Shown piece after piece: positions 1-64,000 of a stretch of 64,000 nucleotides of DNA. The position numbers were made by a program, and so were the translations under genes. This DNA is from Prevotella sp. (GTDB taxonomy: Bacteria; Bacteroidota; Bacteroidia; Bacteroidales; Bacteroidaceae). The notes below the pieces were generated by a model, which saw only the letters and a list, made by a program, of their open reading frames with translations, was not told the origin of the DNA and made no database searches. The stretch spans positions 1 through 64,000 of the forward strand of contig JAFPZD010000250.1 in the NCBI GenBank assembly GCA_017417465.1. The letters run 5' to 3'. Numbering within the stretch: position 1 is the first letter of the stretch; the number at the start of each line of letters is the position of its first letter.

Positions 1-2
1 AA

Positions 3-116
3 ATCTTTCGGTATCTGACAAAATACAAAAAGGTAAGGAGTAATGCTAACGGGAAATGGGAGTCTGCCACGATGCTGAAGTACATCTCCGAAATCTGTAG
101 CGTTCTCGGTATATAG
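3..116 (+). CDS. 3' end of an unidentified gene (partial)
   Basis: Frame 3 is open from the left edge to a TAG at 114-116 and encodes 37 residues ending in ISEICSVLGI. The residue mix (Lys, Tyr, Ser, Trp) is protein-like, and the other two forward frames close within the first 45 bases, so this is probably the C-terminus of a gene that starts outside the window. I do not recognise the family. Nothing clear fills 117-195; an AT-rich stretch there may hold the promoter for the next gene, but no TAnnTTTG box is visible. Confidence 0.35.
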   Translation: MFRYLTKYKKVRSNANGKWESATMLKYISEICSVLGI

Positions 117-195
117 GGGATAGAATAGCGGATTCTTTAATTATTAGTAATGTTTATGAAAAAGTGAAGGTTAGCAACCACAAAAACAAAGCGCA

Positions 196-837
196 ATGAA
201 GAAGATAATCGTGATCGACGGAGGCCCACGCAAGACGTTCAACACGGCCTCGATGTTACAGAAGTATGCTGAGGGGGCCATGTCCGTCAGCAGCGAGATT
301 GAGGTGAAGACGGTGCGCCTCTATGGACTCGACTATAAAGGCTGCATGTCGTGTATGGCCTGCAAGATAAAGGGCAAGGCTTCGAACGTCTGCAAGTTCA
401 AGGATGCGCTGACGCCCGTACTCGAAGAGATTGCCATGGCCGACGGGCTGATATTGGGGTCGCCCATCTACTTTGGCGACGTGACGGGCCAGATGCGCAC
501 ATTCCTGGAGCGGCTGGCGTTCCCATGGCTTTCGTACAACGACTACAGCATGACGGCTCCAAAGCGCATGCCAGTGGTGCTGCTGGAGACCATGAACGGA
601 ACGCCCGAAAGGAACAACAGCCAGGGCTATGGCTCGATGGAATACTGCCTCACAGCAGCTCTTGGCGAGCCTGAACGCCTGATAGCCTACAACACGTACC
701 AGGTGAAGAACTACGACCGCTACGAGCTCGCCGGCTTCTCTGAGGAAGCCAAGCATCAATGGCGTGAGGAGCACTGGGAGCAGGACTTGCAGCGCGCCTT
801 CGATGCCGGCAAGCGGATGGCAGAGAAGATACTGTGA
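196..837 (+). CDS. Flavodoxin-fold NAD(P)H-dependent FMN oxidoreductase
   Basis: A 213-aa cytoplasmic protein of the NADPH-dependent FMN reductase / iron-sulfur-flavoprotein-like family, which passes electrons from NAD(P)H through FMN to small acceptors. The N-terminal IIVIDGGPRKTFNTASML has the beta1-loop layout that holds the FMN phosphate. GCMSCMACK followed by a further Cys (NVCKF), at about residues 50-68, resembles the cysteine cluster of iron-sulfur flavoproteins. LILGSPIYFGDVTGQMRTF, about residues 87-105, is the flavin-ring loop of the fold. The gene stands alone and faces carbonic anhydrase across a short hairpin. A related protein is encoded at 6668-7360. The physiological acceptor cannot be told from sequence. 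Confidence 0.8.
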   Translation: MKKIIVIDGGPRKTFNTASMLQKYAEGAMSVSSEIEVKTVRLYGLDYKGCMSCMACKIKGKASNVCKFKDALTPVLEEIAMADGLILGSPIYFGDVTGQMRTFLERLAFPWLSYNDYSMTAPKRMPVVLLETMNGTPERNNSQGYGSMEYCLTAALGEPERLIAYNTYQVKNYDRYELAGFSEEAKHQWREEHWEQDLQRAFDAGKRMAEKIL

Positions 838-859
838 CCGCGGCTGGGCTTCAAAAGCA

Positions 860-879
860 TGGGCAGTGCGGACTGCCCA
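860..879. terminator. Hairpin between convergent genes
   Basis: TGGGCAGT at 860-867 pairs perfectly with ACTGCCCA at 872-879 across a 4-base loop. It sits between the stop at 837 and the stop of the opposing carbonic anhydrase at 891, so it could end transcripts from both sides. No clear U-tract follows on either strand. Confidence 0.5.
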
Positions 880-890
880 GCCATCAGCGG

Positions 891-1433
891 CTATTCTATC
901 TCTTCCAACTCACCTGTCTCTGAGTCGATGATGAAGCCGCGCACCACGATGTCGCATGGAACCAGCGGGTGGGTCTTGATGGTCTGAACAGTGGTGCGGA
1001 CAGATGCGGGTGTGTCTTTGAATCCCTCCAGCCAGTGGTCGAGGTCAATGCCGCACTTGCGGATGGTGTCGAGCGTCTCATCGGTCACGCCACGGGCCTT
1101 CATCTCGTGGTGAAAGTGCTCAAAGCTCATGTGGCAGGCGCCGCAATGGGAGTGCGCCACCACCATAACCTCCTCGACGCCCAGCTCGTAGATGGCCACT
1201 ATCAGGCTGCGCATGGCAGAGTCGAAAGCTGAAATCACCAACCCGCCAGCGTTCTTGATGATCTTGGCGTCGCCGTTCTTCAGGCCAAGGGCGGCAGGGA
1301 GCAGCTCCGTCAGTCGGGTGTCCATACACGACAGCACCGCCAGCTTCTTGTCGGGGTACTTGTCAGTGAGATACTTCTCATAGCTTTTCTGTGCTACGAA
1401 TGTCTTGTTATAGGCAATTATTTCGTCTATCAT
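891..1433 (-). CDS. Beta-class carbonic anhydrase
   Basis: A 180-aa beta-carbonic anhydrase, a cytoplasmic zinc enzyme interconverting CO2 and bicarbonate. The zinc ligands are visible: Cys and Asp/Arg in LSCMDTRL, and His and Cys in HSHCGAC. IIKNAGG is also typical of the family. The frame is open upstream to 1514, but that extension overlaps yccF and looks unlike the family, so the start is placed at the ATG at 1433 (MIDEIIAYNKTF). This leaves 4 bases after the yccF stop, so the two genes are probably one transcript. A role in bicarbonate supply for carboxylations, important in CO2-fixing fermenters of this group, is inferred. Confidence 0.88.
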   Translation of the reverse strand: MIDEIIAYNKTFVAQKSYEKYLTDKYPDKKLAVLSCMDTRLTELLPAALGLKNGDAKIIKNAGGLVISAFDSAMRSLIVAIYELGVEEVMVVAHSHCGACHMSFEHFHHEMKARGVTDETLDTIRKCGIDLDHWLEGFKDTPASVRTTVQTIKTHPLVPCDIVVRGFIIDSETGELEEIE

Positions 1434-1437
1434 AACG

Positions 1438-1806
1438 CTAAACAACCTCCTTTCCAAATGGCGACAGGGCCAGTTTTGCCAGACGGAAATGCATCTTTCC
1501 GAATGGGATGCCAATAATGGTGATGTAGAACACGAGGCCGTAGAAGATGTGGGTGAGCCAGATCCAGATGCCGCCCACGAAGAACCACAGCACGTTCATA
1601 AAGATGCTCAGGCAGCCTGGCTGAGACGCTTTCCACTTCACCTGCGAGCCAAACGGCCAGATGGCCAGCAGGCCCAGCTTCATGCTCTGCAGGCCGAAGG
1701 GGATGCCGATGATGGTAATCATCAGTACCACTCCGGCGAGGAAATACTCCAAGGCGATGTGCAGTCCGCCAAAGACAACCCAGATGATGTTTCCTAATGT
1801 CTTCAT
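1438..1806 (-). CDS. yccF: YccF-domain inner membrane protein
   Basis: A 122-aa membrane protein made of two similar halves, each with a hydrophobic segment followed by an ITIIGIPFG motif (about residues 30-38 and 95-103). This duplicated glycine/proline motif is the hallmark of the YccF domain. At least two to three membrane segments are visible. The molecular function of the family is not established. The gene directly precedes carbonic anhydrase (4-base gap) and lies 68 bases after the VanW gene, across a repeat tract. No promoter box was seen in that gap, so it may be read from the lipoprotein/VanW transcript. Confidence 0.8.
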   Translation of the reverse strand: MKTLGNIIWVVFGGLHIALEYFLAGVVLMITIIGIPFGLQSMKLGLLAIWPFGSQVKWKASQPGCLSIFMNVLWFFVGGIWIWLTHIFYGLVFYITIIGIPFGKMHFRLAKLALSPFGKEVV

Positions 1807-1831
1807 TTTCCTGTTTCCGTTGAATGGTTTC

Positions 1832-1896
1832 CGTCTATCGACTTCTCACTACTTCTATCGACTTCTAACTACTTCTAACTACTTCTAACTACTTCC
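1832..1896. repeat. 10-bp tandem tract (ACTTCTAACT-like)
   Basis: About five to six copies of a 10-bp unit close to ACTTCTAACT, perfect for three copies and degenerate to the left (ACTTCTCACT, ACTTCTATCG). The right part overlaps the 3' end of the VanW gene and encodes its last residues and stop codon. Confidence 0.85.
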
Positions 1897-2696
1897 TCTG
1901 GACAGTCGTACATCACCCGTGCGTGGTTAGTACGGATGAGCTGGCTGTCGAGATGCTGCCCTGAAACCCTGTCAATGATGTCGCGATAGACCTCGCCATT
2001 ACGATAGACCACCCCACCCTCTCGCGAGAAATACTCGTTCTCAGCATGGATGTGGAACGTGTGAGGCTGCTGCTCCTGAGCCCGCATTTCGCCACACAGG
2101 TATTCGCCATCCACCCAGAGGCGTAGCTGGTAAGTGTTGGCTGTCTCGTTCTTGACGCGGTAGTCGATATAGTTGTACGATATGCTGGTGCCAGTGCCAA
2201 AGGGAACCTGTCGGCCAAAGTCAGGGAACAGGTCCAAACCGTCGTGGTGATGGTGCTCCGTGATGGTCAGTTCACTATGCAAGACGAGCCAATGAATGAG
2301 GTTCGACAATTGGCAAAGACCGCCTCCGATGCCCTGCGAGGGCTGTCCCTTGGCGATGGTGAGCCCCTCTTTGTAGCCTTTCCGCTTGGTGGCTCGCCCC
2401 ACTTGTCGCCACACGGAGAAGGTCTCACCCGGACGGATGAGCAGCCCGTCGATGTGGGTCACAGCCAAGGCGAGGTTCGTGGCCTTGTTCTCCTGCAACT
2501 GCATGTTGACATTGCCAAGTCGCCTGCGTATCAGGGAGTTGTGCCGATAGACGACCACGGGCAGCGATTCCTTTGTTCGCTCCTTGGCAAAGTGGGGCCT
2601 ACGAAGCAAGTCCTGAACGTGGCGCTTCAGGATCTCCTTCTCCGTCGACAGCCGGTAGGTAAAGGGCGATATTTCGCAGAACTGTTTCCGTTTCAT
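1875..2696 (-). CDS. VanW family protein
   Basis: A 273-aa protein of the VanW family, first seen in vancomycin-resistance clusters but widespread and of unknown activity. The core GLLIRPGETFSVWRQVGRAT, then GIGGGLCQLSN and a His-rich stretch (ITEHHHHD), is the family signature. No signal peptide is evident. The last residues (VVRSS) and the TAG stop are encoded by the 10-bp repeat tract at 1832-1896, so the natural C-terminus may have been altered by the repeat. It follows the lipoprotein gene by 18 bases and probably shares its promoter. A role in cell-envelope stress is only a guess from the family name. Confidence 0.8.
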   Translation of the reverse strand: MKRKQFCEISPFTYRLSTEKEILKRHVQDLLRRPHFAKERTKESLPVVVYRHNSLIRRRLGNVNMQLQENKATNLALAVTHIDGLLIRPGETFSVWRQVGRATKRKGYKEGLTIAKGQPSQGIGGGLCQLSNLIHWLVLHSELTITEHHHHDGLDLFPDFGRQVPFGTGTSISYNYIDYRVKNETANTYQLRLWVDGEYLCGEMRAQEQQPHTFHIHAENEYFSREGGVVYRNGEVYRDIIDRVSGQHLDSQLIRTNHARVMYDCPEEVVRSS

Positions 2697-2714
2697 GTCC
2701 TTAGTGATCGTTTG

Positions 2715-3320
2715 TCATTCGTTTGCAAGAGGCAACGCTTTGGCTGGCCAGCCATAGTCCTGATACAGGGTGACGGCGAGGTGATGCTCCTTGACGTAAT
2801 CGGCAAGCACACGGGCTCTCAGCGCCTCGCGTTTTTGCTCATCACTATTGAGGGTCTGGAAGGCGTCGTACTTGTCGCCAAAGATCTTCTGGGCTGTCGG
2901 CAAAAAGTCGGCACCGTCGCCAACCCTGTCGAACGCCGTCACCTCGAAGCCCTGTCCTGTCTGTCGGAGATGCATCAGTCCAGGATGGCTGCCGCCTGAG
3001 ACGCACTTCAGCGTGTCGCCCACCTGATTGTAGTTGAACACCCAGAAGTCACCCCAGACGAGGATGTCGCCTGCGTCGCGCTCGCTGGCAGCCACAATAG
3101 TGTGGATGGGCACGCAGTGCTCGCCTTTGAGGTATTGGTTTCCGATAGTGTCGGCCAGATAGCGGTCGATGGCAGCGGAATAAGAATCTTCCTGCCCAGA
3201 GGCGCTCACCACGGTGTTGTCAGCATCGCTGACTGTTCCCTTTTCGACAACCGCTGAGGGTTTGTTGGTACACGCTGCAAACGCCAGCAGCGCCCCAAAA
3301 ACGAATAGAATCTTTCTCAT
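2715..3320 (-). CDS. Secreted lipoprotein of unknown function
   Basis: A 201-aa predicted lipoprotein. From the chosen start (MRKILFVFGALLAFAAC) there is a basic N-terminus, a hydrophobic core and a lipobox ending in Cys at about residue 17, followed by Thr-Asn-Lys. An ATG five codons upstream is in frame but gives a less typical signal peptide. The mature part shows repeated Asp/Gly turns and VWGDFWVFNYNQVGDTL, followed by a GGSHPGLMHL motif, suggesting a compact beta-rich fold. I do not recognise a characterised family. It is the first gene of a probable operon with VanW and has a TAnnTTTG promoter at 3349-3356. Confidence 0.65.
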   Translation of the reverse strand: MRKILFVFGALLAFAACTNKPSAVVEKGTVSDADNTVVSASGQEDSYSAAIDRYLADTIGNQYLKGEHCVPIHTIVAASERDAGDILVWGDFWVFNYNQVGDTLKCVSGGSHPGLMHLRQTGQGFEVTAFDRVGDGADFLPTAQKIFGDKYDAFQTLNSDEQKREALRARVLADYVKEHHLAVTLYQDYGWPAKALPLANE

Positions 3321-3348
3321 TTTACCTAAATACACTTAAATATGCGTA

Positions 3349-3356
3349 CAAAAGTA
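3349..3356 (-). promoter_or_regulatory. -7 box TACTTTTG for lipoprotein/VanW
   Basis: CAAAAGTA on the plus strand reads TACTTTTG leftward, 28 bases before the lipoprotein start. It matches the Bacteroidota TAnnTTTG consensus. Confidence 0.6.
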
Positions 3357-3377
3357 ATAATAATTGCCGCAAAATCA

Positions 3378-3385
3378 CTATATTT
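3378..3385 (+). promoter_or_regulatory. -7 box TATATTTG upstream of M18 peptidase
   Basis: TATATTTG reading rightward, 212 bases before the M18 start. If used, it gives a long 5' leader containing the hairpin at 3495-3555. A second candidate lies at 3579-3586. Confidence 0.45.
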
Positions 3386-3494
3386 GCACAAAGTTTTGAG
3401 ATTTATTAGGATTTGGGATGTGTACAGCACCTCAATCCTGTATTGTGAAAAGAAACAACGTTACTGATAAGTAGATGAACACAATTATTTTGAA

Positions 3495-3555
3495 AACAAC
3501 GAATTGAACGAATTAAACGAATTACAACGCGCAGCAATTCGTTAAATTCGTTGTT
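3495..3555 (+). promoter_or_regulatory. Leader hairpin before M18 aminopeptidase
   Basis: The 20-base arm at 3495-3514 (AACAACGAATTGAACGAATT) pairs with 3536-3555, with one mismatch, across a 21-base loop. It is AT-rich and built of GAACGAATT-like repeats. It lies between the two candidate promoters of the M18 gene, so it could be a leader structure or a terminator for the upstream promoter. Confidence 0.45.
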
Positions 3556-3597
3556 GGAAAAGGATTATTTGTATAAACTAAATTTGAATGGTTATTT
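3538..3597 (+). repeat. Promoter module, copy 1 (60 bp)
   Basis: This 60-bp stretch is repeated at 5600-5660 with four substitutions and one single-base indel. It contains TTG(G)-N21-TAAATTTG, a good match to the Bacteroidota -33/-7 promoter, with TAAATTTG at 3579-3586. It ends immediately at the M18 start codon, so transcription from it would give a very short leader. Confidence 0.75.
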
Positions 3598-4887
3598 ATG
3601 ATGAAAAGACTATTGGACTTTCTGAATGCTTCGCCAGTGAACTTCCTGGCCGTGAGGAATTTTGTGAACGAACTGCAGCAGGCTGGCTATCAGCGCATTG
3701 ACCCTCGCGAGCCCATCGGGGAGGTGAAGGCTGGCGACAAACTGTTTGTAACCAAGAACGACTCGTCGGTCTATGCCTTCCACATCGGAAGCAAGCCCCT
3801 GGCCGAAGCTGGGTTACGCATGATCTGTGCCCATTGCGACTCGCCCACGTTCCGCATCAAGCCCAAGGCTGAGATGACGTGCGAAGGGGGCATCGTCAAA
3901 CTGAACACTGAGGTGTATGGCGGCCCGATCATGTCGACATGGTTCGACAGGCCACTGACGATTGCCGGCAGGGTGATTGTACGTGGCGACGACGCGCTGA
4001 ATCCCACGACGCTCCTTCTGCATGTCAAGCGCCCACTGCTGCAGATCAGCAATCTGGCCATTCATTTCAACCGTCAGGTGAACGACGGCGTGAAGCTGAG
4101 CAAGCAGAAGGACATGCTGCCCATACTGGGCATCGTTACCAACGAACTGGAACAAGGACGCCTGCTGACGAACGTCATCTGCAGCGAGCTGGCCGTCAAC
4201 GAGGAGGACATCCTCGATTTCGACCTCTATCTGGCCGATGCGACGCCTGCGTGCACCTTTGGTGTTCACAACGAGTTTATCTCATCTGGACGACTGGACG
4301 ACCTCTCGATGTGCTTTGCAGGGCTGGAGGCACTTCTTGGCACACCTGATACGGACACGACGAAGGTGCTGGCCATCTTCGACAACGAAGAGACGGGCTC
4401 GCAGACGAAGCAGGGTGCTGGCAGTCCGTTCCTCGCTGGTATGCTAAAACGTATCGCACTGGCTCAGAGCGGCACTCAGGAGGCCTTCTATCAGGCTGTC
4501 GAGCGTGCCTTCATGATCTCGGCCGACAATGCTCATGCCTGGCATCCCAACTATAGCGAGAAGTACGATCCGACGAACCATCCCGTGCTTGGCGGTGGCC
4601 CCGTCATCAAGTTCAATGCCGCCCAGAAGTATGCCAGCGACGCGGTCTCAGCTGCTGTGTTCGCAGAGATCTGCCGCATGGCGGGTGTGCCCTGCCAGCG
4701 CTTTGTGAACCACTCTGACGTGGCTGGTGGCAGCACGCTGGGCAACATCCTCGCCTCGTCAATACCCCTCAGAGGCGTCGACATGGGCAATGCCATCCTC
4801 GCCATGCACAGCTGCAGGGAAACGGGTAGCGTAGCCGACCACACCTACACGGTAAAGGCTTTCAGCCAATTCTTCAAAAACTCCTAA
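3598..4887 (+). CDS. apeB: M18 family aspartyl aminopeptidase
   Basis: A 429-aa cytosolic M18 metallo-aminopeptidase that removes N-terminal, preferentially acidic, residues from peptides. Zinc-site motifs are clear: AHCDSPTFRIKP (about residue 79, first His/Asp), FDNEETGSQTKQGAG (about 261, Glu-Glu with general base), ISADNAHAWHPN (about 302) and NHSDVAGGSTLGN near the C-terminus. Length fits the family. ATGATG offers two adjacent starts; the first is used. The stop codon lies inside an AACTCCTAACTCCTCC repeat that continues into the 11-bp array at 4911. The gene sits behind a promoter module duplicated before the wHTH/ZIP pair, which suggests shared expression. The gene symbol is by family only. 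Confidence 0.88.
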   Translation: MMKRLLDFLNASPVNFLAVRNFVNELQQAGYQRIDPREPIGEVKAGDKLFVTKNDSSVYAFHIGSKPLAEAGLRMICAHCDSPTFRIKPKAEMTCEGGIVKLNTEVYGGPIMSTWFDRPLTIAGRVIVRGDDALNPTTLLLHVKRPLLQISNLAIHFNRQVNDGVKLSKQKDMLPILGIVTNELEQGRLLTNVICSELAVNEEDILDFDLYLADATPACTFGVHNEFISSGRLDDLSMCFAGLEALLGTPDTDTTKVLAIFDNEETGSQTKQGAGSPFLAGMLKRIALAQSGTQEAFYQAVERAFMISADNAHAWHPNYSEKYDPTNHPVLGGGPVIKFNAAQKYASDAVSAAVFAEICRMAGVPCQRFVNHSDVAGGSTLGNILASSIPLRGVDMGNAILAMHSCRETGSVADHTYTVKAFSQFFKNS

Positions 4888-4910
4888 CTCCTCCCAACTA
4901 TTGTCCCTTT

Positions 4911-5015
4911 AACTCCCCTTTAACTCCCCTTTAACTCCCCTTTAACTCCCCTTTAACTCCCCTTTAACTCCCCTTTAACTCCCCTTTAACTCCCCTTTAA
5001 CTCCCCTTTAACTCC
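4911..5015. repeat. 11-bp tandem array (AACTCCCCTTT, 9 copies)
   Basis: Nine exact copies of AACTCCCCTTT run from 4911 to 5009, followed by a partial copy to 5015. The array begins 24 bases after the M18 stop and ends 7 bases before the start of the next gene, so it fills almost the whole intergenic space. Perfect copies imply recent expansion or correction. Confidence 0.95.
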
Positions 5016-5022
5016 TCCCATC

Positions 5023-5448
5023 ATGGACCTCATCGAAATCAACGACACCAACTACCAGTCCTACACCCATATCCCCATCGTCGCCTTCTCCTTCGCCCAC
5101 GGAGGAGCCATGGGCGAACCTGGCGGCATCATTATCATCGACAGCGAAGGACAGACGTATCATGCCAACTACGTTTACGGAGACGACCACCTTGACCCAA
5201 GCCACATCAAAGATGTCATCCCCGTTTTCAGCCACCTCTCCTTCAGCCTTTTGGGCTGTCAGACGGAAAACACCGACTGGGAATACGTCGCCCTTGGCTT
5301 CGGCAACAACCTCTTGGTGAGAAAAGACCTCAGCGACCGCTTCAACAAAGCCGTTGAAGAAGCCCATTTCGAGTATGCTGGCCAGCTGTACCAACGGTGG
5401 AAAGGCATCGTCATGAGCCTGCTTGGCATCAGTCGTAGTAAGCAGTAG
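5023..5448 (+). CDS. Conserved-looking small protein of unknown function
   Basis: A 141-aa soluble protein with no signal peptide or membrane segment. Visible features are AFSFAHGGAMGEPGGIIII near the N-terminus, a DSEGQTYHANYVYGD stretch, LLGCQTEN at about residue 80, and a helical C-terminal half (KAVEEAHFEYAGQLYQRW). Codon use and composition match the neighbours and the frame has few rare codons, so it is likely a real gene. I do not recognise the family. The 11-bp array occupies its upstream region and no TAnnTTTG box is seen; it may be read through from the M18 gene. Confidence 0.65.
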   Translation: MDLIEINDTNYQSYTHIPIVAFSFAHGGAMGEPGGIIIIDSEGQTYHANYVYGDDHLDPSHIKDVIPVFSHLSFSLLGCQTENTDWEYVALGFGNNLLVRKDLSDRFNKAVEEAHFEYAGQLYQRWKGIVMSLLGISRSKQ

Positions 5449-5530
5449 CCTTACGGCCATTCACACTATTCGCAACCGGCTCATTGCACACATTTTTATA
5501 AGAAATCGTTTGTTTTTCAAAATAATTTTG

Positions 5531-5538
5531 TACTTTTG
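5531..5538 (+). promoter_or_regulatory. -7 box TACTTTTG upstream of wHTH/ZIP
   Basis: TACTTTTG in the gap between the 5023-5448 gene and the wHTH gene, about 137 bases before the latter. It may act together with the closer duplicated module at 5600-5660. Confidence 0.5.
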
Positions 5539-5599
5539 CGCCAGAAAACCAAGCAATAGTTAAGGATTGAGCGAAAACGGCGTCTTACGCCACCACGCC

Positions 5600-5660
5600 T
5601 TCGTTAAATTCGTTGTTGGAAAAAGAATTATTTGTATAAACCAAATTTGAATAGTTACTT
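5600..5660 (+). repeat. Promoter module, copy 2 (61 bp)
   Basis: Near-copy of 3538-3597. The -7 region reads CAAATTTG here instead of TAAATTTG, so this copy may be weaker. It ends 14 bases before the wHTH start. Confidence 0.75.
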
Positions 5661-5674
5661 AAAAAGAGAAAAAA

Positions 5675-5848
5675 ATGAAAGAGCAAGTATTACAAGCAAT
5701 GCGCGAGGCAGGCAAGCCCGTCTCAGCAGGTGACGTGACAAAGGCACTGGGTGCCGACCGTAAAGAAGTAGACAAGGCTTTCGCCGAGCTGAAGAAGGAG
5801 GGCGCCATCGTGTCGCCCGTCCGCTGCAAGTGGGAGCCCGCTAAATGA
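5675..5848 (+). CDS. Small winged-helix DNA-binding protein
   Basis: A 57-aa protein that begins MKEQVLQAMREAGKPVSAG and continues through a helix-turn-helix-like segment (DVTKALGADRKEVDKAFAEL) into a basic wing (KKEGAIVSPVRCKW). The whole protein is one minimal winged-helix domain, which suggests a small DNA-binding regulator or a repressor that dimerises. Its TGA overlaps the ATG of the ZIP transporter (ATGA at 5845-5848), so translation is probably coupled and the two are likely linked in function, for example in metal-responsive control. No metal-binding cluster is obvious: there is only one Cys and no His. Confidence 0.75.
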   Translation: MKEQVLQAMREAGKPVSAGDVTKALGADRKEVDKAFAELKKEGAIVSPVRCKWEPAK

Positions 5849-6624
5849 CGGCTGTCGCGTTAGGATTACTCATTCCGCTATTAGGCACTGTACTCGGTTC
5901 GGCGTTTGTGTTCTTCATGAACGGCGAGATGCCAGAGCGAGTACAGAAGTCGCTGTTGGGCTTTGCCTCTGGCGTGATGGTGGCCGCCTCCGTCTGGTCG
6001 CTACTCATTCCGGCGATGGAGATGGAGGAGGCAAAGGGTGCGTGGGCGGTGCTGCCTGCTGCCATGGGGTTCTTGTTGGGCATCGGCTTCCTGCTGCTGA
6101 TCGACGAACTCACCCCTCACTTGCACATCGGCACTGACACGCCTGAAGGGCCCCGTTCGCATCTGTCACGCACGGCCATGCTGGCACTGGCTGTCACCAT
6201 CCACAACCTGCCAGAAGGCATGGCCGTCGGTGTGGTGCTTGCTGGAGCCGAAGGCGGGGGTGCAGGTCTCTCGGTGGCTGGTGCACTGGCAGTATCAATT
6301 GGTATTGCCATCCAGAACATCCCTGAGGGAGCCATCATCTCAATGCCCATGCGGGCTGCAGGCAATAGCAAGTGGCGCTCGTTCGTCATCGGCAGCCTCA
6401 GCGGAGTTGTAGAGCCCATCGGTGGCCTGGCAGTCGTCCTGCTGGCCGCCCTGATGACGCCCGCCCTACCCTATCTCTTGGCGTTTGCGGCAGGCGCCAT
6501 GTTCTACGTAGTGGTCGAGGAGCTCATTCCTGAAGCCTCGTCTGGACATCACTCTAACCTCAGCACCATCGGCTTTGCCATCGGTTTCGTACTGATGATG
6601 GTGCTCGACGTGGTGATGGGATAA
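5845..6624 (+). CDS. ZIP family divalent metal transporter
   Basis: A 259-aa inner membrane protein of the ZIP family, importing zinc or another divalent cation. It shows about eight hydrophobic segments. The paired metal-site helices are unmistakable: HNLPEGMAVGV (about residue 114) and QNIPEGAIISMP (about residue 152). DELTPHLHIGTDTPEG, about residues 87-102, is a His-containing loop between membrane segments. The start overlaps the stop of the winged-helix gene by 4 bases. The next gene follows after 43 bases with no visible promoter box, so it may be co-transcribed. Confidence 0.9.
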   Translation: MTAVALGLLIPLLGTVLGSAFVFFMNGEMPERVQKSLLGFASGVMVAASVWSLLIPAMEMEEAKGAWAVLPAAMGFLLGIGFLLLIDELTPHLHIGTDTPEGPRSHLSRTAMLALAVTIHNLPEGMAVGVVLAGAEGGGAGLSVAGALAVSIGIAIQNIPEGAIISMPMRAAGNSKWRSFVIGSLSGVVEPIGGLAVVLLAALMTPALPYLLAFAAGAMFYVVVEELIPEASSGHHSNLSTIGFAIGFVLMMVLDVVMG

Positions 6625-6667
6625 AGCTTTTCCCCAGCATACAGAAACATTCAAAACTACAAATGAT

Positions 6668-7360
6668 ATGACAGATTCGATTGAGAGGACGCAGAGCGGG
6701 CAGGACTGCTCTGCCGAAGGTGAGAAAAGGAGTCAGCAGGGCAAGGTGCTCCTGGTTAACGGTAGCCCACATGAGAAGGGCAACACGTTTATGGCACTGT
6801 GCGAGGTGGCTCAGACGCTGAACAGCGAGGGCTTCGAGACTGAGATTATCAGCATCGGCAAGCAGGCGGTGCAGGGGTGCATTGCCTGCGGGATGTGTGG
6901 CAGAAACGGTTCACGGTGTACGTTCCGCGACGACTTATACTATAAGGTGTGGCGAGCCGTGAAGGACGGCATAGACGGGCTTGTGATTGGCTCGCCAGTG
7001 TACTATGGTGGGCCAAACGGTTCGTTGTGTGCCTTGCTCGACCGTGTGTTCTACTCACTGGGCAACGACCTGCAGTTCAAGCCTGGTGCAAGCGTGGTGG
7101 TGTGCCGCCGTGGTGGTGCATCGGCTGCTTTCGACCGTCTGAACAAGTACTTCACGATTCTGAACATGCCCGTGGTGAGCTCGCAGTACTGGAACATGGC
7201 CTATGGCCAAACGCCTGGACAGGTGGCACAGGACGAAGAGGGCATGCAGACCATGCGGACGCTGGGACGCAACATGGCATGGATGATTCGTAAGCTGAAC
7301 GTCAAGGAGGAGGGACATCCAAAGCTGGAAAGCCCACTGAGGACGAAATTCATCAGATGA
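6668..7360 (+). CDS. Flavodoxin-fold iron-sulfur-flavoprotein-like oxidoreductase
   Basis: A 230-aa flavin reductase-like protein related to the product of 196-837. After a hydrophilic N-terminal extension of about 25 residues come VLLVNGSPHEKGNTFMAL (FMN phosphate loop), GCIACGMCGRNGSRC (four-Cys cluster like iron-sulfur flavoproteins, residues about 75-89) and LVIGSPVYYGGPNG (flavin-ring loop). The extension is rich in Ser, Gln and Lys, and the true start could be downstream, but no alternative ATG precedes the conserved strand. The gene lies 7 bases before the acetyltransferase and probably shares a transcript with it. The electron acceptor is unknown. Confidence 0.8.
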   Translation: MTDSIERTQSGQDCSAEGEKRSQQGKVLLVNGSPHEKGNTFMALCEVAQTLNSEGFETEIISIGKQAVQGCIACGMCGRNGSRCTFRDDLYYKVWRAVKDGIDGLVIGSPVYYGGPNGSLCALLDRVFYSLGNDLQFKPGASVVVCRRGGASAAFDRLNKYFTILNMPVVSSQYWNMAYGQTPGQVAQDEEGMQTMRTLGRNMAWMIRKLNVKEEGHPKLESPLRTKFIR

Positions 7361-7367
7361 TTGAGCT

Positions 7368-7925
7368 ATGACGGAAAAGGAGAAAATGCTGGCAGGCGAG
7401 GTCTACAACGCCACTGATCCACAACTGATTGAGGAGTTAGCGGTGACCAGAGAACTGGTTTACGACTTCAACCTGCTGCGCCCTTCAGAGAAAGGGAAGA
7501 TGCTGGAGCTGCTAAAACGCCTGTTGGGACATATCGGCGACGATGCCATCATCATCAACCAGCCTTTTCGCTGCGACTATGGCAAGCAGATCAGCGTTGG
7601 CAAGCGGTTCTTTGCCAACTTTAACTTCACGGTGCTCGACGAAGCGCGCGTCACTATTGGCGACGACTGCTTCATAGGACCTAACGTGAGCATCTACACC
7701 GCCTGCCACAGCACTGACCCAGTGGAGCGCAACAGCCGTCAGGAATGGGCAAAACCAGTGAGCATCGGCAACAACGTCTGGATTGGCGGCAGCGTCACCA
7801 TCCTGCCAGGAGTCACCATCGGCGATAATGTCACCATCGGTGCCGGCTCTGTGGTTACACACGACATTCCAGCCAATGTGGTAGCAGTGGGGAACCCGTG
7901 TAGGGAGTTAGGAGTTAGGAGTTGA
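7368..7925 (+). CDS. Maltose/galactoside-type O-acetyltransferase (left-handed beta-helix)
   Basis: A 185-aa acetyl-CoA-dependent sugar O-acetyltransferase. The N-terminal EKEKMLAGEVYNATDPQL is the Maa/NodL mac domain. The rest is hexapeptide repeats typical of a left-handed beta-helix trimer (IGDDCFIGPNVSIYTACHS, then IGNNVWIGGSVTILPGVTIG), with the catalytic His in ACHSTDP. Family proteins usually continue after GNPCR with a short conserved tail. Here the tail is replaced by ELGVRS and a TGA, both encoded by an AGTTAGG repeat (7905-7926), so the native end was probably lost. The physiological sugar is unknown. Confidence 0.85.
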   Translation: MTEKEKMLAGEVYNATDPQLIEELAVTRELVYDFNLLRPSEKGKMLELLKRLLGHIGDDAIIINQPFRCDYGKQISVGKRFFANFNFTVLDEARVTIGDDCFIGPNVSIYTACHSTDPVERNSRQEWAKPVSIGNNVWIGGSVTILPGVTIGDNVTIGAGSVVTHDIPANVVAVGNPCRELGVRS

Positions 7926-7965
7926 GGAGATAAAGTAGAATAGACTTTCCCCTATTGAGGGTATG

Positions 7966-8036
7966 CCGAGGGGACTCACAGGTTGCTCCGAGGGGACTCA
8001 CAGGCTGCTCCGAGGGGACTCACAGGTTGCTCCGAG
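7966..8036. repeat. 22-bp tandem array, 3 copies
   Basis: Three consecutive 22-bp units (CCGAGGGGACTCACAGGYTGCT) at 7966-7987, 7988-8009 and 8010-8031, differing at one position, plus 5 bases of a fourth. It lies between the convergent acetyltransferase and GH92 genes. TTGCTCCGAG at its end pairs with CTCGGAGCAA at 8052-8061. Confidence 0.92.
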
Positions 8037-8061
8037 CAGAATGGGAGTCCTCTCGGAGCAA
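8027..8061. terminator. Hairpin at convergent gene ends
   Basis: TTGCTCCGAG (8027-8036) and CTCGGAGCAA (8052-8061) form a 10-bp stem with a 15-base loop, followed on the plus strand by TCTTTTA. It would suit the end of transcripts from the left. The same stem sequence recurs at 21659-21719. Confidence 0.5.
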
Positions 8062-8065
8062 TCTT

Positions 8066-10222
8066 TTATGGGCGGTCGGCCTTCTTGGTGCCCCATGCTG
8101 AGGGCTGGGGGCCCATCTGTAGTTCGAGAAATCCACCCTTGACGATGTCGTTGAACTGGAGGTAGGTACGAGTATAAGGCCGTCCATTGAGTGTGGCACT
8201 CTGCACATAGATGTTCTCAGGACTATTGTCACAGGCGATGATGCGGAAGGTGCGCCCATTGCCTACGTTGATGTCGGCCTCGTCGAAGAGGGGCGTGCCG
8301 ATGATGTACTTTCCACCAGCAGGCTCTACCTGATAGAGGCCAAGGGCTGAGAGGACATACCAGGCGGACATCTGGCCGACATCCTCGTTGCCTGACAGGC
8401 CGTCGAAGTCGTTACGATACATGTCGCGCATGGTCTGACGGATGAGGCGTGCGCCCTTCCATGGCTGACCAATGTAGTTGTACATATAAAGAATGTGGTG
8501 GCTTGGCTCATTGCCGTGGGCATACTGGCCAATGAGTCCGCTGATATCGGGTGAGGCATCCTCGCCCAGATCACCCTCGGCGATGAACAGCGAGTCGAGC
8601 TTCTCAACGAACTTTTGCTCAGAGCCGAAGAGGCTCACCAGACCGTGAACATCGTGGGGCACAAGCCATGTGTACTGCCAAGCGTTGCCCTCGGTATAGT
8701 CGTTCTGACGGTGGACGGAGTGGAAGGGGTTGAATGGCTCACGGAACTTGCCATTGCTGTCGAGACCTCGCATAAACCCTGTCTGCGGATCGAAGAGTCG
8801 GCGATAGCTCTGGGCACGCTTGTCGAAATACTTTTGTGTCTGTTTGTCCTTCAGCTTCGCAGCCACACGTGCCACACACCAGTCGGCGAGGGCATACTCC
8901 AAGGTTTTGGCCACCGACTCGTGGTCAGGGTGCAGGTCGAAGGGCAGGTAGCCGTACTTCTTCAGCAGGTCCATGCCACGCTCGTCGAGCATGGCTGAGG
9001 TTGTCATCGCCTCGAGACACTGCTGGGCGTCGTCAGCAAACCCTTTCAGCACAAGGTCGGCGAGGACGGGTATACCTGGGTTGCCCACCATACAGTCGGT
9101 CTCGTTGCCCATGAGGTGCCATACAGGCAGCTTGCCCTGCTCCTTATAGATATTCAACAGGGTGTAGGCCATCGCCTGCTGCCGCTCAGGGTGAATGAGC
9201 GTCATCAGGGGATGTGCAGCGCGATAGGTGTCCCACAGCGAGAAGGTGGTGTAGGTGGCATTGGCAGTGCCATGGTGTATCTGGTCGTCGGCTCCGCGAT
9301 AGGTGCCATCAACATCGCAGAAGAGCGAGGGGGCGGTCATGGTGTGGTAAAGGGCGGTATAGAAGGTGGTGCGCTCATCGGAGCTGCCGCCTTCGAGCTG
9401 CACCTTGCCCAGCTGCTCGTTCCACTTACGGTCGGCATCGCGGAGTATGGCCTGGAAGTCCCATGTGTTCATCTCGGCCTTCAGGTTGGCCTTGGCTCCC
9501 TCGACACTGACGGGCGAAAGGCCCACACGCACCAGCAGTGGCTGGCCATTGTTGTCGAAGCTGAAGACAGAGATGCTGTCGGTAGCAGGCTCCTCACGAG
9601 TGACAGGACGCGAGAACTCTATGGCGTAGAACACCTTCTGGTTGCGTGCCCATCCTAACGAAAAGCGATAGCCAGAGAGCATCGTGGGGCTCTCGACACG
9701 TACCTGGCACTGCTTCATGTTGTCCCAGCCAATGCCCTGCTTGAGGTTCAGGCGCACGTAGCCGCGCTCGACGTCGGCTGGCAGGGTGTAGCGATGCATG
9801 CCACAGCGCTCAGTGGCCGTCAGTTCTACATGGATGCCACCATCGAGCGTCACCGCGTAGTAGCCAGGCGTGCAGCGCTCAGCACGATGGGAGAAGCGTA
9901 CGTCTTTGCGACAGGGGCACAGGGTGGGCAGCAGCGTCACGTCGCCCAGATCGCCAATGCCAGTGCCACTGAGGTGCATCATGCCAAAGCCCACGAGCAC
10001 GGAGTCGCTGTAGTGATAGCCAGAGCACCAGTCCCAGCCTTGGGTGTACTGAGTGGGGCCGAGCTGTACGAATCCGAACGGCACGTTAGCACCGATGAAC
10101 ACATGGCCGTGGCCACCAGTACCGATAAAGGGGTTTACTTGCTGAGTAAGCTTGCCGGCTGCCGACAGCGACAGTGCGACTGCCAGGGCTGCCATCACGG
10201 AGAAAAGTCTGGATGTTTTCAT
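8066..10222 (-). CDS. GH92 family secreted alpha-mannosidase
   Basis: A 718-aa GH92 enzyme, a calcium-dependent exo-alpha-mannosidase family that trims mannose from N-glycans and yeast mannan. A signal peptide is visible (MKTSRLFSVMAALAVALSLSAAG), after which VNPFIGTGGHGHVFIGANVPFG, shortened here to VNPFIGTGGHGH, starts the N-terminal beta-sandwich. The catalytic (alpha/alpha)6 part includes GNEDVGQMSAWYVLSALGLY and the end motif GGKYIIGTPLFDEA. The frame extends 11 codons upstream of the chosen ATG, but that earlier ATG lies inside the TACCTTTG promoter box, so the start at 10222 is preferred. Linkage specificity cannot be decided by eye. It likely works with the GH2, GH20, GH29 and GH3 enzymes of this window on host-type glycans. 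Confidence 0.92.
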   Translation of the reverse strand: MKTSRLFSVMAALAVALSLSAAGKLTQQVNPFIGTGGHGHVFIGANVPFGFVQLGPTQYTQGWDWCSGYHYSDSVLVGFGMMHLSGTGIGDLGDVTLLPTLCPCRKDVRFSHRAERCTPGYYAVTLDGGIHVELTATERCGMHRYTLPADVERGYVRLNLKQGIGWDNMKQCQVRVESPTMLSGYRFSLGWARNQKVFYAIEFSRPVTREEPATDSISVFSFDNNGQPLLVRVGLSPVSVEGAKANLKAEMNTWDFQAILRDADRKWNEQLGKVQLEGGSSDERTTFYTALYHTMTAPSLFCDVDGTYRGADDQIHHGTANATYTTFSLWDTYRAAHPLMTLIHPERQQAMAYTLLNIYKEQGKLPVWHLMGNETDCMVGNPGIPVLADLVLKGFADDAQQCLEAMTTSAMLDERGMDLLKKYGYLPFDLHPDHESVAKTLEYALADWCVARVAAKLKDKQTQKYFDKRAQSYRRLFDPQTGFMRGLDSNGKFREPFNPFHSVHRQNDYTEGNAWQYTWLVPHDVHGLVSLFGSEQKFVEKLDSLFIAEGDLGEDASPDISGLIGQYAHGNEPSHHILYMYNYIGQPWKGARLIRQTMRDMYRNDFDGLSGNEDVGQMSAWYVLSALGLYQVEPAGGKYIIGTPLFDEADINVGNGRTFRIIACDNSPENIYVQSATLNGRPYTRTYLQFNDIVKGGFLELQMGPQPSAWGTKKADRP

Positions 10223-10252
10223 TGTCTTGAGGTTGTAGTTGCGATGATGGCG

Positions 10253-10260
10253 CAAAGGTA
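10253..10260 (-). promoter_or_regulatory. -7 box TACCTTTG for GH92
   Basis: CAAAGGTA on the plus strand, 30 bases before the GH92 start. A CTTTAACTCC-type tract (read leftward) lies 25-45 bases further upstream, as it does before two other leftward genes. Confidence 0.7.
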
Positions 10261-10356
10261 CGAATTTTTAGGGAGGTAAAAAAGACGAGGGGCGTTAAAG
10301 GGAGTTAAAAGATGAAAAATGAAAGATGAAAGATGAAGAATGAAAATGAAAAGTAG

Positions 10357-10364
10357 TATCTTTG
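10357..10364 (+). promoter_or_regulatory. -7 box TATCTTTG for PIF1-like helicase
   Basis: TATCTTTG 26 bases before the helicase ATG. The stretch 10305-10350 upstream is a purine-rich simple repeat (GATGAAAAATGAAA-like). Confidence 0.65.
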
Positions 10365-10390
10365 CGGTTGATTAATAACTGAGCAGCATC

Positions 10391-12562
10391 ATGGAACGAA
10401 ACAACGAGTTGCGCACGGCGTGGGACTTTGTGGAGAACACAGGGCGCAGCATCTTCCTGACAGGCAAGGCAGGGACGGGCAAGACCACCTTCCTGAAAGC
10501 AGTAGTAGAACGGTCGCGCAAACGCAGCATCGTGGTCGCACCGACGGGTGTGGCCGCCATCAATGCAGGCGGCGTGACAATACACTCGTTCTTCCAGCTG
10601 CCACTGTCGCCCTTTGTCCCCAACGCGCAGATTAAGAGCAAGTTTGACTTCGGTAGGGAGAAGCGAAAGATTCTGGCGTCGCTCGACCTGCTGATTATCG
10701 ACGAGATATCGATGGTGCGCAGCGACCTGCTCGACGCCATCGACTCTGTGCTACGCCGTTTCCGCGACCACTACCTGCCCTTCGGGGGCGTGCAGCTGCT
10801 GATGATTGGCGACCTGCAGCAGCTGACGCCTGTGGTAACGCCTGAGGACGAGAAGCTGCTGAAGCCCTACTACGACACGCCCTACTTCTTCGGATCGAAG
10901 GCGCTGGCGCAGATTAACTACGTGACCATCCAGCTTGAAAAGGTGTACCGACAGGAGGACACCTCGTTCCTCAACATTCTGAATCACATCCGCATAGGCC
11001 AGCCCACCGAGGGCGACCTTGCTGCGCTCAACGCCCGCTGCCAGCCCATGTTCAGGCCAAAGGCCGAGGACGGCTTCATTCGTCTGACGACTCATAACAA
11101 CCTTGCCAACTTCTACAATGAGTCGGAGCTGCAGAAGCTGCCAGGCCGGCAGTTCATGTTTAGTGCCAAGATAGAGGGCACGTTTCCTGAATACTCCTAT
11201 CCAGTGGCGTCAACGCTCGTACTGAAGCTGGGAGCACAGGTGATGTTCGTCAAAAACGACCCATCGGGCAACCACCTCTATTATAATGGGCGCATCGGCC
11301 AAGTGACCTACGTCGACGACAACCAGATACTGGTGCACTGTCCTGGCGATGAGAAAGCCATCAAGGTGGAGCCGCTGGAATGGGAGAACGCCCGCTACAC
11401 GCTGAACCCTGAAACCCGTGAGATAGAGACTGACGTGCAGGGTACCTTCGCACAATTCCCTCTGCGATTAGCATGGGCCATCACCATTCATAAGAGCCAG
11501 GGCCTGACGTTCGACCGTGCCATCATCGATGCCAACCAGTCGTTCGCGCCAGGACAGGTCTACGTCGCGCTGAGCCGCTGCCGCTCGTTAGAGGGGCTGG
11601 TGCTTGCAGCTCCTATCACGGCGCGGGCCATCATCAACGATGAGCGCGTCCACAGCTACATCGACCATCAGGAGGAGGCAGCAGCACTGAGCATCAGCCA
11701 GTTGCCAACGCTCAAGGAAGAGTACTACCGTCACCTGTTGCTCGAGTTATTCGACTTCCGAAGTATCATGTTCCCTTATGAACAGCTGATGCGTCTCTTT
11801 GCTGAGTATTTCTTCCGCAGCCATGCCTCACTGATGCAGTTGCACAACAAGACCTACATGGAGCTGAAACAGCGTATCAGCGATGTGGCCGAGAAGTGGA
11901 CGGCATACATTCGCCAGCTGACCACTGAGGGGCTGCATGCCACGCCTTTCCTGGAACGGGTGGAAAAGAGTGCCTCATACTTTGCCGACACGCTCGAGGT
12001 GCTGCTTGAAAAGCCACTGACGCTCAGCGCTGAAGTGAAGACCAACAACAAGCAGGCCATGCAGCGACTGGGCAACGTGCTGCCCGACGTGCGCCAGGCA
12101 TGGTTGGCTCGCCGCTATCTGTTGACGAAGATTTCGGATGATGGCTTCTCGATAGATAATTACTTGCGAGAGAAGCAGATGTCGATGCTTGATGCCCTCG
12201 ATGAGGACAAGCTGAAACGGCAGCGCGAACGCAAGGCGAAAGCCAAGGCACAGCCGCCCAAGGAACAGAAGCCCAAAACTTGGGAGGTGAGCTACGGGAT
12301 GTATGCCCAAGGCATGAAGCCAGCCGAGATTGCAGCTGCGCGGTCGCTCACCACGGGTACTATTACTGGCCATCTGGCTCGCTATGTGGCATCGGGTAAA
12401 GTGCGACTCGACGACCTTGTCACGCCTGACCATCAGCAGGCCATCATCAAGATTCTGCGCTTGGTGGGTCCAGAAGAGAGCACCACCGCCATCAAGGCGC
12501 TCTGCCCGCCAGACGTCACTTATGATGAGATTCGTCTGATGCAGGAGATGCAGCAGCACTGA
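10391..12562 (+). CDS. PIF1/RecD-like superfamily 1 DNA helicase with C-terminal HTH_40 domain
   Basis: A 723-aa cytoplasmic ATP-dependent helicase. The Walker A motif TGKAGTGKTT is at residues 24-33, a Walker B LLIIDEISM near 98, and motif VI QVYVALSRCRSLEGL near 390. AITIHKSQGLTFDRAI just before it is the usual PIF1/RecD motif V region. After a basic linker (about 610-628, Lys/Arg-rich) the C-terminus carries a helix-turn-helix of the HTH_40 type (YAQGMKPAEIAAARSLTTGT), seen on many Bacteroidota helicases. It probably acts in replication or repair; the exact role is unknown. Its 3' end overlaps the opposing gene by 47 bases. Confidence 0.88.
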   Translation: MERNNELRTAWDFVENTGRSIFLTGKAGTGKTTFLKAVVERSRKRSIVVAPTGVAAINAGGVTIHSFFQLPLSPFVPNAQIKSKFDFGREKRKILASLDLLIIDEISMVRSDLLDAIDSVLRRFRDHYLPFGGVQLLMIGDLQQLTPVVTPEDEKLLKPYYDTPYFFGSKALAQINYVTIQLEKVYRQEDTSFLNILNHIRIGQPTEGDLAALNARCQPMFRPKAEDGFIRLTTHNNLANFYNESELQKLPGRQFMFSAKIEGTFPEYSYPVASTLVLKLGAQVMFVKNDPSGNHLYYNGRIGQVTYVDDNQILVHCPGDEKAIKVEPLEWENARYTLNPETREIETDVQGTFAQFPLRLAWAITIHKSQGLTFDRAIIDANQSFAPGQVYVALSRCRSLEGLVLAAPITARAIINDERVHSYIDHQEEAAALSISQLPTLKEEYYRHLLLELFDFRSIMFPYEQLMRLFAEYFFRSHASLMQLHNKTYMELKQRISDVAEKWTAYIRQLTTEGLHATPFLERVEKSASYFADTLEVLLEKPLTLSAEVKTNNKQAMQRLGNVLPDVRQAWLARRYLLTKISDDGFSIDNYLREKQMSMLDALDEDKLKRQRERKAKAKAQPPKEQKPKTWEVSYGMYAQGMKPAEIAAARSLTTGTITGHLARYVASGKVRLDDLVTPDHQQAIIKILRLVGPEESTTAIKALCPPDVTYDEIRLMQEMQQH

Positions 12563-13769
12563 CGCGCCGCTTGAGGCGTTCGATGGCTTTATCGAGCGTC
12601 TCGGTAGGCTCAATAATGTTGTCAGGCCCCCAGAAGTTGGGGTCGCTAAAGTATTCCACGCGGTCGTAGAGCTTGTCGCGGCGGCTGAACGTGTCGCGTC
12701 CACGAATGGGGCGAACGGCCTGCTGCTGACGGTCGGTGACCACAAACTCGCTGATGGTCGTAAAGGGCGAGTAGAACAAGCGTCGGCGCCAGTCGCATGT
12801 GAACCGCATGACATTGCGCACATAGCTCAGATAAGTGACACCGTCTTCAGTGCGATAGTGGATGCTGAAGCTCAGTTCACGAGGACGGAAGTGTAGTGTG
12901 GCAGGCTTCTTGACGAGCATCGCCTCCATAGCGGGCAGGCGGCGGCTCATGTCGAGGGTCAGCTCGGCACGGGTGAAGGCCAGCGTCTGCTGGTCGATGT
13001 AAAGGGTAGCATAGAATAGGGCATAGCGCTGCTGCTGGCGTGGCGACATGTGGACGACGTACTGCAGGCGGTCGTCGAGCTTCTGGGGTGTGTCCATCTC
13101 GAAGTGGTAGTAGGGCATGTCGTCCTCGTAGAACAGCATTTCGCTGTTCTTCACCACATCGGCTACAACGGGCAGCACAGGACCACCCATAATCTTGACG
13201 CCGAGGGTGTCGGCAGGCTTCATGTTCAGCAGCCGTCGCCCTCGTGTGATAGCCACCGCCTCGCGACTAATGTCCTGCTCGTAGGAGGTTTTGTAGACGT
13301 CGACAACAGCCTCGCTGACGCTGATGAACTGCCGCCGCTTCTGCACCGTTTCACGATAGAAACCTTTGTAGAGCACGGAGGAACGGCTGTAGTTGTCAGG
13401 AACCTTCGACAGGGCTGCGCGCACCACTGCAACAGCATCGTCAGCACGGACGACAATCTCGTTGAGGGTAATGATGCTGGGCGTCAACATGATGTCAAGG
13501 GGGCTGTCATCGGAGGGTACTGCCACATGACGTGCCTTGAAGCCAAGCATCGACACGTTGATAAAGGCAGGCCGTGCGCCAGGCACCTTCAGCGTGAAAC
13601 GCCCTTGCTCGTTAGTGACCGTGGCTACGCCATCGGCAGTGATGCTGACACGGGCCAGCGGCTGACGACTCTGGGCATCGCTGACCATTCCTGCCACGAC
13701 ATGGTAGCCCTGGGCGGCCACCACGATGGTCGTCAGCATCAGCAGTGTGATGGTTATTAGTCGTCTCAT
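12516..13769 (-). CDS. Secreted carboxypeptidase-regulatory-like domain protein
   Basis: A 417-aa exported protein. A signal peptide (MRRLITITLLMLTTIVVAAQG) is followed by a carboxypeptidase-D-regulatory-like beta domain (VVAGMVSDAQSRQPLARVSI, about residues 25-100), the module also found at the N-terminus of SusC proteins. The remainder is a beta-rich domain with repeated YKGFYRE, MPYYHFEMDTP and YYTFDR-like strands, similar to uncharacterised outer-membrane-associated Bacteroidota proteins. It follows the PIG-L gene by 43 bases and probably shares its promoter. Its stop lies inside the 3' end of the opposing helicase gene (47-base overlap). No enzymatic motif is recognised. Confidence 0.75.
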   Translation of the reverse strand: MRRLITITLLMLTTIVVAAQGYHVVAGMVSDAQSRQPLARVSITADGVATVTNEQGRFTLKVPGARPAFINVSMLGFKARHVAVPSDDSPLDIMLTPSIITLNEIVVRADDAVAVVRAALSKVPDNYSRSSVLYKGFYRETVQKRRQFISVSEAVVDVYKTSYEQDISREAVAITRGRRLLNMKPADTLGVKIMGGPVLPVVADVVKNSEMLFYEDDMPYYHFEMDTPQKLDDRLQYVVHMSPRQQQRYALFYATLYIDQQTLAFTRAELTLDMSRRLPAMEAMLVKKPATLHFRPRELSFSIHYRTEDGVTYLSYVRNVMRFTCDWRRRLFYSPFTTISEFVVTDRQQQAVRPIRGRDTFSRRDKLYDRVEYFSDPNFWGPDNIIEPTETLDKAIERLKRRVSAAASPASDESHHK

Positions 13770-13812
13770 TGTCTATAGTCTTTGTTTGGTGTGTCAATTA
13801 GCGTGTGGTTGA

Positions 13813-14967
13813 TCAAAAGAACGATGGCGCAGTGGTGAAGCGGAACTCCACAAAGGCCTCCATCGCCTCGTAGCACGCCAGGCCCAAGGCGTCGTAGCGT
13901 TGTGCCGTGCCACGGTTGCGATCTTCAGCACGCTGCCAGAACAGTCGTGAGTCGTCACCCATGAAGGGTGCGCTCTCCATCTGACTCTGATGGCGCAGAA
14001 TGGCGTTACGTTTCTCCAACAGTTCCTCAGGACTCATCGGCACGCACATTTCAATGTCGGCCACGTCCCACTCGGCCCAGGCGCCACGGTACATCCAGAT
14101 GCGGCAGTCGTTCAGCCACGAGGCAGCAGCCTGCCGCTCCTCGTCGACAGCAGCCAGCACCACGTCAGTACACTTGCGATGCGTGCCGTGAGGGTCGGCC
14201 AGATCGGCTGCGACATAGATTTGATGGGGCTTGATGTTGGTAATCAGCTGGCGAACGATATCGACGTCGGCCTTGCCAACGGGCAACTTCTCAATGCGAC
14301 CGCTCTCGTAGAAAGGCAGGTCGAGGAAGTGAATGTGGTCCTTACCGATGCCGTTGTAGGCACATGCCGTGCGGGCCTCGCCACGGCGTATCAGGCCTTT
14401 CAGCGTCAGGATGTCGCGGGTGTCGGGGGTGTCGGCATGCTTGGCGCCCAGATACTCCTTGATCTCGTTGTATTTCTTGATGATGGTAAGGTCGCGACTG
14501 TCGCTAAACAGCATGTTAAAGCCATTGAGGAAGTGCATGTAGCGCGTCAGGTCCTCGTCACCCACGGCGATGTTGCCGCTCGTCTCGTAGGCGATGTGAA
14601 CGTCGTTCCCCTGCTGAATCAGCCGACGGATGGTGCCACCCATCGAGATGACGTCATCGTCGGGGTGAGGTGAGAAAACGATGACACGCTTCGGAAACGG
14701 CAGCGCCCGCTCAGGGCGGTTCGAGTCGTCGGCGCCAGGCTTGCCGCCAGGCCAGCCCGTGATGGTGTGCTGCAGCTCGTTGAACACGGCAATGTTGACA
14801 AGTGCTGCCGAGCCATACTCGTCGCACCAGTGCTGCAGGCCGTTCTCACGGTAGTCCTTGCTCAGCAGCTTCAGCACGGGCTTCCCCACTTTCTCGCACA
14901 GTGCCACAACATCGCGGCGCAGCCGATGGTCAGGCATCTGAATAGTAGATGTAAGGTTAAGGTTCAT
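13813..14967 (-). CDS. PIG-L family deacetylase (equivalent to the C-terminal half of a NagB-PIG-L fusion)
   Basis: A 384-aa zinc-dependent LmbE/PIG-L deacetylase-like protein. The metal motif SPHPDDDVISMGG is at about residues 97-109, and ADPHGTHRKC at about 253 supplies the second His. In many Bacteroidota the same sequence, including the linker NELQHTITGWPGGKP and DDSNRPERA, is the C-terminal half of a glucosamine-6-phosphate deaminase fusion of about 660 residues. Here the NagB half is absent: the gene starts within the linker and has its own promoter box. It may deacetylate an N-acetyl sugar or act with a separate NagB encoded elsewhere. The start ATG at 14967 is supported by the promoter 41 bases upstream. 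Confidence 0.82.
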   Translation of the reverse strand: MNLNLTSTIQMPDHRLRRDVVALCEKVGKPVLKLLSKDYRENGLQHWCDEYGSAALVNIAVFNELQHTITGWPGGKPGADDSNRPERALPFPKRVIVFSPHPDDDVISMGGTIRRLIQQGNDVHIAYETSGNIAVGDEDLTRYMHFLNGFNMLFSDSRDLTIIKKYNEIKEYLGAKHADTPDTRDILTLKGLIRRGEARTACAYNGIGKDHIHFLDLPFYESGRIEKLPVGKADVDIVRQLITNIKPHQIYVAADLADPHGTHRKCTDVVLAAVDEERQAAASWLNDCRIWMYRGAWAEWDVADIEMCVPMSPEELLEKRNAILRHQSQMESAPFMGDDSRLFWQRAEDRNRGTAQRYDALGLACYEAMEAFVEFRFTTAPSFF

Positions 14968-15007
14968 AGCTTCTCCACTTTTTGGGTTCTATTGTTAATA
15001 GTGCTTG

Positions 15008-15015
15008 CAAAAGTA
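15008..15015 (-). promoter_or_regulatory. -7 box TACTTTTG for PIG-L gene
   Basis: CAAAAGTA on the plus strand, 40 bases upstream of the PIG-L start, in the gap after the GH3 stop. Confidence 0.6.
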
Positions 15016-15057
15016 ACTATTTTTTTCCATACGTCCAAACTTTTGCGCTCTTTTCTT

Positions 15058-17490
15058 TCATTGTTTTTTGGAGGGACTGACGTTCAGCGTGCCACGTAGG
15101 CGTATATCATTGCTGGCGGCTCCCACCAGGACGGTAAATGTACCTGGCTCCACGACACGGTGCATTTGGCTATCAACGATGGAAAGGTCGTCGGCAGTGA
15201 GTGTGAAAGTGACGGTGCGTGTCTCACCTCTTTTTATATATAGGCGTTCGAAGGCCTTCAGCTGCATAACGGGCTGCACGGTCGAGGCCTGATCGTCGTG
15301 GAGATAAAGCTGAACGACCTCCTCTCCATCGCGGTCGCCAGTATTTGTGACGTCAAGGGTGACGGTCGCCATGGAAGTCTGTAGGTCGAAGTTCTCGCTG
15401 ACAGTGAGATTGGAATAGTCGAAAGTGGTATAGCTCAAACCATAGCCGAAGGCATAGAGGGGCTTTGCCGACATCTCCACATAGTCGTGGGGGCGCGGAG
15501 CCTTCTTGTTGTAGTAAACGGGCAGCTGCCCAATATTGGCAGGCACGGAGACTGGCAGGCGACCAGCAGGATTGTAGTCGCCGAAGAGCACGTCGGCGAT
15601 GGCTGTACCACCCTCCTGGCCAGGGTAGTAGGCAGTGAGCAGGGCATCGGCATGCTCAGCGGCCCAGCTCTTGTCGAGCGGGCGTCCCTCGATGTAGACC
15701 ACCACAAGGGGTTTCCCTGTCTGGCGGAGGGCTTCAAGCAGCAGCTGCTGGTGGCCCAAAAGGGTGAGTGTGGCGCGGTCGAAGCCTTCACCACAGTCCA
15801 TGTCTGATAGTTGAGTATTGGGAGCGGAGAGTTGAGAGTCGGCAGCGCCGGTCTCCTTGTAACTTGTCTTGAAATCACGGGCACTGCTACCACCAACACA
15901 ACAGACGATGGCATCACAGCGGCGAGCAGCCTCTACGGCCTCTTGGATATTGCTCTGTGTGGTATCGCGGATGGCACAGCCTTTTACGTATTCTACTTCA
16001 ATGCCCTTCTGGCGAATGCCATCGAGGATGGTCTTCACGTTGCCATCGTCCTGCGGAGCCGTGTAGTCGCCCAACATATTGTAGACGTTGTCGGCATTGG
16101 GGCCACAAACCAGAATCCGCAGCTTCTTGTCCAGTGGAAGCACCCTACCCTCTTTGCCTGACTCTGGAGCAGCGGTTTTCTCATTCTTCAACAGTGTCAC
16201 GGAGGCGCGAGCCACGTCGAGGGCTATCTGGCGGTGGGCTTCGCTGCGTACAGCACGAGCAGCCATGGGGTCGACGTAAGGATTATCGAAGAGCCCCATC
16301 TCAAACTTCAAGTGGAGCACACGGGCTACGGCGCGATCGACGGCTTCTTCCAACTGTTCCTTGGAGGACAGGCTATCTTGTGGAAGGGATGACAGCTTGG
16401 CATAACAGGCAGCACCAAGATCAACGTCGACACCCGCCAAAAGGGCCATCGTAGCTGCCTCCTGTCGGTTTGCTGCGACGCGATGGGTGCCAGCCAGACC
16501 GTCGATGCTGTACAGGTCGCTGACAACAAAGCCACGAAATTGCCACTGGTCACGCAGCACATCGGTGAGCAGATAGGCATTGCTGGTGCAGGGCACACCG
16601 TCCATTGAGTTGTAGCTTGTCATCACCGACAGCGCACCAGCGTCAATCACCCGTTTGAACGGCGGCAGGAAGTTCTCCCACATCTCGCGTGGGCCAATCA
16701 GCGTAGGGCCACCGTTCTGTCCACCCTCTGTAGTGCCATAGGCAATAAAATGCTTCAACGTCGCAATAGTACTGAAGGGCTTGCTGAGGTTGCCTCCACC
16801 AAGACCGCGCACCTGAGCCGCACCTATCGTCCCCGTCAGCACAGGGTCTTCGCCCAACGTCTCTTCCACGCGGCTCCAACGGGGATCACGCGACAGGTCA
16901 AGCACAGGCCCGTAGCTAATGTGGGCACCCTGCAGGCGTATCTCCTTGGCGATGACTTCACCAACCTGCTCAACCAACGACGGCGACCAAGTGGCCGCCA
17001 TACCCAGGCCGGTAGGGAAGACTGTAGCCCCAATGGCCATGTGACCGTGAGGTGCTTCCTCGGCGAGGAAGAGGGGAATGCCCAAGCGTGTGTGCTCCCT
17101 GACATAGCGCTGCAGGGCATTGCCACACTGCGCCGCCAGCTCAGGAGTCAGTCCGTTCTCAAGCGACTTTTGCGTCCACGGGTCTGCACGGTAGGTGGCC
17201 CATAGCATGCCGACACGTCCCTCCTCAACGTCCTTCTTGAACTGCTCCGAAGGCACAACCTCCTTGCTCTTTCCGTTTTTGCTTGCTACAACATCATAGT
17301 AGTTCCACGCCATTGTGCAGCGCAGCTGTCCCACTTTTTCCTCAAGTGTCATGCGACCCAGGAGGTCACTGATGCGTTCGTCAACCGACAGCGCCGCATT
17401 CTGATAGGGCAGTACTTCCTTCTTCTTTCCGGCCGTGGCGTGAGCTATCGCGAAGCAGCACACCAGCACCATCATTATGTTTCTCTTCAT
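15058..17490 (-). CDS. Secreted GH3 family beta-glycosidase
   Basis: An 810-aa exported GH3 enzyme (beta-glucosidase or beta-xylosidase type) that releases terminal sugars from oligosaccharides. The signal peptide is MKRNIMMVLVCCFAIAHATAG. The (beta/alpha)8 domain carries KHFIAYGTTEGGQNGG and the nucleophile region FVVSDLYSIDG at about residue 320. A second alpha/beta domain and a C-terminal fibronectin-III-like domain (GDRDGEEVVQLYLHD) follow. Two or more upstream in-frame ATGs exist, but the promoter box at 17519-17526 lies downstream of the first, so MKRN is used. Residues around 550-565 (DSQLSAPNTQLSD) come from a GAGTTGAG-type repeat at 15807-15842 and look like a small in-frame insertion. 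Confidence 0.9.
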   Translation of the reverse strand: MKRNIMMVLVCCFAIAHATAGKKKEVLPYQNAALSVDERISDLLGRMTLEEKVGQLRCTMAWNYYDVVASKNGKSKEVVPSEQFKKDVEEGRVGMLWATYRADPWTQKSLENGLTPELAAQCGNALQRYVREHTRLGIPLFLAEEAPHGHMAIGATVFPTGLGMAATWSPSLVEQVGEVIAKEIRLQGAHISYGPVLDLSRDPRWSRVEETLGEDPVLTGTIGAAQVRGLGGGNLSKPFSTIATLKHFIAYGTTEGGQNGGPTLIGPREMWENFLPPFKRVIDAGALSVMTSYNSMDGVPCTSNAYLLTDVLRDQWQFRGFVVSDLYSIDGLAGTHRVAANRQEAATMALLAGVDVDLGAACYAKLSSLPQDSLSSKEQLEEAVDRAVARVLHLKFEMGLFDNPYVDPMAARAVRSEAHRQIALDVARASVTLLKNEKTAAPESGKEGRVLPLDKKLRILVCGPNADNVYNMLGDYTAPQDDGNVKTILDGIRQKGIEVEYVKGCAIRDTTQSNIQEAVEAARRCDAIVCCVGGSSARDFKTSYKETGAADSQLSAPNTQLSDMDCGEGFDRATLTLLGHQQLLLEALRQTGKPLVVVYIEGRPLDKSWAAEHADALLTAYYPGQEGGTAIADVLFGDYNPAGRLPVSVPANIGQLPVYYNKKAPRPHDYVEMSAKPLYAFGYGLSYTTFDYSNLTVSENFDLQTSMATVTLDVTNTGDRDGEEVVQLYLHDDQASTVQPVMQLKAFERLYIKRGETRTVTFTLTADDLSIVDSQMHRVVEPGTFTVLVGAASNDIRLRGTLNVSPSKKQ

Positions 17491-17518
17491 ATCAGTAGTT
17501 TCATCGTTATTGGCGCTG

Positions 17519-17526
17519 CAAAGATA
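17519..17526 (-). promoter_or_regulatory. -7 box TATCTTTG for GH3
   Basis: CAAAGATA on the plus strand, 28 bases before the GH3 start codon. Confidence 0.65.
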
Positions 17527-17602
17527 CAAATTTTTCGTGAAACGGCATACTTTTTTCCAATGATTTTTCATTCGTTTGTTTGGAAGATTGGATAAAAGTT
17601 CG

Positions 17603-17610
17603 TAACTTTG
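17603..17610 (+). promoter_or_regulatory. Promoter TTTG-N20-TAACTTTG for GH20
   Basis: TTTG at 17579-17582, a 20-base spacer and TAACTTTG at 17603-17610, 48 bases before the GH20 start. Both elements match the Bacteroidota consensus. Confidence 0.75.
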
Positions 17611-17658
17611 CACCGCTATCAACCTGAAGAATCATATTAACAATCCACAACAACGACT

Positions 17659-20040
17659 ATGAAACGAACGACACGAACAGCCGTATGGCTCATTGCCTGC
17701 CTCTGCCTCGCATTGGCACAAGGACTGGCCCAAACCTCGACGGCGCAAGCCCCAGCACTCATACCCGCTCCTCAAACCGTCAGCTGGGGCACTTCAAGCT
17801 ACGTCCTGCCTGCGACATGCCGCATTAGCTACACCGTCACGAGCCTCAACGACGCAGCCACCTATCTGGCACAAAGCATCGAACAGTCTGACGGCAGTAC
17901 TTGCAGTGTGGTGCAGGGACGTAACGGCGACATCCGACTGAGCCTTAGCAGCAAGCTAGCGAAGGCTGGCGCCTATAGTCTAACCATTAGTAATCAGGGC
18001 ATAGACATCGTGGGGCGCGACTACGAGGGCATCACAAATGGTATCGCCACGTTGCGCCAGCTGTTGCTACAGCAAGGCACGACGCTCACATCGGTCACCA
18101 TCAGCGATGCACCGTGCTACGGCTGGCGTGGTTTCATGCTAGACTCGTCACGCCACTTCTGGAGTGTCGACGAGGTGAAACACATTGTCGACATAATGGC
18201 CCTCTACAAGCTGAACCGCTTCCACTGGCATCTCACCGATGACCAAGGCTGGCGCATAGAAATCAAGAAGTACCCGCTGCTGACCGAAAGAGGTGCATGG
18301 CGAATCTTCAATAATCAGGATACAGCCTGCTGGCAGCGGGCGGCAAAGACCGACAATCCCGACATGCTGTTGCCTCAGCAGCGGCTACGCATCGCGGATG
18401 GCGACACCCTCTACGGTGGTTTCTATACCCAGAAGGACATCCGCGACGTGGTTGCCTACGCCCGTCAACGCGGCATCGAAATCATGCCCGAGATTGACAT
18501 GCCCGGCCACTTCCTCTCTGCCATCGAGCACTACGAGGGACTTTCATGCTTCCCACAGGCAGGCTGGGGCGAGTGGTTCACTACGCCACTTTGTCCTGGC
18601 AAGCAGCGGGTGCTGGACTTCTGTCAGGACATCTGGCGCGAGGTAGTCGCCCTGTTTCCCTATAAATATGTGCATGTGGGTGGTGACGAGGTACGCAGGG
18701 ACACATGGGAGAAGTGCCCAGACTGCCAGCAGCGCATCAAGGATGAGAACCTAAAGGATGAGGACGAACTCCAGGCGTGGTTCATGCGTCAGATGGAGCA
18801 GTTCCTGAACAAGCAAGGGCGTCAGATTATGGGGTGGGACGAGATTCTTGAGGGCGGACTATCACCAACGGCCACCGTCACTTGGTGGCGCACATGGGTT
18901 CCCGACGCGCCACAGCGCGCCCTCAAACAGGGCAACGACGTCGTATTTTGCCCTGGTTCGCCCATGTACCTCTCGCAAGGCGAGGAGAACAACAGCATAC
19001 ACGATATCTACGAATACGCACTGCCTGGGAAATCCGGAAAGCCCGGAGAATCCGGAGAATCCGGAAAGCCCGGAAAGCCCGGAAAGTCCGGAAAGTCCGG
19101 AAAGCCCGGCCACCCGGGCCGCATCCTCGGCGTGCAAGCCAACCTCTGGACGGAATACATCCCCACCATCGAGCGGGCCTTCTACATGTACTTCCCCCGC
19201 ATTATGGCACTCTCGGAACTGGCCTGGAGCACGCCCGAGCAGAAAGACTTTGCTAACTTCACCGCCCGACAGCCACAACATTTCCTCATGCTACAGAAGC
19301 TCGGCATACCCTACCGCTCACCAGCCCCAGAGGGCTTCTACAGCATGAACGCCTTCACAAAGGAGGGAATCCTCGATGCAATCTGTAATGACCCGACAGT
19401 ACTGATACGCTACACCACCGATGGCACTATCCCCACGGTCAAGTCACCACTCTATACCAAGCCTATCAAAGTCAGCGAGACCACCCATTTCGCCCTGCGC
19501 ACCTTCATGTCTGATGGTCGCGGTGGCGAGACCGTCTATACCGACTTCGTCAAACAAGGTTTTCTGGAACCCATCACGGTCATTGGACTGGACAATTTGG
19601 CTACGCCAGAAAATAGCAAAAAAGTAAACGGCCACGGCCTGCGTGCTGACTGGCATGAGTTCCGCGGCTACAAGTGTGACAAAATGCACTTGACGCCTGT
19701 CCGCCAGACGTTCGACATCGACGACGTGTGCATCCCTAAGGGGGTGAGTGGTCACATCGGCCTCATCATCACTGGCTACCTGCAGGTTCCTACCGACGGC
19801 ATCTACACCTTCGCACTGAAGAGCGACGATGGCAGTCTGCTGAAAATCGACGGTAACATGGTGGTCGACAACGACCAACCACAAAGTCCCCACGAAGAGA
19901 TTGGGCAGCAGGCTTTACGCGCCGGGCTGCACACCATCGAAGTGCGCTACTATGACCACAACGGCGGCATGCTCCGCCTACACGTCCTTGGGCCCGACGG
20001 CCAACGTCTGTCGCCCGCCGACATTTATAGAAGAAACTAA
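17659..20040 (+). CDS. Secreted GH20 beta-N-acetylhexosaminidase with PA14 domain and collagen-like insert
   Basis: A 793-aa exported hexosaminidase that removes terminal GlcNAc or GalNAc from glycans. After the signal peptide comes the GH20b small domain. The catalytic barrel follows, with HWHLTDDQGWRIEIKKYP at about residue 188 and the Asp-Glu pair in HVGGDEVRRDTWEKC at about 340. The C-terminus (about 645-793) is a PA14-like carbohydrate-binding module (DGIYTFALKSDDGSLLKIDG). Residues 456-488 are eleven Gly-X-Y triplets of the form (P/S)G(K/E), a collagen-like tract encoded by 9-bp TCCGGAAAG/CCCGGAAAG repeats at 19024-19122. This interrupts the barrel between a loop and the Trp-containing strand. 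It faces the GH3 gene divergently. Confidence 0.92.
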   Translation: MKRTTRTAVWLIACLCLALAQGLAQTSTAQAPALIPAPQTVSWGTSSYVLPATCRISYTVTSLNDAATYLAQSIEQSDGSTCSVVQGRNGDIRLSLSSKLAKAGAYSLTISNQGIDIVGRDYEGITNGIATLRQLLLQQGTTLTSVTISDAPCYGWRGFMLDSSRHFWSVDEVKHIVDIMALYKLNRFHWHLTDDQGWRIEIKKYPLLTERGAWRIFNNQDTACWQRAAKTDNPDMLLPQQRLRIADGDTLYGGFYTQKDIRDVVAYARQRGIEIMPEIDMPGHFLSAIEHYEGLSCFPQAGWGEWFTTPLCPGKQRVLDFCQDIWREVVALFPYKYVHVGGDEVRRDTWEKCPDCQQRIKDENLKDEDELQAWFMRQMEQFLNKQGRQIMGWDEILEGGLSPTATVTWWRTWVPDAPQRALKQGNDVVFCPGSPMYLSQGEENNSIHDIYEYALPGKSGKPGESGESGKPGKPGKSGKSGKPGHPGRILGVQANLWTEYIPTIERAFYMYFPRIMALSELAWSTPEQKDFANFTARQPQHFLMLQKLGIPYRSPAPEGFYSMNAFTKEGILDAICNDPTVLIRYTTDGTIPTVKSPLYTKPIKVSETTHFALRTFMSDGRGGETVYTDFVKQGFLEPITVIGLDNLATPENSKKVNGHGLRADWHEFRGYKCDKMHLTPVRQTFDIDDVCIPKGVSGHIGLIITGYLQVPTDGIYTFALKSDDGSLLKIDGNMVVDNDQPQSPHEEIGQQALRAGLHTIEVRYYDHNGGMLRLHVLGPDGQRLSPADIYRRN
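19024..19122 (+). repeat. 9-bp in-frame repeats encoding a collagen-like tract
   Basis: Eleven consecutive 9-base units near YCCGGAAAG encode (P/S)G(K/E) triplets inside the GH20 gene. The length is an exact multiple of 9, so the frame is kept. Confidence 0.95.
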
Positions 20041-20093
20041 CGGAATAAAATCATCGGAAAGACCCCCGTGCGGAATTTGACAAATGAGATTCT

Positions 20094-20897
20094 CTACAGC
20101 CCGCGGGCCTTCCATATTTTCTCCTTGGCAGCATTGATTTCCTGGAACTTCCTTTCGGCAGCCTTGCGCACGTCCTCTCCCAGCTTGGCAACGCGATCGG
20201 GGTGGTGCTCAAGGGCCAGCTTACGGTAGGCTCGCTTCACCTCGTCGTCAGTAGCCGAAGGGCTGACACCCAGCACCTTATAAGCATCCTCAAGCGTATC
20301 GCCGCTCAAGTGGAGCATCGAGTCCACCTCACTGGCCGACAACTGCATCCACTGTGCCACCTCACGCAGGGCACGCAACTCTACATCAGGCACCTGGCCG
20401 TCGGCCTGAGCGACCATTACCAAGAAGTTCAGCAGCTGCAGACGTCCACTGTAGTCCATATTGCGCGCTATCTGCGCACAAGCCTGACGAATGGTCTGTC
20501 GGAAAGCTGCATCGCCCTGTTGCTTCTCCTGATCAAAGAGTTTCAGCAGGATGTCGTTACCCTGCTGGGCGGCAGCTTCGCCAAAGTTTTGACGCAGCAT
20601 CTGCCGCACGAGCTCCATCTCCGAGTGCATCACCTTGCCATCGGCCTTGATGATGTACGACACAAGCACGAGCATCGACAGCAGGAAGCTGTTGCGGTCG
20701 CCCTGTTGACGCTGTTGTTGCTGATAGGATTCGTAGTCCTGACGTGGATTGCCCTGCTGAGAGGCATCACCGCCCAACAGCGGGGAGCCCGACGTCGCGG
20801 CATCGAACACGGAACCAAGTAGGAAGCCCAACAGGCCTCCCAATGGTCCGAACACAATCCAGCCTAAATAGCCGCCTACCCACTTGCCCAGCGCCAT
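20094..20897 (-). CDS. TerB-like plus C-terminal DnaJ (J) domain protein
   Basis: A 267-aa protein combining a glycine-rich hydrophobic N-terminus ([21 protein letters not shown], probably membrane-associated), a TerB/DjlA-like helical domain (about residues 60-180, [20 protein letters not shown]) and a C-terminal J domain (about 205-265) with the HPD tripeptide in [13 protein letters not shown]. The layout matches the DjlA-type co-chaperones that stimulate DnaK. It begins 1 base after the stop of the cytidylate-kinase-like gene, so the two are one operon. A function in envelope stress or metal/tellurite resistance is family-based inference only. Confidence 0.85.
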
Positions 20898-20898
20898 C

Positions 20899-21519
20899 TT
20901 ACTCGATACAGTTCATAAGGAAGTCGACGGCACCATTGACACCGAACTTGCGAACATTCAGCGCGATGTCGTAGTTACGGGCATCCTGCCAGTCGCAGCC
21001 TGTGAACGTCTTGGTGTAAAGCTCGCGGCTGAAGTCGTTGTCGACGAGCATGGCGGCAGCATCCTGCTCCGAAATACCATACTTAGTGGCAATGCGATAC
21101 TTGCGACAGTCGTCGTCGGCATGCAGAAAGATTTTCAGTACGTTGGGATGGTCGCGGAAGATATAAAAGCCACAACGGCCAATGATGACACACGACTCTT
21201 GCTCTGCAATTTTACGGATAGCATCGGCTTGCGCCTTGAAAAGCTTGTGCGACGTCTGATCCTGCTCCTGGCCGTTATACTCCGCGTCGGCCATGTAACT
21301 GCGGTAGAACTGTGTAAAATCGTCGCGCCAAAGTGGATGTCTGTCCTCAAGATGACCGATGGCATCCTCCACTCCACAATAGCGGCTGGCCACCTCGTTT
21401 ACTATCTGCTTATCAAGCAGTTTCACATTGAGACGCTTGGCCAGTTCTACGCCAATTTCGTGACCACCTGTGCCAAACTGGCGGCTGATGGTAATGATGA
21501 ATTTTTCCTCCTTATTCAT
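20899..21519 (-). CDS. Cytidylate kinase-like family protein
   Basis: A 206-aa protein of the cytidylate-kinase-like family (AAA-type P-loop NMP kinase fold). The N-terminal [20 protein letters not shown] is the characteristic modified P-loop, and [11 protein letters not shown] at about residue 115 is the typical core strand. The frame extends 12 codons upstream to 21555, but that start nearly touches the promoter box at 21553-21560, so MNKEEKF at 21519 is preferred. True CMP kinases of this phylum are a separate, longer family, so the substrate here is uncertain. It is the first gene of an operon with the DnaJ/TerB gene. Confidence 0.82.
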
Positions 21520-21552
21520 AGTCTCTTTGCGTTTTAAGTTAATTTCGTGTGG

Positions 21553-21560
21553 CAAAGATA
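21553..21560 (-). promoter_or_regulatory. -7 box TATCTTTG for cytidylate-kinase-like operon
   Basis: CAAAGATA on the plus strand, 33 bases before the start. The region directly upstream (21571-21610) contains three GTTAA(A)GG-type motifs, like the tracts before the GH92 and FAD genes. Confidence 0.65.
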
Positions 21561-21658
21561 CAAAAAATTGGGGAGTTAAGCGAGCAAAAGGACGTTAAAA
21601 GGAGTTAAAGGGCTGCAGTTTTTTTAATGGCCACTCCCCACAGGGGAAATGTGCCCAA

Positions 21659-21768
21659 GTTTGCTCCGAGATGTGTGGCAGTCTTCTCCGAGAAGTGTGG
21701 CAGTCCTCTCGGAGCAAACCCAGAGACTTCTCCGAGATGTGTGGCAGTCCTCTCGGAGCAAAGTGAGG
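21659..21768. repeat. 22-bp tandem array with internal inverted units
   Basis: Five successive 22-base units start at 21664, 21686, 21708, 21730 and 21752. Units 1, 2 and 4 are CTCCGAGATGTGTGGCAGTC-like; units 3 and 5 begin with the reversed motif CTCGGAGCAAA. GTTTGCTCCGAG (21659-21670) pairs perfectly with CTCGGAGCAAAC (21708-21719). It lies just after the stop of the FAD oxidoreductase gene and shares the TTGCTCCGAG motif with the array at 7966. Confidence 0.9.
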
Positions 21769-21790
21769 GCTATTTTCTGTATGGATAAAA

Positions 21791-23437
21791 TCAGGCAGTA
21801 AGGACGTTGAGGTACTGAGCGCACATCTCTGCACAGCGCTCACCATCAACGGCGGCAGAGACGATGCCACCTGCATAGCCTGCACCCTCGCCGCAAGGGA
21901 AGAGGCCTTCAACACGCACATGCTGCAGTGTCTCAGAGTTTCGGAGAATACGCACCGGCGACGATGTACGCGTCTCGACAGCAATCATCACTGCCTCGTT
22001 GGTCAAGAAGCCGTGGGCCTGACGTCCAAACTGACGAAAGCCCTGCTGCAAGCGACTGACGATGGGCTGCGGCAACCAGAAGTGGAGGGGCGACGAGATG
22101 AGGCCGGGGGCATACGACGAGCGAGGCAGGTCGTAGCTCAGTCGGCCATTCACAAAGTCGGCCATGCGCTGAGCCGGTGCTGTCTGGCGCATGCCGCCCT
22201 GCTGCCAGCAGAGGTGCTCAAGCTGCTCCTGAAAATGGAGCATGGACAAAACGCCACTGCCTACGCTTCCCGAGGGTGAGTCTATTGTGTCCTTCGTGGA
22301 GGGCAAAAGAGTAGCTATATCTTCCGGCCGCACCTCGACCACCATGCCGCTGTTGCTCCACTGCGTGCCACGGTTGGCAGGACTCATGCCGTTGACCACA
22401 ATCTGCTCGGGCCCCGTAGCAGCGGGTATAACGAAGCCGCCAGGGCACATACAGAAAGAGTAGACGCCACGCTCTTCAGCCTGAGTGACAAACGAATACT
22501 CTGCAGCAGGAAGCCATTGTCCCCTGCCCTCGCGACGGTGGTATTGTATCTGGTCGATGAGCTGTGCAGGGTGCTCCAAGCGCACGCCGACGGCGATGCC
22601 TTTCGCTTCGATTTCGATATTCTCAGCCACCAAATAGCGGTAGACGTCGCGGGCAGAATGACCCGTGGCAAGAATGACGGGACCGAAGAAGTTGGTAGTT
22701 CGTAGCTCATCGTTTACCGTTTGCTCCGCCTCCACGCCAATGACTTTCTGGGCGCTGAACTCTGAACGTTGAACGATGAGCCGCGTCATTTTCGTCTGGA
22801 AATGAACCTCGCCACCACAGCGCAGAATGGTGTGACGCATGGCTTCGATGACCTGCGGCAAGCGGTCGGTGCCGATGTGGGGATGGGCATCGGCCAGAAT
22901 GTTAGTCGAAGCGCCATGCTGGCAGAATACGCGTAGAATCTTATCGATGTTGCCGCGCTTCTTTGAACGGGTGTAAAGCTTGCCATCGCTGTAGGCCCCA
23001 GCGCCGCCCTCACCAAAACAATAGTTGCTCTCGGGATCAACTTGCTGCGTACGGGCTATGGCGGCAAGATCCTTCTTTCGCTCATGCACGTCCTTACCAC
23101 GCTCAATGACGATGGGGCGAAGCCCTAACTCAATAAGCCGCAGAGCGGCAAAGAGCCCACCGGGGCCTGCACCGACGACGATGACCTGAGGGGCATCGCT
23201 GACATCGTGGTAAGCTACCGGCTCGAACACGTCGTCGGTGGGCTGTTCGTTTACATACGCCCGTACCTTTAAATTGACGTAGATGGTTCGCTGACGGGCA
23301 TCAATGCTGCGCTTGAGGATGCGGACGCCCTTCAGGGCACTCATTGCCAGACCTTTCTCTTCAGCGAGATAGCGCCGGAGATTGTCGGCATCGGCGGCCA
23401 CCTGTGGCAGCACGCGGAGTTGGTATTCTTGTATCAT
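21791..23437 (-). CDS. FAD-dependent oxidoreductase (uncharacterised dehydrogenase family)
   Basis: A 548-aa FAD protein of a conserved but uncharacterised bacterial family. An N-terminal ferredoxin-like part (about 1-75) precedes the dinucleotide fold VVGAGPGGLFAALRLIELG at about residue 88, a CFGEGGAGAYSDGKLYTRSK motif (about 145) typical of the family, and the C-terminal FPCGEGAGYAGGIVSAAVDG that contacts FAD. Around residues 218-250 two peptides, VQRSEFSAQ and NDELRTTNF, resemble the translated short repeats found elsewhere in the window and may be insertions. The ATG lies only 5 bases after the TACCTTTG box, so the mRNA may be leaderless. The substrate is unknown. Confidence 0.85.
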   Translation of the reverse strand: MIQEYQLRVLPQVAADADNLRRYLAEEKGLAMSALKGVRILKRSIDARQRTIYVNLKVRAYVNEQPTDDVFEPVAYHDVSDAPQVIVVGAGPGGLFAALRLIELGLRPIVIERGKDVHERKKDLAAIARTQQVDPESNYCFGEGGAGAYSDGKLYTRSKKRGNIDKILRVFCQHGASTNILADAHPHIGTDRLPQVIEAMRHTILRCGGEVHFQTKMTRLIVQRSEFSAQKVIGVEAEQTVNDELRTTNFFGPVILATGHSARDVYRYLVAENIEIEAKGIAVGVRLEHPAQLIDQIQYHRREGRGQWLPAAEYSFVTQAEERGVYSFCMCPGGFVIPAATGPEQIVVNGMSPANRGTQWSNSGMVVEVRPEDIATLLPSTKDTIDSPSGSVGSGVLSMLHFQEQLEHLCWQQGGMRQTAPAQRMADFVNGRLSYDLPRSSYAPGLISSPLHFWLPQPIVSRLQQGFRQFGRQAHGFLTNEAVMIAVETRTSSPVRILRNSETLQHVRVEGLFPCGEGAGYAGGIVSAAVDGERCAEMCAQYLNVLTA

Positions 23438-23439
23438 GC

Positions 23440-23558
23440 GTGCAAAGGTACATATTTTTAGGGAGTTAAAGGAGTCAAAGGAGTTAAAGGGAGTTAAAGG
23501 ACAGTAGTTTTGTACTTCCGAAGCTCAACAAACTCCTTAAAAATATGTACCTTTGCAC
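23440..23558. promoter_or_regulatory. Mirror-image divergent promoters (28-bp inverted repeat)
   Basis: The 28 bases at 23440-23467 and those at 23531-23558 are inverted copies with one mismatch. Each contains the -7 box (TACCTTTG leftward at 23443-23450, rightward at 23548-23555) and the AT-rich region before it. The 63-base centre holds a GGAGTTAAAGG repeat tract. One arm drives the FAD oxidoreductase, the other thrA. Confidence 0.9.
23462..23503. repeat. GGAGTTAAAGG short-repeat tract
   Basis: Four consecutive motifs of the form GGAGTTAAAGG/GGAGTCAAAGG occupy the centre of the divergent promoter region. Related tracts occur at 4911-5015, 10288-10310 and 21571-21612. Confidence 0.85.
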
Positions 23559-23583
23559 CCGCAATTGCAAAAACTTACGTAGC

Positions 23584-26136
23584 ATGAAAGTGATGAAATT
23601 CGGCGGAACCAGCGTCGGTTCCGTAGAGAGTATCTTGAGCCTTAAACGTATTGTTGAGGCCGAACAGGAACCTATCATCGTCGTGGTGAGTGCCCTTGGA
23701 GGCATCACCGACCGTCTGATAGCCACCTCACAAATGGCCCTGCGGGGCGAGGAGCGCTGGCGCGAGGAGTTTGAATCCATGCGTTCACGCCACCACGAGA
23801 TGGTGGAGGCCGTCATCGGCGACACCGACAAGAAGCAAGCCCTCTTGACCACGCTCGACGACATGTTCGAGCAGCTGCGTTCCATCTTCTACGGTGTGTT
23901 TCTCATCCATGACCTCAGCCCGAAGACCGAGGCAGCCATCGCCAGCTATGGCGAGCGTCTGAGCTCACACATTGTGGCAAACCTGATCAACGGCGGGCAG
24001 CGCATTAATGCCCGCGACTTCATACGCACTACCAAGAAGCAGGGCAAGCACGTGCTCGACGCCGAGCTGACGTATAAGCTGGTGAGGAAAACATTTGGAA
24101 TTGAGAATTCGGAATTGAGAATTGAGAATTCTGAACTTGAGAATTACAGTTACGCTCAAGGACTGGAAGCGACCAGCAAGACCAATCATAATTCTCAATC
24201 CCAAATTCTCAATTCACAATTCTCAATTCTCAATAGAGAAAAGGTGGCTGTTGTCCCAGGCTTCATTGCCCGTGACCGCGACACCGGCGAGACCACCAAC
24301 CTGGGGCGCGGCGGCAGCGACTACACTGCCGCCATCATTGCTGCTGCCCTCGATGCTGACATGCTGGAAATATGGACCGACGTCGACGGCTTCATGACTG
24401 CCGACCCGAAGGTCATCAAGACGGCCTACACCATCAACGAGCTGTCGTATGTCGAAGCCATGGAGCTGTGCAACTTCGGCGCGAAGGTGGTCTACCCGCC
24501 AACCATCTATCCCGTCTGTATCAAAAACATCCCCATTCGGGTGAAGAACACCTTCAACCCCGAGCATCCTGGCACGCTCATCAAGCAGAAGATTGACAAC
24601 GACCACAAGCCCATCAAGGGCATCTCGAGCATCAAGGGCACGACGCTCATCACCGTGACGGGCCTTTCGATGGTGGGTGTCATCGGCGTCAACCGCCGCA
24701 TATTCTCCGTACTGGCTGAGCACGGCATCTCAGTGTTTATGGTCTCGCAGGCTTCGTCAGAGAACAGCACCTCCATCGGTGTGCGTGACGAGGATGCCGA
24801 CCGCGCCGTCGAAGTGCTCAACATCGAGTTCGCCAAAGAAATTGTCACCGGTGCGATGTTCCCCATGCAGGCCGAACGGGGACTGGCTACCATCGCCATC
24901 GTGGGCGAGAATATGAAGCACACGCCAGGCATTGCCGGTAAGCTGTTTGGCACGCTGGGACGTAGTGGTATCTCGGTCATCGCCTGTGCCCAAGGTGCCT
25001 CTGAGACGAACATCTCGTTCGTCGTCGACGCCCGTTTCCTGCGCAAGTCACTCAACGTGCTCCACGACTCGTTCTTCCTCTCGGAATACAAGGTGCTGAA
25101 CCTCTTCATCTGCGGCATTGGCACCGTGGGTGGCAACCTCATCGAACAGATTCGCTCACAATATGAGACACTGAAGGAGACGCGTCAGCTAAAGCTGAAC
25201 GTCGTGGGCATCGCTTCATCGAAAAAGGCCGTCTTCAACCGCGACGGCATTGACCTGACAAACTACCGCGAACAGATGGAGGACAGCGACATCGAGCGCC
25301 TGAAGAACGAGGTCATTGGCATGAACATCTTTAACTCGGTGTTCGTAGACTGCACCGCCTCGCCCGACGTGGCCGACCTCTATCAGACGTTCCTCGACCA
25401 TAACATCTCGGTCGTTACGGCCAATAAGATTGCCGCCTCGGGACCCTACGACGACTACCGCCGCCTGAAGCAGACTGCCCTGAAGAAAGGCATCAAGTTC
25501 CTCTTCGAGACCAATGTTGGTGCAGGCCTGCCTATCATCGGCACCATCAACGACTTGCTGAACTCTGGCGACAAGATTCTGCGCATCGAGGCCGTGCTCA
25601 GTGGCACGCTCAACTTCATCTTCAACACTATCGCTGCCGACGTGCCCTTCTCAGAGACCGTTCGCAGGGCCAAGGAAATGGGATACTCAGAACCCGACCC
25701 GCGCATCGACCTCTGCGGCACCGACGTCGTCCGCAAGCTGGTCATTCTGACCCGCGAGGCTGGCTACAAGGTGGAACAGGATGACGTAGAGAAGCATCTC
25801 TTCATGCCCGACGCCTTCTTCGAGGGAGCACTCGATGACTTCTGGAAACAGCTGCCCGCACTCGATGCCGACTTCGAGGCTCGACGACAGCAGCTGGAGC
25901 ACGAACAGAAGCGCTGGCGTTTCGTGGCACGCATGGAGGGCGGCCATACCAGTGTTTCACTTGAGGCTGTCGGCTCCGGCCACCCATTCTATCGTCTGGA
26001 AGGTTCCAACAACATCGTGTTGCTTACCACCGAGCGCTACCGCGAGTACCCCATGCTTATTCAGGGCTACGGTGCCGGTGCAAGCGTAACCGCCGCTGGT
26101 GTCTTCGCAAACATCATGTCTATAGCGAATATCTAA
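23584..26136 (+). CDS. thrA: Bifunctional aspartokinase / homoserine dehydrogenase
   Basis: An 850-aa enzyme catalysing the first step (aspartate phosphorylation) and the third step (homoserine formation) of threonine/methionine synthesis. The aspartokinase starts MKVMKFGGTSVGSVESILS and includes GRGGSDYTAAIIAAALDA. ACT regulatory segments follow (about residues 325-460), then the NAD-binding LNLFICGIGTVGGNLIEQI at about 505. An earlier in-frame ATG at 23545 lies within the promoter box and is rejected. Residues about 172-219 are a low-complexity insert (IENSELRIENSE ... ILNSQFSILN) not expected in the family. It comes from inverted GAATTGAGAATT repeats at 24097-24234 and sits between conserved LVRKTF and VAVVPGF. 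The next threonine genes are separated from it by a restriction-modification pair. Confidence 0.93.
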   Translation: MKVMKFGGTSVGSVESILSLKRIVEAEQEPIIVVVSALGGITDRLIATSQMALRGEERWREEFESMRSRHHEMVEAVIGDTDKKQALLTTLDDMFEQLRSIFYGVFLIHDLSPKTEAAIASYGERLSSHIVANLINGGQRINARDFIRTTKKQGKHVLDAELTYKLVRKTFGIENSELRIENSELENYSYAQGLEATSKTNHNSQSQILNSQFSILNREKVAVVPGFIARDRDTGETTNLGRGGSDYTAAIIAAALDADMLEIWTDVDGFMTADPKVIKTAYTINELSYVEAMELCNFGAKVVYPPTIYPVCIKNIPIRVKNTFNPEHPGTLIKQKIDNDHKPIKGISSIKGTTLITVTGLSMVGVIGVNRRIFSVLAEHGISVFMVSQASSENSTSIGVRDEDADRAVEVLNIEFAKEIVTGAMFPMQAERGLATIAIVGENMKHTPGIAGKLFGTLGRSGISVIACAQGASETNISFVVDARFLRKSLNVLHDSFFLSEYKVLNLFICGIGTVGGNLIEQIRSQYETLKETRQLKLNVVGIASSKKAVFNRDGIDLTNYREQMEDSDIERLKNEVIGMNIFNSVFVDCTASPDVADLYQTFLDHNISVVTANKIAASGPYDDYRRLKQTALKKGIKFLFETNVGAGLPIIGTINDLLNSGDKILRIEAVLSGTLNFIFNTIAADVPFSETVRRAKEMGYSEPDPRIDLCGTDVVRKLVILTREAGYKVEQDDVEKHLFMPDAFFEGALDDFWKQLPALDADFEARRQQLEHEQKRWRFVARMEGGHTSVSLEAVGSGHPFYRLEGSNNIVLLTTERYREYPMLIQGYGAGASVTAAGVFANIMSIANI
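24097..24234 (+). repeat. In-frame inverted GAATTGAG repeat insert in thrA
   Basis: The left part (24097-24145) is made of AATTGAGAATT units. The right part (24188-24234) is made of the reverse complement, AATTCTCAATT. They flank about 42 bases of other sequence. The messenger could fold into a long AT-rich stem. The reading frame is intact across it. Confidence 0.9.
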
Positions 26137-26142
26137 GTAAGA

Positions 26143-27129
26143 ATGGAATATACTTCGATTGAGATCTGTGCAGGTGCGGGAGGTCAGGCACTTGGACTGG
26201 AAATGGCGGGGTTTTCTCATCAGGTACTGGTGGAGTATGAAAAGGAATACTGCGATTGCCTGAAAAAGAACCGTCCTCTGTGGAACGTGAAATGTATGGA
26301 CGTGAGACAGTTTGATGGTCAGCCTTATAAAGGAAAAATTGATTTACTCGCTGGAGGTGTGCCGTGCCCTCCTTTCAGCATCGCAGGTAAACAACTTGGT
26401 GCTGATGACGAACGCGATTTGTTTCCCCAGATGCTCCGGCTAGTGGAGGAAATCGACCCAAAGGTTGTGATGATTGAGAATGTGCGCGGTTTCCTTGGTA
26501 AACTGTTCGATAATTACCGCAACAGCATCATCGTCCATTTGAACCAATTGGGCTACAACGTCCATTTACGACTGCTGAACGCCTCTGACTATGGGGTGCC
26601 CCAACTCCGGCCACGAGCCATTATTATTGGCGTGAGGACTGATATTTATGATTTGTTTACGTTCCCGCAGCCAAAGCCAATGCAAATGAAAAGTGTGGGT
26701 GACACGCTTTACGACCTAATGTCGGCCAATGGCTGGCATGGGGCTGAGCGATGGCGGGCGAAAGCTGATAAGATTGCCCCAACGCTTGTCGGAGGCAGCA
26801 AGAGACATGGCGGTCCTGACCTTGGTCCAACTCGCGCCCGTGAGGCTTGGGCCAAGATGGGCATAGATGGAAGAGGTATAGCCAATGAGGCACCGCCTGC
26901 AAACTTTGAAGGAATGCCTCGGCTCACGCCACGGATGATGGCAAGGCTACAGGGATTCCCAGACGATTGGCAATTTGGCGTTCGTAAAACTACGGCCTGC
27001 CGGATGATTGGCAATGCTTTCCCGCCGCCCGTTGCTTGTGAAGTAGGACTCAGAATAAAACAAGTTTTAGATTATGTTAGCATTGATAGTAGAAGCACGC
27101 AGGAAATACCACGCAGAGCTGTTGGCTAA
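26143..27129 (+). CDS. Type II DNA (cytosine-5) methyltransferase, partner of NgoMIV-like enzyme
   Basis: A 328-aa C5-cytosine methyltransferase. Ordered motifs are visible: I (ICAGAGGQALGLEMAGF), IV (GGVPCPPFS with the catalytic Cys, PCP rather than PCQ), VI (MIENVRGFLG), VIII (QLRPRAIIIG), and IX-X (LTPRMMARLQGFPDDW and MIGNAFPPPVACEVG). The segment between VIII and IX (about residues 195-255, SKRHGGPDLGPTRAREAW) is the target-recognition region. Given its partner, methylation within GCCGGC is predicted. It starts 6 bases after thrA and overlaps the nuclease gene by 56 bases. Base composition and codon use look more AT-rich than in the flanking threonine genes, suggesting transfer. Confidence 0.9.
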   Translation: MEYTSIEICAGAGGQALGLEMAGFSHQVLVEYEKEYCDCLKKNRPLWNVKCMDVRQFDGQPYKGKIDLLAGGVPCPPFSIAGKQLGADDERDLFPQMLRLVEEIDPKVVMIENVRGFLGKLFDNYRNSIIVHLNQLGYNVHLRLLNASDYGVPQLRPRAIIIGVRTDIYDLFTFPQPKPMQMKSVGDTLYDLMSANGWHGAERWRAKADKIAPTLVGGSKRHGGPDLGPTRAREAWAKMGIDGRGIANEAPPANFEGMPRLTPRMMARLQGFPDDWQFGVRKTTACRMIGNAFPPPVACEVGLRIKQVLDYVSIDSRSTQEIPRRAVG

Positions 27130-27931
27130 CGGCGTGCTGACCATTGACGCGAAAGGTGTTCCAAGCAATGCTGATCGCTCGTCGAAACTCTCCATTGCCA
27201 TCGCACAGGGTATTGCCCACCGGTTGATGGCTAATGTACAGGAGAAAGCCCTCGGACAGACTGCTGGAGCGCAGTTTGAACAGCTGAATATGGAATTTAT
27301 TGAGGCCACGTTTCCGTATTTGCAGAACCTGCGTCCCGGCAAGTGGCACATAGCCAAGCTCGGCAACCGCAATAGTATCAAGACCAGCAGTTTTGCCCAG
27401 TATGAGCACCTTGACTATCTCAGTCATCTGACAAAAGAAGATGCTCGTTTGGCTGCTAGTATGGGCAACGACTACATGGTAGCCCCCGACGTGGTAGTCT
27501 ATCGCGAGACTGAACCCGACGAGGTCATCAACGAACAGCAGGTCATCGTCGACGATTCAGTCAGCTTTTTGTCCGACATCCGGAAGAAATGCGGTGGTCT
27601 GCCTATCCTCCACGCTTCTGTATCTGCCAAATGGACTATGCGCAGCGACCGCGCGCAGAATAGTCGCACCGAGGCACTTGGCCTTATACGCAATCGAAAG
27701 GGACACTTGCCCCATATTGTTGTAGTGACCGGCGAACCGATGCCTGCTCGTATTGCTTCCCTTGCCTTGGGGACGGGAGACATCGACTGCGTATATCATT
27801 TCGCCCTCAATGAACTCGTTGAAGCCGTCAAAAATATTGGTGCCGAAGATTCCATGGAGATGCTCAACATCCTCATTAGAGGCAAACGCCTCAAAGACAT
27901 CAGCGACTTACCGCTGGATTTGGCTGTATAA
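27074..27931 (+). CDS. NgoMIV-family type II restriction endonuclease (predicted GCCGGC)
   Basis: A 285-aa restriction endonuclease closely resembling NgoMIV (G^CCGGC, 286 aa) as I remember that sequence. The active-site residues fall one position earlier than in NgoMIV: Glu69, Asp139 (YMVAPDVV), Lys186 and Glu200. The recognition motif KWTMRSDRAQNSRTE gives Arg190, Asp192 and Arg193, matching NgoMIV Arg191, Asp193 and Arg194. The C-terminus GKRLKDISDLPLDLAV also agrees. The start at 27074 overlaps the methyltransferase by 56 bases, typical of a co-transferred pair, and the N-terminus aligns from residue 3 on. It would cut unmodified incoming DNA. Confidence 0.92.
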   Translation: MLALIVEARRKYHAELLANGVLTIDAKGVPSNADRSSKLSIAIAQGIAHRLMANVQEKALGQTAGAQFEQLNMEFIEATFPYLQNLRPGKWHIAKLGNRNSIKTSSFAQYEHLDYLSHLTKEDARLAASMGNDYMVAPDVVVYRETEPDEVINEQQVIVDDSVSFLSDIRKKCGGLPILHASVSAKWTMRSDRAQNSRTEALGLIRNRKGHLPHIVVVTGEPMPARIASLALGTGDIDCVYHFALNELVEAVKNIGAEDSMEMLNILIRGKRLKDISDLPLDLAV

Positions 27932-27947
27932 GTTTTTTACAATAATA

Positions 27948-29168
27948 ATGAAGCACATCATCATTCTAGGCGACGGCATGGCCGACCACCCAGTTGAGCG
28001 GCTCGGCGGCAAGACGCTGCTACAGTATGCCGACACCCCCACTATGGACCTGCTGGCCAAAATGGGGCGCACGGGACGGCTCATCACCGTGCCCGACGGT
28101 TTCCCACCGGGCTCTGAGGTAGCAAATACCGCTATATTAGGTTACGACCTGAACAAGGTGTACGAGGGGCGCGGCCCCTTGGAGGCCGCCAGTATCGGCT
28201 ATGAGATGGGCCCCGACGACTTGGCATTACGCTGCAACCTCATTAATATCGGTGATGGCAAAATCGTCACTCACAACGGTGGAAACCTGCAGACCGAGGA
28301 TGCCCGCTTGCTCATCGACTACCTCAACGAGCACCTTGGCAGCGATACAGTAAAGTTCATCACTGGTATTCAGTACAGACACTTATTAGTGATCAAAGGC
28401 GGCTCGAAACACATCGAGTGCGCACCGCCCCACGACCACCCCAACGAGGAATGGCAGCCATTACTCGTGAAAGCAGAGAAAGGGTTTGAACAAGAAGCGA
28501 AGGACACTGTCGACTTAATCAACAACCTCATCCTTCGCTCGCAGGAACTGCTGCCCCAGCACCCCTACAACCAGGAGAAGGCCCGTCGCGGCGAGCGTCA
28601 GGCCAACAGCATCTGGCCATGGAGCGGTGGCTACCGCCCGTCGATGCAGACGCTACAAGAGCTGTACCCACAAGTGAAGTCCGGCTCGGTCATCTCGGCC
28701 GTCGACCTTATCCGTGGTATCGGCCACTACGCCGGTCTCGACATCATTGAGGTGGAAGGCGCCACAGGACTTGCCGACACAAACTACGAGGGCAAGGCAC
28801 GTGCCGCCATCGATGCCCTCCACCATCAGGACTTCGTATTCGTTCACGTAGAGGCCAGCGATGAGGCCGGTCATGACGGTGACCTCGACCTCAAGCTGAC
28901 AACCATCGAGAACCTTGACCGTCGGCTTGTCAAGCCCATCTATGAAGCAACCCTGCAAATGGACGAGCCCGTCTGCATTGCCGTGCTCCCCGACCACCTC
29001 ACTCCCGTCGAGATGCGTATCCATGTGGGCGAGCCTGTGCCCTTCCTTATATATTATAAAGGTATAGAGCCCGATGCCGTGCAGCAGTACGACGAGGTTT
29101 CGTGCGTCTCCGGCGGCTACGGTCTGCTGCGCCTGCACGAGTTCATGGAGACGCTAATGAGCGTATAG
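27948..29168 (+). CDS. ApgM-type homoserine kinase (phosphoglycerate-mutase-like)
   Basis: A 406-aa protein of the cofactor-independent phosphoglycerate mutase (aPGAM/ApgM) family. In Bacteroidota the member next to the threonine genes is taken to be the homoserine kinase that replaces ThrB. The N-terminus IIILGDGMADHPVERLGGKT carries the first metal Asp. ANTAILGYDLNKVYEGRGPLE has the Ser/Thr nucleophile region, and HVEASDEAGHDGDLDLK and AVLPDHLTPVEMRIHVGEPVPF hold the remaining metal ligands. The frame is open upstream to 27753, but that part overlaps the nuclease gene, so MKHIIILGDG is the start, 16 bases after the nuclease stop. It depends on thrA or RM transcripts, as no promoter box is seen. 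Confidence 0.88.
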   Translation: MKHIIILGDGMADHPVERLGGKTLLQYADTPTMDLLAKMGRTGRLITVPDGFPPGSEVANTAILGYDLNKVYEGRGPLEAASIGYEMGPDDLALRCNLINIGDGKIVTHNGGNLQTEDARLLIDYLNEHLGSDTVKFITGIQYRHLLVIKGGSKHIECAPPHDHPNEEWQPLLVKAEKGFEQEAKDTVDLINNLILRSQELLPQHPYNQEKARRGERQANSIWPWSGGYRPSMQTLQELYPQVKSGSVISAVDLIRGIGHYAGLDIIEVEGATGLADTNYEGKARAAIDALHHQDFVFVHVEASDEAGHDGDLDLKLTTIENLDRRLVKPIYEATLQMDEPVCIAVLPDHLTPVEMRIHVGEPVPFLIYYKGIEPDAVQQYDEVSCVSGGYGLLRLHEFMETLMSV

Positions 29169-29195
29169 GCATCCGACATTCACTGATTCGCAAGC

Positions 29196-32042
29196 ATGGA
29201 TAAAAGAACACTCCTTCTGGCAATGGCCATGACATGCCTGTCGGCTGCACAGGCCAAAGATTACAACATCGTGAGCTACGGTGCTAAGAACGACACCACT
29301 GTGCTGAGCACCACGGCCCTGCAACGGGCCATCGACGAATGCTCGCAGGCCGGCGGCGGAAGGGTGGTGATTCCCACGGGCAACTACAAGATTGGCTCCA
29401 TCGAGCTGCGGAGTAATGTCCACCTCCACTTTGAGCAGGGGGCGACGCTCTACGGCAGCACTCGGCTTGAAGACTATCGCCCGATGAAGTCCGACTACGT
29501 GTCGCTACGTACACAAACCACAACCATCCAACTCATCTACGCCGACAAGGTGAAGAACGTCTGCATCGATGGCCACGGCACCATCGACGGACGCGGACGG
29601 GCATTCAAGAAGCTCTCATGGAACGATGAGGGTATCACGCGGCCCCACCTCCTGCGCTTCATCCAGAGCGCAGACATTACAATCCGCGACATCACACTAT
29701 GCAACAGCGGCTGCTGGATGCAGCACTATTTGGCCTGCGACCGTCTGCACATCGATGGCATCAAGGTGTTCAACCGTAACAACTACAACAACGATGCCCT
29801 CGATCTGGACGGCTGCCATGACGTCATCGTGACAAACATCATGGCCGACTCAGACGATGATGCCATCACCCTGAAGTCGACATCGCCACGGCTCTGTGAA
29901 AACGTCCGCATTAGCGACTGCGTGGTGTCGAGCCACTGCAATGCCGTGAAGTTAGGTACTGAGACAAACGGGGGCTTCCGTAACATCAGCATCAGCGGCA
30001 TCGTTGTCAAACCAAGCAGCGACCAACAGGAAAAGTTCTTTGGACAGTGGACTGGCTCGTCGGCCATCTCATTGGAAATTGTCGACGGCGGCGTGCTGGA
30101 GAACGTCAATGTCTCTGACATCAACGTCGAGGGCACCGAATCGCCTATCTTCATCCGTCTGGGCAACCGCGGACGAGGCTACATGTTAAGAGATGGGAAG
30201 GGCACGCTGAGTGGCAATGGCAACGAAGACACGATTGCCGAACTGATTCCCATCGACCACATAGGCCGCATCAATGGTGTACGCCTCGACAACATACAGA
30301 TTCGAAATGCCGGCCCAACGGGCTGCAGCATCACTGGTCTGCCCGGTCATCCAGTGGAGAACGTCAGCCTGTCGAACATCACCCTGCACCACAAGGGGGG
30401 CGTGGGCTTTGCCGAGCTGCCAACCATTGAGAAGGCGCTGAAAGACGAGAAGGAGAAAGAGTATCCCGAAGCCACGATGTGGGGCAGTCTGCCAGCCAAG
30501 GGATTTTACGTGCGCCATGCCCGCAACGTGCAATTCCAGAACATCCAGGTAATGACCGAGCTGCCCGATGCCCGCCCCGACTATGTACGCGTGGACACGG
30601 AGGACTTGCGGTGGGGAGACTTGGGCGACGGTACCTATCGTAACCCCGTGCTAAACGCTGACTTCTCTGACCCCGACGTCATACGCGTTGGCGAGAAATA
30701 CTATATGGTGGCTTCCGACTTCCATTTCATCGGCATGCAGGTGCTGGAGAGCGACGACATGGTGAACTGGCGCTACATCAGCCAAATCTATTCGCGCTTC
30801 GACGAACCGGGATGGGATGAGAATCGCCACTACGCCGGCGGTTCATGGGCACCCGCAATCCGCTACCACGACGGGCTGTTCTACGTCTACTTTTGTACAC
30901 CCGACGAAGGTCTCTTCATGGCTACGGCAAAGGATGTCCACGGTCCGTGGAGTCCGCTCCATTTGGTGAAGCGCGTGGAAAAATGGGAAGACCCCTGTCC
31001 ACTGTGGGACGACGACGGTCAGGCTTATCTGGGCCGTAGCCGTCATGGTGCAGGACCAATCATCGTCCACAAAATGTCGGCCGACGGACGACAGCTGCTC
31101 GACGACGGTGTCACTGTCTACACAGGTCCCGTGGCCGAAGGCACAAAGTTCCTTAAGCGCAATGGCTACTACTACTTGATTATCCCGGAAGGTGGCGTAG
31201 GGCAGGGTTGGCAGACGGTGCTTCGCTCGCGTAACATCTACGGTCCCTATGAGCGGCGCGTGGTGCTGGAACAAGGCTCAACGCGCATCAACGGACCGCA
31301 TCAGGGAGCATTGGTCGACACGCCCACTGGAGAGTGGTGGTTCTACCATTTCCAGGAGACGCCTGTGCTCGGGCGTGTGGTCCATCTGCAACCAGCACGC
31401 TGGCAGAATGACTGGCCACTCATGGGCGCTGACCTCGACGGCAACGGCATCGGCGAGCCTGTTGATGTGTGGCAGAGTCCCCTACCCTCTCGGCCTACAA
31501 CGCTCCAGACTGATGATGAGTTCGATGGTACTCTCGGCCTTCAATGGCAATGGAACCATAACCCGCTCAACGCTTACTGGAACCTCACGGAGCGCAAGGG
31601 CTGGCTGACCATCCACGCCCTGCCCGCCGACAGTCTGAAGGACTGTCACAACATGCTCACCCAGAAAGTCGTAGGATACATGAGCGAAAGCACGACATTG
31701 CTCACCCAGACGGGACAATGTTATGCTGGTCTCTTCTGTATCGGCAGACAGTTCCGAGCCATCGGCCTTTGTCAGCAGGGCGTCTTTGTCGAAGCCAATG
31801 GCCAACGGCAAATCGTCAAAGCGGGCAAATACCCCAAACTCTACCTTCGCATCACCAACGACTGTCAGCAGAACAGCCACCAGTTCGCCTACAGCACCGA
31901 CGGACAGCAGTTCACACCCGTCGGCGACCCCTTCCCCATGCGTGCCGGCTATTGGAAAGGCATCCGCGTGGGGCTCTTCTGCTACGGCCACGACGGAAAG
32001 GCACAGTTCGACTACTTCCACAGCCAACAGACAAATCTCTGA
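29196..32042 (+). CDS. Secreted GH28-GH43 fusion (pectin-active)
   Basis: A 948-aa exported two-enzyme protein. After the signal peptide (MDKRTLLLAMAMTCLSAAQA) the first half (about 22-460) is a GH28 right-handed beta-helix of polygalacturonase type: DYNIVSYGAKNDTT, NNDALDLDGCHDVIV and ADSDDDAITLKS carry the catalytic aspartates. The second half begins GTYRNPVLNADFSDPDVIR at about 474, the GH43 five-blade propeller, with base Asp in DPDV, a middle Asp in WEDPCPLWDDDG and acid Glu in VAEGTKFLKR. A C-terminal beta-sandwich follows (about 770-948). It should act on pectin side chains and backbone. It lies between apgM and thrC on the same strand, an odd place for a CAZyme. Confidence 0.88.
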   Translation: MDKRTLLLAMAMTCLSAAQAKDYNIVSYGAKNDTTVLSTTALQRAIDECSQAGGGRVVIPTGNYKIGSIELRSNVHLHFEQGATLYGSTRLEDYRPMKSDYVSLRTQTTTIQLIYADKVKNVCIDGHGTIDGRGRAFKKLSWNDEGITRPHLLRFIQSADITIRDITLCNSGCWMQHYLACDRLHIDGIKVFNRNNYNNDALDLDGCHDVIVTNIMADSDDDAITLKSTSPRLCENVRISDCVVSSHCNAVKLGTETNGGFRNISISGIVVKPSSDQQEKFFGQWTGSSAISLEIVDGGVLENVNVSDINVEGTESPIFIRLGNRGRGYMLRDGKGTLSGNGNEDTIAELIPIDHIGRINGVRLDNIQIRNAGPTGCSITGLPGHPVENVSLSNITLHHKGGVGFAELPTIEKALKDEKEKEYPEATMWGSLPAKGFYVRHARNVQFQNIQVMTELPDARPDYVRVDTEDLRWGDLGDGTYRNPVLNADFSDPDVIRVGEKYYMVASDFHFIGMQVLESDDMVNWRYISQIYSRFDEPGWDENRHYAGGSWAPAIRYHDGLFYVYFCTPDEGLFMATAKDVHGPWSPLHLVKRVEKWEDPCPLWDDDGQAYLGRSRHGAGPIIVHKMSADGRQLLDDGVTVYTGPVAEGTKFLKRNGYYYLIIPEGGVGQGWQTVLRSRNIYGPYERRVVLEQGSTRINGPHQGALVDTPTGEWWFYHFQETPVLGRVVHLQPARWQNDWPLMGADLDGNGIGEPVDVWQSPLPSRPTTLQTDDEFDGTLGLQWQWNHNPLNAYWNLTERKGWLTIHALPADSLKDCHNMLTQKVVGYMSESTTLLTQTGQCYAGLFCIGRQFRAIGLCQQGVFVEANGQRQIVKAGKYPKLYLRITNDCQQNSHQFAYSTDGQQFTPVGDPFPMRAGYWKGIRVGLFCYGHDGKAQFDYFHSQQTNL

Positions 32043-32091
32043 GACATGGAAGAAAAGTGCCGGAAAGCTTTGCCGTTACAGCTTTTTTGTG

Positions 32092-32099
32092 TACCTTTG
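32092..32099 (+). promoter_or_regulatory. Promoter TTTG-N19-TACCTTTG for thrC
   Basis: TTTG at 32069-32072, a 19-base spacer and TACCTTTG at 32092-32099, 49 bases before thrC. It gives thrC its own promoter, independent of the interrupted operon. Confidence 0.75.
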
Positions 32100-32148
32100 C
32101 ACCAGAAAGACAAAGACTTAGACATTCACAACGAATAACAATCACAAT

Positions 32149-33498
32149 ATGAAATACTACAGCACCAACCATCAGGCCCCAGTGGCCGACCTGCGCAAGG
32201 CCGTCGTCAAAGGCCTAGCCGAAGACCGCGGCCTTTACATGCCCGAAACCATTCATCCCTTGCCGAAGGCATTCTTCGATGACATGCCCACCATGAAGTT
32301 TCAGGACATCGCCTATAATGTCGCCGCCAACTTCTTTGGCGACGATATCGACGGCGACTGTCTGCAGGACCTGGTCTACGACACGCTCTCGTTCGACTGC
32401 CCCGTAGTCAAGGTCAAGGATAACATCTACGCCCTGGAACTGTTCCACGGCCCCACGTTGGCTTTCAAGGATGTCGGCGCACGCTTCATGGCCCGCCTGC
32501 TGCAGTATTTCCTGCGCAACGGTTCTGTAAGAAACGACGCCAATACGACAGGCGGCGAGGTCAACGTCCTCGTTGCCACCAGCGGCGACACTGGTTCCGC
32601 CGTTGCCAACGGTTTTCTCGGTGTTGAGGGCATCCACGTCTACGTGCTCTACCCCAAGGGCAAGGTCAGTCCCATTCAGGAATGTCAATTCACCACCATC
32701 GGCCAGAACATCACTGCCATCGAAGTTGACGGTGTGTTCGACGACTGCCAGGCATTAGTAAAGAATGCGTTTATGGACGAGGAACTTAACCGCCAAAAGA
32801 TGCTGACCTCAGCAAACAGCATCAACGTAGCCCGTTTCCTGCCGCAGGCTTTCTACTATTTCAATGCTGTGGCACGCCTCAATTCTCAGCTCTTCAATCC
32901 TCAGTTAACCATCTGCGTCCCCTCTGGCAACTTCGGCAACATCTGCGCTGCTTTGTTTGGTCACGCTATGGGTCTGCCAGTGAAGCACTTTATTGCTGCC
33001 AACAACGCCAACGACGTCTTCTACAACTACCTACAGACAGGTCACTACGAGCCAAAGCCCAGTCTTCAGACGCTGGCCAACGCCATGGACGTGGGTGCCC
33101 CCTCAAACTTTGCACGCATCATCGACCTCTACAGCGAGGGTGGTAAGCTGTCGGCCGAGGAAACCCACAGCCGCATCACCGACCTCATCAGCGGTGCCAC
33201 TTACAGTGACGACCAGATTCGCGAGACCATGCGCAGCTGCTATGCCGAGACGGGTTACATTCTCGACCCACACGGTGCCTGTGGCTATCGCGCCCTCGAG
33301 GAGCAGCTGCAGCCAGGTCAAGTGGGCGTATTCTGTGAAACGGCCCATCCCGCCAAGTTTAAGGAGAAGGTTGATGAGATACTGGGCATCGACGTTCAGA
33401 TTCCCGATCGTCTCGCAGCTTTCATGCGTGGCACCAAACAGAGCATTGCCATGAGCAAGGACTTTGCCGACTTCAAGGCGTTCCTGATGAACAGCTAA
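32149..33498 (+). CDS. thrC: Threonine synthase
   Basis: A 449-aa PLP enzyme converting O-phosphohomoserine to threonine. The N-terminal YYSTNHQAPVADLRKAVVKG is family-typical. The PLP lysine is in LAFKDVGARFMA (about residue 108), the phosphate loop in VATSGDTGSAVANGF (about 142), and CVPSGNFGNICAA (about 260) and MDVGAPSNFARI (about 315) are further conserved blocks. The short stretch NSQLFNPQL just before CVPSGNFGN resembles the CAATTCTCA repeats seen in other genes, but the length is near normal. The SDR gene follows 25 bases later. Confidence 0.93.
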   Translation: MKYYSTNHQAPVADLRKAVVKGLAEDRGLYMPETIHPLPKAFFDDMPTMKFQDIAYNVAANFFGDDIDGDCLQDLVYDTLSFDCPVVKVKDNIYALELFHGPTLAFKDVGARFMARLLQYFLRNGSVRNDANTTGGEVNVLVATSGDTGSAVANGFLGVEGIHVYVLYPKGKVSPIQECQFTTIGQNITAIEVDGVFDDCQALVKNAFMDEELNRQKMLTSANSINVARFLPQAFYYFNAVARLNSQLFNPQLTICVPSGNFGNICAALFGHAMGLPVKHFIAANNANDVFYNYLQTGHYEPKPSLQTLANAMDVGAPSNFARIIDLYSEGGKLSAEETHSRITDLISGATYSDDQIRETMRSCYAETGYILDPHGACGYRALEEQLQPGQVGVFCETAHPAKFKEKVDEILGIDVQIPDRLAAFMRGTKQSIAMSKDFADFKAFLMNS

Positions 33499-33523
33499 AG
33501 ATCCAGACGCTGACATACGACAA

Positions 33524-34228
33524 ATGACGAAACGGGCTATTGTGATGGGAGCATCTTCGGGCATTGGCCTGGAGGTGGCACGGCTGCTCAAAGAGCGCGG
33601 ATGGATGGTGGGCGTGGCTGCCCGCAGAGTGGAACGGCTCACCGATTTCGACTTCGCCGCACAAATCGATGTGAACAGCGAGAAGGGCGGCGAGCAGCTG
33701 CAAGCACTCATCGAGCAGATGGGAGGCATGGACCTCTATATCCACGTCGCTGGCATCGGCCACCAAAACCGAGAGCTGAGAGCCGACACAGAATTGCAGA
33801 CGGTGCAGACCAACGGCGTCGGTTTTACCCGCATGGTGGGCACAGCCTATCGCTATCTGGCCAATCATGGCGGCGGCCACATCGCCACCGTCAGTAGCAT
33901 AGCCGGCACCAAAGGCTTAGGCCCGGCACCAGCCTATTCGGCAACAAAAGCATTACAGAACACCTATATTGAAGCATTGGAGCAACTGTCCAATGCCCAG
34001 GGCCTGAACATCCACTTCACCGACCTCCGCCCCGGCTTTGTCGATACCGACCTGCTGAACGATGGTCGCCACTATCCTTTATTATTAAATAAGGTACGCG
34101 TAGCTGAAGACATCGTCAAAGCCATAGAGCGGAGGCGTCACGTCCGCGTCATCGATGGCCGCTGGCGTGCCATCACATGGCTGTGGCGACGCATCCCCCG
34201 CTGGCTATGGCGGCGGCTAAAGCTCTGA
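33524..34228 (+). CDS. Short-chain dehydrogenase/reductase
   Basis: A 234-aa classical SDR using NAD(P)H. The cofactor motif VMGASSGIGLEVARLL is at residues 7-22, the structural HVAGIG near 77, the catalytic Ser in TVSSIAGTKG (about 123), and YSATKALQ (about 138) with the Tyr-x3-Lys pair. An Arg-rich C-terminus (RRRHVRVIDGRWRAITW) may make a membrane-peripheral tail. It follows thrC closely and may be co-transcribed, but nothing ties it to threonine synthesis. The substrate is unknown. Confidence 0.88.
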   Translation: MTKRAIVMGASSGIGLEVARLLKERGWMVGVAARRVERLTDFDFAAQIDVNSEKGGEQLQALIEQMGGMDLYIHVAGIGHQNRELRADTELQTVQTNGVGFTRMVGTAYRYLANHGGGHIATVSSIAGTKGLGPAPAYSATKALQNTYIEALEQLSNAQGLNIHFTDLRPGFVDTDLLNDGRHYPLLLNKVRVAEDIVKAIERRRHVRVIDGRWRAITWLWRRIPRWLWRRLKL

Positions 34229-34241
34229 TTTCCATCAATAG

Positions 34242-37200
34242 CTACAAACTGGTCACCTCAATGACGGGCTGCTGGCCACGACTGTCCTCACGTTTCCAAC
34301 TGACGGTCACCGTTCGGCGCTCGCCGGGCATCAGTGTAAAGTAGTTGTCGCTATAGACGACAGGCAGCATCTGTTCGCCATCCTCACCCTTCAGGTTCAA
34401 GCGTAAGAAGGGGGCTATGGTCTTTCCAGTGTTCGTTAGCGTCAACTCAGCCGTGATTATCTCACCCTCGCTCAGCACTTTGAACTGCTTTGTCAGCGTA
34501 GGTTCGGGCAGCTTGGCGATAGCCGCATAACTGCCGTCGCGATCTTCGATGAAGTAGTCGTTGGTCGACAACACCGCATTCTTGTCTTTAAGTTGCAGAC
34601 GCAGCAGGGCACACTGCCCATTGGTCTGTGGTCGCCCGAGTACGGGCTGCGTTGTATCGTCGCCACTGGTCAATCTTGCCGACTTAGCGACAATCCGTTT
34701 GCCAGTTGCCACGTCGTAGAGCGTAGCTGTGGCCGTCAGTCCAGCATGATTACCAGCAAAGAGGTTCACCACCTCAATGCTGTCAGTTAGCACGTTCCAC
34801 TGGATATGCAGCGGTTCGCAACCTTTCTTTACGCCAAAATAGGCCGCGGTGGGGTCAAGGTAGTAGTCGTAGGTCTGCCATACCATCGACGGCCAGCAGG
34901 GATGGCTCATCCAGATAAGCAGGCCCGAGCGCGTCTTGCTGCCCGACTCGAACATGGCACGGTAGCCTTGGTAGTTAATAAGCTGTGCCCAGCGGAGGAA
35001 AGGTTCCAATTGAGAATTGAGAATTGAGGATTGAGAAGTAGGCTGCACATCGTTCGACTGTCCCATGGCTTTAGTAACCAACGCATTGAACTCCAAGGCG
35101 CGCTGGGCACCAAGCAGAGTGTAGTCATGTTGTCCCCACTGCACCGACTGCGGCCAAAGCGAGTCAGGGGCAAAGGTACGCCGCATGCTCTCGATATTCA
35201 TGACAGCAGGCATGCCACGCTCGGTGTGGATCTTGCCCGACTGGCGTTCGAAGTATACCTTTGCGGGCTGTGCGCAATAGGGTCCATGACCTGTCACGCC
35301 GTCGTCGGCCGAGCTACTGATGTAGCCTAAACCCGGCGACAGCTGACTGACAAACTGGCGCAGCTTGCGGTCGATATTCGTAGGCGGATAACCCTCGTTG
35401 CGGCCACAATAGATGCCGATGGCGGCATGTTGACGGATGCGCCGCACGTAGTCCTCAGCATTATCGAGGAACAAGCGGTCATCGTAGGGGTCTGGGCCAT
35501 CGGCAGGGTTAGCCAACCAGAAGTCTTGCCAAATCATGATGCCGAGTGAGTCGCAGACATCGTAAAAAGCGCGGTCGCCCGTCTGTCCCACCCAGTTGCG
35601 TATCATCGTACAGTGCATGTCGCGGTGGTAGCCCACAGCTGCCTCGTACTCACGCCGTCCGTACTGCAGGTTATGCTCGGCAAAGCCCCAGTTGCCACCA
35701 AGTGGCACAAAGCGGCGGCCGTTGATGTAGACGAGCAGGCTATCGGCCATCTGCTCATAGGTCATCTGGCGCAGGCCTGCCTTGTAATGAGCCTCACCCC
35801 CGGCCCCTCTCCCAAGGAGAGGGGAATATATAGATTTGGAGGCGGAACTGTCAGCGGAAGGTTCGGAGGATATATTATCAGCGGAAGAGGTATATACTCC
35901 CCTCTCCTTGGGAGAGGGGTCGGGGGTGAGGCTGAACCCTGCATCATAAAGATAGGGCTCGCCATAGCCATTAGGCCACCACAGCCGGAAGTCACTGCTC
36001 GTCAGCTGCGGGAAGTCTTCTGGCGAGAAGCATACCTCCTGCTCGCTTTGGGCGGGCAGCGTCACCTTCTTTTCGAATGTCACATCGCCAATCCAGCCCC
36101 TGAGAGTGCCGCTTACTGCCGTCGCATTATGATTCTTCACAAACACCGAGGGGGTCACCCTGATGCTTTTGTCTATATACTCCCCTCTCTTTTCGGAGAA
36201 GGGTTGGGGGAGAGGCTTTAACTCTGTCCCCACATACGGGTCGCTCAGCGATACGCCACCAGGCACTTGCTTCACATAGACGTCGCCCCAGATACCAACC
36301 TCACGTCCGCGAACCGTCGTTATCCAGTCCCAACCGATAGTGGCATGGAACGTAGGATTGTCTGCTCCCAGAATGCCGCCATTAAACTGCGTCGTGTTCT
36401 CGTTCTTCTCCTTCACCGAACCAAAATGCTCGTTGCAGATGATCTCCACGGCCACGTAGTTATTTCCCTCACGCAACAGGCCCGTCACATCAAACTCTCC
36501 ACGCTGGAAGGCACCCTCGATGCGTCCAAGACGCACGCCGTTCAAGAAAATGTTCGCTTTCCAGTTGATACCGTCGAAGCAGAGAATCGTCTTCCCTTGT
36601 TGGGAGATATTGGAGGTGGTGACGATGCCTCTATACCAGAAGTTCGAGCGGAAATAGGACTCGGAAATCTGGTCCACCCAGTCGGCATAGTTAGGGTTGG
36701 GCACCGCCCCTATATTTATAAAAGAGGTAAGCACCGTGCCAGGCACCGTCGCCGGTATCCATCCATCGGGGGCGAAGTCGGCCGAGGCTATCTCCTCGCC
36801 CGTAGCATGCACCTCTGATGCCCGCTGCAACTGCCAATTTGCAAGTGAAGAGTGACACTTTTCACTTTTTCCCCACACTTCCAGCTCACGCAGGGCATAG
36901 TAACCACACTCGTTGGGTTCCTCCATGACAAGGCGTACGGCACGCCCGTCGTCTTCTATCTCATGATGCCATCGCCGAGGTTCTTGATACCATCGCGGCA
37001 CGATGCTGTCGATGTCGCACGCTGTGCCGAGGTCGACTTTCAGCCACTGCTTACCACCGCCGTCGCTCATCCACATCGAGCTGAACTGTTGTGATGACTG
37101 CATCCAAAGCTCCTGGCCGGCCTCATCGTAGAAATGCAAGCCATGCATGTCCCAGTAGGCAGCCCCTTCCATCTCCAGTAATAGGCGGAAGTGTCTCTCC

Positions 37201-37895
37201 CCACTCCTCACTCCTAACTCCTCACTCGCAACTCGCAACTCGACACCGTCCAGCACTCGCGCCGGCAGATAGCTCTCACTGGTCTGCTTGTTCGGATCGC
37301 TGTGCAACTTGTAGCGCAGAGGCGTGCCTGGAAGGCCGTCACCCGTCAGCTCGCCGATGGTTGTCCACGCCCGTCCGTCATCCGACGTCTGCCAAGCGAT
37401 ACGGTAGCCCTTCGTGGTGACAGCCTCATCGTAGGCAACCCTACCTTCAAGCACCACCTTCCGAATCGCAGGGTCAAGAGCCACGCCCCCACTCCTAACT
37501 CCTAACTTCTCCCTCCTAACTCCTAACTCTATCCACGTCTTGTCGCCCATCAGCACATTGCTTGACCACTCGTTGCCGTCGAGTGTCCACTCCGCTTCGC
37601 GGCGCGGCAGCCTGCCTTGTGGCGTGCTCACCACCAACTGCGCCGGCACCGACGTGTCACAGATGCCGTCGGTCACGAGGTGTGCCGTCAGGTTATAGTC
37701 GACCGTTGTCGAGGCCCACGCCGCACGGTGCAGCGCGAGGTTCTGGCTTTTTGAATTTGAACAATGGTTAACGGCAGGACCATGATATTCCGAAAGCCGA
37801 CCAGGGTACTGGCCGATGCCACGCGTATAAACCCCATCGTTTGTCTGCGCTGAAGCCATCAAAGGGCATAACAGCAGTAAGTTTATTAGCTTCAT
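34242..37895 (-). CDS. Secreted GH2-family exo-beta-glycosidase (mannosidase/glucosaminidase-like) with repeat insertions
   Basis: A 1217-aa exported GH2 protein. The signal peptide (MKLINLLLLCPLMASAQ) is followed by discoidin-like and galactose-binding-like domains, then the GH2 barrel with MIRNWVGQTGDRAFYDVCDS and the acid/base Glu in IYCGRNEGYPP (about residue 832). It resembles exo-beta-D-mannosidases and exo-glucosaminidases; specificity is not certain. The gene is riddled with in-frame repeats: GVRSGG and EELGVRSGE (AGTTAGG type, 37205-37243 and 37493-37533), a half palindrome (36175-36217), a 144-bp inverted-repeat element (35790-35933) and SSILNSQL (35006-35038). It is divergent from SusC and likely part of the same utilisation locus. 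The start at 37895 is chosen over one inside the promoter region. Confidence 0.85.
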   Translation of the reverse strand: MKLINLLLLCPLMASAQTNDGVYTRGIGQYPGRLSEYHGPAVNHCSNSKSQNLALHRAAWASTTVDYNLTAHLVTDGICDTSVPAQLVVSTPQGRLPRREAEWTLDGNEWSSNVLMGDKTWIELGVRREKLGVRSGGVALDPAIRKVVLEGRVAYDEAVTTKGYRIAWQTSDDGRAWTTIGELTGDGLPGTPLRYKLHSDPNKQTSESYLPARVLDGVELRVASEELGVRSGERHFRLLLEMEGAAYWDMHGLHFYDEAGQELWMQSSQQFSSMWMSDGGGKQWLKVDLGTACDIDSIVPRWYQEPRRWHHEIEDDGRAVRLVMEEPNECGYYALRELEVWGKSEKCHSSLANWQLQRASEVHATGEEIASADFAPDGWIPATVPGTVLTSFINIGAVPNPNYADWVDQISESYFRSNFWYRGIVTTSNISQQGKTILCFDGINWKANIFLNGVRLGRIEGAFQRGEFDVTGLLREGNNYVAVEIICNEHFGSVKEKNENTTQFNGGILGADNPTFHATIGWDWITTVRGREVGIWGDVYVKQVPGGVSLSDPYVGTELKPLPQPFSEKRGEYIDKSIRVTPSVFVKNHNATAVSGTLRGWIGDVTFEKKVTLPAQSEQEVCFSPEDFPQLTSSDFRLWWPNGYGEPYLYDAGFSLTPDPSPKERGVYTSSADNISSEPSADSSASKSIYSPLLGRGAGGEAHYKAGLRQMTYEQMADSLLVYINGRRFVPLGGNWGFAEHNLQYGRREYEAAVGYHRDMHCTMIRNWVGQTGDRAFYDVCDSLGIMIWQDFWLANPADGPDPYDDRLFLDNAEDYVRRIRQHAAIGIYCGRNEGYPPTNIDRKLRQFVSQLSPGLGYISSSADDGVTGHGPYCAQPAKVYFERQSGKIHTERGMPAVMNIESMRRTFAPDSLWPQSVQWGQHDYTLLGAQRALEFNALVTKAMGQSNDVQPTSQSSILNSQLEPFLRWAQLINYQGYRAMFESGSKTRSGLLIWMSHPCWPSMVWQTYDYYLDPTAAYFGVKKGCEPLHIQWNVLTDSIEVVNLFAGNHAGLTATATLYDVATGKRIVAKSARLTSGDDTTQPVLGRPQTNGQCALLRLQLKDKNAVLSTNDYFIEDRDGSYAAIAKLPEPTLTKQFKVLSEGEIITAELTLTNTGKTIAPFLRLNLKGEDGEQMLPVVYSDNYFTLMPGERRTVTVSWKREDSRGQQPVIEVTSL
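35006..35038 (-). repeat. AATTGAG repeats inside GH2 gene
   Basis: Four 7-base units near AATTGAG encode SSILNSQL on the minus strand in frame. Confidence 0.85.
35790..35933. mobile_element. 144-bp palindromic MITE-like element, in frame in GH2
   Basis: The 43-bp arms 35790-35832 and 35891-35933 are inverted copies with two mismatches, around a 58-base centre. Each arm contains its own palindrome CCCCTCTCC-CAA-GGAGAGGGG. The element is exactly 48 codons long and adds LTPDPSPKERG and SPLLGRGAGGE peptides to the GH2 protein. A single diverged arm lies nearby at 36175-36217. No transposase is encoded, so any mobility would need help in trans. Confidence 0.8.
36175..36217. repeat. Single diverged arm of the 35790 element
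   Basis: This stretch begins TATACTCCCCTCTC and ends GGGGGAGAGGCT, matching the right arm of the palindromic element with several differences, including loss of the perfect inner palindrome. It is also in frame in the GH2 gene (FSEKRGEYI). Confidence 0.7.
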
Positions 37896-37923
37896 AGATA
37901 GAAAATAGATTGTTTTGATGTTA

Positions 37924-37931
37924 CAAAAGTA
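37924..37931 (-). promoter_or_regulatory. -7 box TACTTTTG for GH2
   Basis: CAAAAGTA on the plus strand, 28 bases before the GH2 start. Confidence 0.6.
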
Positions 37932-38038
37932 CACATTTTCCCTCGTTTAATTAACGCGCACAGTACCAAAAACGTTCCTTTTAGACAACTTTAACAAAAG
38001 TTTTCCAAATATTTCTTGTCAGTTTCCCAAAATCTTAT

Positions 38039-38046
38039 TACATTTG
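38039..38046 (+). promoter_or_regulatory. Promoter TTG-N20-TACATTTG for SusC/SusD
   Basis: TTG at 38016-38018, a 20-base spacer and TACATTTG at 38039-38046. The leader to SusC is about 85 bases, AT-rich, with no obvious hairpin. Confidence 0.65.
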
Positions 38047-38134
38047 CAGTCTAAAAATGCCCTAAAACTGCATAAACGTGCATAAACCTTTAACTACTAA
38101 TATTTAACCTTATTATTAACCAAAAAGAGCAAAC

Positions 38135-41100
38135 ATGAAAAAGAAAGAAAGCTTTTTTCGTTCTCATCTGAGAGCGTGTTTGACGGCTTTGTGTCTCTTC
38201 TTCGCCATCGCGATGCAGGCACAAAATGTTACGGTGAAAGGAACCGTCACCGACCAGAACGGTGATCCCGTCGTCGGTGCCACGGTGAAACAGAAAGGTG
38301 CCAAGTCGGGCACGGTGACGAACCTTAATGGTGAATACACCCTGTCGGTGCCTGCTAATGCTACCCTTGAAGTCTCTTATATCGGCATGCAGCCGCAAGA
38401 GATCAAGGCTACGGGCGGTACGATGAACATCAGGCTGGCTGACGGTGCCACAGCCCTCGACGAAGTAGTGGTGACCGCTCTCGGTATCAAGCGCGAACAA
38501 AAAGCTCTGGGTTATGCAGTGACCGAACTTAAAGCCGATGAACTGGATGCGAATCTCATCAACCCCGTCCAGGCCCTGCAGGGTAAGGTTGCCGGTGTCG
38601 AGGTGACATCTTCTGACGGCGGTATGTTTGGTGCCTCGAAAATTCTGATTCGAGGTGCATCGACACTGAACAAGAACAACCAGCCTATCTACGTCGTCGA
38701 CGGTGTCATTCTGGATAACGACATTTACGAGCAGAGTGCCGACTGGGCCCACGGTGACCAGAACTACGGTACCGAGCTGAAGAACCTGAACCCCGACGAC
38801 TTCGAGTCGGTGTCGGTGCTGAAAGGTGCTGCCGCTACTGCCCTGTACGGTTCACGTGGTCTGAACGGCGCAGTGGTCATTACTACCAAGAGTGGTAAAG
38901 GTAAGAAAGGTATCGGCATCGACTTCAGCCAGACCATCGGTTTCGACAAGGTGACTCACCAGCCTGACTTCCAGAATGAGTTTGCTGAGAGCTGGTTCCA
39001 CTGTTCGTCGAAGAAAAGCGGTTTCTATGTGAACGACCTGTACTGGAACAACGCTGATGGCTACCCCTCGTATAAAGTGCTGAGCAGCTACGGTGAGATG
39101 GGTACCGCCTTAGGTCCCTCGTTCGATTATATCCGCCAGAACGCTAAGGACGGGCTGATGGAGATGTACGACGGCCAGTTGCATACCCCGGAAGCCTACA
39201 AGAATAACTTCAAGGATGCTTACGACACGGGCTTCTCGACGAACACGAACATCGCCGTGTCGGGCGGCAACGATCGAACCACGTTCTACACCTCCGTGTC
39301 ATACCGCTACAACAACGGTACGCTGCCCAACAATGACTTCCAGCGACTCAGCCTTTTGGCTAAGGCCAGCCACAAGATTACTGATAACGTGGAGTTGGAG
39401 GCCAGCATGACCTTCGCCAACTCGAAGCCCCGCAATGCTCAGCCGAACATCGGTGAATACTTCGTTGACGGTACCTGGGATCGCATGTACGATGCCAAGT
39501 ACTACCGCAACAAATATAAGGGTAGCCACGGCGGTCTTGCTGAGACCAGCTATGGTGACGAGTACGGCTATGTTATCGGACGTGGAAACTGGTGGAGTAT
39601 TTGGGAGAACGAGTCCTTCCAGAAAGAGACTGTCGTCCGTCCTGACCTGAAGCTGACATGGAGCTTCACACCGTGGCTGAAGTGGGTCACCGAGGCCAGC
39701 TACAACTACTACTTCATGGAGAGCCAGACGAAGCAGCCAGGTGCCGGCTACTACAACCAAGGTGGTTACTACGGTATCGGACAGAGCCGCAAGGAACAGC
39801 TAAATTTGAACACTAACCTGATGTTCGACAAGCAGCTCAACGAGGACTTCCACCTGAACGCCTTCCTGCGCTACGAGCTCTACAACAGTTATCGTTCACG
39901 CATGAGCGCCAACACCAAGGGTGACTTCATTGTGCCCAACCAGTATTTCCTGGCCAACGGTTCCGAGGGCTACAACGCCTCAGCTGCTGTCTCCGACACG
40001 AAGACCATCCAGTCACTTGTTGCACAGGTGGGCCTGAGCTGGCGCGACCAGCTGTTCCTCGATATTACTGGTCGTAACGACTGGTCTTCGGCACTTGTTT
40101 ACAGCGACGGTCATGGCTCGTTCAGCTACTTCTACCCCTCGGTGAGTGCCTCATGGCTCATTACCAACACGTTCCGGGAGCAGCTGCCAGAGTGGCTCTC
40201 CTTCTGGAAGGTTCGCGCCAGCTATGCCCAGGTGGGTAACGACTGTTCTGCCTACTATCTTAACTCGGCCTACTCACTGGAGAGCTACACCAACCAGTTT
40301 GGTAAGCCATTCTCTACTGTGCTCCCCGGCACTACATACAGCCAGGACTTGAAGCCAGAGCGTAAGAAATCGTGGGAAATCGGTACTGACATCCGTTTCC
40401 TGAATAACCGTATCGGTCTGGACTTTACGTATTATAAGGAGAATACTACTGACCAAATTATGCAGGTGGCCATCCCTTCCGTCTCAGGTTACAACAATGC
40501 TCTGATCAATGCCGGTAACATTCAGAATGCCGGTTTCGAGGTGGCCCTGAACACCACACCCATCGCAACGAACGACTGGCAGTGGGACGTGAACTTCACG
40601 TGGACGAAGAATAACTCGAAAATCGTGGAACTCTCTGATCTCTGTGCCGACTACATCAAGCTCGAGGGTGACCCCGATTATGGTAACTTCCGCATCGGTT
40701 CGGTAGCCAAAGTAGGTGGCTCTTACGGTATGCTGATGTCTGATGCTGCTCCCCTTATCGATGAGGAGTCAGGCATGCGCGTGCTTAATCCCCGCTTTTA
40801 CAATATTGGTTATCTGTCACCTTGCTACCAGCGCTCTGGTAAGGTTGAAGAGGTGGGTAACTCCGTACCAGACTTCCTCGGCTCTGTCAATACATCCCTC
40901 CGCTGGAAGAACTGGACGTTGACGGCAAGCTTCGACGGCCGTTTCGGTGGTAAAGTTGCTTCCTACGGCTCACACTACGGCTACGCTTACGGTTATACAG
41001 AAACCTCACTCGAAGGCCGTGAGGGACATGGTGGAAAGACCTACACTTCAGGCTTTGACAACATCGAGTACCACGATGGTGTGATTCCTCAGGGTATCGT

Positions 41101-41536
41101 TCTTGCCGGACAAACTATTACTCAGCCTGATGGTTCAAGCTACACAGTCGGTTCGGGCAAGTACGAAAGTGGTGAAACTTGGGAGGAACTGATTCAGGGT
41201 GGTCATGCTGAGTATATCCACGCAGGTGGCTGGATCTACCTGTCGCAGCAGTGGGGAACCTTCGTCCTTGATGACCTGTGGTTTAAGACCCTTAACTATA
41301 TTTCGTTCCGTGATCTTTCACTGAGCTATCAGTTCGATAATAGCATTTCAAATAAGATTGGATGCCGCCGCCTAAGTCTGACGGCTCAGGCTCACAACCT
41401 CGGCTACTTGCTCAATACAATGCCTAACCACGAGAACCCAGAGGCAGTCTCTGGAACAACCGCAGCAGAATTCCGTCTTCGCTCTTATTCCGGTGTGACC
41501 ACCAGTCTTACCTTCACGCTCAAAGCTACATTCTAA
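38135..41536 (+). CDS. SusC family TonB-linked outer membrane transporter
   Basis: A 1133-aa outer membrane protein that imports oligosaccharides with its SusD partner. The signal peptide ends at AMQAQN; a carboxypeptidase-regulatory-like domain follows (VTVKGTVTDQNGDPVVGATV, about 30-110), then the plug with the SusC-type motifs ALDEVVVTALGIKREQKALGY and LIRGASTLNKNNQPIYVVDG, and a beta-barrel ending in the aromatic SLTFTLKATF. The length is normal. It is followed 25 bases later by SusD. No linked ECF sigma/anti-sigma pair or hybrid two-component regulator is in the window, so control must come from elsewhere. Confidence 0.95.
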   Translation: MKKKESFFRSHLRACLTALCLFFAIAMQAQNVTVKGTVTDQNGDPVVGATVKQKGAKSGTVTNLNGEYTLSVPANATLEVSYIGMQPQEIKATGGTMNIRLADGATALDEVVVTALGIKREQKALGYAVTELKADELDANLINPVQALQGKVAGVEVTSSDGGMFGASKILIRGASTLNKNNQPIYVVDGVILDNDIYEQSADWAHGDQNYGTELKNLNPDDFESVSVLKGAAATALYGSRGLNGAVVITTKSGKGKKGIGIDFSQTIGFDKVTHQPDFQNEFAESWFHCSSKKSGFYVNDLYWNNADGYPSYKVLSSYGEMGTALGPSFDYIRQNAKDGLMEMYDGQLHTPEAYKNNFKDAYDTGFSTNTNIAVSGGNDRTTFYTSVSYRYNNGTLPNNDFQRLSLLAKASHKITDNVELEASMTFANSKPRNAQPNIGEYFVDGTWDRMYDAKYYRNKYKGSHGGLAETSYGDEYGYVIGRGNWWSIWENESFQKETVVRPDLKLTWSFTPWLKWVTEASYNYYFMESQTKQPGAGYYNQGGYYGIGQSRKEQLNLNTNLMFDKQLNEDFHLNAFLRYELYNSYRSRMSANTKGDFIVPNQYFLANGSEGYNASAAVSDTKTIQSLVAQVGLSWRDQLFLDITGRNDWSSALVYSDGHGSFSYFYPSVSASWLITNTFREQLPEWLSFWKVRASYAQVGNDCSAYYLNSAYSLESYTNQFGKPFSTVLPGTTYSQDLKPERKKSWEIGTDIRFLNNRIGLDFTYYKENTTDQIMQVAIPSVSGYNNALINAGNIQNAGFEVALNTTPIATNDWQWDVNFTWTKNNSKIVELSDLCADYIKLEGDPDYGNFRIGSVAKVGGSYGMLMSDAAPLIDEESGMRVLNPRFYNIGYLSPCYQRSGKVEEVGNSVPDFLGSVNTSLRWKNWTLTASFDGRFGGKVASYGSHYGYAYGYTETSLEGREGHGGKTYTSGFDNIEYHDGVIPQGIVLAGQTITQPDGSSYTVGSGKYESGETWEELIQGGHAEYIHAGGWIYLSQQWGTFVLDDLWFKTLNYISFRDLSLSYQFDNSISNKIGCRRLSLTAQAHNLGYLLNTMPNHENPEAVSGTTAAEFRLRSYSGVTTSLTFTLKATF

Positions 41537-41561
41537 CTCACAACCTTAAAAAGCAAAGAAT

Positions 41562-43499
41562 ATGAAACTCAATAGATTATTTATTGCAGGAGCCTCGGCT
41601 GCCGTGCTGATGATGAATATCAGTTGCGCCGACGATTATAAGGAGCTGAACATGGATCCCGCTAACGTCACCAAGACAATGCCTGAGGGTCTGCTCACTG
41701 CCGCAATCAATTCGTTCCAGCCCACAGACTACCTAGTATGGTTCTACAACGTACAATACTTTACCCGTTGGGACCAGATGGGTATGCCGGGTGGCGGATT
41801 TGCTGATGATTTTACCGGTATGGCTGAGGTAGGCGGACAGGGCAGTCAGTACATACAAACGTTGAAATATCGTAACCGTATTCAGAGTTACATCAACGAG
41901 ACAGGTGAAGTTGAGAATAACGGTTATCTGGCTGCAACGGGTATTTTAACGATCTATTTAGGTATCTTCGATACCGATATGTATGGCTCTATCCCCTATA
42001 CAGAAGCCTGTCACTATGATGACCAGGGCATCCTCACACCGAAGTATGAGACCGTAGAGGAACTCTATAACCTTTGGATTACAGAGCTCAATAATTACAT
42101 TACCATGTTGCAGGCCGACGGTCTGTCGGGTGTCACTCGTCAGGATGCAGCTTACTCATGTAACTGGTCGAAGTGGGCAAAGCTGGCCAACTCGCTGAAG
42201 CTCAAGATTGCAGTACGCCTCTATAACAATGACCCACAGAAGGCTCTTGCTATCGCTAACGAGGCTGCCAGCAACTCCGCTGGTTTGATTACCGATATTG
42301 ATGATGACTTCCGTTTCGCCAAGGCTACAGATTACGCGTCTGGTGACGCCGACCATGTTTATGGTACAGGCAACGGCCTGAGCACTATCTATGCAACAGC
42401 AAATGTCTTCAAGTACATGCTTGGAAGCAAAGATCCCCGCATTCGCTTCATATATGCTAAGAACTCGTTCAACTCGAAGGTTGTGCAGAGCTTCATCGAC
42501 AATGGCAAGTACAATGACCTGCCCACAGCTGTGAAAGCAAATGTTGTGCTCGATGAGAATGGCAACTTCAAAGAGTGGGGCGGCATGGGCGAGCCTTGGG
42601 TGCGCTACACGGCACTGCCCATGCAGTACTCGCCAAAGACATCTCATGATGCAGGAACCCTCTCGGATGCTGACTATGAGGAGTATTGGAACTCAGGTGT
42701 GCGCTACCAGATTAAGATTGGCGAGAACGAAAAGTCGTACAATCCCTGGAGCTACTACACCAGTGAGATGCGCCGCGGTCGCGTAGACTTCCAGCTGCCC
42801 ACGGCCATGACAGTCAATGAGGACGGCTCAATCGACATGCACGTCATTCAGGACACCGACGACAATCCGCTCTATCAGATGTATCTTGGTGCAGGTGAGG
42901 TGAACCTCTACATGGCAGAACTGGCACTGCTCAATGGAGGCTCTTTTGATGGCAAGTCGGCCGAGGCTTGGTATGAAGCTGGTGTGCGCGCCTCCGTTGA
43001 GGAGTTTGATGCTCTGGCTAAGGACAATAAGATTCCGTACTATGGCACTAACTATGGCTACGATGAGACCGACATGCCTATTGACCTTCAGGATGGCGAA
43101 ATTGACGCCATGCTTGCCACCGACAACGTGAAGCTCAGCGGCACTAACGCCGAGAAGTTGGAGAAGGTTTACCTGCAACAACTCATTCACTTCAGCGAGC
43201 AGTGCGACGACCAGTTCGTTACGGCTCGTCGTTCGGGTTACCCGAAGGTTGGCTCCAGCCTTCTGCCCTTCGAGCAGTTCCCAGGCATCGCGCTCTCGGC
43301 TATTCCGCGCCGCTTCGTCATCTCAGAGCCTCTGCCTACTGACTTGATGTACGACATCAAGACGGCTGCTTATAAGGCTCAGGGCTTCAGCCTTGGTACC
43401 ACTACTCAGGGAAACCAGTATAACAGTGGTAATGCTCCTCTGAATGTCGAGCGTCTCTGGCAAGACAAGAACGCTCCGCAGTGGGGCTCGCCGAAATGA
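41562..43499 (+). CDS. SusD/RagB family outer membrane glycan-binding lipoprotein
   Basis: A 645-aa surface lipoprotein pairing with SusC. The signal peptide ends in the lipobox MNISC (Cys22), followed by ADDYKELNMDPANV, the usual SusD start. TPR-like helices follow (for example SYNCNWSKWAKLANSLKLKIAVRL, shortened to WAKLANSLKLKIAVRL, about 205-222), and the C-terminal part is Tyr/Trp-rich. It belongs to the SusD-like group with a long insertion between the first helices. It is probably the last gene of the operon: a strong hairpin follows at 43533-43568. Confidence 0.93.
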   Translation: MKLNRLFIAGASAAVLMMNISCADDYKELNMDPANVTKTMPEGLLTAAINSFQPTDYLVWFYNVQYFTRWDQMGMPGGGFADDFTGMAEVGGQGSQYIQTLKYRNRIQSYINETGEVENNGYLAATGILTIYLGIFDTDMYGSIPYTEACHYDDQGILTPKYETVEELYNLWITELNNYITMLQADGLSGVTRQDAAYSCNWSKWAKLANSLKLKIAVRLYNNDPQKALAIANEAASNSAGLITDIDDDFRFAKATDYASGDADHVYGTGNGLSTIYATANVFKYMLGSKDPRIRFIYAKNSFNSKVVQSFIDNGKYNDLPTAVKANVVLDENGNFKEWGGMGEPWVRYTALPMQYSPKTSHDAGTLSDADYEEYWNSGVRYQIKIGENEKSYNPWSYYTSEMRRGRVDFQLPTAMTVNEDGSIDMHVIQDTDDNPLYQMYLGAGEVNLYMAELALLNGGSFDGKSAEAWYEAGVRASVEEFDALAKDNKIPYYGTNYGYDETDMPIDLQDGEIDAMLATDNVKLSGTNAEKLEKVYLQQLIHFSEQCDDQFVTARRSGYPKVGSSLLPFEQFPGIALSAIPRRFVISEPLPTDLMYDIKTAAYKAQGFSLGTTTQGNQYNSGNAPLNVERLWQDKNAPQWGSPK

Positions 43500-43532
43500 G
43501 TTGGTTGAATCTTGATTTATAATCCCTTTTTT

Positions 43533-43568
43533 ACAACGATGGCAGGCACTGCTGCCTGCCATCGTTGT
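43533..43568. terminator. 16-bp hairpin after SusD
   Basis: The arm 43533-43548 (ACAACGATGGCAGGCA) pairs perfectly with 43553-43568 across a 4-base loop, 34 bases after the SusD stop. There is no U-tract downstream. It may attenuate rather than fully end transcription, because the next gene starts 20 bases later with no promoter box. Confidence 0.7.
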
Positions 43569-43587
43569 TAACATCTCACAAATAATC

Positions 43588-44277
43588 ATGCGCAAGTTAG
43601 TCATATTTATCTTTCTCGCTGTTTTTTCAACGGTTTTAGCACAGGAGAAGCGAGTCTATTTCTTCTCCGACTTTGTCAACACTGCCATCCAGTACAAGGG
43701 CGGTCAGAAGTTCAAGGTCAAGGCCAACTACGACGTGGCCAATCGCAAGATGATGTACATGCAGGGCGACCAGCTCATGGAACTCACAGACCCGCAGCTC
43801 GTCGACACCATCGTCACCGACGGCTATGCGTGGGTACTCCATGACGGTCACTTCTGTCAAGTGGTTGACAGCAAGGCTGGTAACCGTGTGCTCTTGGGAT
43901 GGCACATCGTTAAGATGCACGAGGGATATGTTGGGGCCTTCGGCATTTCGCAGGTTCCCTCGCGCAAAGTGAAGTTGAACGGGCAGTTTGGTCTCGACAA
44001 CTTTACTGCTGACGGAGGTGGTATCTTTAATGGCACAACAGACACAAATGCTCACGATGGCAACGGTTCTAACCTTGACGTATGGCGCATGAAAAACCAA
44101 AGCACCTACTATTTTAACAAGGATGGCCGCGAGTATGCCCTCAAAGGCATGAAGAGTGTCTACAAGGCCTTCCCCGAACACAAAGAACAAATTAAGCAGT
44201 TCGTCCATGACAACCATCTTGACATGATGACGGCTGAGAACGCCTTCCGAATCATCGACTTTCTTATCACTTTGTGA
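43588..44277 (+). CDS. Secreted protein of unknown function downstream of SusD
   Basis: A 229-aa exported protein: signal peptide MRKLVIFIFLAVFSTVLAQ, then a beta-rich region (VYFFSDFVNTAIQYKGGQKF, about 23-42) and a helical C-terminus (KSVYKAFPEHKEQIKQFV). GWHIVKMHEGYVGAFGIS and an Asp/Asn/Gly-rich loop (about 145-160) are the most distinctive parts. No lipobox, no catalytic motif and no family I recognise. Its place right behind SusC/SusD, with read-through possible past the hairpin, suggests an accessory role for the locus or a surface structural protein. It is followed by a 26-bp perfect hairpin. Confidence 0.65.
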   Translation: MRKLVIFIFLAVFSTVLAQEKRVYFFSDFVNTAIQYKGGQKFKVKANYDVANRKMMYMQGDQLMELTDPQLVDTIVTDGYAWVLHDGHFCQVVDSKAGNRVLLGWHIVKMHEGYVGAFGISQVPSRKVKLNGQFGLDNFTADGGGIFNGTTDTNAHDGNGSNLDVWRMKNQSTYYFNKDGREYALKGMKSVYKAFPEHKEQIKQFVHDNHLDMMTAENAFRIIDFLITL

Positions 44278-44290
44278 CGTTTAAGGAAGT

Positions 44291-44348
44291 ATAATTATCC
44301 CGCGTATCCCAAGCCCATTTTAGGGCTTGGGATACGCGGGATAATTAT
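44291..44348. terminator. 26-bp perfect hairpin
   Basis: The 26-base arm 44291-44316 pairs without mismatch with 44323-44348 around a 6-base loop (ATTTTA). The core is CCCGCGTATCCCAAGCCC. It ends the secreted-protein gene 14 bases after its stop. The length is far beyond what termination needs, suggesting a REP/MITE-like origin. Confidence 0.85.
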
Positions 44349-44483
44349 ATAGTAATCCGAAAAGTTCGTTCAGTCCAAATATAAAAAGGGACGCGCGCGA
44401 CCGTTTTCATACTTTTTCCTTGGTTGTTCTGACGAGAAACCTTATTTTTTTGTGAATTGTTTGGTGGTTTCACTGAAAAGATG

Positions 44484-44491
44484 TATCTTTG
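44484..44491 (+). promoter_or_regulatory. Promoter TTTG-N20-TATCTTTG for Rpn-type gene
   Basis: TTTG at 44460-44463, a 20-base spacer and TATCTTTG at 44484-44491, 23 bases before the start codon. Confidence 0.75.
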
Positions 44492-44514
44492 CAAGGCAAT
44501 TAACATGAAACTAT

Positions 44515-45540
44515 ATGATGACCATCGCCAACCCCATCTACGACACCGTGTTCAAGTACCTCATGGAGGATGAACGCATCGCACGTACTATCCTTTCTGC
44601 CCTGCTGAAGGAGAACATCGTGAAAGTGGAGGTGCGCCCGCACGAGTACACCAACGGACAGAAGGAGATACTCTCCATCTTCCGCATAGACTTCGGAGCC
44701 ACGGTCCTCAAGCCTGACGGCGAAGAGCAACTTATCCTGATAGAGCTGCAAAAGTCGTGGTTGCCCACCGAGACCCTACGTTTCCGCCAGTACTTAGGCG
44801 TACACTATCAGAACCCCAAAAACATCGTCACCGAAAGCCCCGACCGACATGCCCTGCCAATGGTGGCCGTCTATCTTCTGGGACATACTGTGGGCGAGAT
44901 AGAAGAGCCTGTAGTTTACGTACGGCATAAGGCCTTCGACTATGATGACCAGCCCGTCACACGCGGCATTCCCAACAAGTTCGTCGACAGCCTGAACCAC
45001 AACAGCATCATCGTGCAGATACCCCGTTTGCACGGGAAGATCAACAACCGTCTGGATAAGATACTGAGCATCTTTGACCAGAAAAGGGTGTGCAACGACA
45101 ATCAGCACTATCTGGCCCTTGATGACAAGGCTTTCGATGCAGCCGACGACGACATGCAGCCCATCATCCACAGACTGCTAATGGCAGCATCTAACATGGA
45201 GATGAGGCAGAACATGAACGTGGAGGATGAGTATTACTCAATCATCAAGGAGCAGGAGGGCAAATTGTATGGTCTGGAAAGAGACCTGGCAGATAAAATC
45301 GGACTGCTGGCAGAGAAGGACGGACAGCTAGCAGAGAAGGACGGACAGCTAGCAGAGAAGGACGGACAGCTGGCAGAGAAGGACGGACAGCTAGCAGAGA
45401 AGGACGGACAGCTAGCAGAGAAGGACGGACAACTCCATGTGCTGGTAAAAATGCTTATACAAGCAGGGCAAACGGTAGAAGCCATTGCCAAGAGTCTGAA
45501 CCTCGATAAAGAGTCAGTAGAAGCCTTGCTACAGAAATAG
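44515..45540 (+). CDS. Rpn-family PD-(D/E)XK nuclease / putative transposase with heptad repeat
   Basis: A 341-aa protein of the Rpn / PDDEXK-transposase family, whose members nick or cut DNA and promote RecA-independent recombination. The N-terminal YDTVFKYLMEDERIARTILSALL is family-typical. The nuclease core reads FRIDFGATV ... LILIELQKSW, giving the Asp ... Glu-x-Gln-Lys active site, about residues 62-90. Residues 265-306 are six exact LAEKDGQ heptads, encoded by 21-bp repeats (45307-45432), that probably form a coiled coil whose length can vary. ATGATG allows either of two starts. It sits alone inside a glycan-utilisation region. Confidence 0.88.
   Translation: MMTIANPIYDTVFKYLMEDERIARTILSALLKENIVKVEVRPHEYTNGQKEILSIFRIDFGATVLKPDGEEQLILIELQKSWLPTETLRFRQYLGVHYQNPKNIVTESPDRHALPMVAVYLLGHTVGEIEEPVVYVRHKAFDYDDQPVTRGIPNKFVDSLNHNSIIVQIPRLHGKINNRLDKILSIFDQKRVCNDNQHYLALDDKAFDAADDDMQPIIHRLLMAASNMEMRQNMNVEDEYYSIIKEQEGKLYGLERDLADKIGLLAEKDGQLAEKDGQLAEKDGQLAEKDGQLAEKDGQLAEKDGQLHVLVKMLIQAGQTVEAIAKSLNLDKESVEALLQK
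45307..45432 (+). repeat. 21-bp tandem repeat, 6 copies (LAEKDGQ)
   Basis: Six consecutive 21-base units (CTRGCAGAGAAGGACGGACAG) with only synonymous variation (CTG/CTA). Slippage would change the coiled-coil length without breaking the frame. Confidence 0.95.
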
Positions 45541-46193
45541 TTTTCAGCGCACGAATCATTCAAGTCATCCCCTTCTGTTAATACGCCATTTACCAGACGT
45601 TAACATGGCATTAAGCACCCGTAAGTGTGCTATTTACGCACAGCAAACTGCATCTTATTGCAAATGTAGAAGCGGCCCATGTGGCAAGTTTCCTGCACGT
45701 TTCTACGAAGAAGCCGTTGGTTTCCTCCGTAGGAAACCAATGGTTTCTCCTATAGGAAACCGATGGCTTCTGTGTGAAGAAACCGATGTTTTCCTACAAG
45801 GCTCCCTTCAGGATGCCTTTTCCTTTACTGTGGTTCTCGAGGTTTGGAAACACACGCGTCATGCTGCTCATAGGTGACAAAGTCAGAAGCCGTCCACAGT
45901 GTAGGTTTTCGATGATATTGCGCCATATATTTGTCAAATTCCGGTTTTTAATATCACAACATCACCACTAATATAACACTTTAACATATTGTATAACAAA
46001 GACATACAGCGTTAGTGATATTAGTGATATTACTTTTAAAATTTAAGGTTTTCAGCAAATACGGCCTGAAAGGCAAATAGGCCATTAGTTCATATACTGC
46101 CTATAAGTTTAGCGGACTCCAATACTACAAACATAGGTTTGGGGGCGACAGGATGTTTTTTCTATTTTTCTTGGTTGTTTCAAGAAAAAAGTG
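45541..46193. other. Gene-free stretch between Rpn and GH29 genes
   Basis: About 650 bases with no convincing gene. It holds the 23-bp array at 45710-45801, then an AT-rich stretch (about 45920-46040) with repeated TTAGTGATATTA motifs. Open frames here are short and carry no recognisable protein. Confidence 0.6.
45710..45801. repeat. 23-bp tandem array, 4 copies, each a small hairpin
   Basis: Four 23-base units begin GAAACCGATGG (or GAAGCCGTTGG) at 45710, 45733, 45756 and 45779. Each unit contains GGTTTC-like and GAAACC-like parts, so neighbouring units can pair (for example GGTTTCCT with AGGAAACC). Confidence 0.85.
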
Positions 46194-46201
46194 TATCTTT
46201 G
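46194..46201 (+). promoter_or_regulatory. Promoter TTG-N20-TATCTTTG for GH29
   Basis: TTG at 46171-46173, a 20-base spacer and TATCTTTG at 46194-46201, 39 bases before the GH29 start. Confidence 0.75.
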
Positions 46202-46240
46202 CACAATGAAAGTAACCTGCCAACAATAACCTACAACGAT

Positions 46241-48121
46241 ATGACAACCCGACAATCATTAACGGCACTATGCCTGCTGGCCGCCCTCACTGGCCAAGCA
46301 CAGCAACAGGCTCCCGCACCCGTCGGCCCACTGCCCACCGAACACCAGGTACGGTGGCAACAGTTAGAGACGTATGCGTTTATCCACTTCGGACCGAACA
46401 CGTTTGGCGACCGCGAGTGGGGCTATGGCGATGCACCGCTCAGCTCGTTCAACCCAACACGGCTCGACTGCGAGCAGTGGGCACAAACGGTGAAGACGGC
46501 CGGCATGAAGGGCATCATCCTCACCGCGAAGCACCACGATGGCTTCTGCTTATGGCCAACAAAGTACACCGACTACTCGGTGCGCAACACCCCGTACAAG
46601 GATGGCAAGGGCGACATTGTCGGCGAGTTGGCCGAGGCCTGTCGCAAATACGGTCTGAAGTTGGGCCTCTACCTGTCACCCTGGGACCGTCACCAAGCGT
46701 TCTACGGCACGCCGCTCTACCGCGAGTATTTCCACGCACAGCTTGAGGAGCTACTGACGCAGTACGGCGAGCTATTCGAAGTGTGGTTCGACGGCGCCAA
46801 CGGTGGCGACGGCTGGTATGGCGGAGCCCGCGAGGTGCGTAAGATCGACCGCCGCACGTACTATGATTTCCCCCGTGCTCACCGCGAGGTATGGCAGCAC
46901 CAGCCACAAGCCATCATCTTCAGTGATGGCGGCCCCGGCTGTCGATGGGTTGGTAACGAGAACGGCTATGCCGACGCCACCAACTGGTCGCTGCTGCGCA
47001 TACAGGAGGTGTATCCTGGCTACGACAAATACTTCGAGCTGACCAGTGGCCATGCCGACGGTGACACATGGGTGGCCTCAGAGTGCAACACCTCGATACG
47101 TCCGGGCTGGTTCTACCACGAAAGCGAAGACCAGAAAGTAAAAACCGTTGAGCAGCTGGCTGACCTCTACTACCGTTCCGTAGGCCATAATGGCACCTTC
47201 CTGCTTAACTTCCCTGTCGATAAGGACGGGCTCATCCACCCCACTGACTCCGCCCACGCTGTTGATTACCACCGCTTGGTGGCTGCCGAGCTGAAAGAAA
47301 ACCTGCTGCTGAAGGCTAAGATCAAAGCTTCTGACGAGCGCGGCAAGAACTTCAGCACTAAGAACCTTACCGATGACGACTACGACACCTACTGGGCAAC
47401 CAACGACGGTGTGACCAGTGCCACTCTGGACATCATTCTGCCCAAGGCACAGCCCATCAACCGCCTGCTGCTTCAGGAGTACATTCCACTGGGCCAGCGT
47501 GTCGAGAAGTTTAGCATCGAATATTTCCCCTTGAAAAACCAGGGGCAGTTTATTCCCATAAAAGGCCACAACATGGGCGTTCCGAACCTCCTCACCTTGT
47601 CGAGATGGCAGCCACTCTACGTCGATGAGGCCACGACCACCATCGGTTACAAGCGGTTGCTGAGATTCCCCGCCGTCACCACCAAGCATCTGCGCATCCA
47701 CTTCGAGCAGGCTCGTGGCCCGTTATGCATCAACGCCGTTGGCGCCTTCTATGCCCCCAAGGGTCAAGAGACCTCCGTGCTTGCCAACAGCCGTGCAGCC
47801 CTGCGTGGACTGCCTGCCACGGTGGTGGACGATGCCGATGGGCAGGGCGTGCTGCTCGACCTTGGCTCGCCGCAGACCATCCGCTCGCTGCACTACTTGC
47901 CGGCAGAGAACGGCCTCATCGCCATCTACGAGGTGTATGCAGGCCTGTCGACCGACCAGATGACGCGCGTCGCCGAGGGAGAGTTCTCGAATATCCGCAA
48001 CAACCCCATCCAGCAGGACGTCAGCTTTCCTGCCGTCAGTGCCCGCTACGTGCGACTGAAAGCCACCCGCATGGTCAATGAGTCGGAGACGGTGAAGTAT
48101 GAGAAGGTGGTGGTGAGGTAG
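46241..48121 (+). CDS. Secreted GH29 alpha-L-fucosidase
   Basis: A 626-aa exported fucosidase. The signal peptide (MTTRQSLTALCLLAALTGQAQ) leads into the GH29 barrel: ETYAFIHFGPNTFGDREWG, GIILTAKHHDGFCLWPTKYT with the substrate His pair, and the nucleophile Asp in FEVWFDGANGGDGWYGG (about residue 184). The C-terminal part (about 370-626) has discoidin-like beta-sandwich features (SATLDIILPKAQPINRLLLQE). The frame is open upstream but passes the promoter box, so MTTRQ is the start. The 3' end overlaps the opposing gene by 47 bases. It probably removes fucose from host or plant glycans. Confidence 0.92.
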   Translation: MTTRQSLTALCLLAALTGQAQQQAPAPVGPLPTEHQVRWQQLETYAFIHFGPNTFGDREWGYGDAPLSSFNPTRLDCEQWAQTVKTAGMKGIILTAKHHDGFCLWPTKYTDYSVRNTPYKDGKGDIVGELAEACRKYGLKLGLYLSPWDRHQAFYGTPLYREYFHAQLEELLTQYGELFEVWFDGANGGDGWYGGAREVRKIDRRTYYDFPRAHREVWQHQPQAIIFSDGGPGCRWVGNENGYADATNWSLLRIQEVYPGYDKYFELTSGHADGDTWVASECNTSIRPGWFYHESEDQKVKTVEQLADLYYRSVGHNGTFLLNFPVDKDGLIHPTDSAHAVDYHRLVAAELKENLLLKAKIKASDERGKNFSTKNLTDDDYDTYWATNDGVTSATLDIILPKAQPINRLLLQEYIPLGQRVEKFSIEYFPLKNQGQFIPIKGHNMGVPNLLTLSRWQPLYVDEATTTIGYKRLLRFPAVTTKHLRIHFEQARGPLCINAVGAFYAPKGQETSVLANSRAALRGLPATVVDDADGQGVLLDLGSPQTIRSLHYLPAENGLIAIYEVYAGLSTDQMTRVAEGEFSNIRNNPIQQDVSFPAVSARYVRLKATRMVNESETVKYEKVVVR

Positions 48122-49196
48122 AATCGAACTTAATGAGGGCGAGGCCAATGGCTGTCCAGATAAGCTCGCGCAAGCGTACAAGCAGTGCTACGAAGATGCC
48201 TGCTGAGGCTGTCATGCCCAGCCCATTGACCGACATAAGAAAGCCACCCTCTCGGCCACCCAGCTGCAATGGTATAAAGAACAGCATGTTGGCGAAGAGC
48301 GACGTGAAGGCGAGGATAAGAATGCACTGCAGATAGTTGGCCGATGGCATGATGACCAGCAGTATGAAGAAAATTTCGAGTGCCGACAGCACGCGACAGG
48401 CCAGCTCCAAGCTGACGGCTGTGACAAAGGTTCGTGGATTCTGGTTGTGGAGGGCCGCTATCTGTCGGTCAATTTCAGCCAGCTGTTCGGCATGACTATC
48501 GAAGAAGGGCCGTGCCCACCGCTTAGCGAAAGGAATGTGACGCAACAACTTGATGCCCGTGGCGGCAATTCCCCGCTTATAGCCCTTCAGGAAGAACCAG
48601 ATAGCCAGCAGACAAAAGGCAGCGACGGCGGCAATGAGTGTCAGCATGAAAACATTGAGCGCCTGCGTACATATATATAATACGCACGAGAGAAGCCAGA
48701 ACCAAAAATGCGAAAAGATGTGGGTCATGACGTAGAGCAGCACCGAAGCCGTGGCCCGCTTTGTGCCAATCTTAGGGGCAAGCGCCATGATGCGGTAGGG
48801 CTCGCCCCCCATCAGCCCCCCTGGCGTAGCATAGTTCAGTGCAAAGCCTGAAATAGTCACTTTGTATAGCCAAAGGAAAGAGAAAGGCTTCTCCGAGTCA
48901 GAAGTCCCTTCCGACCTTCCCTGACTGGGTGAGGATGCTGCGTCAGCGTTCTCAGCGAAGGAAGCCTCCCCTTGTGGGGGGAGGTTGGAGGGGGCTGGGA
49001 CTTGGCTTTTTATAATGACCCACCATGCAGCAGTATTGAAGAGATAGAGGAATGCCCACAGTGCGACAACTGCCAGAAACCAGTAGCCGGCACGCGTCAG
49101 GCCACTCCACACCTCGCGGTAGTCGAGCTGTGTGAGCATGATGGCCAGCACGACGAGTCCAAAGATGAGAAACGCGTTCTGATACTTCTTTTTCAC
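48075..49196 (-). CDS. UPF0104 / lysylphosphatidylglycerol-synthase-like membrane protein with inserted repeat
   Basis: A 373-aa integral membrane protein of the LPG synthase transmembrane (UPF0104/YbhN) family with about seven to eight hydrophobic segments; family members flip or handle lipids. NYATPGGLMGGEPYRIMAL (about residues 120-138) is the family signature. Between the second and third membrane segments lies an extra stretch of about 33 residues (PSNLPPQGEASF ... SPSQGRSEGT) encoded by an imperfect palindrome at 48903-49001. The start is GTG at 49196, overlapping the pdxA stop as GTGA, so it is translationally coupled. Its 3' end overlaps GH29 by 47 bases. Confidence 0.82.
   Translation of the reverse strand: MKKKYQNAFLIFGLVVLAIMLTQLDYREVWSGLTRAGYWFLAVVALWAFLYLFNTAAWWVIIKSQVPAPSNLPPQGEASFAENADAASSPSQGRSEGTSDSEKPFSFLWLYKVTISGFALNYATPGGLMGGEPYRIMALAPKIGTKRATASVLLYVMTHIFSHFWFWLLSCVLYICTQALNVFMLTLIAAVAAFCLLAIWFFLKGYKRGIAATGIKLLRHIPFAKRWARPFFDSHAEQLAEIDRQIAALHNQNPRTFVTAVSLELACRVLSALEIFFILLVIMPSANYLQCILILAFTSLFANMLFFIPLQLGGREGGFLMSVNGLGMTASAGIFVALLVRLRELIWTAIGLALIKFDSTSPPPSHTSPSPTH
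48903..49001. repeat. Palindromic in-frame element in UPF0104 gene
   Basis: The ends AGTCCCTTCCGACCTTCCCT and the complement of GAGGTTGGAGGGGGCTGGGA form an imperfect inverted repeat (AGTCCC ... GGGACT) about 99 bases long, equal to 33 codons. It is a different family from the 35790 element but behaves in the same way. Confidence 0.65.
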
Positions 49197-50353
49197 TCGA
49201 TGGCAATAGTTTGTTCCGCGTCGTTGTTAGGGGCGTTGCGGCGCAACGGTGCAGCCGCATTGCCGTCGTCCTTGTTGCGTGGCACGTTGAAGCGCACCTT
49301 CTCGCTGTCGTCACGGCGCTCATGGTAAAGCTTCGGCAGTGGGTTCTTCAGCGGCTCGTCATAGTTATCACGGTTACGGAATACGTCGATGGCGGTGTAG
49401 ATGGCATTGCGTAGCGAGCGCTCGTCGCACTTGTTGCGCCCTGCCAGATGGAAGAAGGTGCCGTGAGCGGGGGCCGTGCGCACCAACTTCAGGCCGGCCG
49501 TGAAGCGTATGCCACCCTCGAGTGCCAAAGCCTTGAAAGGCGTCTGACCCTGGTCGTGGTACATGGCCAGAACGGCATCGAAACGGTAGTAGGCGCAACT
49601 GCCGAAGAAGTCGTCGGCGGCATAGGGACCAAAGACCTGAATGCCACTGTCGGACAGCTCCTTGATGGCAGGGATGATGACCTCCTGCTCCTCAGTGCCC
49701 AGCTCGCCGTCCTCACCGCAGCGAGGGTTGAGACCCAAGACGGCAATGCGCGGATTAGCAATGCGCAGGTCACGACGCAAGGCGTTGTGCAACAGAGTAG
49801 CCTTCTCGATGACCTTCTGCTTGGTGATGGCCTCCGAGACATCCTTCAGAGCCACGTTATTGGTAACAAGGGCTACGCGAAGGTCCTCGTTCATAAGGAT
49901 CGTCAGTCCCTTGTTCCCATCGTTGAGACACTGCTCAATGAAGTCGGTGTGACCTTTGAAGCCAGGGATGCTGTTCTTAAAGACGGGAGCCGTGACCAGC
50001 ACGTCGAAAGCATCCTTCTGGTAGTCGCTGACGGCACGGTTGATGGCCCTGAGAGCAGCATCGCCAGCCTCTGGCGTCGGCTCGCCGAAGGTCACTTTCA
50101 CCTCCTCATCGATGACGGTGAGCAGGTTCAGCCGACCGTCCTTGGCATCGTCGGCCTTGTTGATAATGTTGAACTGAGGTTCTACGCCAATAGCTTTAGC
50201 GTGGTAGGCCGCCACCTTTGGAGCACCATAGACGATGGGGGTGCAGAGCTCCAGCATCGTAGGGTCGTCGAACGCTTTCAGTATCACTTCGTAGCCTATG
50301 CCGTTGGTGTCACCGTGGGTGATGGCTACGCGGGGGAGTCTTTCTTGTTCCAT
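49193..50353 (-). CDS. pdxA: 4-hydroxythreonine-4-phosphate dehydrogenase
   Basis: A 386-aa enzyme of pyridoxal-phosphate synthesis (oxidation of 4-phosphohydroxythreonine). The N-terminal RVAITHGDTNGIGYEVILKA is family-typical. APVFKNSIPGFKGHTDFIEQ (about residue 125) and VLAMYHDQGQTPFKALALEG (about 260) carry metal and substrate residues, and the end of the catalytic region is RTAPAHGTFFHLAGRNKCDE. The last 30 residues (KDDGNAAAPLRRNAPNND) form a polar tail not expected in the family. It is 25 bases downstream of rlmN and overlaps the next gene by 4 bases. Confidence 0.93.
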   Translation of the reverse strand: MEQERLPRVAITHGDTNGIGYEVILKAFDDPTMLELCTPIVYGAPKVAAYHAKAIGVEPQFNIINKADDAKDGRLNLLTVIDEEVKVTFGEPTPEAGDAALRAINRAVSDYQKDAFDVLVTAPVFKNSIPGFKGHTDFIEQCLNDGNKGLTILMNEDLRVALVTNNVALKDVSEAITKQKVIEKATLLHNALRRDLRIANPRIAVLGLNPRCGEDGELGTEEQEVIIPAIKELSDSGIQVFGPYAADDFFGSCAYYRFDAVLAMYHDQGQTPFKALALEGGIRFTAGLKLVRTAPAHGTFFHLAGRNKCDERSLRNAIYTAIDVFRNRDNYDEPLKNPLPKLYHERRDDSEKVRFNVPRNKDDGNAAAPLRRNAPNNDAEQTIAIE

Positions 50354-50378
50354 AAGAGGTTAATAGGAATAATAGGGG

Positions 50379-51473
50379 TTAATGTATTTGATGGGAGTTA
50401 TGAGCAGTTGAGAGAAGGCCGCAAGCGGCGAAGATGTCTTGTCCTCGGCTGGCACGGATGGTGGCAAAGACGCCATGGCTGGTAAGATAGTCGCGCAGCC
50501 GCAGCAGCCGCTGCTCGTCGGTGGGTGGCAGGTCAGCGTCTGGTATGCTGTGGAAACGAATCAGGTTGACACGGCACTCCAAGCCCTGCAGCAGACTGAC
50601 GATGGCCTGCGCATGGCGCTGCGTGTCGTTGAGACCACCGAAGCAGATGTACTCGAACGAGCAGCGACGCTGGTGCGTAAAGTCGTACTGTCGCAGCAGG
50701 GCCACAGTGTCGTCGATGGGCATGGCCGCCTCAGCAGGCATGAGCTGTTGTCGCTGCTCATGGAAGGGCGAGTGGAGCGAGATGGCCACGTGGCACTGGC
50801 TCTCGTCGAGGAAGCGCTTCAGCTTGTTGCGGACGCCGACGCTGCTGACCGTGATGCGTTTGGGACTCCAGGCATAGCCGTCGGAGGCGGTGAGGATGGT
50901 GGTGGCACGCATCACGGCGTCGAGATTGTCCATCGGCTCGCCCTGCCCCATGAAAACGATGTTCGTCAGCTGGTCACGCTCAGGGAGCGCATATACCTGG
51001 TTCAGTATGTCGGCAGCGGTGAGGTTTCCCTGCCAGCCTTGCTTGCCCGTCTGGCAGAAGAGGCAGTTCATCTTGCAGCCCACCTGACAGGAGACGCAGA
51101 GCGTGGCACGGTCGTCGTCGGGTATGAAGACGGTCTCTACAAATTGAGAATTGGGAATTGAGAATTGAGAATTGGGAACTGGGAATTGAGAATTGTTTCC
51201 AGTGCGTACAGGGAAGAGGTACTTGACGGTACCGTCCTGCGAGTGCTGGGCATGGATGGGGGACATGGCGCCGACGACGAATCGCTCGTTGAGGCGTTCG
51301 CGGTTCTGTCGCGAGATGTTGGTCATCTCGTCGATGGTGCTGACATGGCGGTCGTAGAGCCATCGCGCCATCTGCCCACCCGTGAAGGCGGGCATGCCCA
51401 GGCTCTGCGCGACAGCCTTCAGCTCGTCGCCCGTCATCCCAAGGAGTATCTGCTTGCCGTCTGCCATTGTCAA
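50379..51473 (-). CDS. rlmN: 23S rRNA (adenine-2503-C2) methyltransferase RlmN with repeat insert
   Basis: A 364-aa radical-SAM rRNA/tRNA methyltransferase. The [4Fe-4S] motif is CKMNCLFC, with the S-adenosylmethionine region GQGEPMDNLDAV following and a conserved CGGLNDTQRHA-like part; the C-terminal SRGQDIFAACGLL has the methylation-active Cys. Residues about 93-111, just ahead of the cluster motif, are NSQFPVPNSQFSIPNSQF, encoded by AATTGAGAATTGGG repeats at 51140-51196. This is an in-frame insertion in an otherwise standard enzyme. ATGs at 51473 and 51467 are both possible. It lies 9 bases after the epimerase gene. Confidence 0.93.
   Translation of the reverse strand: MTMADGKQILLGMTGDELKAVAQSLGMPAFTGGQMARWLYDRHVSTIDEMTNISRQNRERLNERFVVGAMSPIHAQHSQDGTVKYLFPVRTGNNSQFPVPNSQFSIPNSQFVETVFIPDDDRATLCVSCQVGCKMNCLFCQTGKQGWQGNLTAADILNQVYALPERDQLTNIVFMGQGEPMDNLDAVMRATTILTASDGYAWSPKRITVSSVGVRNKLKRFLDESQCHVAISLHSPFHEQRQQLMPAEAAMPIDDTVALLRQYDFTHQRRCSFEYICFGGLNDTQRHAQAIVSLLQGLECRVNLIRFHSIPDADLPPTDEQRLLRLRDYLTSHGVFATIRASRGQDIFAACGLLSTAHNSHQIH
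51140..51196 (-). repeat. AATTGAGAATTG repeats inside rlmN
   Basis: About eight 7-base units (AATTGAG/AATTGGG), in frame, encoding repeated NSQF(S/P)(I/V)P. Confidence 0.9.
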
Positions 51474-51482
51474 CGGTGTTGT

Positions 51483-52532
51483 TTATGCTTTTCCGTAAAA
51501 CGAGGCATACCACTCGGCGAAAGCCCGCAGGCCGTCGCGCAGCGATGTCGAGGGTTTGAAGCCATAGTCACGCTCCAGTGCCGAGGTGTCAGCGTAGGTC
51601 ACAGGGACGTCGCCAGGCTGCATGGGCACCAGCTCTTTGTGGGCCTCGAAGTCGTAGTCGGCAGGCAGCACACCTGCCCTTATGAGCTCCTGCTGCAGGA
51701 TATCAACGAAGGTAAGCAGATTTTCGGGCTGATTATTACCGATGTTGTAGACATTATACGGCGGCACGGGGAGGCCATCCTCGCCATTGCGCTTCTCAGG
51801 TGCGCCCTGCATGATGCGTACGACGCCCTCTACAATGTCGTCGACAAAGGTAAAGTCGCGCTTGCAGTTGCCGAAATTGAAAATCTGAATGGTCTCACCA
51901 CGGCGCAACTTGTTGGTGAATCCGAAGTAGGCCATGTCGGGACGCCCTGCAGGACCGTAGACGGTAAAGAAGCGCAAGCCCGTCGAAGGGATGTTGTAGA
52001 GCTTCGAGTAGGCGTGGGCCAGCAGTTCGTTCGACTTCTTAGTGGCCGCATAGAGCGACACGGGGTTGTCGACCTTGTCGTCGGTGCTGTAAGGCACCTT
52101 CTTGTTTGAGCCGTAGACACTCGACGAACTGGCGTAGACCAGGTGCTCGACGGGGTTGTGACGGCAAGCCTCCAGGATGTTGTAGAAGCCGATGAGATTC
52201 GACTGGATATAGGCGTCGGGATTGGTGATGGAGTAGCGCACGCCAGCCTGCGCGGCCAAGTTGACGACGACGGCGGGCTTGTGCTCAGCAAAGAGCCGGT
52301 CGATGAGGTCACGGTCGGCAATGTCGCCACGGACGAAGACGAAGCGTGGGTCTTTCAGCGCATCGAGGCGCATCTCCTTGAGGCGCACGTCGTAGTAGTC
52401 GTTCATGTTGTCGATGCCGATAATGGTGGCTGTGTGGGTGTCGTGGAGCAGGCGCTTCACAAGATTCGAGCCGATGAAGCCGGCAGCGCCAGTGACAAGA
52501 ATGGTTTTGTTTTCTAATGAGATGGTTGTCAT
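51483..52532 (-). CDS. NAD-dependent NDP-sugar epimerase (UDP-glucuronate 4-epimerase-like)
   Basis: A 349-aa extended-SDR sugar-nucleotide enzyme. The cofactor motif is VTGAAGFIGSNLVKRLL (residues 14-30); YAATKKSNELLAHAYSKLYN (about 162-181) holds the catalytic Tyr-x3-Lys, and GLRFFTVYGPAGRPDMAYF is typical of UDP-glucuronate 4-epimerases, which interconvert UDP-GlcA and UDP-GalA. The match is to the LspL/Cap1J type rather than GalE. It is 15 bases after the nucleotidyltransferase gene, so in the operon it would act on that enzyme's product. Specificity for uronic acids is inferred. Confidence 0.85.
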   Translation of the reverse strand: MTTISLENKTILVTGAAGFIGSNLVKRLLHDTHTATIIGIDNMNDYYDVRLKEMRLDALKDPRFVFVRGDIADRDLIDRLFAEHKPAVVVNLAAQAGVRYSITNPDAYIQSNLIGFYNILEACRHNPVEHLVYASSSSVYGSNKKVPYSTDDKVDNPVSLYAATKKSNELLAHAYSKLYNIPSTGLRFFTVYGPAGRPDMAYFGFTNKLRRGETIQIFNFGNCKRDFTFVDDIVEGVVRIMQGAPEKRNGEDGLPVPPYNVYNIGNNQPENLLTFVDILQQELIRAGVLPADYDFEAHKELVPMQPGDVPVTYADTSALERDYGFKPSTSLRDGLRAFAEWYASFYGKA

Positions 52533-52547
52533 ACTGTCAGGGGTGTT

Positions 52548-53309
52548 TTATGCAAAGAGGCGCTGTGCCTCGTAGTAAGTGTCAAGAGAACCAATGTCGA
52601 AGCGGCCAGCAGTCATGGGCCAGGCGTGCATTGTGGTGTGCTCCACCATGTAGTGGGCCAGGTTGCCAGGAGCATCCTTGCCACAGCCGTTATCCACGGC
52701 GCCACGCACCAGCGGCAGGTCTTTCTTCAGATAGATATAGAAGGGTGGCACGGCCCAGTGCGACTTGGGCTGCTGGGGTTTCTCCTCCATGTTGAGCACG
52801 CGCCACTGATCGTCTACAACGATGACGCCCGTGCGCTGAAGTTTCTCAATAGAGGGCTGTTCATGGCACATGATGCACGACGTCTGCTTCTCGCGAGCGA
52901 AGTCTACAAACTCCTGGAACGAAAAATAGAGGATGTTGTCGGCAGCAGCAACCAGGAGGTCGTCGTCGATTGGAGCATTGAGATTTGAGTCTTGAGAATT
53001 GGGAGCACCGTTGATGGCAAGGAGAAGGTCGCAGACGGCGCCGAGACGCGTCTCGTTGGTCTCCGTTCCATCGTCAATGATGGTGATAGGCTTCTGGCCC
53101 TTGCGGTTGGCGGCCCACTCGTCGAAGATGTGGGCAAACTTATGATTGGTGACGACGATATGCTCGGTGATGTCGCTGATGGTGTCGAGGTCGTCGAGCA
53201 TGCGGTCGAGAATGGTGGTCTGCCCAATCTTGAGCAGCGGCTTGGGAAAGTTCTTTGTCAGCTCGCCTAAACGGGTGGCGTAGCCAGCGGCTATGATGAT
53301 GGTTTTCAT
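52548..53309 (-). CDS. Sugar-1-phosphate nucleotidyltransferase
   Basis: A 253-aa nucleotidyltransferase of the RmlA/MurU-like GT-A fold. The nucleotide loop is IIIAAGYATRLGELTKNFPKP (Lys-Pro of the signature at the end; shown here without flanks), DDDLLVAAADNILYF supplies a metal Asp, and GTETNETRLGAV resembles the triphosphate-side loop. It would join a sugar-1-phosphate to a nucleotide. Residues about 103-112 (NSQDSNLNAP) derive from a TTGAGAATTGGG repeat at 52974-53005 and interrupt the usual loop. It is 18 bases after the GHMP kinase gene, consistent with kinase-then-pyrophosphorylase salvage. Confidence 0.85.
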   Translation of the reverse strand: MKTIIIAAGYATRLGELTKNFPKPLLKIGQTTILDRMLDDLDTISDITEHIVVTNHKFAHIFDEWAANRKGQKPITIIDDGTETNETRLGAVCDLLLAINGAPNSQDSNLNAPIDDDLLVAAADNILYFSFQEFVDFAREKQTSCIMCHEQPSIEKLQRTGVIVVDDQWRVLNMEEKPQQPKSHWAVPPFYIYLKKDLPLVRGAVDNGCGKDAPGNLAHYMVEHTTMHAWPMTAGRFDIGSLDTYYEAQRLFA

Positions 53310-53327
53310 AATGTGTCCCTAAGGGTA

Positions 53328-54515
53328 TTACAGGAAGTCAACGCCATTGGCGGGGTCGCAGAAGAAGAGCTCAAAGGAATCGCGATATTGCGGGTACTGC
53401 TTCAGATACTCGTCGGTGACGTGACGACGGATGCTGTCCTCCTTGGCTGGGTCGACCAGCGCAATGCAGGCTCCCTTGAAGCCAGCACCACTGAAGCGTC
53501 CGCCATAGACGCCGTCGGTCTCACGCAATATCTTGTAGATGGCGATAAGCTCTGGCGAGCCACACTCGTAGTTGTTCATCGAGCTTTCGCAACTCTGGAA
53601 TATCAGTTCGCCAAATTTCTTGATGTCGCCCTCCTGCCAAGCCTTGACGCCATCCTCCACGCGATCGCACTCCGTGTAGAAGTGGCGGGCACGCTTCGCA
53701 AAACGCTCAGGCATCTTGTCCTCATACTTACGGAACACAGCCTCGTCGACGTCACGCAGGCGTGTCTCCTGCAGCTCACGCAACGGCTCGTTCTCGTAGG
53801 CTTGCATAATCCAGGCGGCCGTCTTGCACTCCGACACGCGCAGGTTGTAGTCGGTGCCCGTCAGTTTGCGAGTGACGCCACTGAAGAAGATGCCCAGCTT
53901 GAAAGGCAGCGGCTGGCGCCCGTCTCCGAAGGGCAACAACTTGTACTCCGACGTCCGCGTATCCAGATAGAGCAGTTTGTCGGCCTCACAGAGCACCACA
54001 CAGGCCTGATCGAGAATACCGTTGTTCAAGCCGACGTAGTTACGTTCGGCACGGCTGGCATAGTCGATTATCTGCATGCGTGTAAGCCCCAGCTGGTTCA
54101 CCTTGTCGATGGCCATGACGAAGCCACAGAGCAGTGCTGCCGACGACGACAGGCCACCAATGGGCATCGAGCCTTGAATGATGCCACGCACGCCTTGGCG
54201 CAACTGGAAGTCCTGCTGAAGGGCCCAGACGGCGCCACGCAGGTAGTCGCCCCAGTTCTGCTGCTTCTCGTCGATGGGCCGCTGCACGTTAAACGTCATC
54301 AGACCCTCGAACGACAGCGATGCCATCTCCACTTTCCCCGTCTCAGTAGCCGAGAAAAGGAACTCTATGCCGCTGTCAAAGGCGAAGCCGCTCACCAGCC
54401 CGTGCTGGTGGTCAACATGTGCGCCCAATGGGCAGATTCTATACGGGGCAAAGAGCTGGTAGAGCGCGTCGCCCTTGCCGAAAAATGTGCGATATGCCTG
54501 GAAGAGGTCTCTCAT
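53328..54515 (-). CDS. GHMP sugar-1-kinase (galactokinase/galacturonokinase-like)
   Basis: A 395-aa GHMP kinase, forming a sugar-1-phosphate from ATP. The ATP loop is IGGLSSSAALLCGF (about residue 115). The sugar-binding signature FAPYRICPLGAHVDHQHG (about 21-38) differs from ordinary galactokinase (GRVNLIGEHTDYN-like) and, as I recall, is closer to the plant galacturonokinase motif. SGAGFKGACIALVD near the C-terminus is the third GHMP motif. It heads a six-gene leftward operon (kinase, nucleotidyltransferase, epimerase, rlmN, pdxA, UPF0104) from promoter 54547-54554. Galactose, galacturonate or another hexose/amino sugar could be the substrate; uncertain. Confidence 0.85.
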   Translation of the reverse strand: MRDLFQAYRTFFGKGDALYQLFAPYRICPLGAHVDHQHGLVSGFAFDSGIEFLFSATETGKVEMASLSFEGLMTFNVQRPIDEKQQNWGDYLRGAVWALQQDFQLRQGVRGIIQGSMPIGGLSSSAALLCGFVMAIDKVNQLGLTRMQIIDYASRAERNYVGLNNGILDQACVVLCEADKLLYLDTRTSEYKLLPFGDGRQPLPFKLGIFFSGVTRKLTGTDYNLRVSECKTAAWIMQAYENEPLRELQETRLRDVDEAVFRKYEDKMPERFAKRARHFYTECDRVEDGVKAWQEGDIKKFGELIFQSCESSMNNYECGSPELIAIYKILRETDGVYGGRFSGAGFKGACIALVDPAKEDSIRRHVTDEYLKQYPQYRDSFELFFCDPANGVDFL

Positions 54516-54546
54516 TTCACCTATTTATATTGATGTATACGAGCTG

Positions 54547-54554
54547 CAAAGGTA
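54547..54554 (-). promoter_or_regulatory. Promoter TTG-N20-TACCTTTG for the kinase operon
   Basis: CAAAGGTA at 54547-54554 with CAA at 54575-54577 on the plus strand gives TTG-N20-TACCTTTG reading left, 31 bases before the kinase start. It is divergent from the fusion-protein promoter 75 bases away. Confidence 0.78.
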
Positions 54555-54628
54555 CGAAAATTTGTTCATACTCCCAAGTCTTTTTGCGAAAAACAGCCTT
54601 TTCCTTTTGATTTATCACGTTTTTTTAG

Positions 54629-54636
54629 TACTTTTG
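54629..54636 (+). promoter_or_regulatory. Promoter TTTG-N19-TACTTTTG for the GT-DUF4922-SpoIID gene
   Basis: TTTG at 54606-54609, a 19-base spacer and TACTTTTG at 54629-54636, 19 bases before the ATG. Confidence 0.75.
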
Positions 54637-54655
54637 CACGGAAAATCGAACCATT

Positions 54656-57600
54656 ATGACTCAACAGACCGACATTTTCATGCCTTTCGGGGTGGCAGAA
54701 CACGACGAAGCACTGCTCACATCACTGCTCAACAGCCCTGCCATCCGACATATCGTACTGCTCACCGACCAGCCGACGAGTAACCACCACGACGCCACGG
54801 AGACGCTGGTGCTTCCTGGGCGCATCGCCGCCACAGCATCGCTACGCCTGATAGCCGCTCAGAGCGAGGCCGACTACGTATGCCTTGTCACCAAATCCAC
54901 GCCGCTGCAGCTTGGCGAAGGGTCCATCGAGCGTCTGCTCCGCGTGGCTACCGACAGTGGTGCAGCAATGGTCTACGCCGACTATCTTGAGAGGGAGGAG
55001 GAAGGAATAAAGAAGCATCCTGTCATTGACTACCAGACAGGGGCTGTCCGTGACGACTTCGACTTCGGACCCCTGCTGTTCGTTCGTGGCGACCTGCTGC
55101 GGCAGTGGGCACGCGAGGCTGACGGCGACTGGCAGTATGCTGGGCTCTACGACTTGCGTCTCTTCCTCAGCCGACAGGGCGAGTTGCTCCACCTGAACGA
55201 ATTCCTCTACACCGTAGTCAACGACGACCAACGCCTGTCGGGCGAGAAGCAGTTCGACTACGTGAATCCGGCCAACCGCGACGTGCAGATTGAGATGGAG
55301 CAGGTGTGCACACGCCACCTGGCTGCCATCGGAGCCAAGCTCGACACATCGAGCCCGCTGACCGTCGACTTCGACGAACAGCCCTTCAACGTGGAGGCAT
55401 CGGTCGTCATTCCTGTCTACAACCGTGCACGTACCATTGCCGACGCTGTGAACAGCGCCCTCAGCCAGCAGGCTTCGTTTGGCTTCAACGTCATCGTCGT
55501 CGACAACCACTCCACCGACGGCACCAGCGAATTGCTCGCCAACATCGCCGACGAGCGTCTCATCGTCATCACCCCTGAGCGCCACGACTTGGGCATAGGT
55601 GGCTGTTGGAACGCTGCCATCAACAACGCTGCCTGCGGTCGCTTCGCCGTGCAGCTCGACAGCGACGACCTCTACGCTTCGCCACACACACTGCAGCGCA
55701 TCGTCGACGAGTTCCGCCGACAGAAGTGCGCCATGGTCGTCGGCAGCTACCGCATGTGCGACTTCCAGCTGCAGACGCTGCCGCCAGGACTCATCGCCCA
55801 CCGTGAGTGGACCGACGAGAACGGGCCAAACAACGCCCTGCGCATCAACGGTCTTGGCGCCCCACGCGCCTTCTTCACACCACTGTTGCGCGAGCTACAG
55901 CTGCCCAACACCAGCTATGGCGAAGACTATGCCATGGGCCTCGCCTTCTCACGCCAGTATCGCATCGGGCGCATCTACGACGAGCTCTACCTCTGCCGAC
56001 GCTGGGATGGCAACAGCGACGCCGCCCTCAGCCAAGAGCGCATCAACGCCAACAACCTCTACAAGGACCGCCTACGCACCATAGAGATTAAGGCCCGCCA
56101 GCAGCTAAACACCCAACGCACCACACGCGACACGACTCGCTTCTCAATCCCCAATCTTCAGTCTTCGCCTCTCTCACGCTACTTCGACCGCCAGCTGCGA
56201 ACGTGGCCAGCCACCTGCCAGCGCTATCGCGACCTGACAAAGGTGGAGACGCGCGAACTCGTGGCCGACGCCTTCACCTTCGTGGCCCAGCATAACCCTG
56301 CACGCATCCGTTCAACAGGTGCCGACATCAGCAAGGAGGCACTCGCCGCACGCCCCTGCTTCCTCTGCCGTGACAACAGGCCCACAGAACAGCTGACAAA
56401 GCCCCTCGGCAGTGGCTTCGAACTACTGGTGAACCCCTACCCCATCCTGCCGATGCATTTCACCATTGCAGCCACAAAGCACCAGCCACAGCAGGTGCGT
56501 GGCATGTACAGCGAGATGCTGCGGCTACTGAAGACTTACCCAGAGCTGACCGTCTTCTACAACGGACCGCTCTGCGGAGCCTCCGCACCTGACCATGCCC
56601 ACCTGCAGGCAGCCATCACCACCGGTCGCGACGGCGACAGCCTGCTGCCCCTGCAACGCCAGTGGCAACGCCTGCAGCACAACCTCGACACCATTATCGA
56701 GGGCGACGACGGCTCCTCGCTGAACGTTGTCAACGACTACCCATGCGCATGCCTGGCCATCCGTGCCAAGAGCAGCACGCAGAGCCAACAACTCTTCGCC
56801 CTCCTTTATAATGAGATGACAATTGCCAAGGGACAAAGCGAGCCTATGATGAACGTGCTCTGCTGGCAACAGGCCGACGAGTTGCTCACCATCGTGTTCC
56901 CACGACAGAAGCATCGTCCAGACTGCTACTACCAGAGCGACACCCCACTCATGGTCAGTCCTGGTGCACTCGACATGGCAGGCCTGATTATCACGCCACG
57001 ACAGGAGGACTACAGCCGTCTCACAGCACAGCAGGCACAGGCCATCATCCATGAGTGTGCACTCACGGCACCTGCCCTTCAGGCACTTGTCGACCGTCTG
57101 CGTCAGACGGCCACAAAGCCACACTACACCTCGTTCTACATCGACGAGCCGCAGGTCAGCGTTGGCATCGTCAGCGCCGAAAGCATCGACTTCGTGCTCA
57201 ACGGCAGCTATCAGGTTAAAGGCGAGACGGTCAGCGGACGCCATACCGTCGCCGTCAGCGAGGGGGCTCTCCTCTGGCGTGGGCAGCAGTACCGTGAGCT
57301 GCGCTTCACACCACTGGCCACAAGCACCTCGTCGTTCACCCTCGACGACGTCACCATCGGCGTAGGGTTCCACTGGGAGCGCCACGAAGCACAGACTTTC
57401 CACGGGGTGCTACACCTCGTCGTCGAGTCCGACCGCGTGCAGGCCATCAACGAGCTACCCGTAGAGCAGTACCTCGAGAGCGTCATCTCAAGCGAGATGA
57501 GCGCCACCTCGTCGGCAGAGCTTCTCAAGGCCCACGCCGTCATCTCACGCTCATGGCTTCTGGTGCAGATGAAGCACCGTGAGGAGCGCGCACGACGAAA

Positions 57601-58366
57601 GGGCGAGAGCAGCTTCTTCTCGTTCATCAAGAAAGACGACGAACTGCTGAGATGGTACGACCGCGAAGAGCACACACTCTTCGACGTCTGCGCCGACGAC
57701 CACTGCCAGCGCTACCAGGGCATCACGCGTGCCTATAGCCCAGCCGTCAGCGAGGCCGTACGCGCCACACGCGGACAGGTGCTGCAATACGACGGCCAGC
57801 TCTGCGACGCACGCTTCTCGAAGTGCTGTGGCGGGCGCACCGAGGAGTTCCAGTATTGCTGGGACGACACGCCAAAGCCCTACCTCGTCTCCGTACAAGA
57901 TCCCTTCTGCAACACACGCGACCGCAAGGTCCTCGCGCAGGTGCTCAACGACTACGATCAGGAGACGCCCGACTTCTACCAGTGGCGCGTCGACTACACG
58001 CAGGAGCAGCTCAGCGAGCTCGTCAGCCGTAAGCTGAAGATGGACTTCGGCACCATCACCGACCTCGTACCACTCGACCGAGGAAAGAGCGGGCGCATCT
58101 GGCGTCTGAAGATCGTGGGCACCAACCGCACCTTCACCATCGGCAAGGAGCTCGAGATACGACGCGCACTCTCCGAGACTCACCTTTACAGCTCAGCCTT
58201 CGACGTCGAGAAACGCGCCGGTCACTTCATCCTCAACGGCCACGGCTGGGGACACGGCGTAGGCCTCTGCCAGATTGGCGCTGCCATGATGGGCGAACGT
58301 GGCTATAGCTATAGCGACATCCTCCTCTACTATTACCGTGGAGCACAGATCTCCAAAGTCTACTGA
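54656..58366 (+). CDS. Trifunctional fusion: glycosyltransferase(s) - DUF4922 (HIT/GalT-like) - SpoIID/LytB domain
   Basis: A 1236-aa fusion with no signal peptide or membrane segment. Residues about 1-235 look like a degenerate GT-A domain ([24 protein letters not shown]). Residues 243-480 are a clear GT2 glycosyltransferase ([20 protein letters not shown], then QLDSDDLY as the metal motif). Residues about 535-815 are DUF4922: [10 protein letters not shown], then DHAHLQAA, the His-x-His-x-Gln signature of HIT/Ap4A phosphorylase/GalT enzymes. Residues about 830-1236 are SpoIID/LytB ([37 protein letters not shown]), a denuded-glycan lytic transglycosylase domain normally exported. The stop is followed by AmpG-like permease 262 bases on. 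Together these suggest cytoplasmic handling of glycan fragments. Three chemistries in one chain is the key oddity. Confidence 0.85.
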
Positions 58367-58390
58367 ATACGTGTGACGCAGATTCACACT

Positions 58391-58478
58391 GAAGTGCCAC
58401 TTCCCGACCCGAGAAGTGGCACTTCCTAACCTGGGAAGTGTCCCTTCGCCACTTTCGAACCGGCACTTCGTCCGAACA
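58391..58478. repeat. 22-bp tandem array, 4 copies
   Basis: Four 22-base units begin GAAGTGCCACTTC, GAAGTGGCACTTC, GAAGTGTCCCTTC and GAACCGGCACTTC at 58391, 58413, 58435 and 58457. The first two GAAGTGSCACTTC cores are exact reverse complements of each other, giving a 13-bp stem. It lies 25 bases after the stop of the fusion gene and could end its transcript. Confidence 0.85.
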
Positions 58479-58537
58479 GCCTATAGCAAAAGAGCAACTT
58501 TCCCCCGCTTTTTCTTGCCAATTCCAGAAATAATTCG

Positions 58538-58545
58538 TACCTTTG
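58538..58545 (+). promoter_or_regulatory. Promoter TTG-N20-TACCTTTG for AmpG-like gene
   Basis: TTG at 58515-58517, a 20-base spacer and TACCTTTG at 58538-58545, 83 bases before the start. Confidence 0.75.
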
Positions 58546-58628
58546 CCCACAAATTGCGCCGTTCAGTCGGACTTGCGCCGTAGAATTAACAAATTCTTAT
58601 ACCCCGTAAACGATTAAGAATCAGTGTT

Positions 58629-59945
58629 ATGAAGCAACAGAGGAACCCATGGTCGTGGATACCGACCCTTTACATAGCTGAAGGACTGCCCAACGTCATC
58701 GTAATGACCGTAGCCGTAGTGATGTACATGCAGTTAGGGCTCACCGACACCGAGATAGGCCTCTACACCTCGTGGCTCGGCCTGCCATGGGTCATCAAGC
58801 CGCTGTGGAGCCCCTTCGTCGACCTTTACAAGACGAAGCGCTGGTGGGTGCTCGCCATGCAGCTGCTCCTCGGCTCGTCGCTGGCAGGCGTCGCCTTCAC
58901 CCTGAACACGCCGCTATGGTTCCAGGGCACCATGTGCTGCTTCTTCCTGATGGCCTTTTCAAGTGCCACCCACGACATCGCCGCCGACGGTTACTATATG
59001 CTTGAGCTCGACGAACACCGCCAGGCTCTCTTCGTCGGCATCCGCAACACGTTCTACCGCATTGCCGTCATCTTCGGTAACGGTGTCCTTGTCCCTGTGG
59101 CCGGCATGCTCCAGATTGTCTACCGCAATCAGAAAGCCTTCACCTGGAGCCTTGTCTTCTTCGGCATGGCAGGCCTGTTCATAGCCATCTGGCTCTACCA
59201 CGCCTACATCATGCCACGCCCAGCTGCCGACAAGCCCCACGACACCAGTGTAAGTGAGGTGGTGAAGGGCATCGGCCAGATGTTCTCGTCGTTCTTCCAC
59301 AAGCTGCCGCCACGCGGCATGCTCTTCGCGTTGCTCTTCCTCATGCTCTACCGCTTCCCTGAGGCTCTGCTGACGAAGATGAGCGCCACCTTCCTCATGC
59401 GCCCAGGCAGTGAGGGAGGCCTCGGCCTCTCACCACAGGAGTTCGGCCTCGCTAACGGCACAGTGGGCCTCATTGGCCTGCTCCTCGGCGGCATCGTCGG
59501 TGGGTGGCTCGCCAGCCGCGACGGTCTCAAGCGGTGGCTATGGCCCATGGTCTGCGCCATCACCCTCCCTGACATCGTCTACGTGCTCATGAGTTTCCTC
59601 ATGCCCTCCAACCTGCTGCTCATCAGCGTCTGCCTCTTCATCGAGCAGTTCGGCTACGGCCTCGGCTTCACAGCACTTACCCTCTACATGCTCTACTTCT
59701 CCATGGGCGCCTTCAAGACGTCACACTACGCCTTCTGCACAGCCATCTCCTACCTCGGACTCATGCTCCCTGGCATGCTCTCAGGCTACCTGAAGGATGC
59801 CGTCGGCTACCGCACATTCTTCCTCCTCGTCATGGCTTTCTGTGCCGTCACCTTCATCGTCACCGCTCTCATCAACATCGACCCAGCCTTCGGCAAGAAG
59901 AGCCCTGTCGACAGTACAGAAAGCGACGTCGAGGAGCAGGCATAG
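58629..59945 (+). CDS. AmpG-like MFS permease
   Basis: A 438-aa major-facilitator protein with about 12 membrane segments. The N-terminus (SWIPTLYIAEGLPNVIVMTV) and LGLPWVIKPLWSPFVDLYKTKR with the MFS loop-2 region closely follow the AmpG family, which carries anhydro-muropeptides into the cytoplasm; FSSATHDIAADGYY with paired acidic residues in segment 4 is also AmpG-like. It is directly downstream of the SpoIID-containing fusion, so import of a glycan fragment for cytoplasmic cleavage is a reasonable reading. No typical NagZ or AmpD gene lies nearby. The cargo is not proven. Confidence 0.88.
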   Translation: MKQQRNPWSWIPTLYIAEGLPNVIVMTVAVVMYMQLGLTDTEIGLYTSWLGLPWVIKPLWSPFVDLYKTKRWWVLAMQLLLGSSLAGVAFTLNTPLWFQGTMCCFFLMAFSSATHDIAADGYYMLELDEHRQALFVGIRNTFYRIAVIFGNGVLVPVAGMLQIVYRNQKAFTWSLVFFGMAGLFIAIWLYHAYIMPRPAADKPHDTSVSEVVKGIGQMFSSFFHKLPPRGMLFALLFLMLYRFPEALLTKMSATFLMRPGSEGGLGLSPQEFGLANGTVGLIGLLLGGIVGGWLASRDGLKRWLWPMVCAITLPDIVYVLMSFLMPSNLLLISVCLFIEQFGYGLGFTALTLYMLYFSMGAFKTSHYAFCTAISYLGLMLPGMLSGYLKDAVGYRTFFLLVMAFCAVTFIVTALINIDPAFGKKSPVDSTESDVEEQA

Positions 59946-60000
59946 GAATTTCCCTAACAAAAAATAGGCATTTCTCCTTTGCAGAACGCAAAAAAATGCG

Positions 60001-60008
60001 TACCTTTG
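60001..60008 (+). promoter_or_regulatory. Promoter TTTG-N19-TACCTTTG for lipoprotein
   Basis: TTTG at 59978-59981, a 19-base spacer and TACCTTTG at 60001-60008, about 30 bases before the lipoprotein start. Confidence 0.75.
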
Positions 60009-60038
60009 CACCAGAAACCTCTTAACAACATGCACCTT

Positions 60039-60719
60039 ATGAAGAATATCTACCATTACCTCGTAATCGCAGCCACCATCCTGACGGCCACGACGGTCCT
60101 TACCAGCTGCGAAGAAGAAGACGACTACATCGCACAGCAGCTACGCAATGCCGACTGGCAGGGTTACGTAGGCGCCTATTACAGCGACCGTTGGAACCTC
60201 AGCGGCTCAGAGTATGCCACCGTAATGCACTTCTCGTCGAAGGGCGAGTATTACACCAGCGGTCGTGGCGAAGAGCTCAACTACAACACGCGCTCACCCC
60301 ATCGCGACTATGCCTACTGCACCTTCAAGTGGTTCATCGTCGACGGTGAGATCACCCTCATCTACGACGACTCAAAGTGGAACCCCATCTACATCATTGA
60401 CTACGGCATCAACAGCAACCGCTTCTGGGGCTACATCTACGACGGCAGCAGCCGGCGCATCAAGTTCGACTTCGAGAACACCAACTACGATGACTGGGGC
60501 TACTACGGCCACACGGGCAGCTACGGCGACTTCTACGACCAGAACTACTACTGGTCGCGCAAACGCACCGATAACACAACGGAGAACATCGCCCCCAATG
60601 GCTCTACCGAGGCAATCCCCCTCATCGACCGTACCGCCCTCGTACGCCAGGAGAGTGGTGTCGCCGATGCCGTCAGCATCGCCAGCGGCTCCTTTGCCAA
60701 AGCCATGCAAGACTGGTGA
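60039..60719 (+). CDS. Lipoprotein of unknown function
   Basis: A 226-aa predicted lipoprotein. MKNIYHYLVIAATILTATTVLTSC gives a signal peptide with Cys in a lipobox (LTSC) at about residue 24, here split as ILTATTVLTSC. The mature part is strongly acidic and aromatic, with many Asp, Asn, Tyr and Trp (DDYIAQQLRNADWQGYVGAY; RFWGYIYDGSSRRIKF), suggesting a beta-sandwich carbohydrate- or calcium-binding surface protein. ATG at 60030, three codons earlier, is also possible. No known family is recognised. The promoter is at 60001. Confidence 0.7.
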   Translation: MKNIYHYLVIAATILTATTVLTSCEEEDDYIAQQLRNADWQGYVGAYYSDRWNLSGSEYATVMHFSSKGEYYTSGRGEELNYNTRSPHRDYAYCTFKWFIVDGEITLIYDDSKWNPIYIIDYGINSNRFWGYIYDGSSRRIKFDFENTNYDDWGYYGHTGSYGDFYDQNYYWSRKRTDNTTENIAPNGSTEAIPLIDRTALVRQESGVADAVSIASGSFAKAMQDW

Positions 60720-60792
60720 TTCAGGGCTTAATGCATAATCCGAAATGAATCATTGAAAAAATCAATCTAATCATCTCAAATCTTAAATCAAC

Positions 60793-61032
60793 ATGGGTAT
60801 TATTCTTAGTATTATTCTCGGATGTCTCGCTGGCTTCTGCGCTGGCAAGTTAATGAAAGGCGGTGGCTTCGGCCTCATCATGAACCTGCTCCTCGGACTC
60901 TTCGGAGGTGCACTTGGCGGGTGGCTTTTCTCCCTCCTCGGCATTGAGTGGGGCGGAATCCTCGGACAGCTCGGCACGGCCATCGTAGGTGCCGTCCTCA
61001 TCCTCTGGATTGCCTCGCTGCTTAAAAAGTAA
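60793..61032 (+). CDS. GlsB/YeaQ/YmgE-type stress membrane protein
   Basis: A 79-aa small membrane protein of the GlsB/YeaQ/YmgE (transglycosylase-associated) family: three hydrophobic segments with Gly-rich loops, LAGFCAGKLMKGGGFGLI at the N-terminal third and LGGWLFSLLGIEWGGILGQL in the middle. Members are stress-induced inner membrane proteins of unclear mechanism. It stands alone; a strong intrinsic-type terminator lies 58 bases downstream. A short leader (about 70 bases) separates it from the lipoprotein gene with no promoter box, so read-through is possible. Confidence 0.85.
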   Translation: MGIILSIILGCLAGFCAGKLMKGGGFGLIMNLLLGLFGGALGGWLFSLLGIEWGGILGQLGTAIVGAVLILWIASLLKK

Positions 61033-61089
61033 GGTTCTTTACAGCACTACAAAACGTCCTTTGCCCACTCAGGGCGACGTTACCATGCA

Positions 61090-61124
61090 ACCTACACTCA
61101 GGGCGATGTCCTGGGTGTAGGTTT
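61090..61124 (+). terminator. Intrinsic-type terminator after GlsB-type gene
   Basis: AACCTACACTCAGG (61090-61103) pairs with CCTGGGTGTAGGTT (61111-61124) with one G-T pair and a 7-base loop, followed by TTTATATT. The U-rich end supports rightward termination. Confidence 0.75.
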
Positions 61125-61258
61125 TTATATTCAACTTCCGCATATTTGAAAACGACCACAGATTACGCAGATTAAACCCAAATTGGTCATTAGAAACAAT
61201 AACCGTAAGAGACCCCCTCGCTCGGCTTTGCCGCTTCGCTCTGCGAAGAACCCTTCCT

Positions 61259-61314
61259 GTAGGAGGGGGATAAGTTACCTTATCCGCTGAAGGTCTATCT
61301 TATCCCCCTCCTAC
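61259..61314. repeat. 16-bp-arm inverted repeat (REP-like)
   Basis: GTAGGAGGGGGATAAG (61259-61274) and CTTATCCCCCTCCTAC (61299-61314) are perfect inverted copies around 24 bases. The flanks are also G/C-rich and repetitive. Confidence 0.85.
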
Positions 61315-61624
61315 TTTAAACCCTCTAACGATGAACACCACAGCCAGAGAACAATGCGCAGCCGCGGAGAACATTACCGCGAACACTGCCCCTGACGGGC
61401 CATCGGGCGGCCACTGTCTGATGCCTCGGCATCGGCTGTGCAGAACTTGCGAAACTTCTATAAGTTTATTGACGAGATAATTTAATCCTTCACTTTTGGT
61501 GTATGTGTCTGTGTATTAGGAGAATATGGTGAAGGGTTCGTTTCGTGTGTTCTGCCCTTGGCGAACAGGTGGCTTCTGGGTAGTTGACAAGGGCCCGTTG
61601 CTATCATTATTTTTGTTCTTAACT

Positions 61625-61692
61625 GAAAAACATCCTGCATACCCTGCACATCCTGCACGTGTAGGGTATGCAGGGTATGCAGGATGTTTTTC
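61625..61692. terminator. 24-bp-arm hairpin with U-rich tail
   Basis: The arm 61625-61648 pairs perfectly with 61669-61692 around a 20-base loop; the arms contain two copies of GGTATGCAG-type sequence. T-rich sequence follows on the plus strand. It resembles a terminator but no gene is upstream, so a mobile palindrome is as likely. Confidence 0.6.
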
Positions 61693-61696
61693 GTTT

Positions 61697-61780
61697 TATT
61701 CTCGGGTTTTGCGGGTTTATTCTCGGGTTTTACGATTCTATTCTCGGGTTTTACGATTCTATTCTCGGGAATTAGACTCG
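61697..61780. repeat. 21-bp tandem array, 4 copies
   Basis: Units of 21 bases (YTATTCTCGGGTTTTACGATT-like, split here as YTATTCTCGGG plus TTTTACGATT) start at 61697, 61718, 61739 and 61760; the last unit is diverged. Confidence 0.88.
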
Positions 61781-61792
61781 CAAGTCATAGGT

Positions 61793-61902
61793 TTACGACC
61801 TGCAAACGGCATACTTACGACCTGTAAATGGCATACTTACGACCTGTAAACGGCATACTTACGACCTGTAAACGGCATACTTACGACCCGTAAATGGCAT
61901 AC
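61793..61902. repeat. 22-bp tandem array, 5 copies
   Basis: Five contiguous 22-base units (TTACGACCTGTAAAYGGCATAC is split as TTACGACCTGTAAA and YGGCATAC) start at 61793, 61815, 61837, 61859 and 61881, plus a 9-base partial sixth. Each unit contains TTAC-GACCT-GTAA, a small hairpin. There are no spacers, so it is not a CRISPR array. Confidence 0.92.
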
Positions 61903-62174
61903 TTACGACCCAATGCCATAGGCATCGGCTGTGCCCTCAATGGCGAGAAAAACGCAATAGGGTTGACCAAACCCTTCACCGTAACTGTCAGGTATATAAG
62001 CGTATACGTCGAAAGTGAAAGTTTTAATGATTTTGCCCAAAAACTATTATAAGTTGTCGCGTACCTAAAGGCACGCTCGTCACTACAACCCTCAAATACC
62101 AGCCATTCTTGCGTCCCGTTGGTAGCAAGCGACAAGGTCGAGCGGAAATGGCTGGCTACGAAAATCTGATGCAA
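61881..62174 (-). other. Possible dispersed repeat carrying a 97-codon open frame
   Basis: An open frame ending in the 22-bp array and starting at the sigma-factor terminator. The peptide includes FEGCSDERAFRYATTYNSF and LSLSTYTLIYLTVTVKGL, which I recall as a frequent short ORF in Prevotella genomes. No promoter box is seen. I treat it as a dispersed repeat rather than a functional gene. Confidence 0.35.
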
Positions 62175-62203
62175 AAAAAAATCCCGCTCTTGGTTTGAGC
62201 GGG
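62173..62203 (-). terminator. Intrinsic terminator of the primary sigma factor gene
   Basis: On the minus strand CCCGCTC (complement of 62197-62203) and GAGCGGG (complement of 62183-62189) form a 7-bp stem with a 7-base loop, followed by a run of nine U (A-run at 62173-62181 on the plus strand). This is a clean rho-independent terminator about 90 bases after the gene. Confidence 0.85.
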
Positions 62204-62291
62204 AAACATGTTGTCGGTCAGAAACATGTCAGCAGTTTGAGAAAGTGATGTGGACGCAAATTAGCGTCAACATCACAAACCATCGCGCAAG

Positions 62292-63164
62292 TTATCCGAG
62301 ATATTTCATCAGCACGCGGGCATAGCCACTGTCGCGAAGCTTAGCAATGCTCTTCTCGCGAATCTGGCGCACACGCTCGCGGGTGAGCCCCATCTCGGTG
62401 CCAATCTCCTCAAGGCCTTTCTCGTGGCAGCCAATACCGTAGCACTCCTTGACGATGCGCAGCTCACGATCCTTGAGGACCTTGCTCAACACATTGTCGA
62501 GGTCGCTGGTAAGCGACTCGAAATCAACCTGACGGTCAGTACGCGAGTCGTCGCCCGAAGCCAGCAGGTCGGCCATGGAATTGTCATCATCGTCGCCAAA
62601 GGGGGCATCGATGCTCATGTGGTGGGAGTCGGCCTTCATCGACTGCTCGATCTTCTCGTCGTCGACACCAGTAAGCTCGGCAAGCTCCAGCACCGAGGGT
62701 CGACGCTGGTGCTCCTGCTCGAAGCGGTTGATTTCCTGATTGATTTTGCTCAGCGCACCGCTCTGGTTCAAGGGCAGTCGCACGATGCGGCTCTGCTCGG
62801 CAATAGCCTGCAGGATGCTCTGGCGAATCCACCAGACGGCATACGAAATGAACTTGAAGCCACGGGTCTCGTCGAACTTCTCGGCAGCCTTGATCAGGCC
62901 AATATTGCCCTCGTCGATAAGGTCGGTAAGCGAGAGTCCCTGATGCTGATACTGCTTGGCGACACTGACCACAAAACGCAGATTGGCACTAACGAGTTTC
63001 TCCTTGGCACGCTCGCCCTCGAGTCCGCCACGACGGACGGCCTGTGCCAGCTCGATTTCCTCGTCGACAGTCACGAGTGGCTGACGGCCAATTTCTACCA
63101 AATACTTGTCGAGCGCCTCGCTCGAACGGTTCGTAATGCTCTTCTGAATTTTTAGTTGTCTCAT
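62292..63164 (-). CDS. rpoD: Primary RNA polymerase sigma factor (RpoD/SigA-type)
   Basis: A 290-aa sigma-70 group 1 protein of the short Bacteroidota form lacking region 1.1. Region 1.2 is DKYLVEIGRQPLVTVDEEIELA (shown in part). Region 2 holds LRFVVSVAKQYQHQGLSLTD and LIDEGNIGLIKAAEKFDE with the -10-binding VWWIRQSILQAIAEQSR; region 3 is RIVRLPLNQSGALSKI; region 4 ends in TRERVRQIREKSIAKLR. It should recognise the TTTG/TAnnTTTG promoters seen throughout. Its own promoter box is at 63188-63195 and its terminator at 62173-62203. Confidence 0.95.
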   Translation of the reverse strand: MRQLKIQKSITNRSSEALDKYLVEIGRQPLVTVDEEIELAQAVRRGGLEGERAKEKLVSANLRFVVSVAKQYQHQGLSLTDLIDEGNIGLIKAAEKFDETRGFKFISYAVWWIRQSILQAIAEQSRIVRLPLNQSGALSKINQEINRFEQEHQRRPSVLELAELTGVDDEKIEQSMKADSHHMSIDAPFGDDDDNSMADLLASGDDSRTDRQVDFESLTSDLDNVLSKVLKDRELRIVKECYGIGCHEKGLEEIGTEMGLTRERVRQIREKSIAKLRDSGYARVLMKYLG

Positions 63165-63187
63165 ATCCTACTGTCCGAAAAGGGGTG

Positions 63188-63195
63188 CAAAGTTA
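63188..63195 (-). promoter_or_regulatory. -7 box TAACTTTG for the sigma factor
   Basis: CAAAGTTA on the plus strand, 23 bases before the sigma factor start. Confidence 0.65.
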
Positions 63196-63332
63196 CAAAT
63201 TTCCTACGGAAAAAACGAATGCATGGGTACAACAATTAACCTTTTTTATTGTACAGATACCTATATATAAGGTTTTTTAAATCTAAAGATGGCCATTGCG
63301 GAAGATTTTTCTCAAAATCAGTCAGTTCTGGT

Positions 63333-63583
63333 TTTGCGTGTTTTTTCGTACCTCTGACCTACGGTCGAAAGTACTCACGCTCGAAAAAACTCAAAAAAGT
63401 TTTGGTTTTTTGCTCGCTTATTCGTACCTTTGACCTACGGTCGAAAGTACTCACGCTCGAAAAAACTCAAAAAAATTTGGTTTTTTGCTCGCTTATTCGT
63501 ACCTTTGACCTACGGTCTAAAGTACTCACGCTCGAAAAAACTCAAAAAAGTTTTGGTTTTTTGCTCGCTTATTCGTACCTTTG
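63333..63583 (+). promoter_or_regulatory. Tandem promoters: 75-76-bp repeats each with TTTG-N20-TACCTTTG
   Basis: A 75-76-base unit is repeated so that TACCTTTG occurs at 63425-63432, 63500-63507 and 63576-63583, each preceded by TTTG with a 20-base spacer (63401-63404, 63476-63479, 63552-63555). A degenerate first copy (TACCTCTG at 63349-63356, with TTTG only 12 bases before) lies upstream. The unit bodies are nearly identical. All face the agmatine deiminase gene. Confidence 0.88.
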
Positions 63584-63600
63584 CACCCATGTTTCAAAAA

Positions 63601-64000
63601 ATGGAGTACCGACTGCCGGCAGAATGGGAGCCTCAGAGCGGTGTGCAGCTGACATGGCCGCACGCCAATACCGACTGGGCACCGATGCTCGACGACATCT
63701 TAGAAACCTACCGTGAGATGGCCCGCGAGATAGAAAAGCGCGAGCAGCTGCTCATCGTAGGGCCACCCACCAACGACACATGGGCACGCGACCACGGGTT
63801 CATCACGCTGGTGAGTAGCCCATCGCCTGACCAATCGTCAAAAGTCAGTTCACCAAACAGTGAACCGTCTAATCGCAAATTACTCGATTTCTGCTTCAAC
63901 GGTTGGGGGGAGAAGTTTCCTGCCGACCTCGACAATGCCATCAACCTACGGCTCTATGAAGAGGGCCGTCTGCAGGGTGAATATGTCGACCATCTGGACT
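63601..64000 (+). CDS. aguA: Agmatine deiminase / PAD family protein (5' part only)
   Basis: The first 133 residues of a Porphyromonas-type peptidyl-arginine/agmatine deiminase, which converts agmatine to N-carbamoylputrescine. MEYRLPAEWEPQSGVQLTWP and NDTWARDHGFITL, then FNGWGEKFPADLDNAIN, are family motifs (substrate Trp/Asp and Arg). Between LLIVG and TNDTWARDH about 25 residues usual in the family are missing. After ITLV an unusual Ser/Pro-rich stretch (SSPSPDQSSKVSSPNSEPSN) takes the place of a shorter loop. The ATG at 63589 lies 5 bases after the promoter box and is an alternative start; MEYRLPAEW fits the family start better. The gene continues beyond the window. Confidence 0.85.
   Translation, partial: MEYRLPAEWEPQSGVQLTWPHANTDWAPMLDDILETYREMAREIEKREQLLIVGPPTNDTWARDHGFITLVSSPSPDQSSKVSSPNSEPSNRKLLDFCFNGWGEKFPADLDNAINLRLYEEGRLQGEYVDHLD

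Follow-up and report, generated by a model that had tools for sequence, protein, structure and literature searches.

The locus

The window considered here, a stretch of 64,000 nucleotides from a Prevotella sp. contig, harbors a gene whose product combines a GT2 domain, a DUF4922 domain and a SpoIID domain within one frame of 1236 amino acids (Table 1). This arrangement, claimed in the earlier note, was borne out by a check of the open reading frame and by a profile search of the three segments, in which Glycos_transf_2, DUF4922 and SpoIID all scored over their cut-offs; the four motifs quoted in that note were likewise found in the translation. In each of the three domains, the catalytic residues are conserved. 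The next gene downstream encodes an AmpG-like importer, which scores 165 bits with the AmpG profile TIGR00901 and does not reach its cut-off of 350; the functional AmpG of Tannerella forsythia is reported to share 27% identity with E. coli AmpG (PMC7670621). A PADLOC search for a defence system gave no match. A sugar-nucleotide operon with the galactokinase-like gene, the nucleotidyltransferase gene and the epimerase gene found upstream was set aside, as those genes are divergent and as, in two loci of the same genus (L096, L097), their place immediately next to the module is taken by an RlmN gene.

Table 1. Coordinates of the features of the fused gene and its surroundings, as positions in the window
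Feature	Position	Strand	Evidence
Promoter-like site TTTG-N19-TAnnTTTG	54606..54636	+	19 bases before start codon
Whole fused gene, 1236 codons and stop	54656..58366	+	ORF without internal stop; homologues with same fusion
N-terminal conserved region, residues 1-240	54656..55375	+	conserved residues; modelled strands and helices
GT2 catalytic domain, residues 249-485	55400..56110	+	DSDD 335-338, ED 423-424
DUF4922 / Ap4A-phosphorylase-like domain, residues 499-820	56150..57115	+	profile and model, pLDDT 92.1
HxHxQ site (H647, H649, Q651)	56594..56608	+	80/80 rows
SpoIID/LytB domain including its N-terminal part, residues 831-1236	57146..58363	+	profiles, SpoIID structures
E947, aligned with SEM/GEM glutamate of SpoIID (C. 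difficile E101)	57494..57496	+	60/60 rows
HX5CX3HC motif (H1006, C1012, H1016, C1017)	57671..57706	+	each 60/60 rows
[15 protein letters not shown]-terminal SpoIID signature	58238..58279	+	motif present, conserved
AmpG-like MFS importer, next gene downstream	58629..59945	+	262-base gap; MFS_1, BT1 over cut-off

Start and integrity of the fused gene

An in-frame TAG at 54626 lies upstream of the start codon (54656), which is also preceded by a site that we call promoter-like on the basis of the Bacteroidetes promoter consensus. The TAnnTTTG element is found at most 60 nucleotides from an in-frame ATG preceding the GT2 domain in 59 of 80 ORFs, against 53 of 4000 shuffled 60-mers, a comparison in which several ATGs are available per ORF and one window per shuffled 60-mer. 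A simple Kyte-Doolittle scan, an untrained method, gave no leader or membrane helix in the fused protein, the hydropathy maximum being 1.32 over 12 residues within the first 40 and 1.27 over 19 residues along the whole chain. Because the stop codon and the promoter-like site stand just upstream, a signal peptide hidden by a mis-called start is ruled out, and the N-terminus is, as described earlier, devoid of a signal peptide or membrane helix.

The assembly is fragmented (278 contigs) and carries a contamination estimate of 5.53%, which would favor a missing stop codon or an assembly error as the source of the fusion. Against this, all three domains are found in one frame in 79 of 80 fetched, mostly Prevotella-type loci, including two that look frame-shifted inside SpoIID (L114, L171) and several cut by contig ends, and the single-contig genomes G170 and G633 also encode the three-domain fusion. 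Because homologues have the same fusion, chance and artefact are excluded as its origin; the probability that we would still attach to an artefact is vanishingly small, and the check for one proposed in the earlier note thus found the fusion to be genuine.

The domains of the fused protein

Residues 1-240 form a conserved region that the earlier note had overlooked. No Pfam family matches it over cut-off; R93, G129, R132, D134 and F135 are conserved in 81/81 rows, and the structure model contains both strands and helices. In a Foldseek search with the whole GT2 part, the best matches were two-domain GT-A enzymes such as the K4 chondroitin polymerase (7.8e-18), and the region may perhaps represent a second, degenerate GT-A domain. 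Similarity to these enzymes is nevertheless limited (14-16% identity, TM 0.35-0.41, rmsd of about 22 over both domains), and, unlike in two-domain GT-A polymerases, the first domain lacks a Pfam match. The catalytic domain itself belongs to the GT2 family on the strength of its Glycos_transf_2 match (residues 249-371, 2e-21, 77.1 bits) and its DxD and ED motifs, in which D335, D337, D338, E423 and D424 are conserved in 81/81 rows. Conservation counts are throughout based on rows that differ from one another and exceed a minimum length (81, 80, 60), some of which overlap within one genome.

The Pfam DUF4922 profile covers residues 509-653 (1.2e-59). It also matches Apa2, an Ap4A phosphorylase, at 2.5e-6, and the structure model of the domain matches Apa2 at 4.8e-12, with a TM of 0.50-0.56 over about 330 columns; the matches to ADP-glucose phosphorylase and GalT are significant by E-value, with a TM of only 0.34-0.39. 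Both the HxHxQ site and an Apa/GalT-type fold over the whole domain place it in the Apa/GalT branch of the HIT superfamily, and H649 occupies in the alignment the position of the Apa2 histidine for which chain 4i5v has Ala. In spite of this shared fold and site, identity to Apa2 is just 16-18%, and C568 and C571 are invariant in DUF4922 (80/80 rows), whereas the position of C571 is not Cys in Apa2. The Pfam cut-offs for Ap4A_phos_N (17.0 bits against 23.1) and ATP_transf (16.3 against 23.5) are not reached, the former being passed by one of five relatives (L104, 28.9). The profile and model matches to Ap4A phosphorylase are consistent with the nucleotidyl-transfer chemistry suggested for this domain in the earlier note, whose recommended structure prediction, run on the DUF4922 and GT2 parts, gave the Apa2-like fold and the two-domain GT-A matches described above. 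Among the matches listed, no function for bacterial DUF4922 was found in the open-licence literature.

The C-terminal domain is matched by Pfam SpoIID (residues 925-1045, 8.3e-25) and belongs to the NCBIfam family SpoIID_LytB (residues 929-1234, 185.8 bits against a cut-off of 83.3). SpoIID structures 4rwr, 5i1t and 5txu are matched at E 2.3e-21 to 3.6e-18. With the SpoIIDs of B. subtilis, C. difficile and W. chondrophila it has in common the catalytic glutamate, a GHGVG-type C-terminal signature and a C. difficile-like HC motif; the glutamate is E101 in C. difficile, where it has a catalytic role (PMC6221140). By pattern only, H1006, C1012, H1016 and C1017 would correspond to C. difficile H134, C140, H145 and C146, the spacing being off by one and the HMMER alignment not in register there. 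The domain differs from known SpoIID lytic transglycosylases in that a leader is absent, that it is joined to nucleotide-using domains, and that it falls below the cut-off of the stage II sporulation protein D equivalog TIGR02870 (144.5 bits against 234.75). One SpoIID is reported to act as a muramidase towards denuded glycans (PMC6635528), and a cytoplasmic or cytosolic SpoIID is a phrase absent from the open-licence literature among the matches listed.

By hydropathy, a leader is absent in 20/20 stand-alone SpoIIDs of the module, the domain beginning straight at the N-terminus, whereas a hydrophobic leader was scored in 18/20 non-module SpoIIDs of the same order; the HX5CX3HC motif occurs in 20/20 of the former and 0/20 of the latter. 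Both contrasts are between chosen sets, the module SpoIIDs being complete ORFs of 400-500 amino acids with a domain start before residue 15, and the non-module SpoIIDs hand-picked from lower-scoring or second matches. Five SpoIIDs (L073, L076, L086, L091, L094) were left out of the first set, as the ORF extends upstream or the profile begins later, and in four of the five the usual domain start is readable inside. Export to the cell wall, a hallmark of the SpoIID family, is thus not indicated by hydropathy for the fused protein or for any of the 20 stand-alone module SpoIIDs.

The module in Bacteroidales

The AmpG-like gene adjoins the fusion in 70 of the 74 mostly Prevotella-type loci that are not cut by a contig end. 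Elsewhere in Bacteroidales, GT2, DUF4922 and SpoIID are usually encoded by two or three neighbouring genes, and the AmpG-like gene follows the module in 32 of 36 usable loci (of 38 extended loci, L080 was dropped because its DUF4922 is only weak and L106 because a contig end cuts it). A survey of relatives for separate adjacent genes, as advised in the earlier note, therefore found these to be the usual state elsewhere in the order, with fusion prevailing in the Prevotella-type loci. In locus L090, which has separate genes, downstream genes match NamZ and MurQ over cut-off, and between these two lie genes of NagX-like and BadF type. Its order of GT2, DUF4922, SpoIID, AmpG, NamZ and later MurQ equals that of an operon in T. 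forsythia, compared by order and annotation and with ybbC taken as NamZ. That operon, Tanf_08345-08385, comprises gtf, gtf, lytB, ampG, ybbC, murT, murK and murQ, co-transcribed by RT-PCR (PMC5388701). The protein is consequently not the singular enzyme that the earlier note took it for; it represents a fused version of a set of genes that occurs widely. What is a single chain here is annotated in T. forsythia as three separate genes without an assigned function, and no function for the gtf-gtf-lytB trio was found in the open-licence literature among the matches listed.

Recycling enzymes and the AnmK contrast

For T. forsythia it is reported that AmpG takes in GlcNAc-anhMurNAc and GlcNAc-MurNAc, these disaccharides being its major substrates and muropeptide uptake not being ruled out; that AnmK is not predicted; that growth with anhMurNAc alone is poor; and that the processing of imported fragments is open (PMC7670621). 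In the genome studied here, which is 90.8% complete so that gene absences are not certain, no matches were found to AnmK, NamZ or, at E 1e-40, MurQ, which sets it apart from the T. forsythia operon. No GH3 passes the NagZ cut-off (best match 45.3 bits against 207), and the canonical AnmK/NagZ/MurQ set is therefore not found in this genome. For the AmgK/MurU branch, the best MurU-like match is 111 bits against 250, and three APH matches are over cut-off. The NagZ cut-off is passed by 0/295 genomes, and hence offers no contrast with the module.

AnmK is absent from 60 of 71 genomes with full DUF4922 and present in 11, whereas it is absent from 36 of the 224 others and present in 188, kinship not being controlled; the weak-DUF4922 genomes G365 and G457 are counted as negative here and as positive in another count. 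Neither DUF4922 nor AnmK is found in 36/295 genomes. By family, 15 DUF4922-positive families lack AnmK, four are mixed and none has it, against 73 with AnmK, seven mixed and ten without among the DUF4922-negative families; the opposition is not seen in families f73, f108 and f129. Three duplicate genomes were removed from one genome comparison, and the MurQ counts (137, 39, 98) are hand tallies from tables.

Proposed function and alternatives

The fused protein is probably a cytoplasmic peptidoglycan-recycling enzyme, a form of the Bacteroidales GT2-DUF4922-SpoIID module, that acts on AmpG-imported GlcNAc-anhMurNAc and GlcNAc-MurNAc and likely replaces AnmK. Its location and pathway can be assigned with good confidence, and the AmpG-like neighbour and the leaderless module SpoIIDs support the cytoplasmic action on imported glycan fragments envisaged in the earlier note. 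The module presumably shares its AmpG-supplied substrate with the AnmK/NagZ branch, to which it is unrelated in sequence, and would thus be a functional replacement.

For the chemistry of each individual domain, we infer three steps. The SpoIID domain would work on the 1,6-anhydro end, converting anhMurNAc to MurNAc; this is possible, if rather tentative, as the SpoIIDs characterised in the papers considered cut glycan strands and we know of no SpoIID that hydrolyses free anhMurNAc. The GT2 domain would then swap GlcNAc between disaccharide and nucleotide, and DUF4922 would transfer or phosphorolyse the nucleotidyl group via a His intermediate to give GlcNAc-1-P. These last two steps taken together are doubtful, and a GT2 running in reverse is unusual. 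In this way both sugars would re-enter the pools of nucleotide sugars, and neither MurQ nor AnmK nor NagZ would be needed. In a phosphate-driven version, which we consider decidedly unlikely, SpoIID would open the anhydro ring, reverse GT2 action would make NDP-GlcNAc, and DUF4922 would phosphorolyse this to GlcNAc-1-P; the net conversion of disaccharide and phosphate to GlcNAc-1-P and MurNAc would conserve the glycosidic energy, channelled within one chain.

Alternatively, DUF4922 and GT2 may synthesise a nucleotide sugar whose glycosyl group is then passed to a SpoIID-made muropeptide end or to a protein, as a form of glycosylation from recycled wall sugars. The forward direction is normal for GT2 domains, and conservation of the catalytic residues in GT2 agrees with it; moreover, protein-glycosylation genes are counted as part of the operon by those who described it in T. 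forsythia (PMC5388701). This anabolic role is nonetheless unlikely, since AmpG, MurQ, NamZ and an ATPase of the BadF type are among the recurring neighbours identified, by annotation of the single locus L090, whereas no acceptor or flippase gene is, and since it leaves the absence of AnmK unexplained. The more literal form of the earlier proposal, a cytoplasmic lytic transglycosylase that cuts longer imported glycan strands, agrees with the conserved catalytic glutamate and HC motif and with the adjoining importer, but appears improbable: the disaccharides that AmpG chiefly imports in T. forsythia have no internal MurNAc-GlcNAc bond, and the product would be anhMurNAc, which most of these genomes would be unable to phosphorylate. 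Least probable of these, and very much so, is export of the protein or its SpoIID end by an unrecognised route to act on periplasmic peptidoglycan. The SpoIIDs characterised in the papers considered do work outside the cytoplasm, but the bounded start, the leader contrast and the nucleotides required by the fused partner domains all argue against it.

In the gut and the rumen, Bacteroidales are dominant. The module provides candidate proteins for the processing of imported wall disaccharides without AnmK, in Prevotella as a single fused protein, and suggests that some SpoIID enzymes form a class that works in the cytoplasm. It also offers a first functional frame for bacterial DUF4922, and the fused protein is a single-chain reagent for testing the pathway.

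Variants of the module

The fusion state of the module has changed repeatedly. Among 37 loci with full DUF4922, SpoIID is fused or adjacent in 30, some genes off in three and outside the stretch in four. Two genomes (G032, G574) have a GT2-SpoIID-AmpG set without DUF4922, which is found elsewhere, fused to a second GT2.

The fused protein and its domains

The fused gene is one frame of 1236 codons whose product matches Glycos_transf_2, DUF4922 and SpoIID, all above the Pfam cut-offs, as the earlier note had read it. The described lack of an N-terminal signal peptide or membrane helix is likewise upheld. A hydropathy scan finds no membrane helix in the fused protein, and since an in-frame TAG ten codons 5' of the ATG and a promoter-like site, which we take to be of the Bacteroidetes form, lie close upstream, no leader has been overlooked through a mis-set start. 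The same assembly has, at the end of a contig, a second triple fusion of 60% identity, which is either a paralogue or from a second Prevotella in the bin (estimated contamination 5.53%). A 246-aa ORF 3' of the AmpG-like gene is lipoprotein-like by eye and matches no family; a relative occupies the same place in one same-genus genome (L098).

Positions of the features discussed
Feature	Location	Strand
Fused GT2-DUF4922-SpoIID gene	window 54656-58366	+
TTTG-N19-TAnnTTTG site	ends 19 bases 5' of fused gene's ATG	+
246-aa ORF	window 59979-60719	
Second triple fusion (L068)	G000:C148:1-3351	
Glycolate/D-lactate-oxidase-like FAD/FeS protein gene	L090:14299-17100	
Weak DUF4922 frame (family f131)	L080:9242-10768	

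Structure prediction, proposed as a check in the earlier note, gave a DUF4922 model (pLDDT 92.1) whose nearest fold is the yeast Ap4A phosphorylase Apa2 (4.8e-12, TM 0.50-0.56), followed by plant ADP-glucose phosphorylase (4.2e-7) and GalT (1.4e-5), both at TM <0.4. The DUF4922 profile also reaches Apa2 by sequence (2.5e-6). The His-x-His-x-Gln site noticed earlier is invariant (H647, H649 and Q651 in 80/80 rows), and in the alignment H649 falls on the histidine of Apa2 for which chain 4i5v has Ala. The chemistry of the domain is likely to be nucleotidyl transfer or phosphorolysis. In the excerpts of two plant papers, DUF4922 is named only as a domain label, for relatives of GDP-L-galactose phosphorylase. 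The GT2 part keeps D335, D337, D338, E423 and D424 in 81/81 rows, and its model (495 residues, pLDDT 86.2) is best matched, at low TM, by two-domain GT-A polymerases, suggesting that residues 1-240 may form a second, degenerate GT-A domain.

The 20 stand-alone module SpoIIDs compared all begin directly with the domain and carry HX5CX3-4HC (20/20 each), with peak leader hydropathy of 0.23-1.90. Among 20 chosen non-module SpoIIDs of the order the motif is absent in every case and leader hydropathy is at least 1.99 in 18; of the others, L197 scores 1.53, yet is leader-like by eye, and L204 scores 1.17 with an uncertain start. This contrast points to two SpoIID classes in the order. The second class (L194-L213), with a signal-like N-terminus and no HX5CX3-4HC, occurs together with the first in several genomes. 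By pattern, the module motif resembles H134, C140, H145 and C146 of Clostridioides difficile SpoIID, of which, in the excerpted account, C140 and H145, with the catalytic E101, are required for in vitro activity, and H134 and C146 are partly dispensable (PMC6221140). Denuded glycan is described in excerpt as a substrate on which Waddlia chondrophila SpoIID has muramidase activity (PMC6635528), so hydrolysis by SpoIID-family members is possible.

Distribution and fusion

P0001, the fused-protein query, matches 150/151 genomes of the window's family; the match is missing or weaker than 1e-100 in 14, and 137 hold all or much of the module. DUF4922 is matched in 73 of 295 genomes of the order (2 weakly) and in 6 of 198 drawn from the class. 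The named relatives point to Bacteroidales as this order and to a Prevotella-like genus. Among the best 80 named loci of at least 593 matched stretches, 78 titles are Prevotella, Prevotellaceae, Xylanibacter, Segatella, Leyella or Hoylesella, and 79 loci have all three domains, at least partly, in one frame; the remaining locus, L144, is cut by a contig end. The earlier note had proposed a survey for separate adjacent genes, and elsewhere in the order the domains are indeed mostly neighbouring genes, otherwise with two fused, either GT2 with DUF4922 (e.g. L095) or DUF4922 with SpoIID (e.g. L092). On a quick 63-locus tree with 20 open forks, the four fusion states need 11 changes and the triple-fusion label 4, of which 2 are forced by starred branches. 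Such repeated fusion suggests that the three parts cooperate.

Gene neighbourhood

An AmpG-like importer gene lies 3' of the module in 32/36 usable unnamed loci and in 70/74 named loci uncut by a contig end; within 1.5 kb none was found in the named loci L114, L127, L133 and L155. Seven Prevotella-type loci (L108, L112, L145, L149, L167, L179 and L183) have a second, divergent AmpG-like gene directly 3' of the first.

In locus L090, NamZ and MurQ are above cut-off, and the glycolate/D-lactate-oxidase-like FAD/FeS protein lies between NamZ and the genes for a NagX-like membrane protein, a BadF-type ATPase and MurQ. MurQ releases D-lactate, which this FAD/FeS protein could oxidise. The ATPase (31.1 bits, just below the 31.5 cut-off) is MurK-like by position. 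The gene order agrees with the co-transcribed (RT-PCR) Tannerella forsythia operon of xanthan lyase, gtf, gtf, lytB, ampG, ybbC, murT, murK and murQ, as excerpted from PMC5388701; going only by gene order and names, the second gtf would be DUF4922 and lytB SpoIID.

Relation to AnmK and MurQ

With kinship above family uncontrolled, AnmK is found in 11/71 genomes of the order with full DUF4922 against 188/224 others (13/73 against 186/222 when the weak pair is counted positive). Of 19 families with DUF4922 in every sampled member, 15 lack AnmK, 4 are mixed and 0 have it, and of 90 with DUF4922 in none, AnmK is present in 73, mixed in 7 and absent in 10. In the 11 families mixed for DUF4922, AnmK occurs in all members of 3, in none of 5 and is mixed in 3; the two are opposed within f139, and no opposition was seen within f73, f108 or f129. 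The excerpt of PMC7670621 gives T. forsythia no predicted AnmK, its authors stating that processing of AmpG-imported fragments is being addressed.

At E 1e-40, MurQ is found in 44/151 genomes of the window's family and is missing from 98/137 that bear the module, so the module does not depend on MurQ catabolism, as would be expected if both sugars went back into nucleotide-sugar pools. In the window's own genome (90.8% complete), AnmK, NamZ and MurQ were not matched and no hit passed the NagZ cut-off, NagZ being an uninformative marker across the order. For the AmgK/MurU branch, the best MurU-like match in this genome scores 111 bits against a cut-off of 250, and three APH matches exceed theirs.

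Proposed role and exceptions to linkage

The earlier claim of cytoplasmic action on imported fragments stands for location and pathway, a place in AmpG-fed wall recycling being well supported by the missing leader and the AmpG-like neighbour. That the module replaces AnmK is our hypothesis, drawn from the absence patterns and SpoIID chemistry. The boldest reading, in which GT2 would run in reverse and DUF4922 would act as an NDP-sugar phosphorylase, is argued from family chemistry only. An anabolic role, with DUF4922 and GT2 building a nucleotide sugar and transferring it onto a SpoIID-generated muropeptide end or a protein, is the less likely alternative.

The exceptions to linkage bear on this choice in both directions. 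In 37 unnamed loci with full DUF4922, counted by hand, SpoIID is fused to or beside DUF4922 in 30, some genes off in 3 (L071, L075, L103) and absent from the stretch in 4 (L083, L084, L100, L101). In genome G328 the two lie ~1.4 Mb apart on one contig, and genomes G032 and G574 (L223, L224) have a GT2-SpoIID-AmpG set without DUF4922, which is located elsewhere, joined to a second GT2. Linkage is thus strong, not universal; the operon is looser, yet the GT2-DUF4922 fusion recurs elsewhere, leaving the weighting of these readings as before. Weak DUF4922 matches, within frames of ~500 codons, occur in family f131 (L080 and genome G457), and in L080 no module genes lie near, a different architecture.
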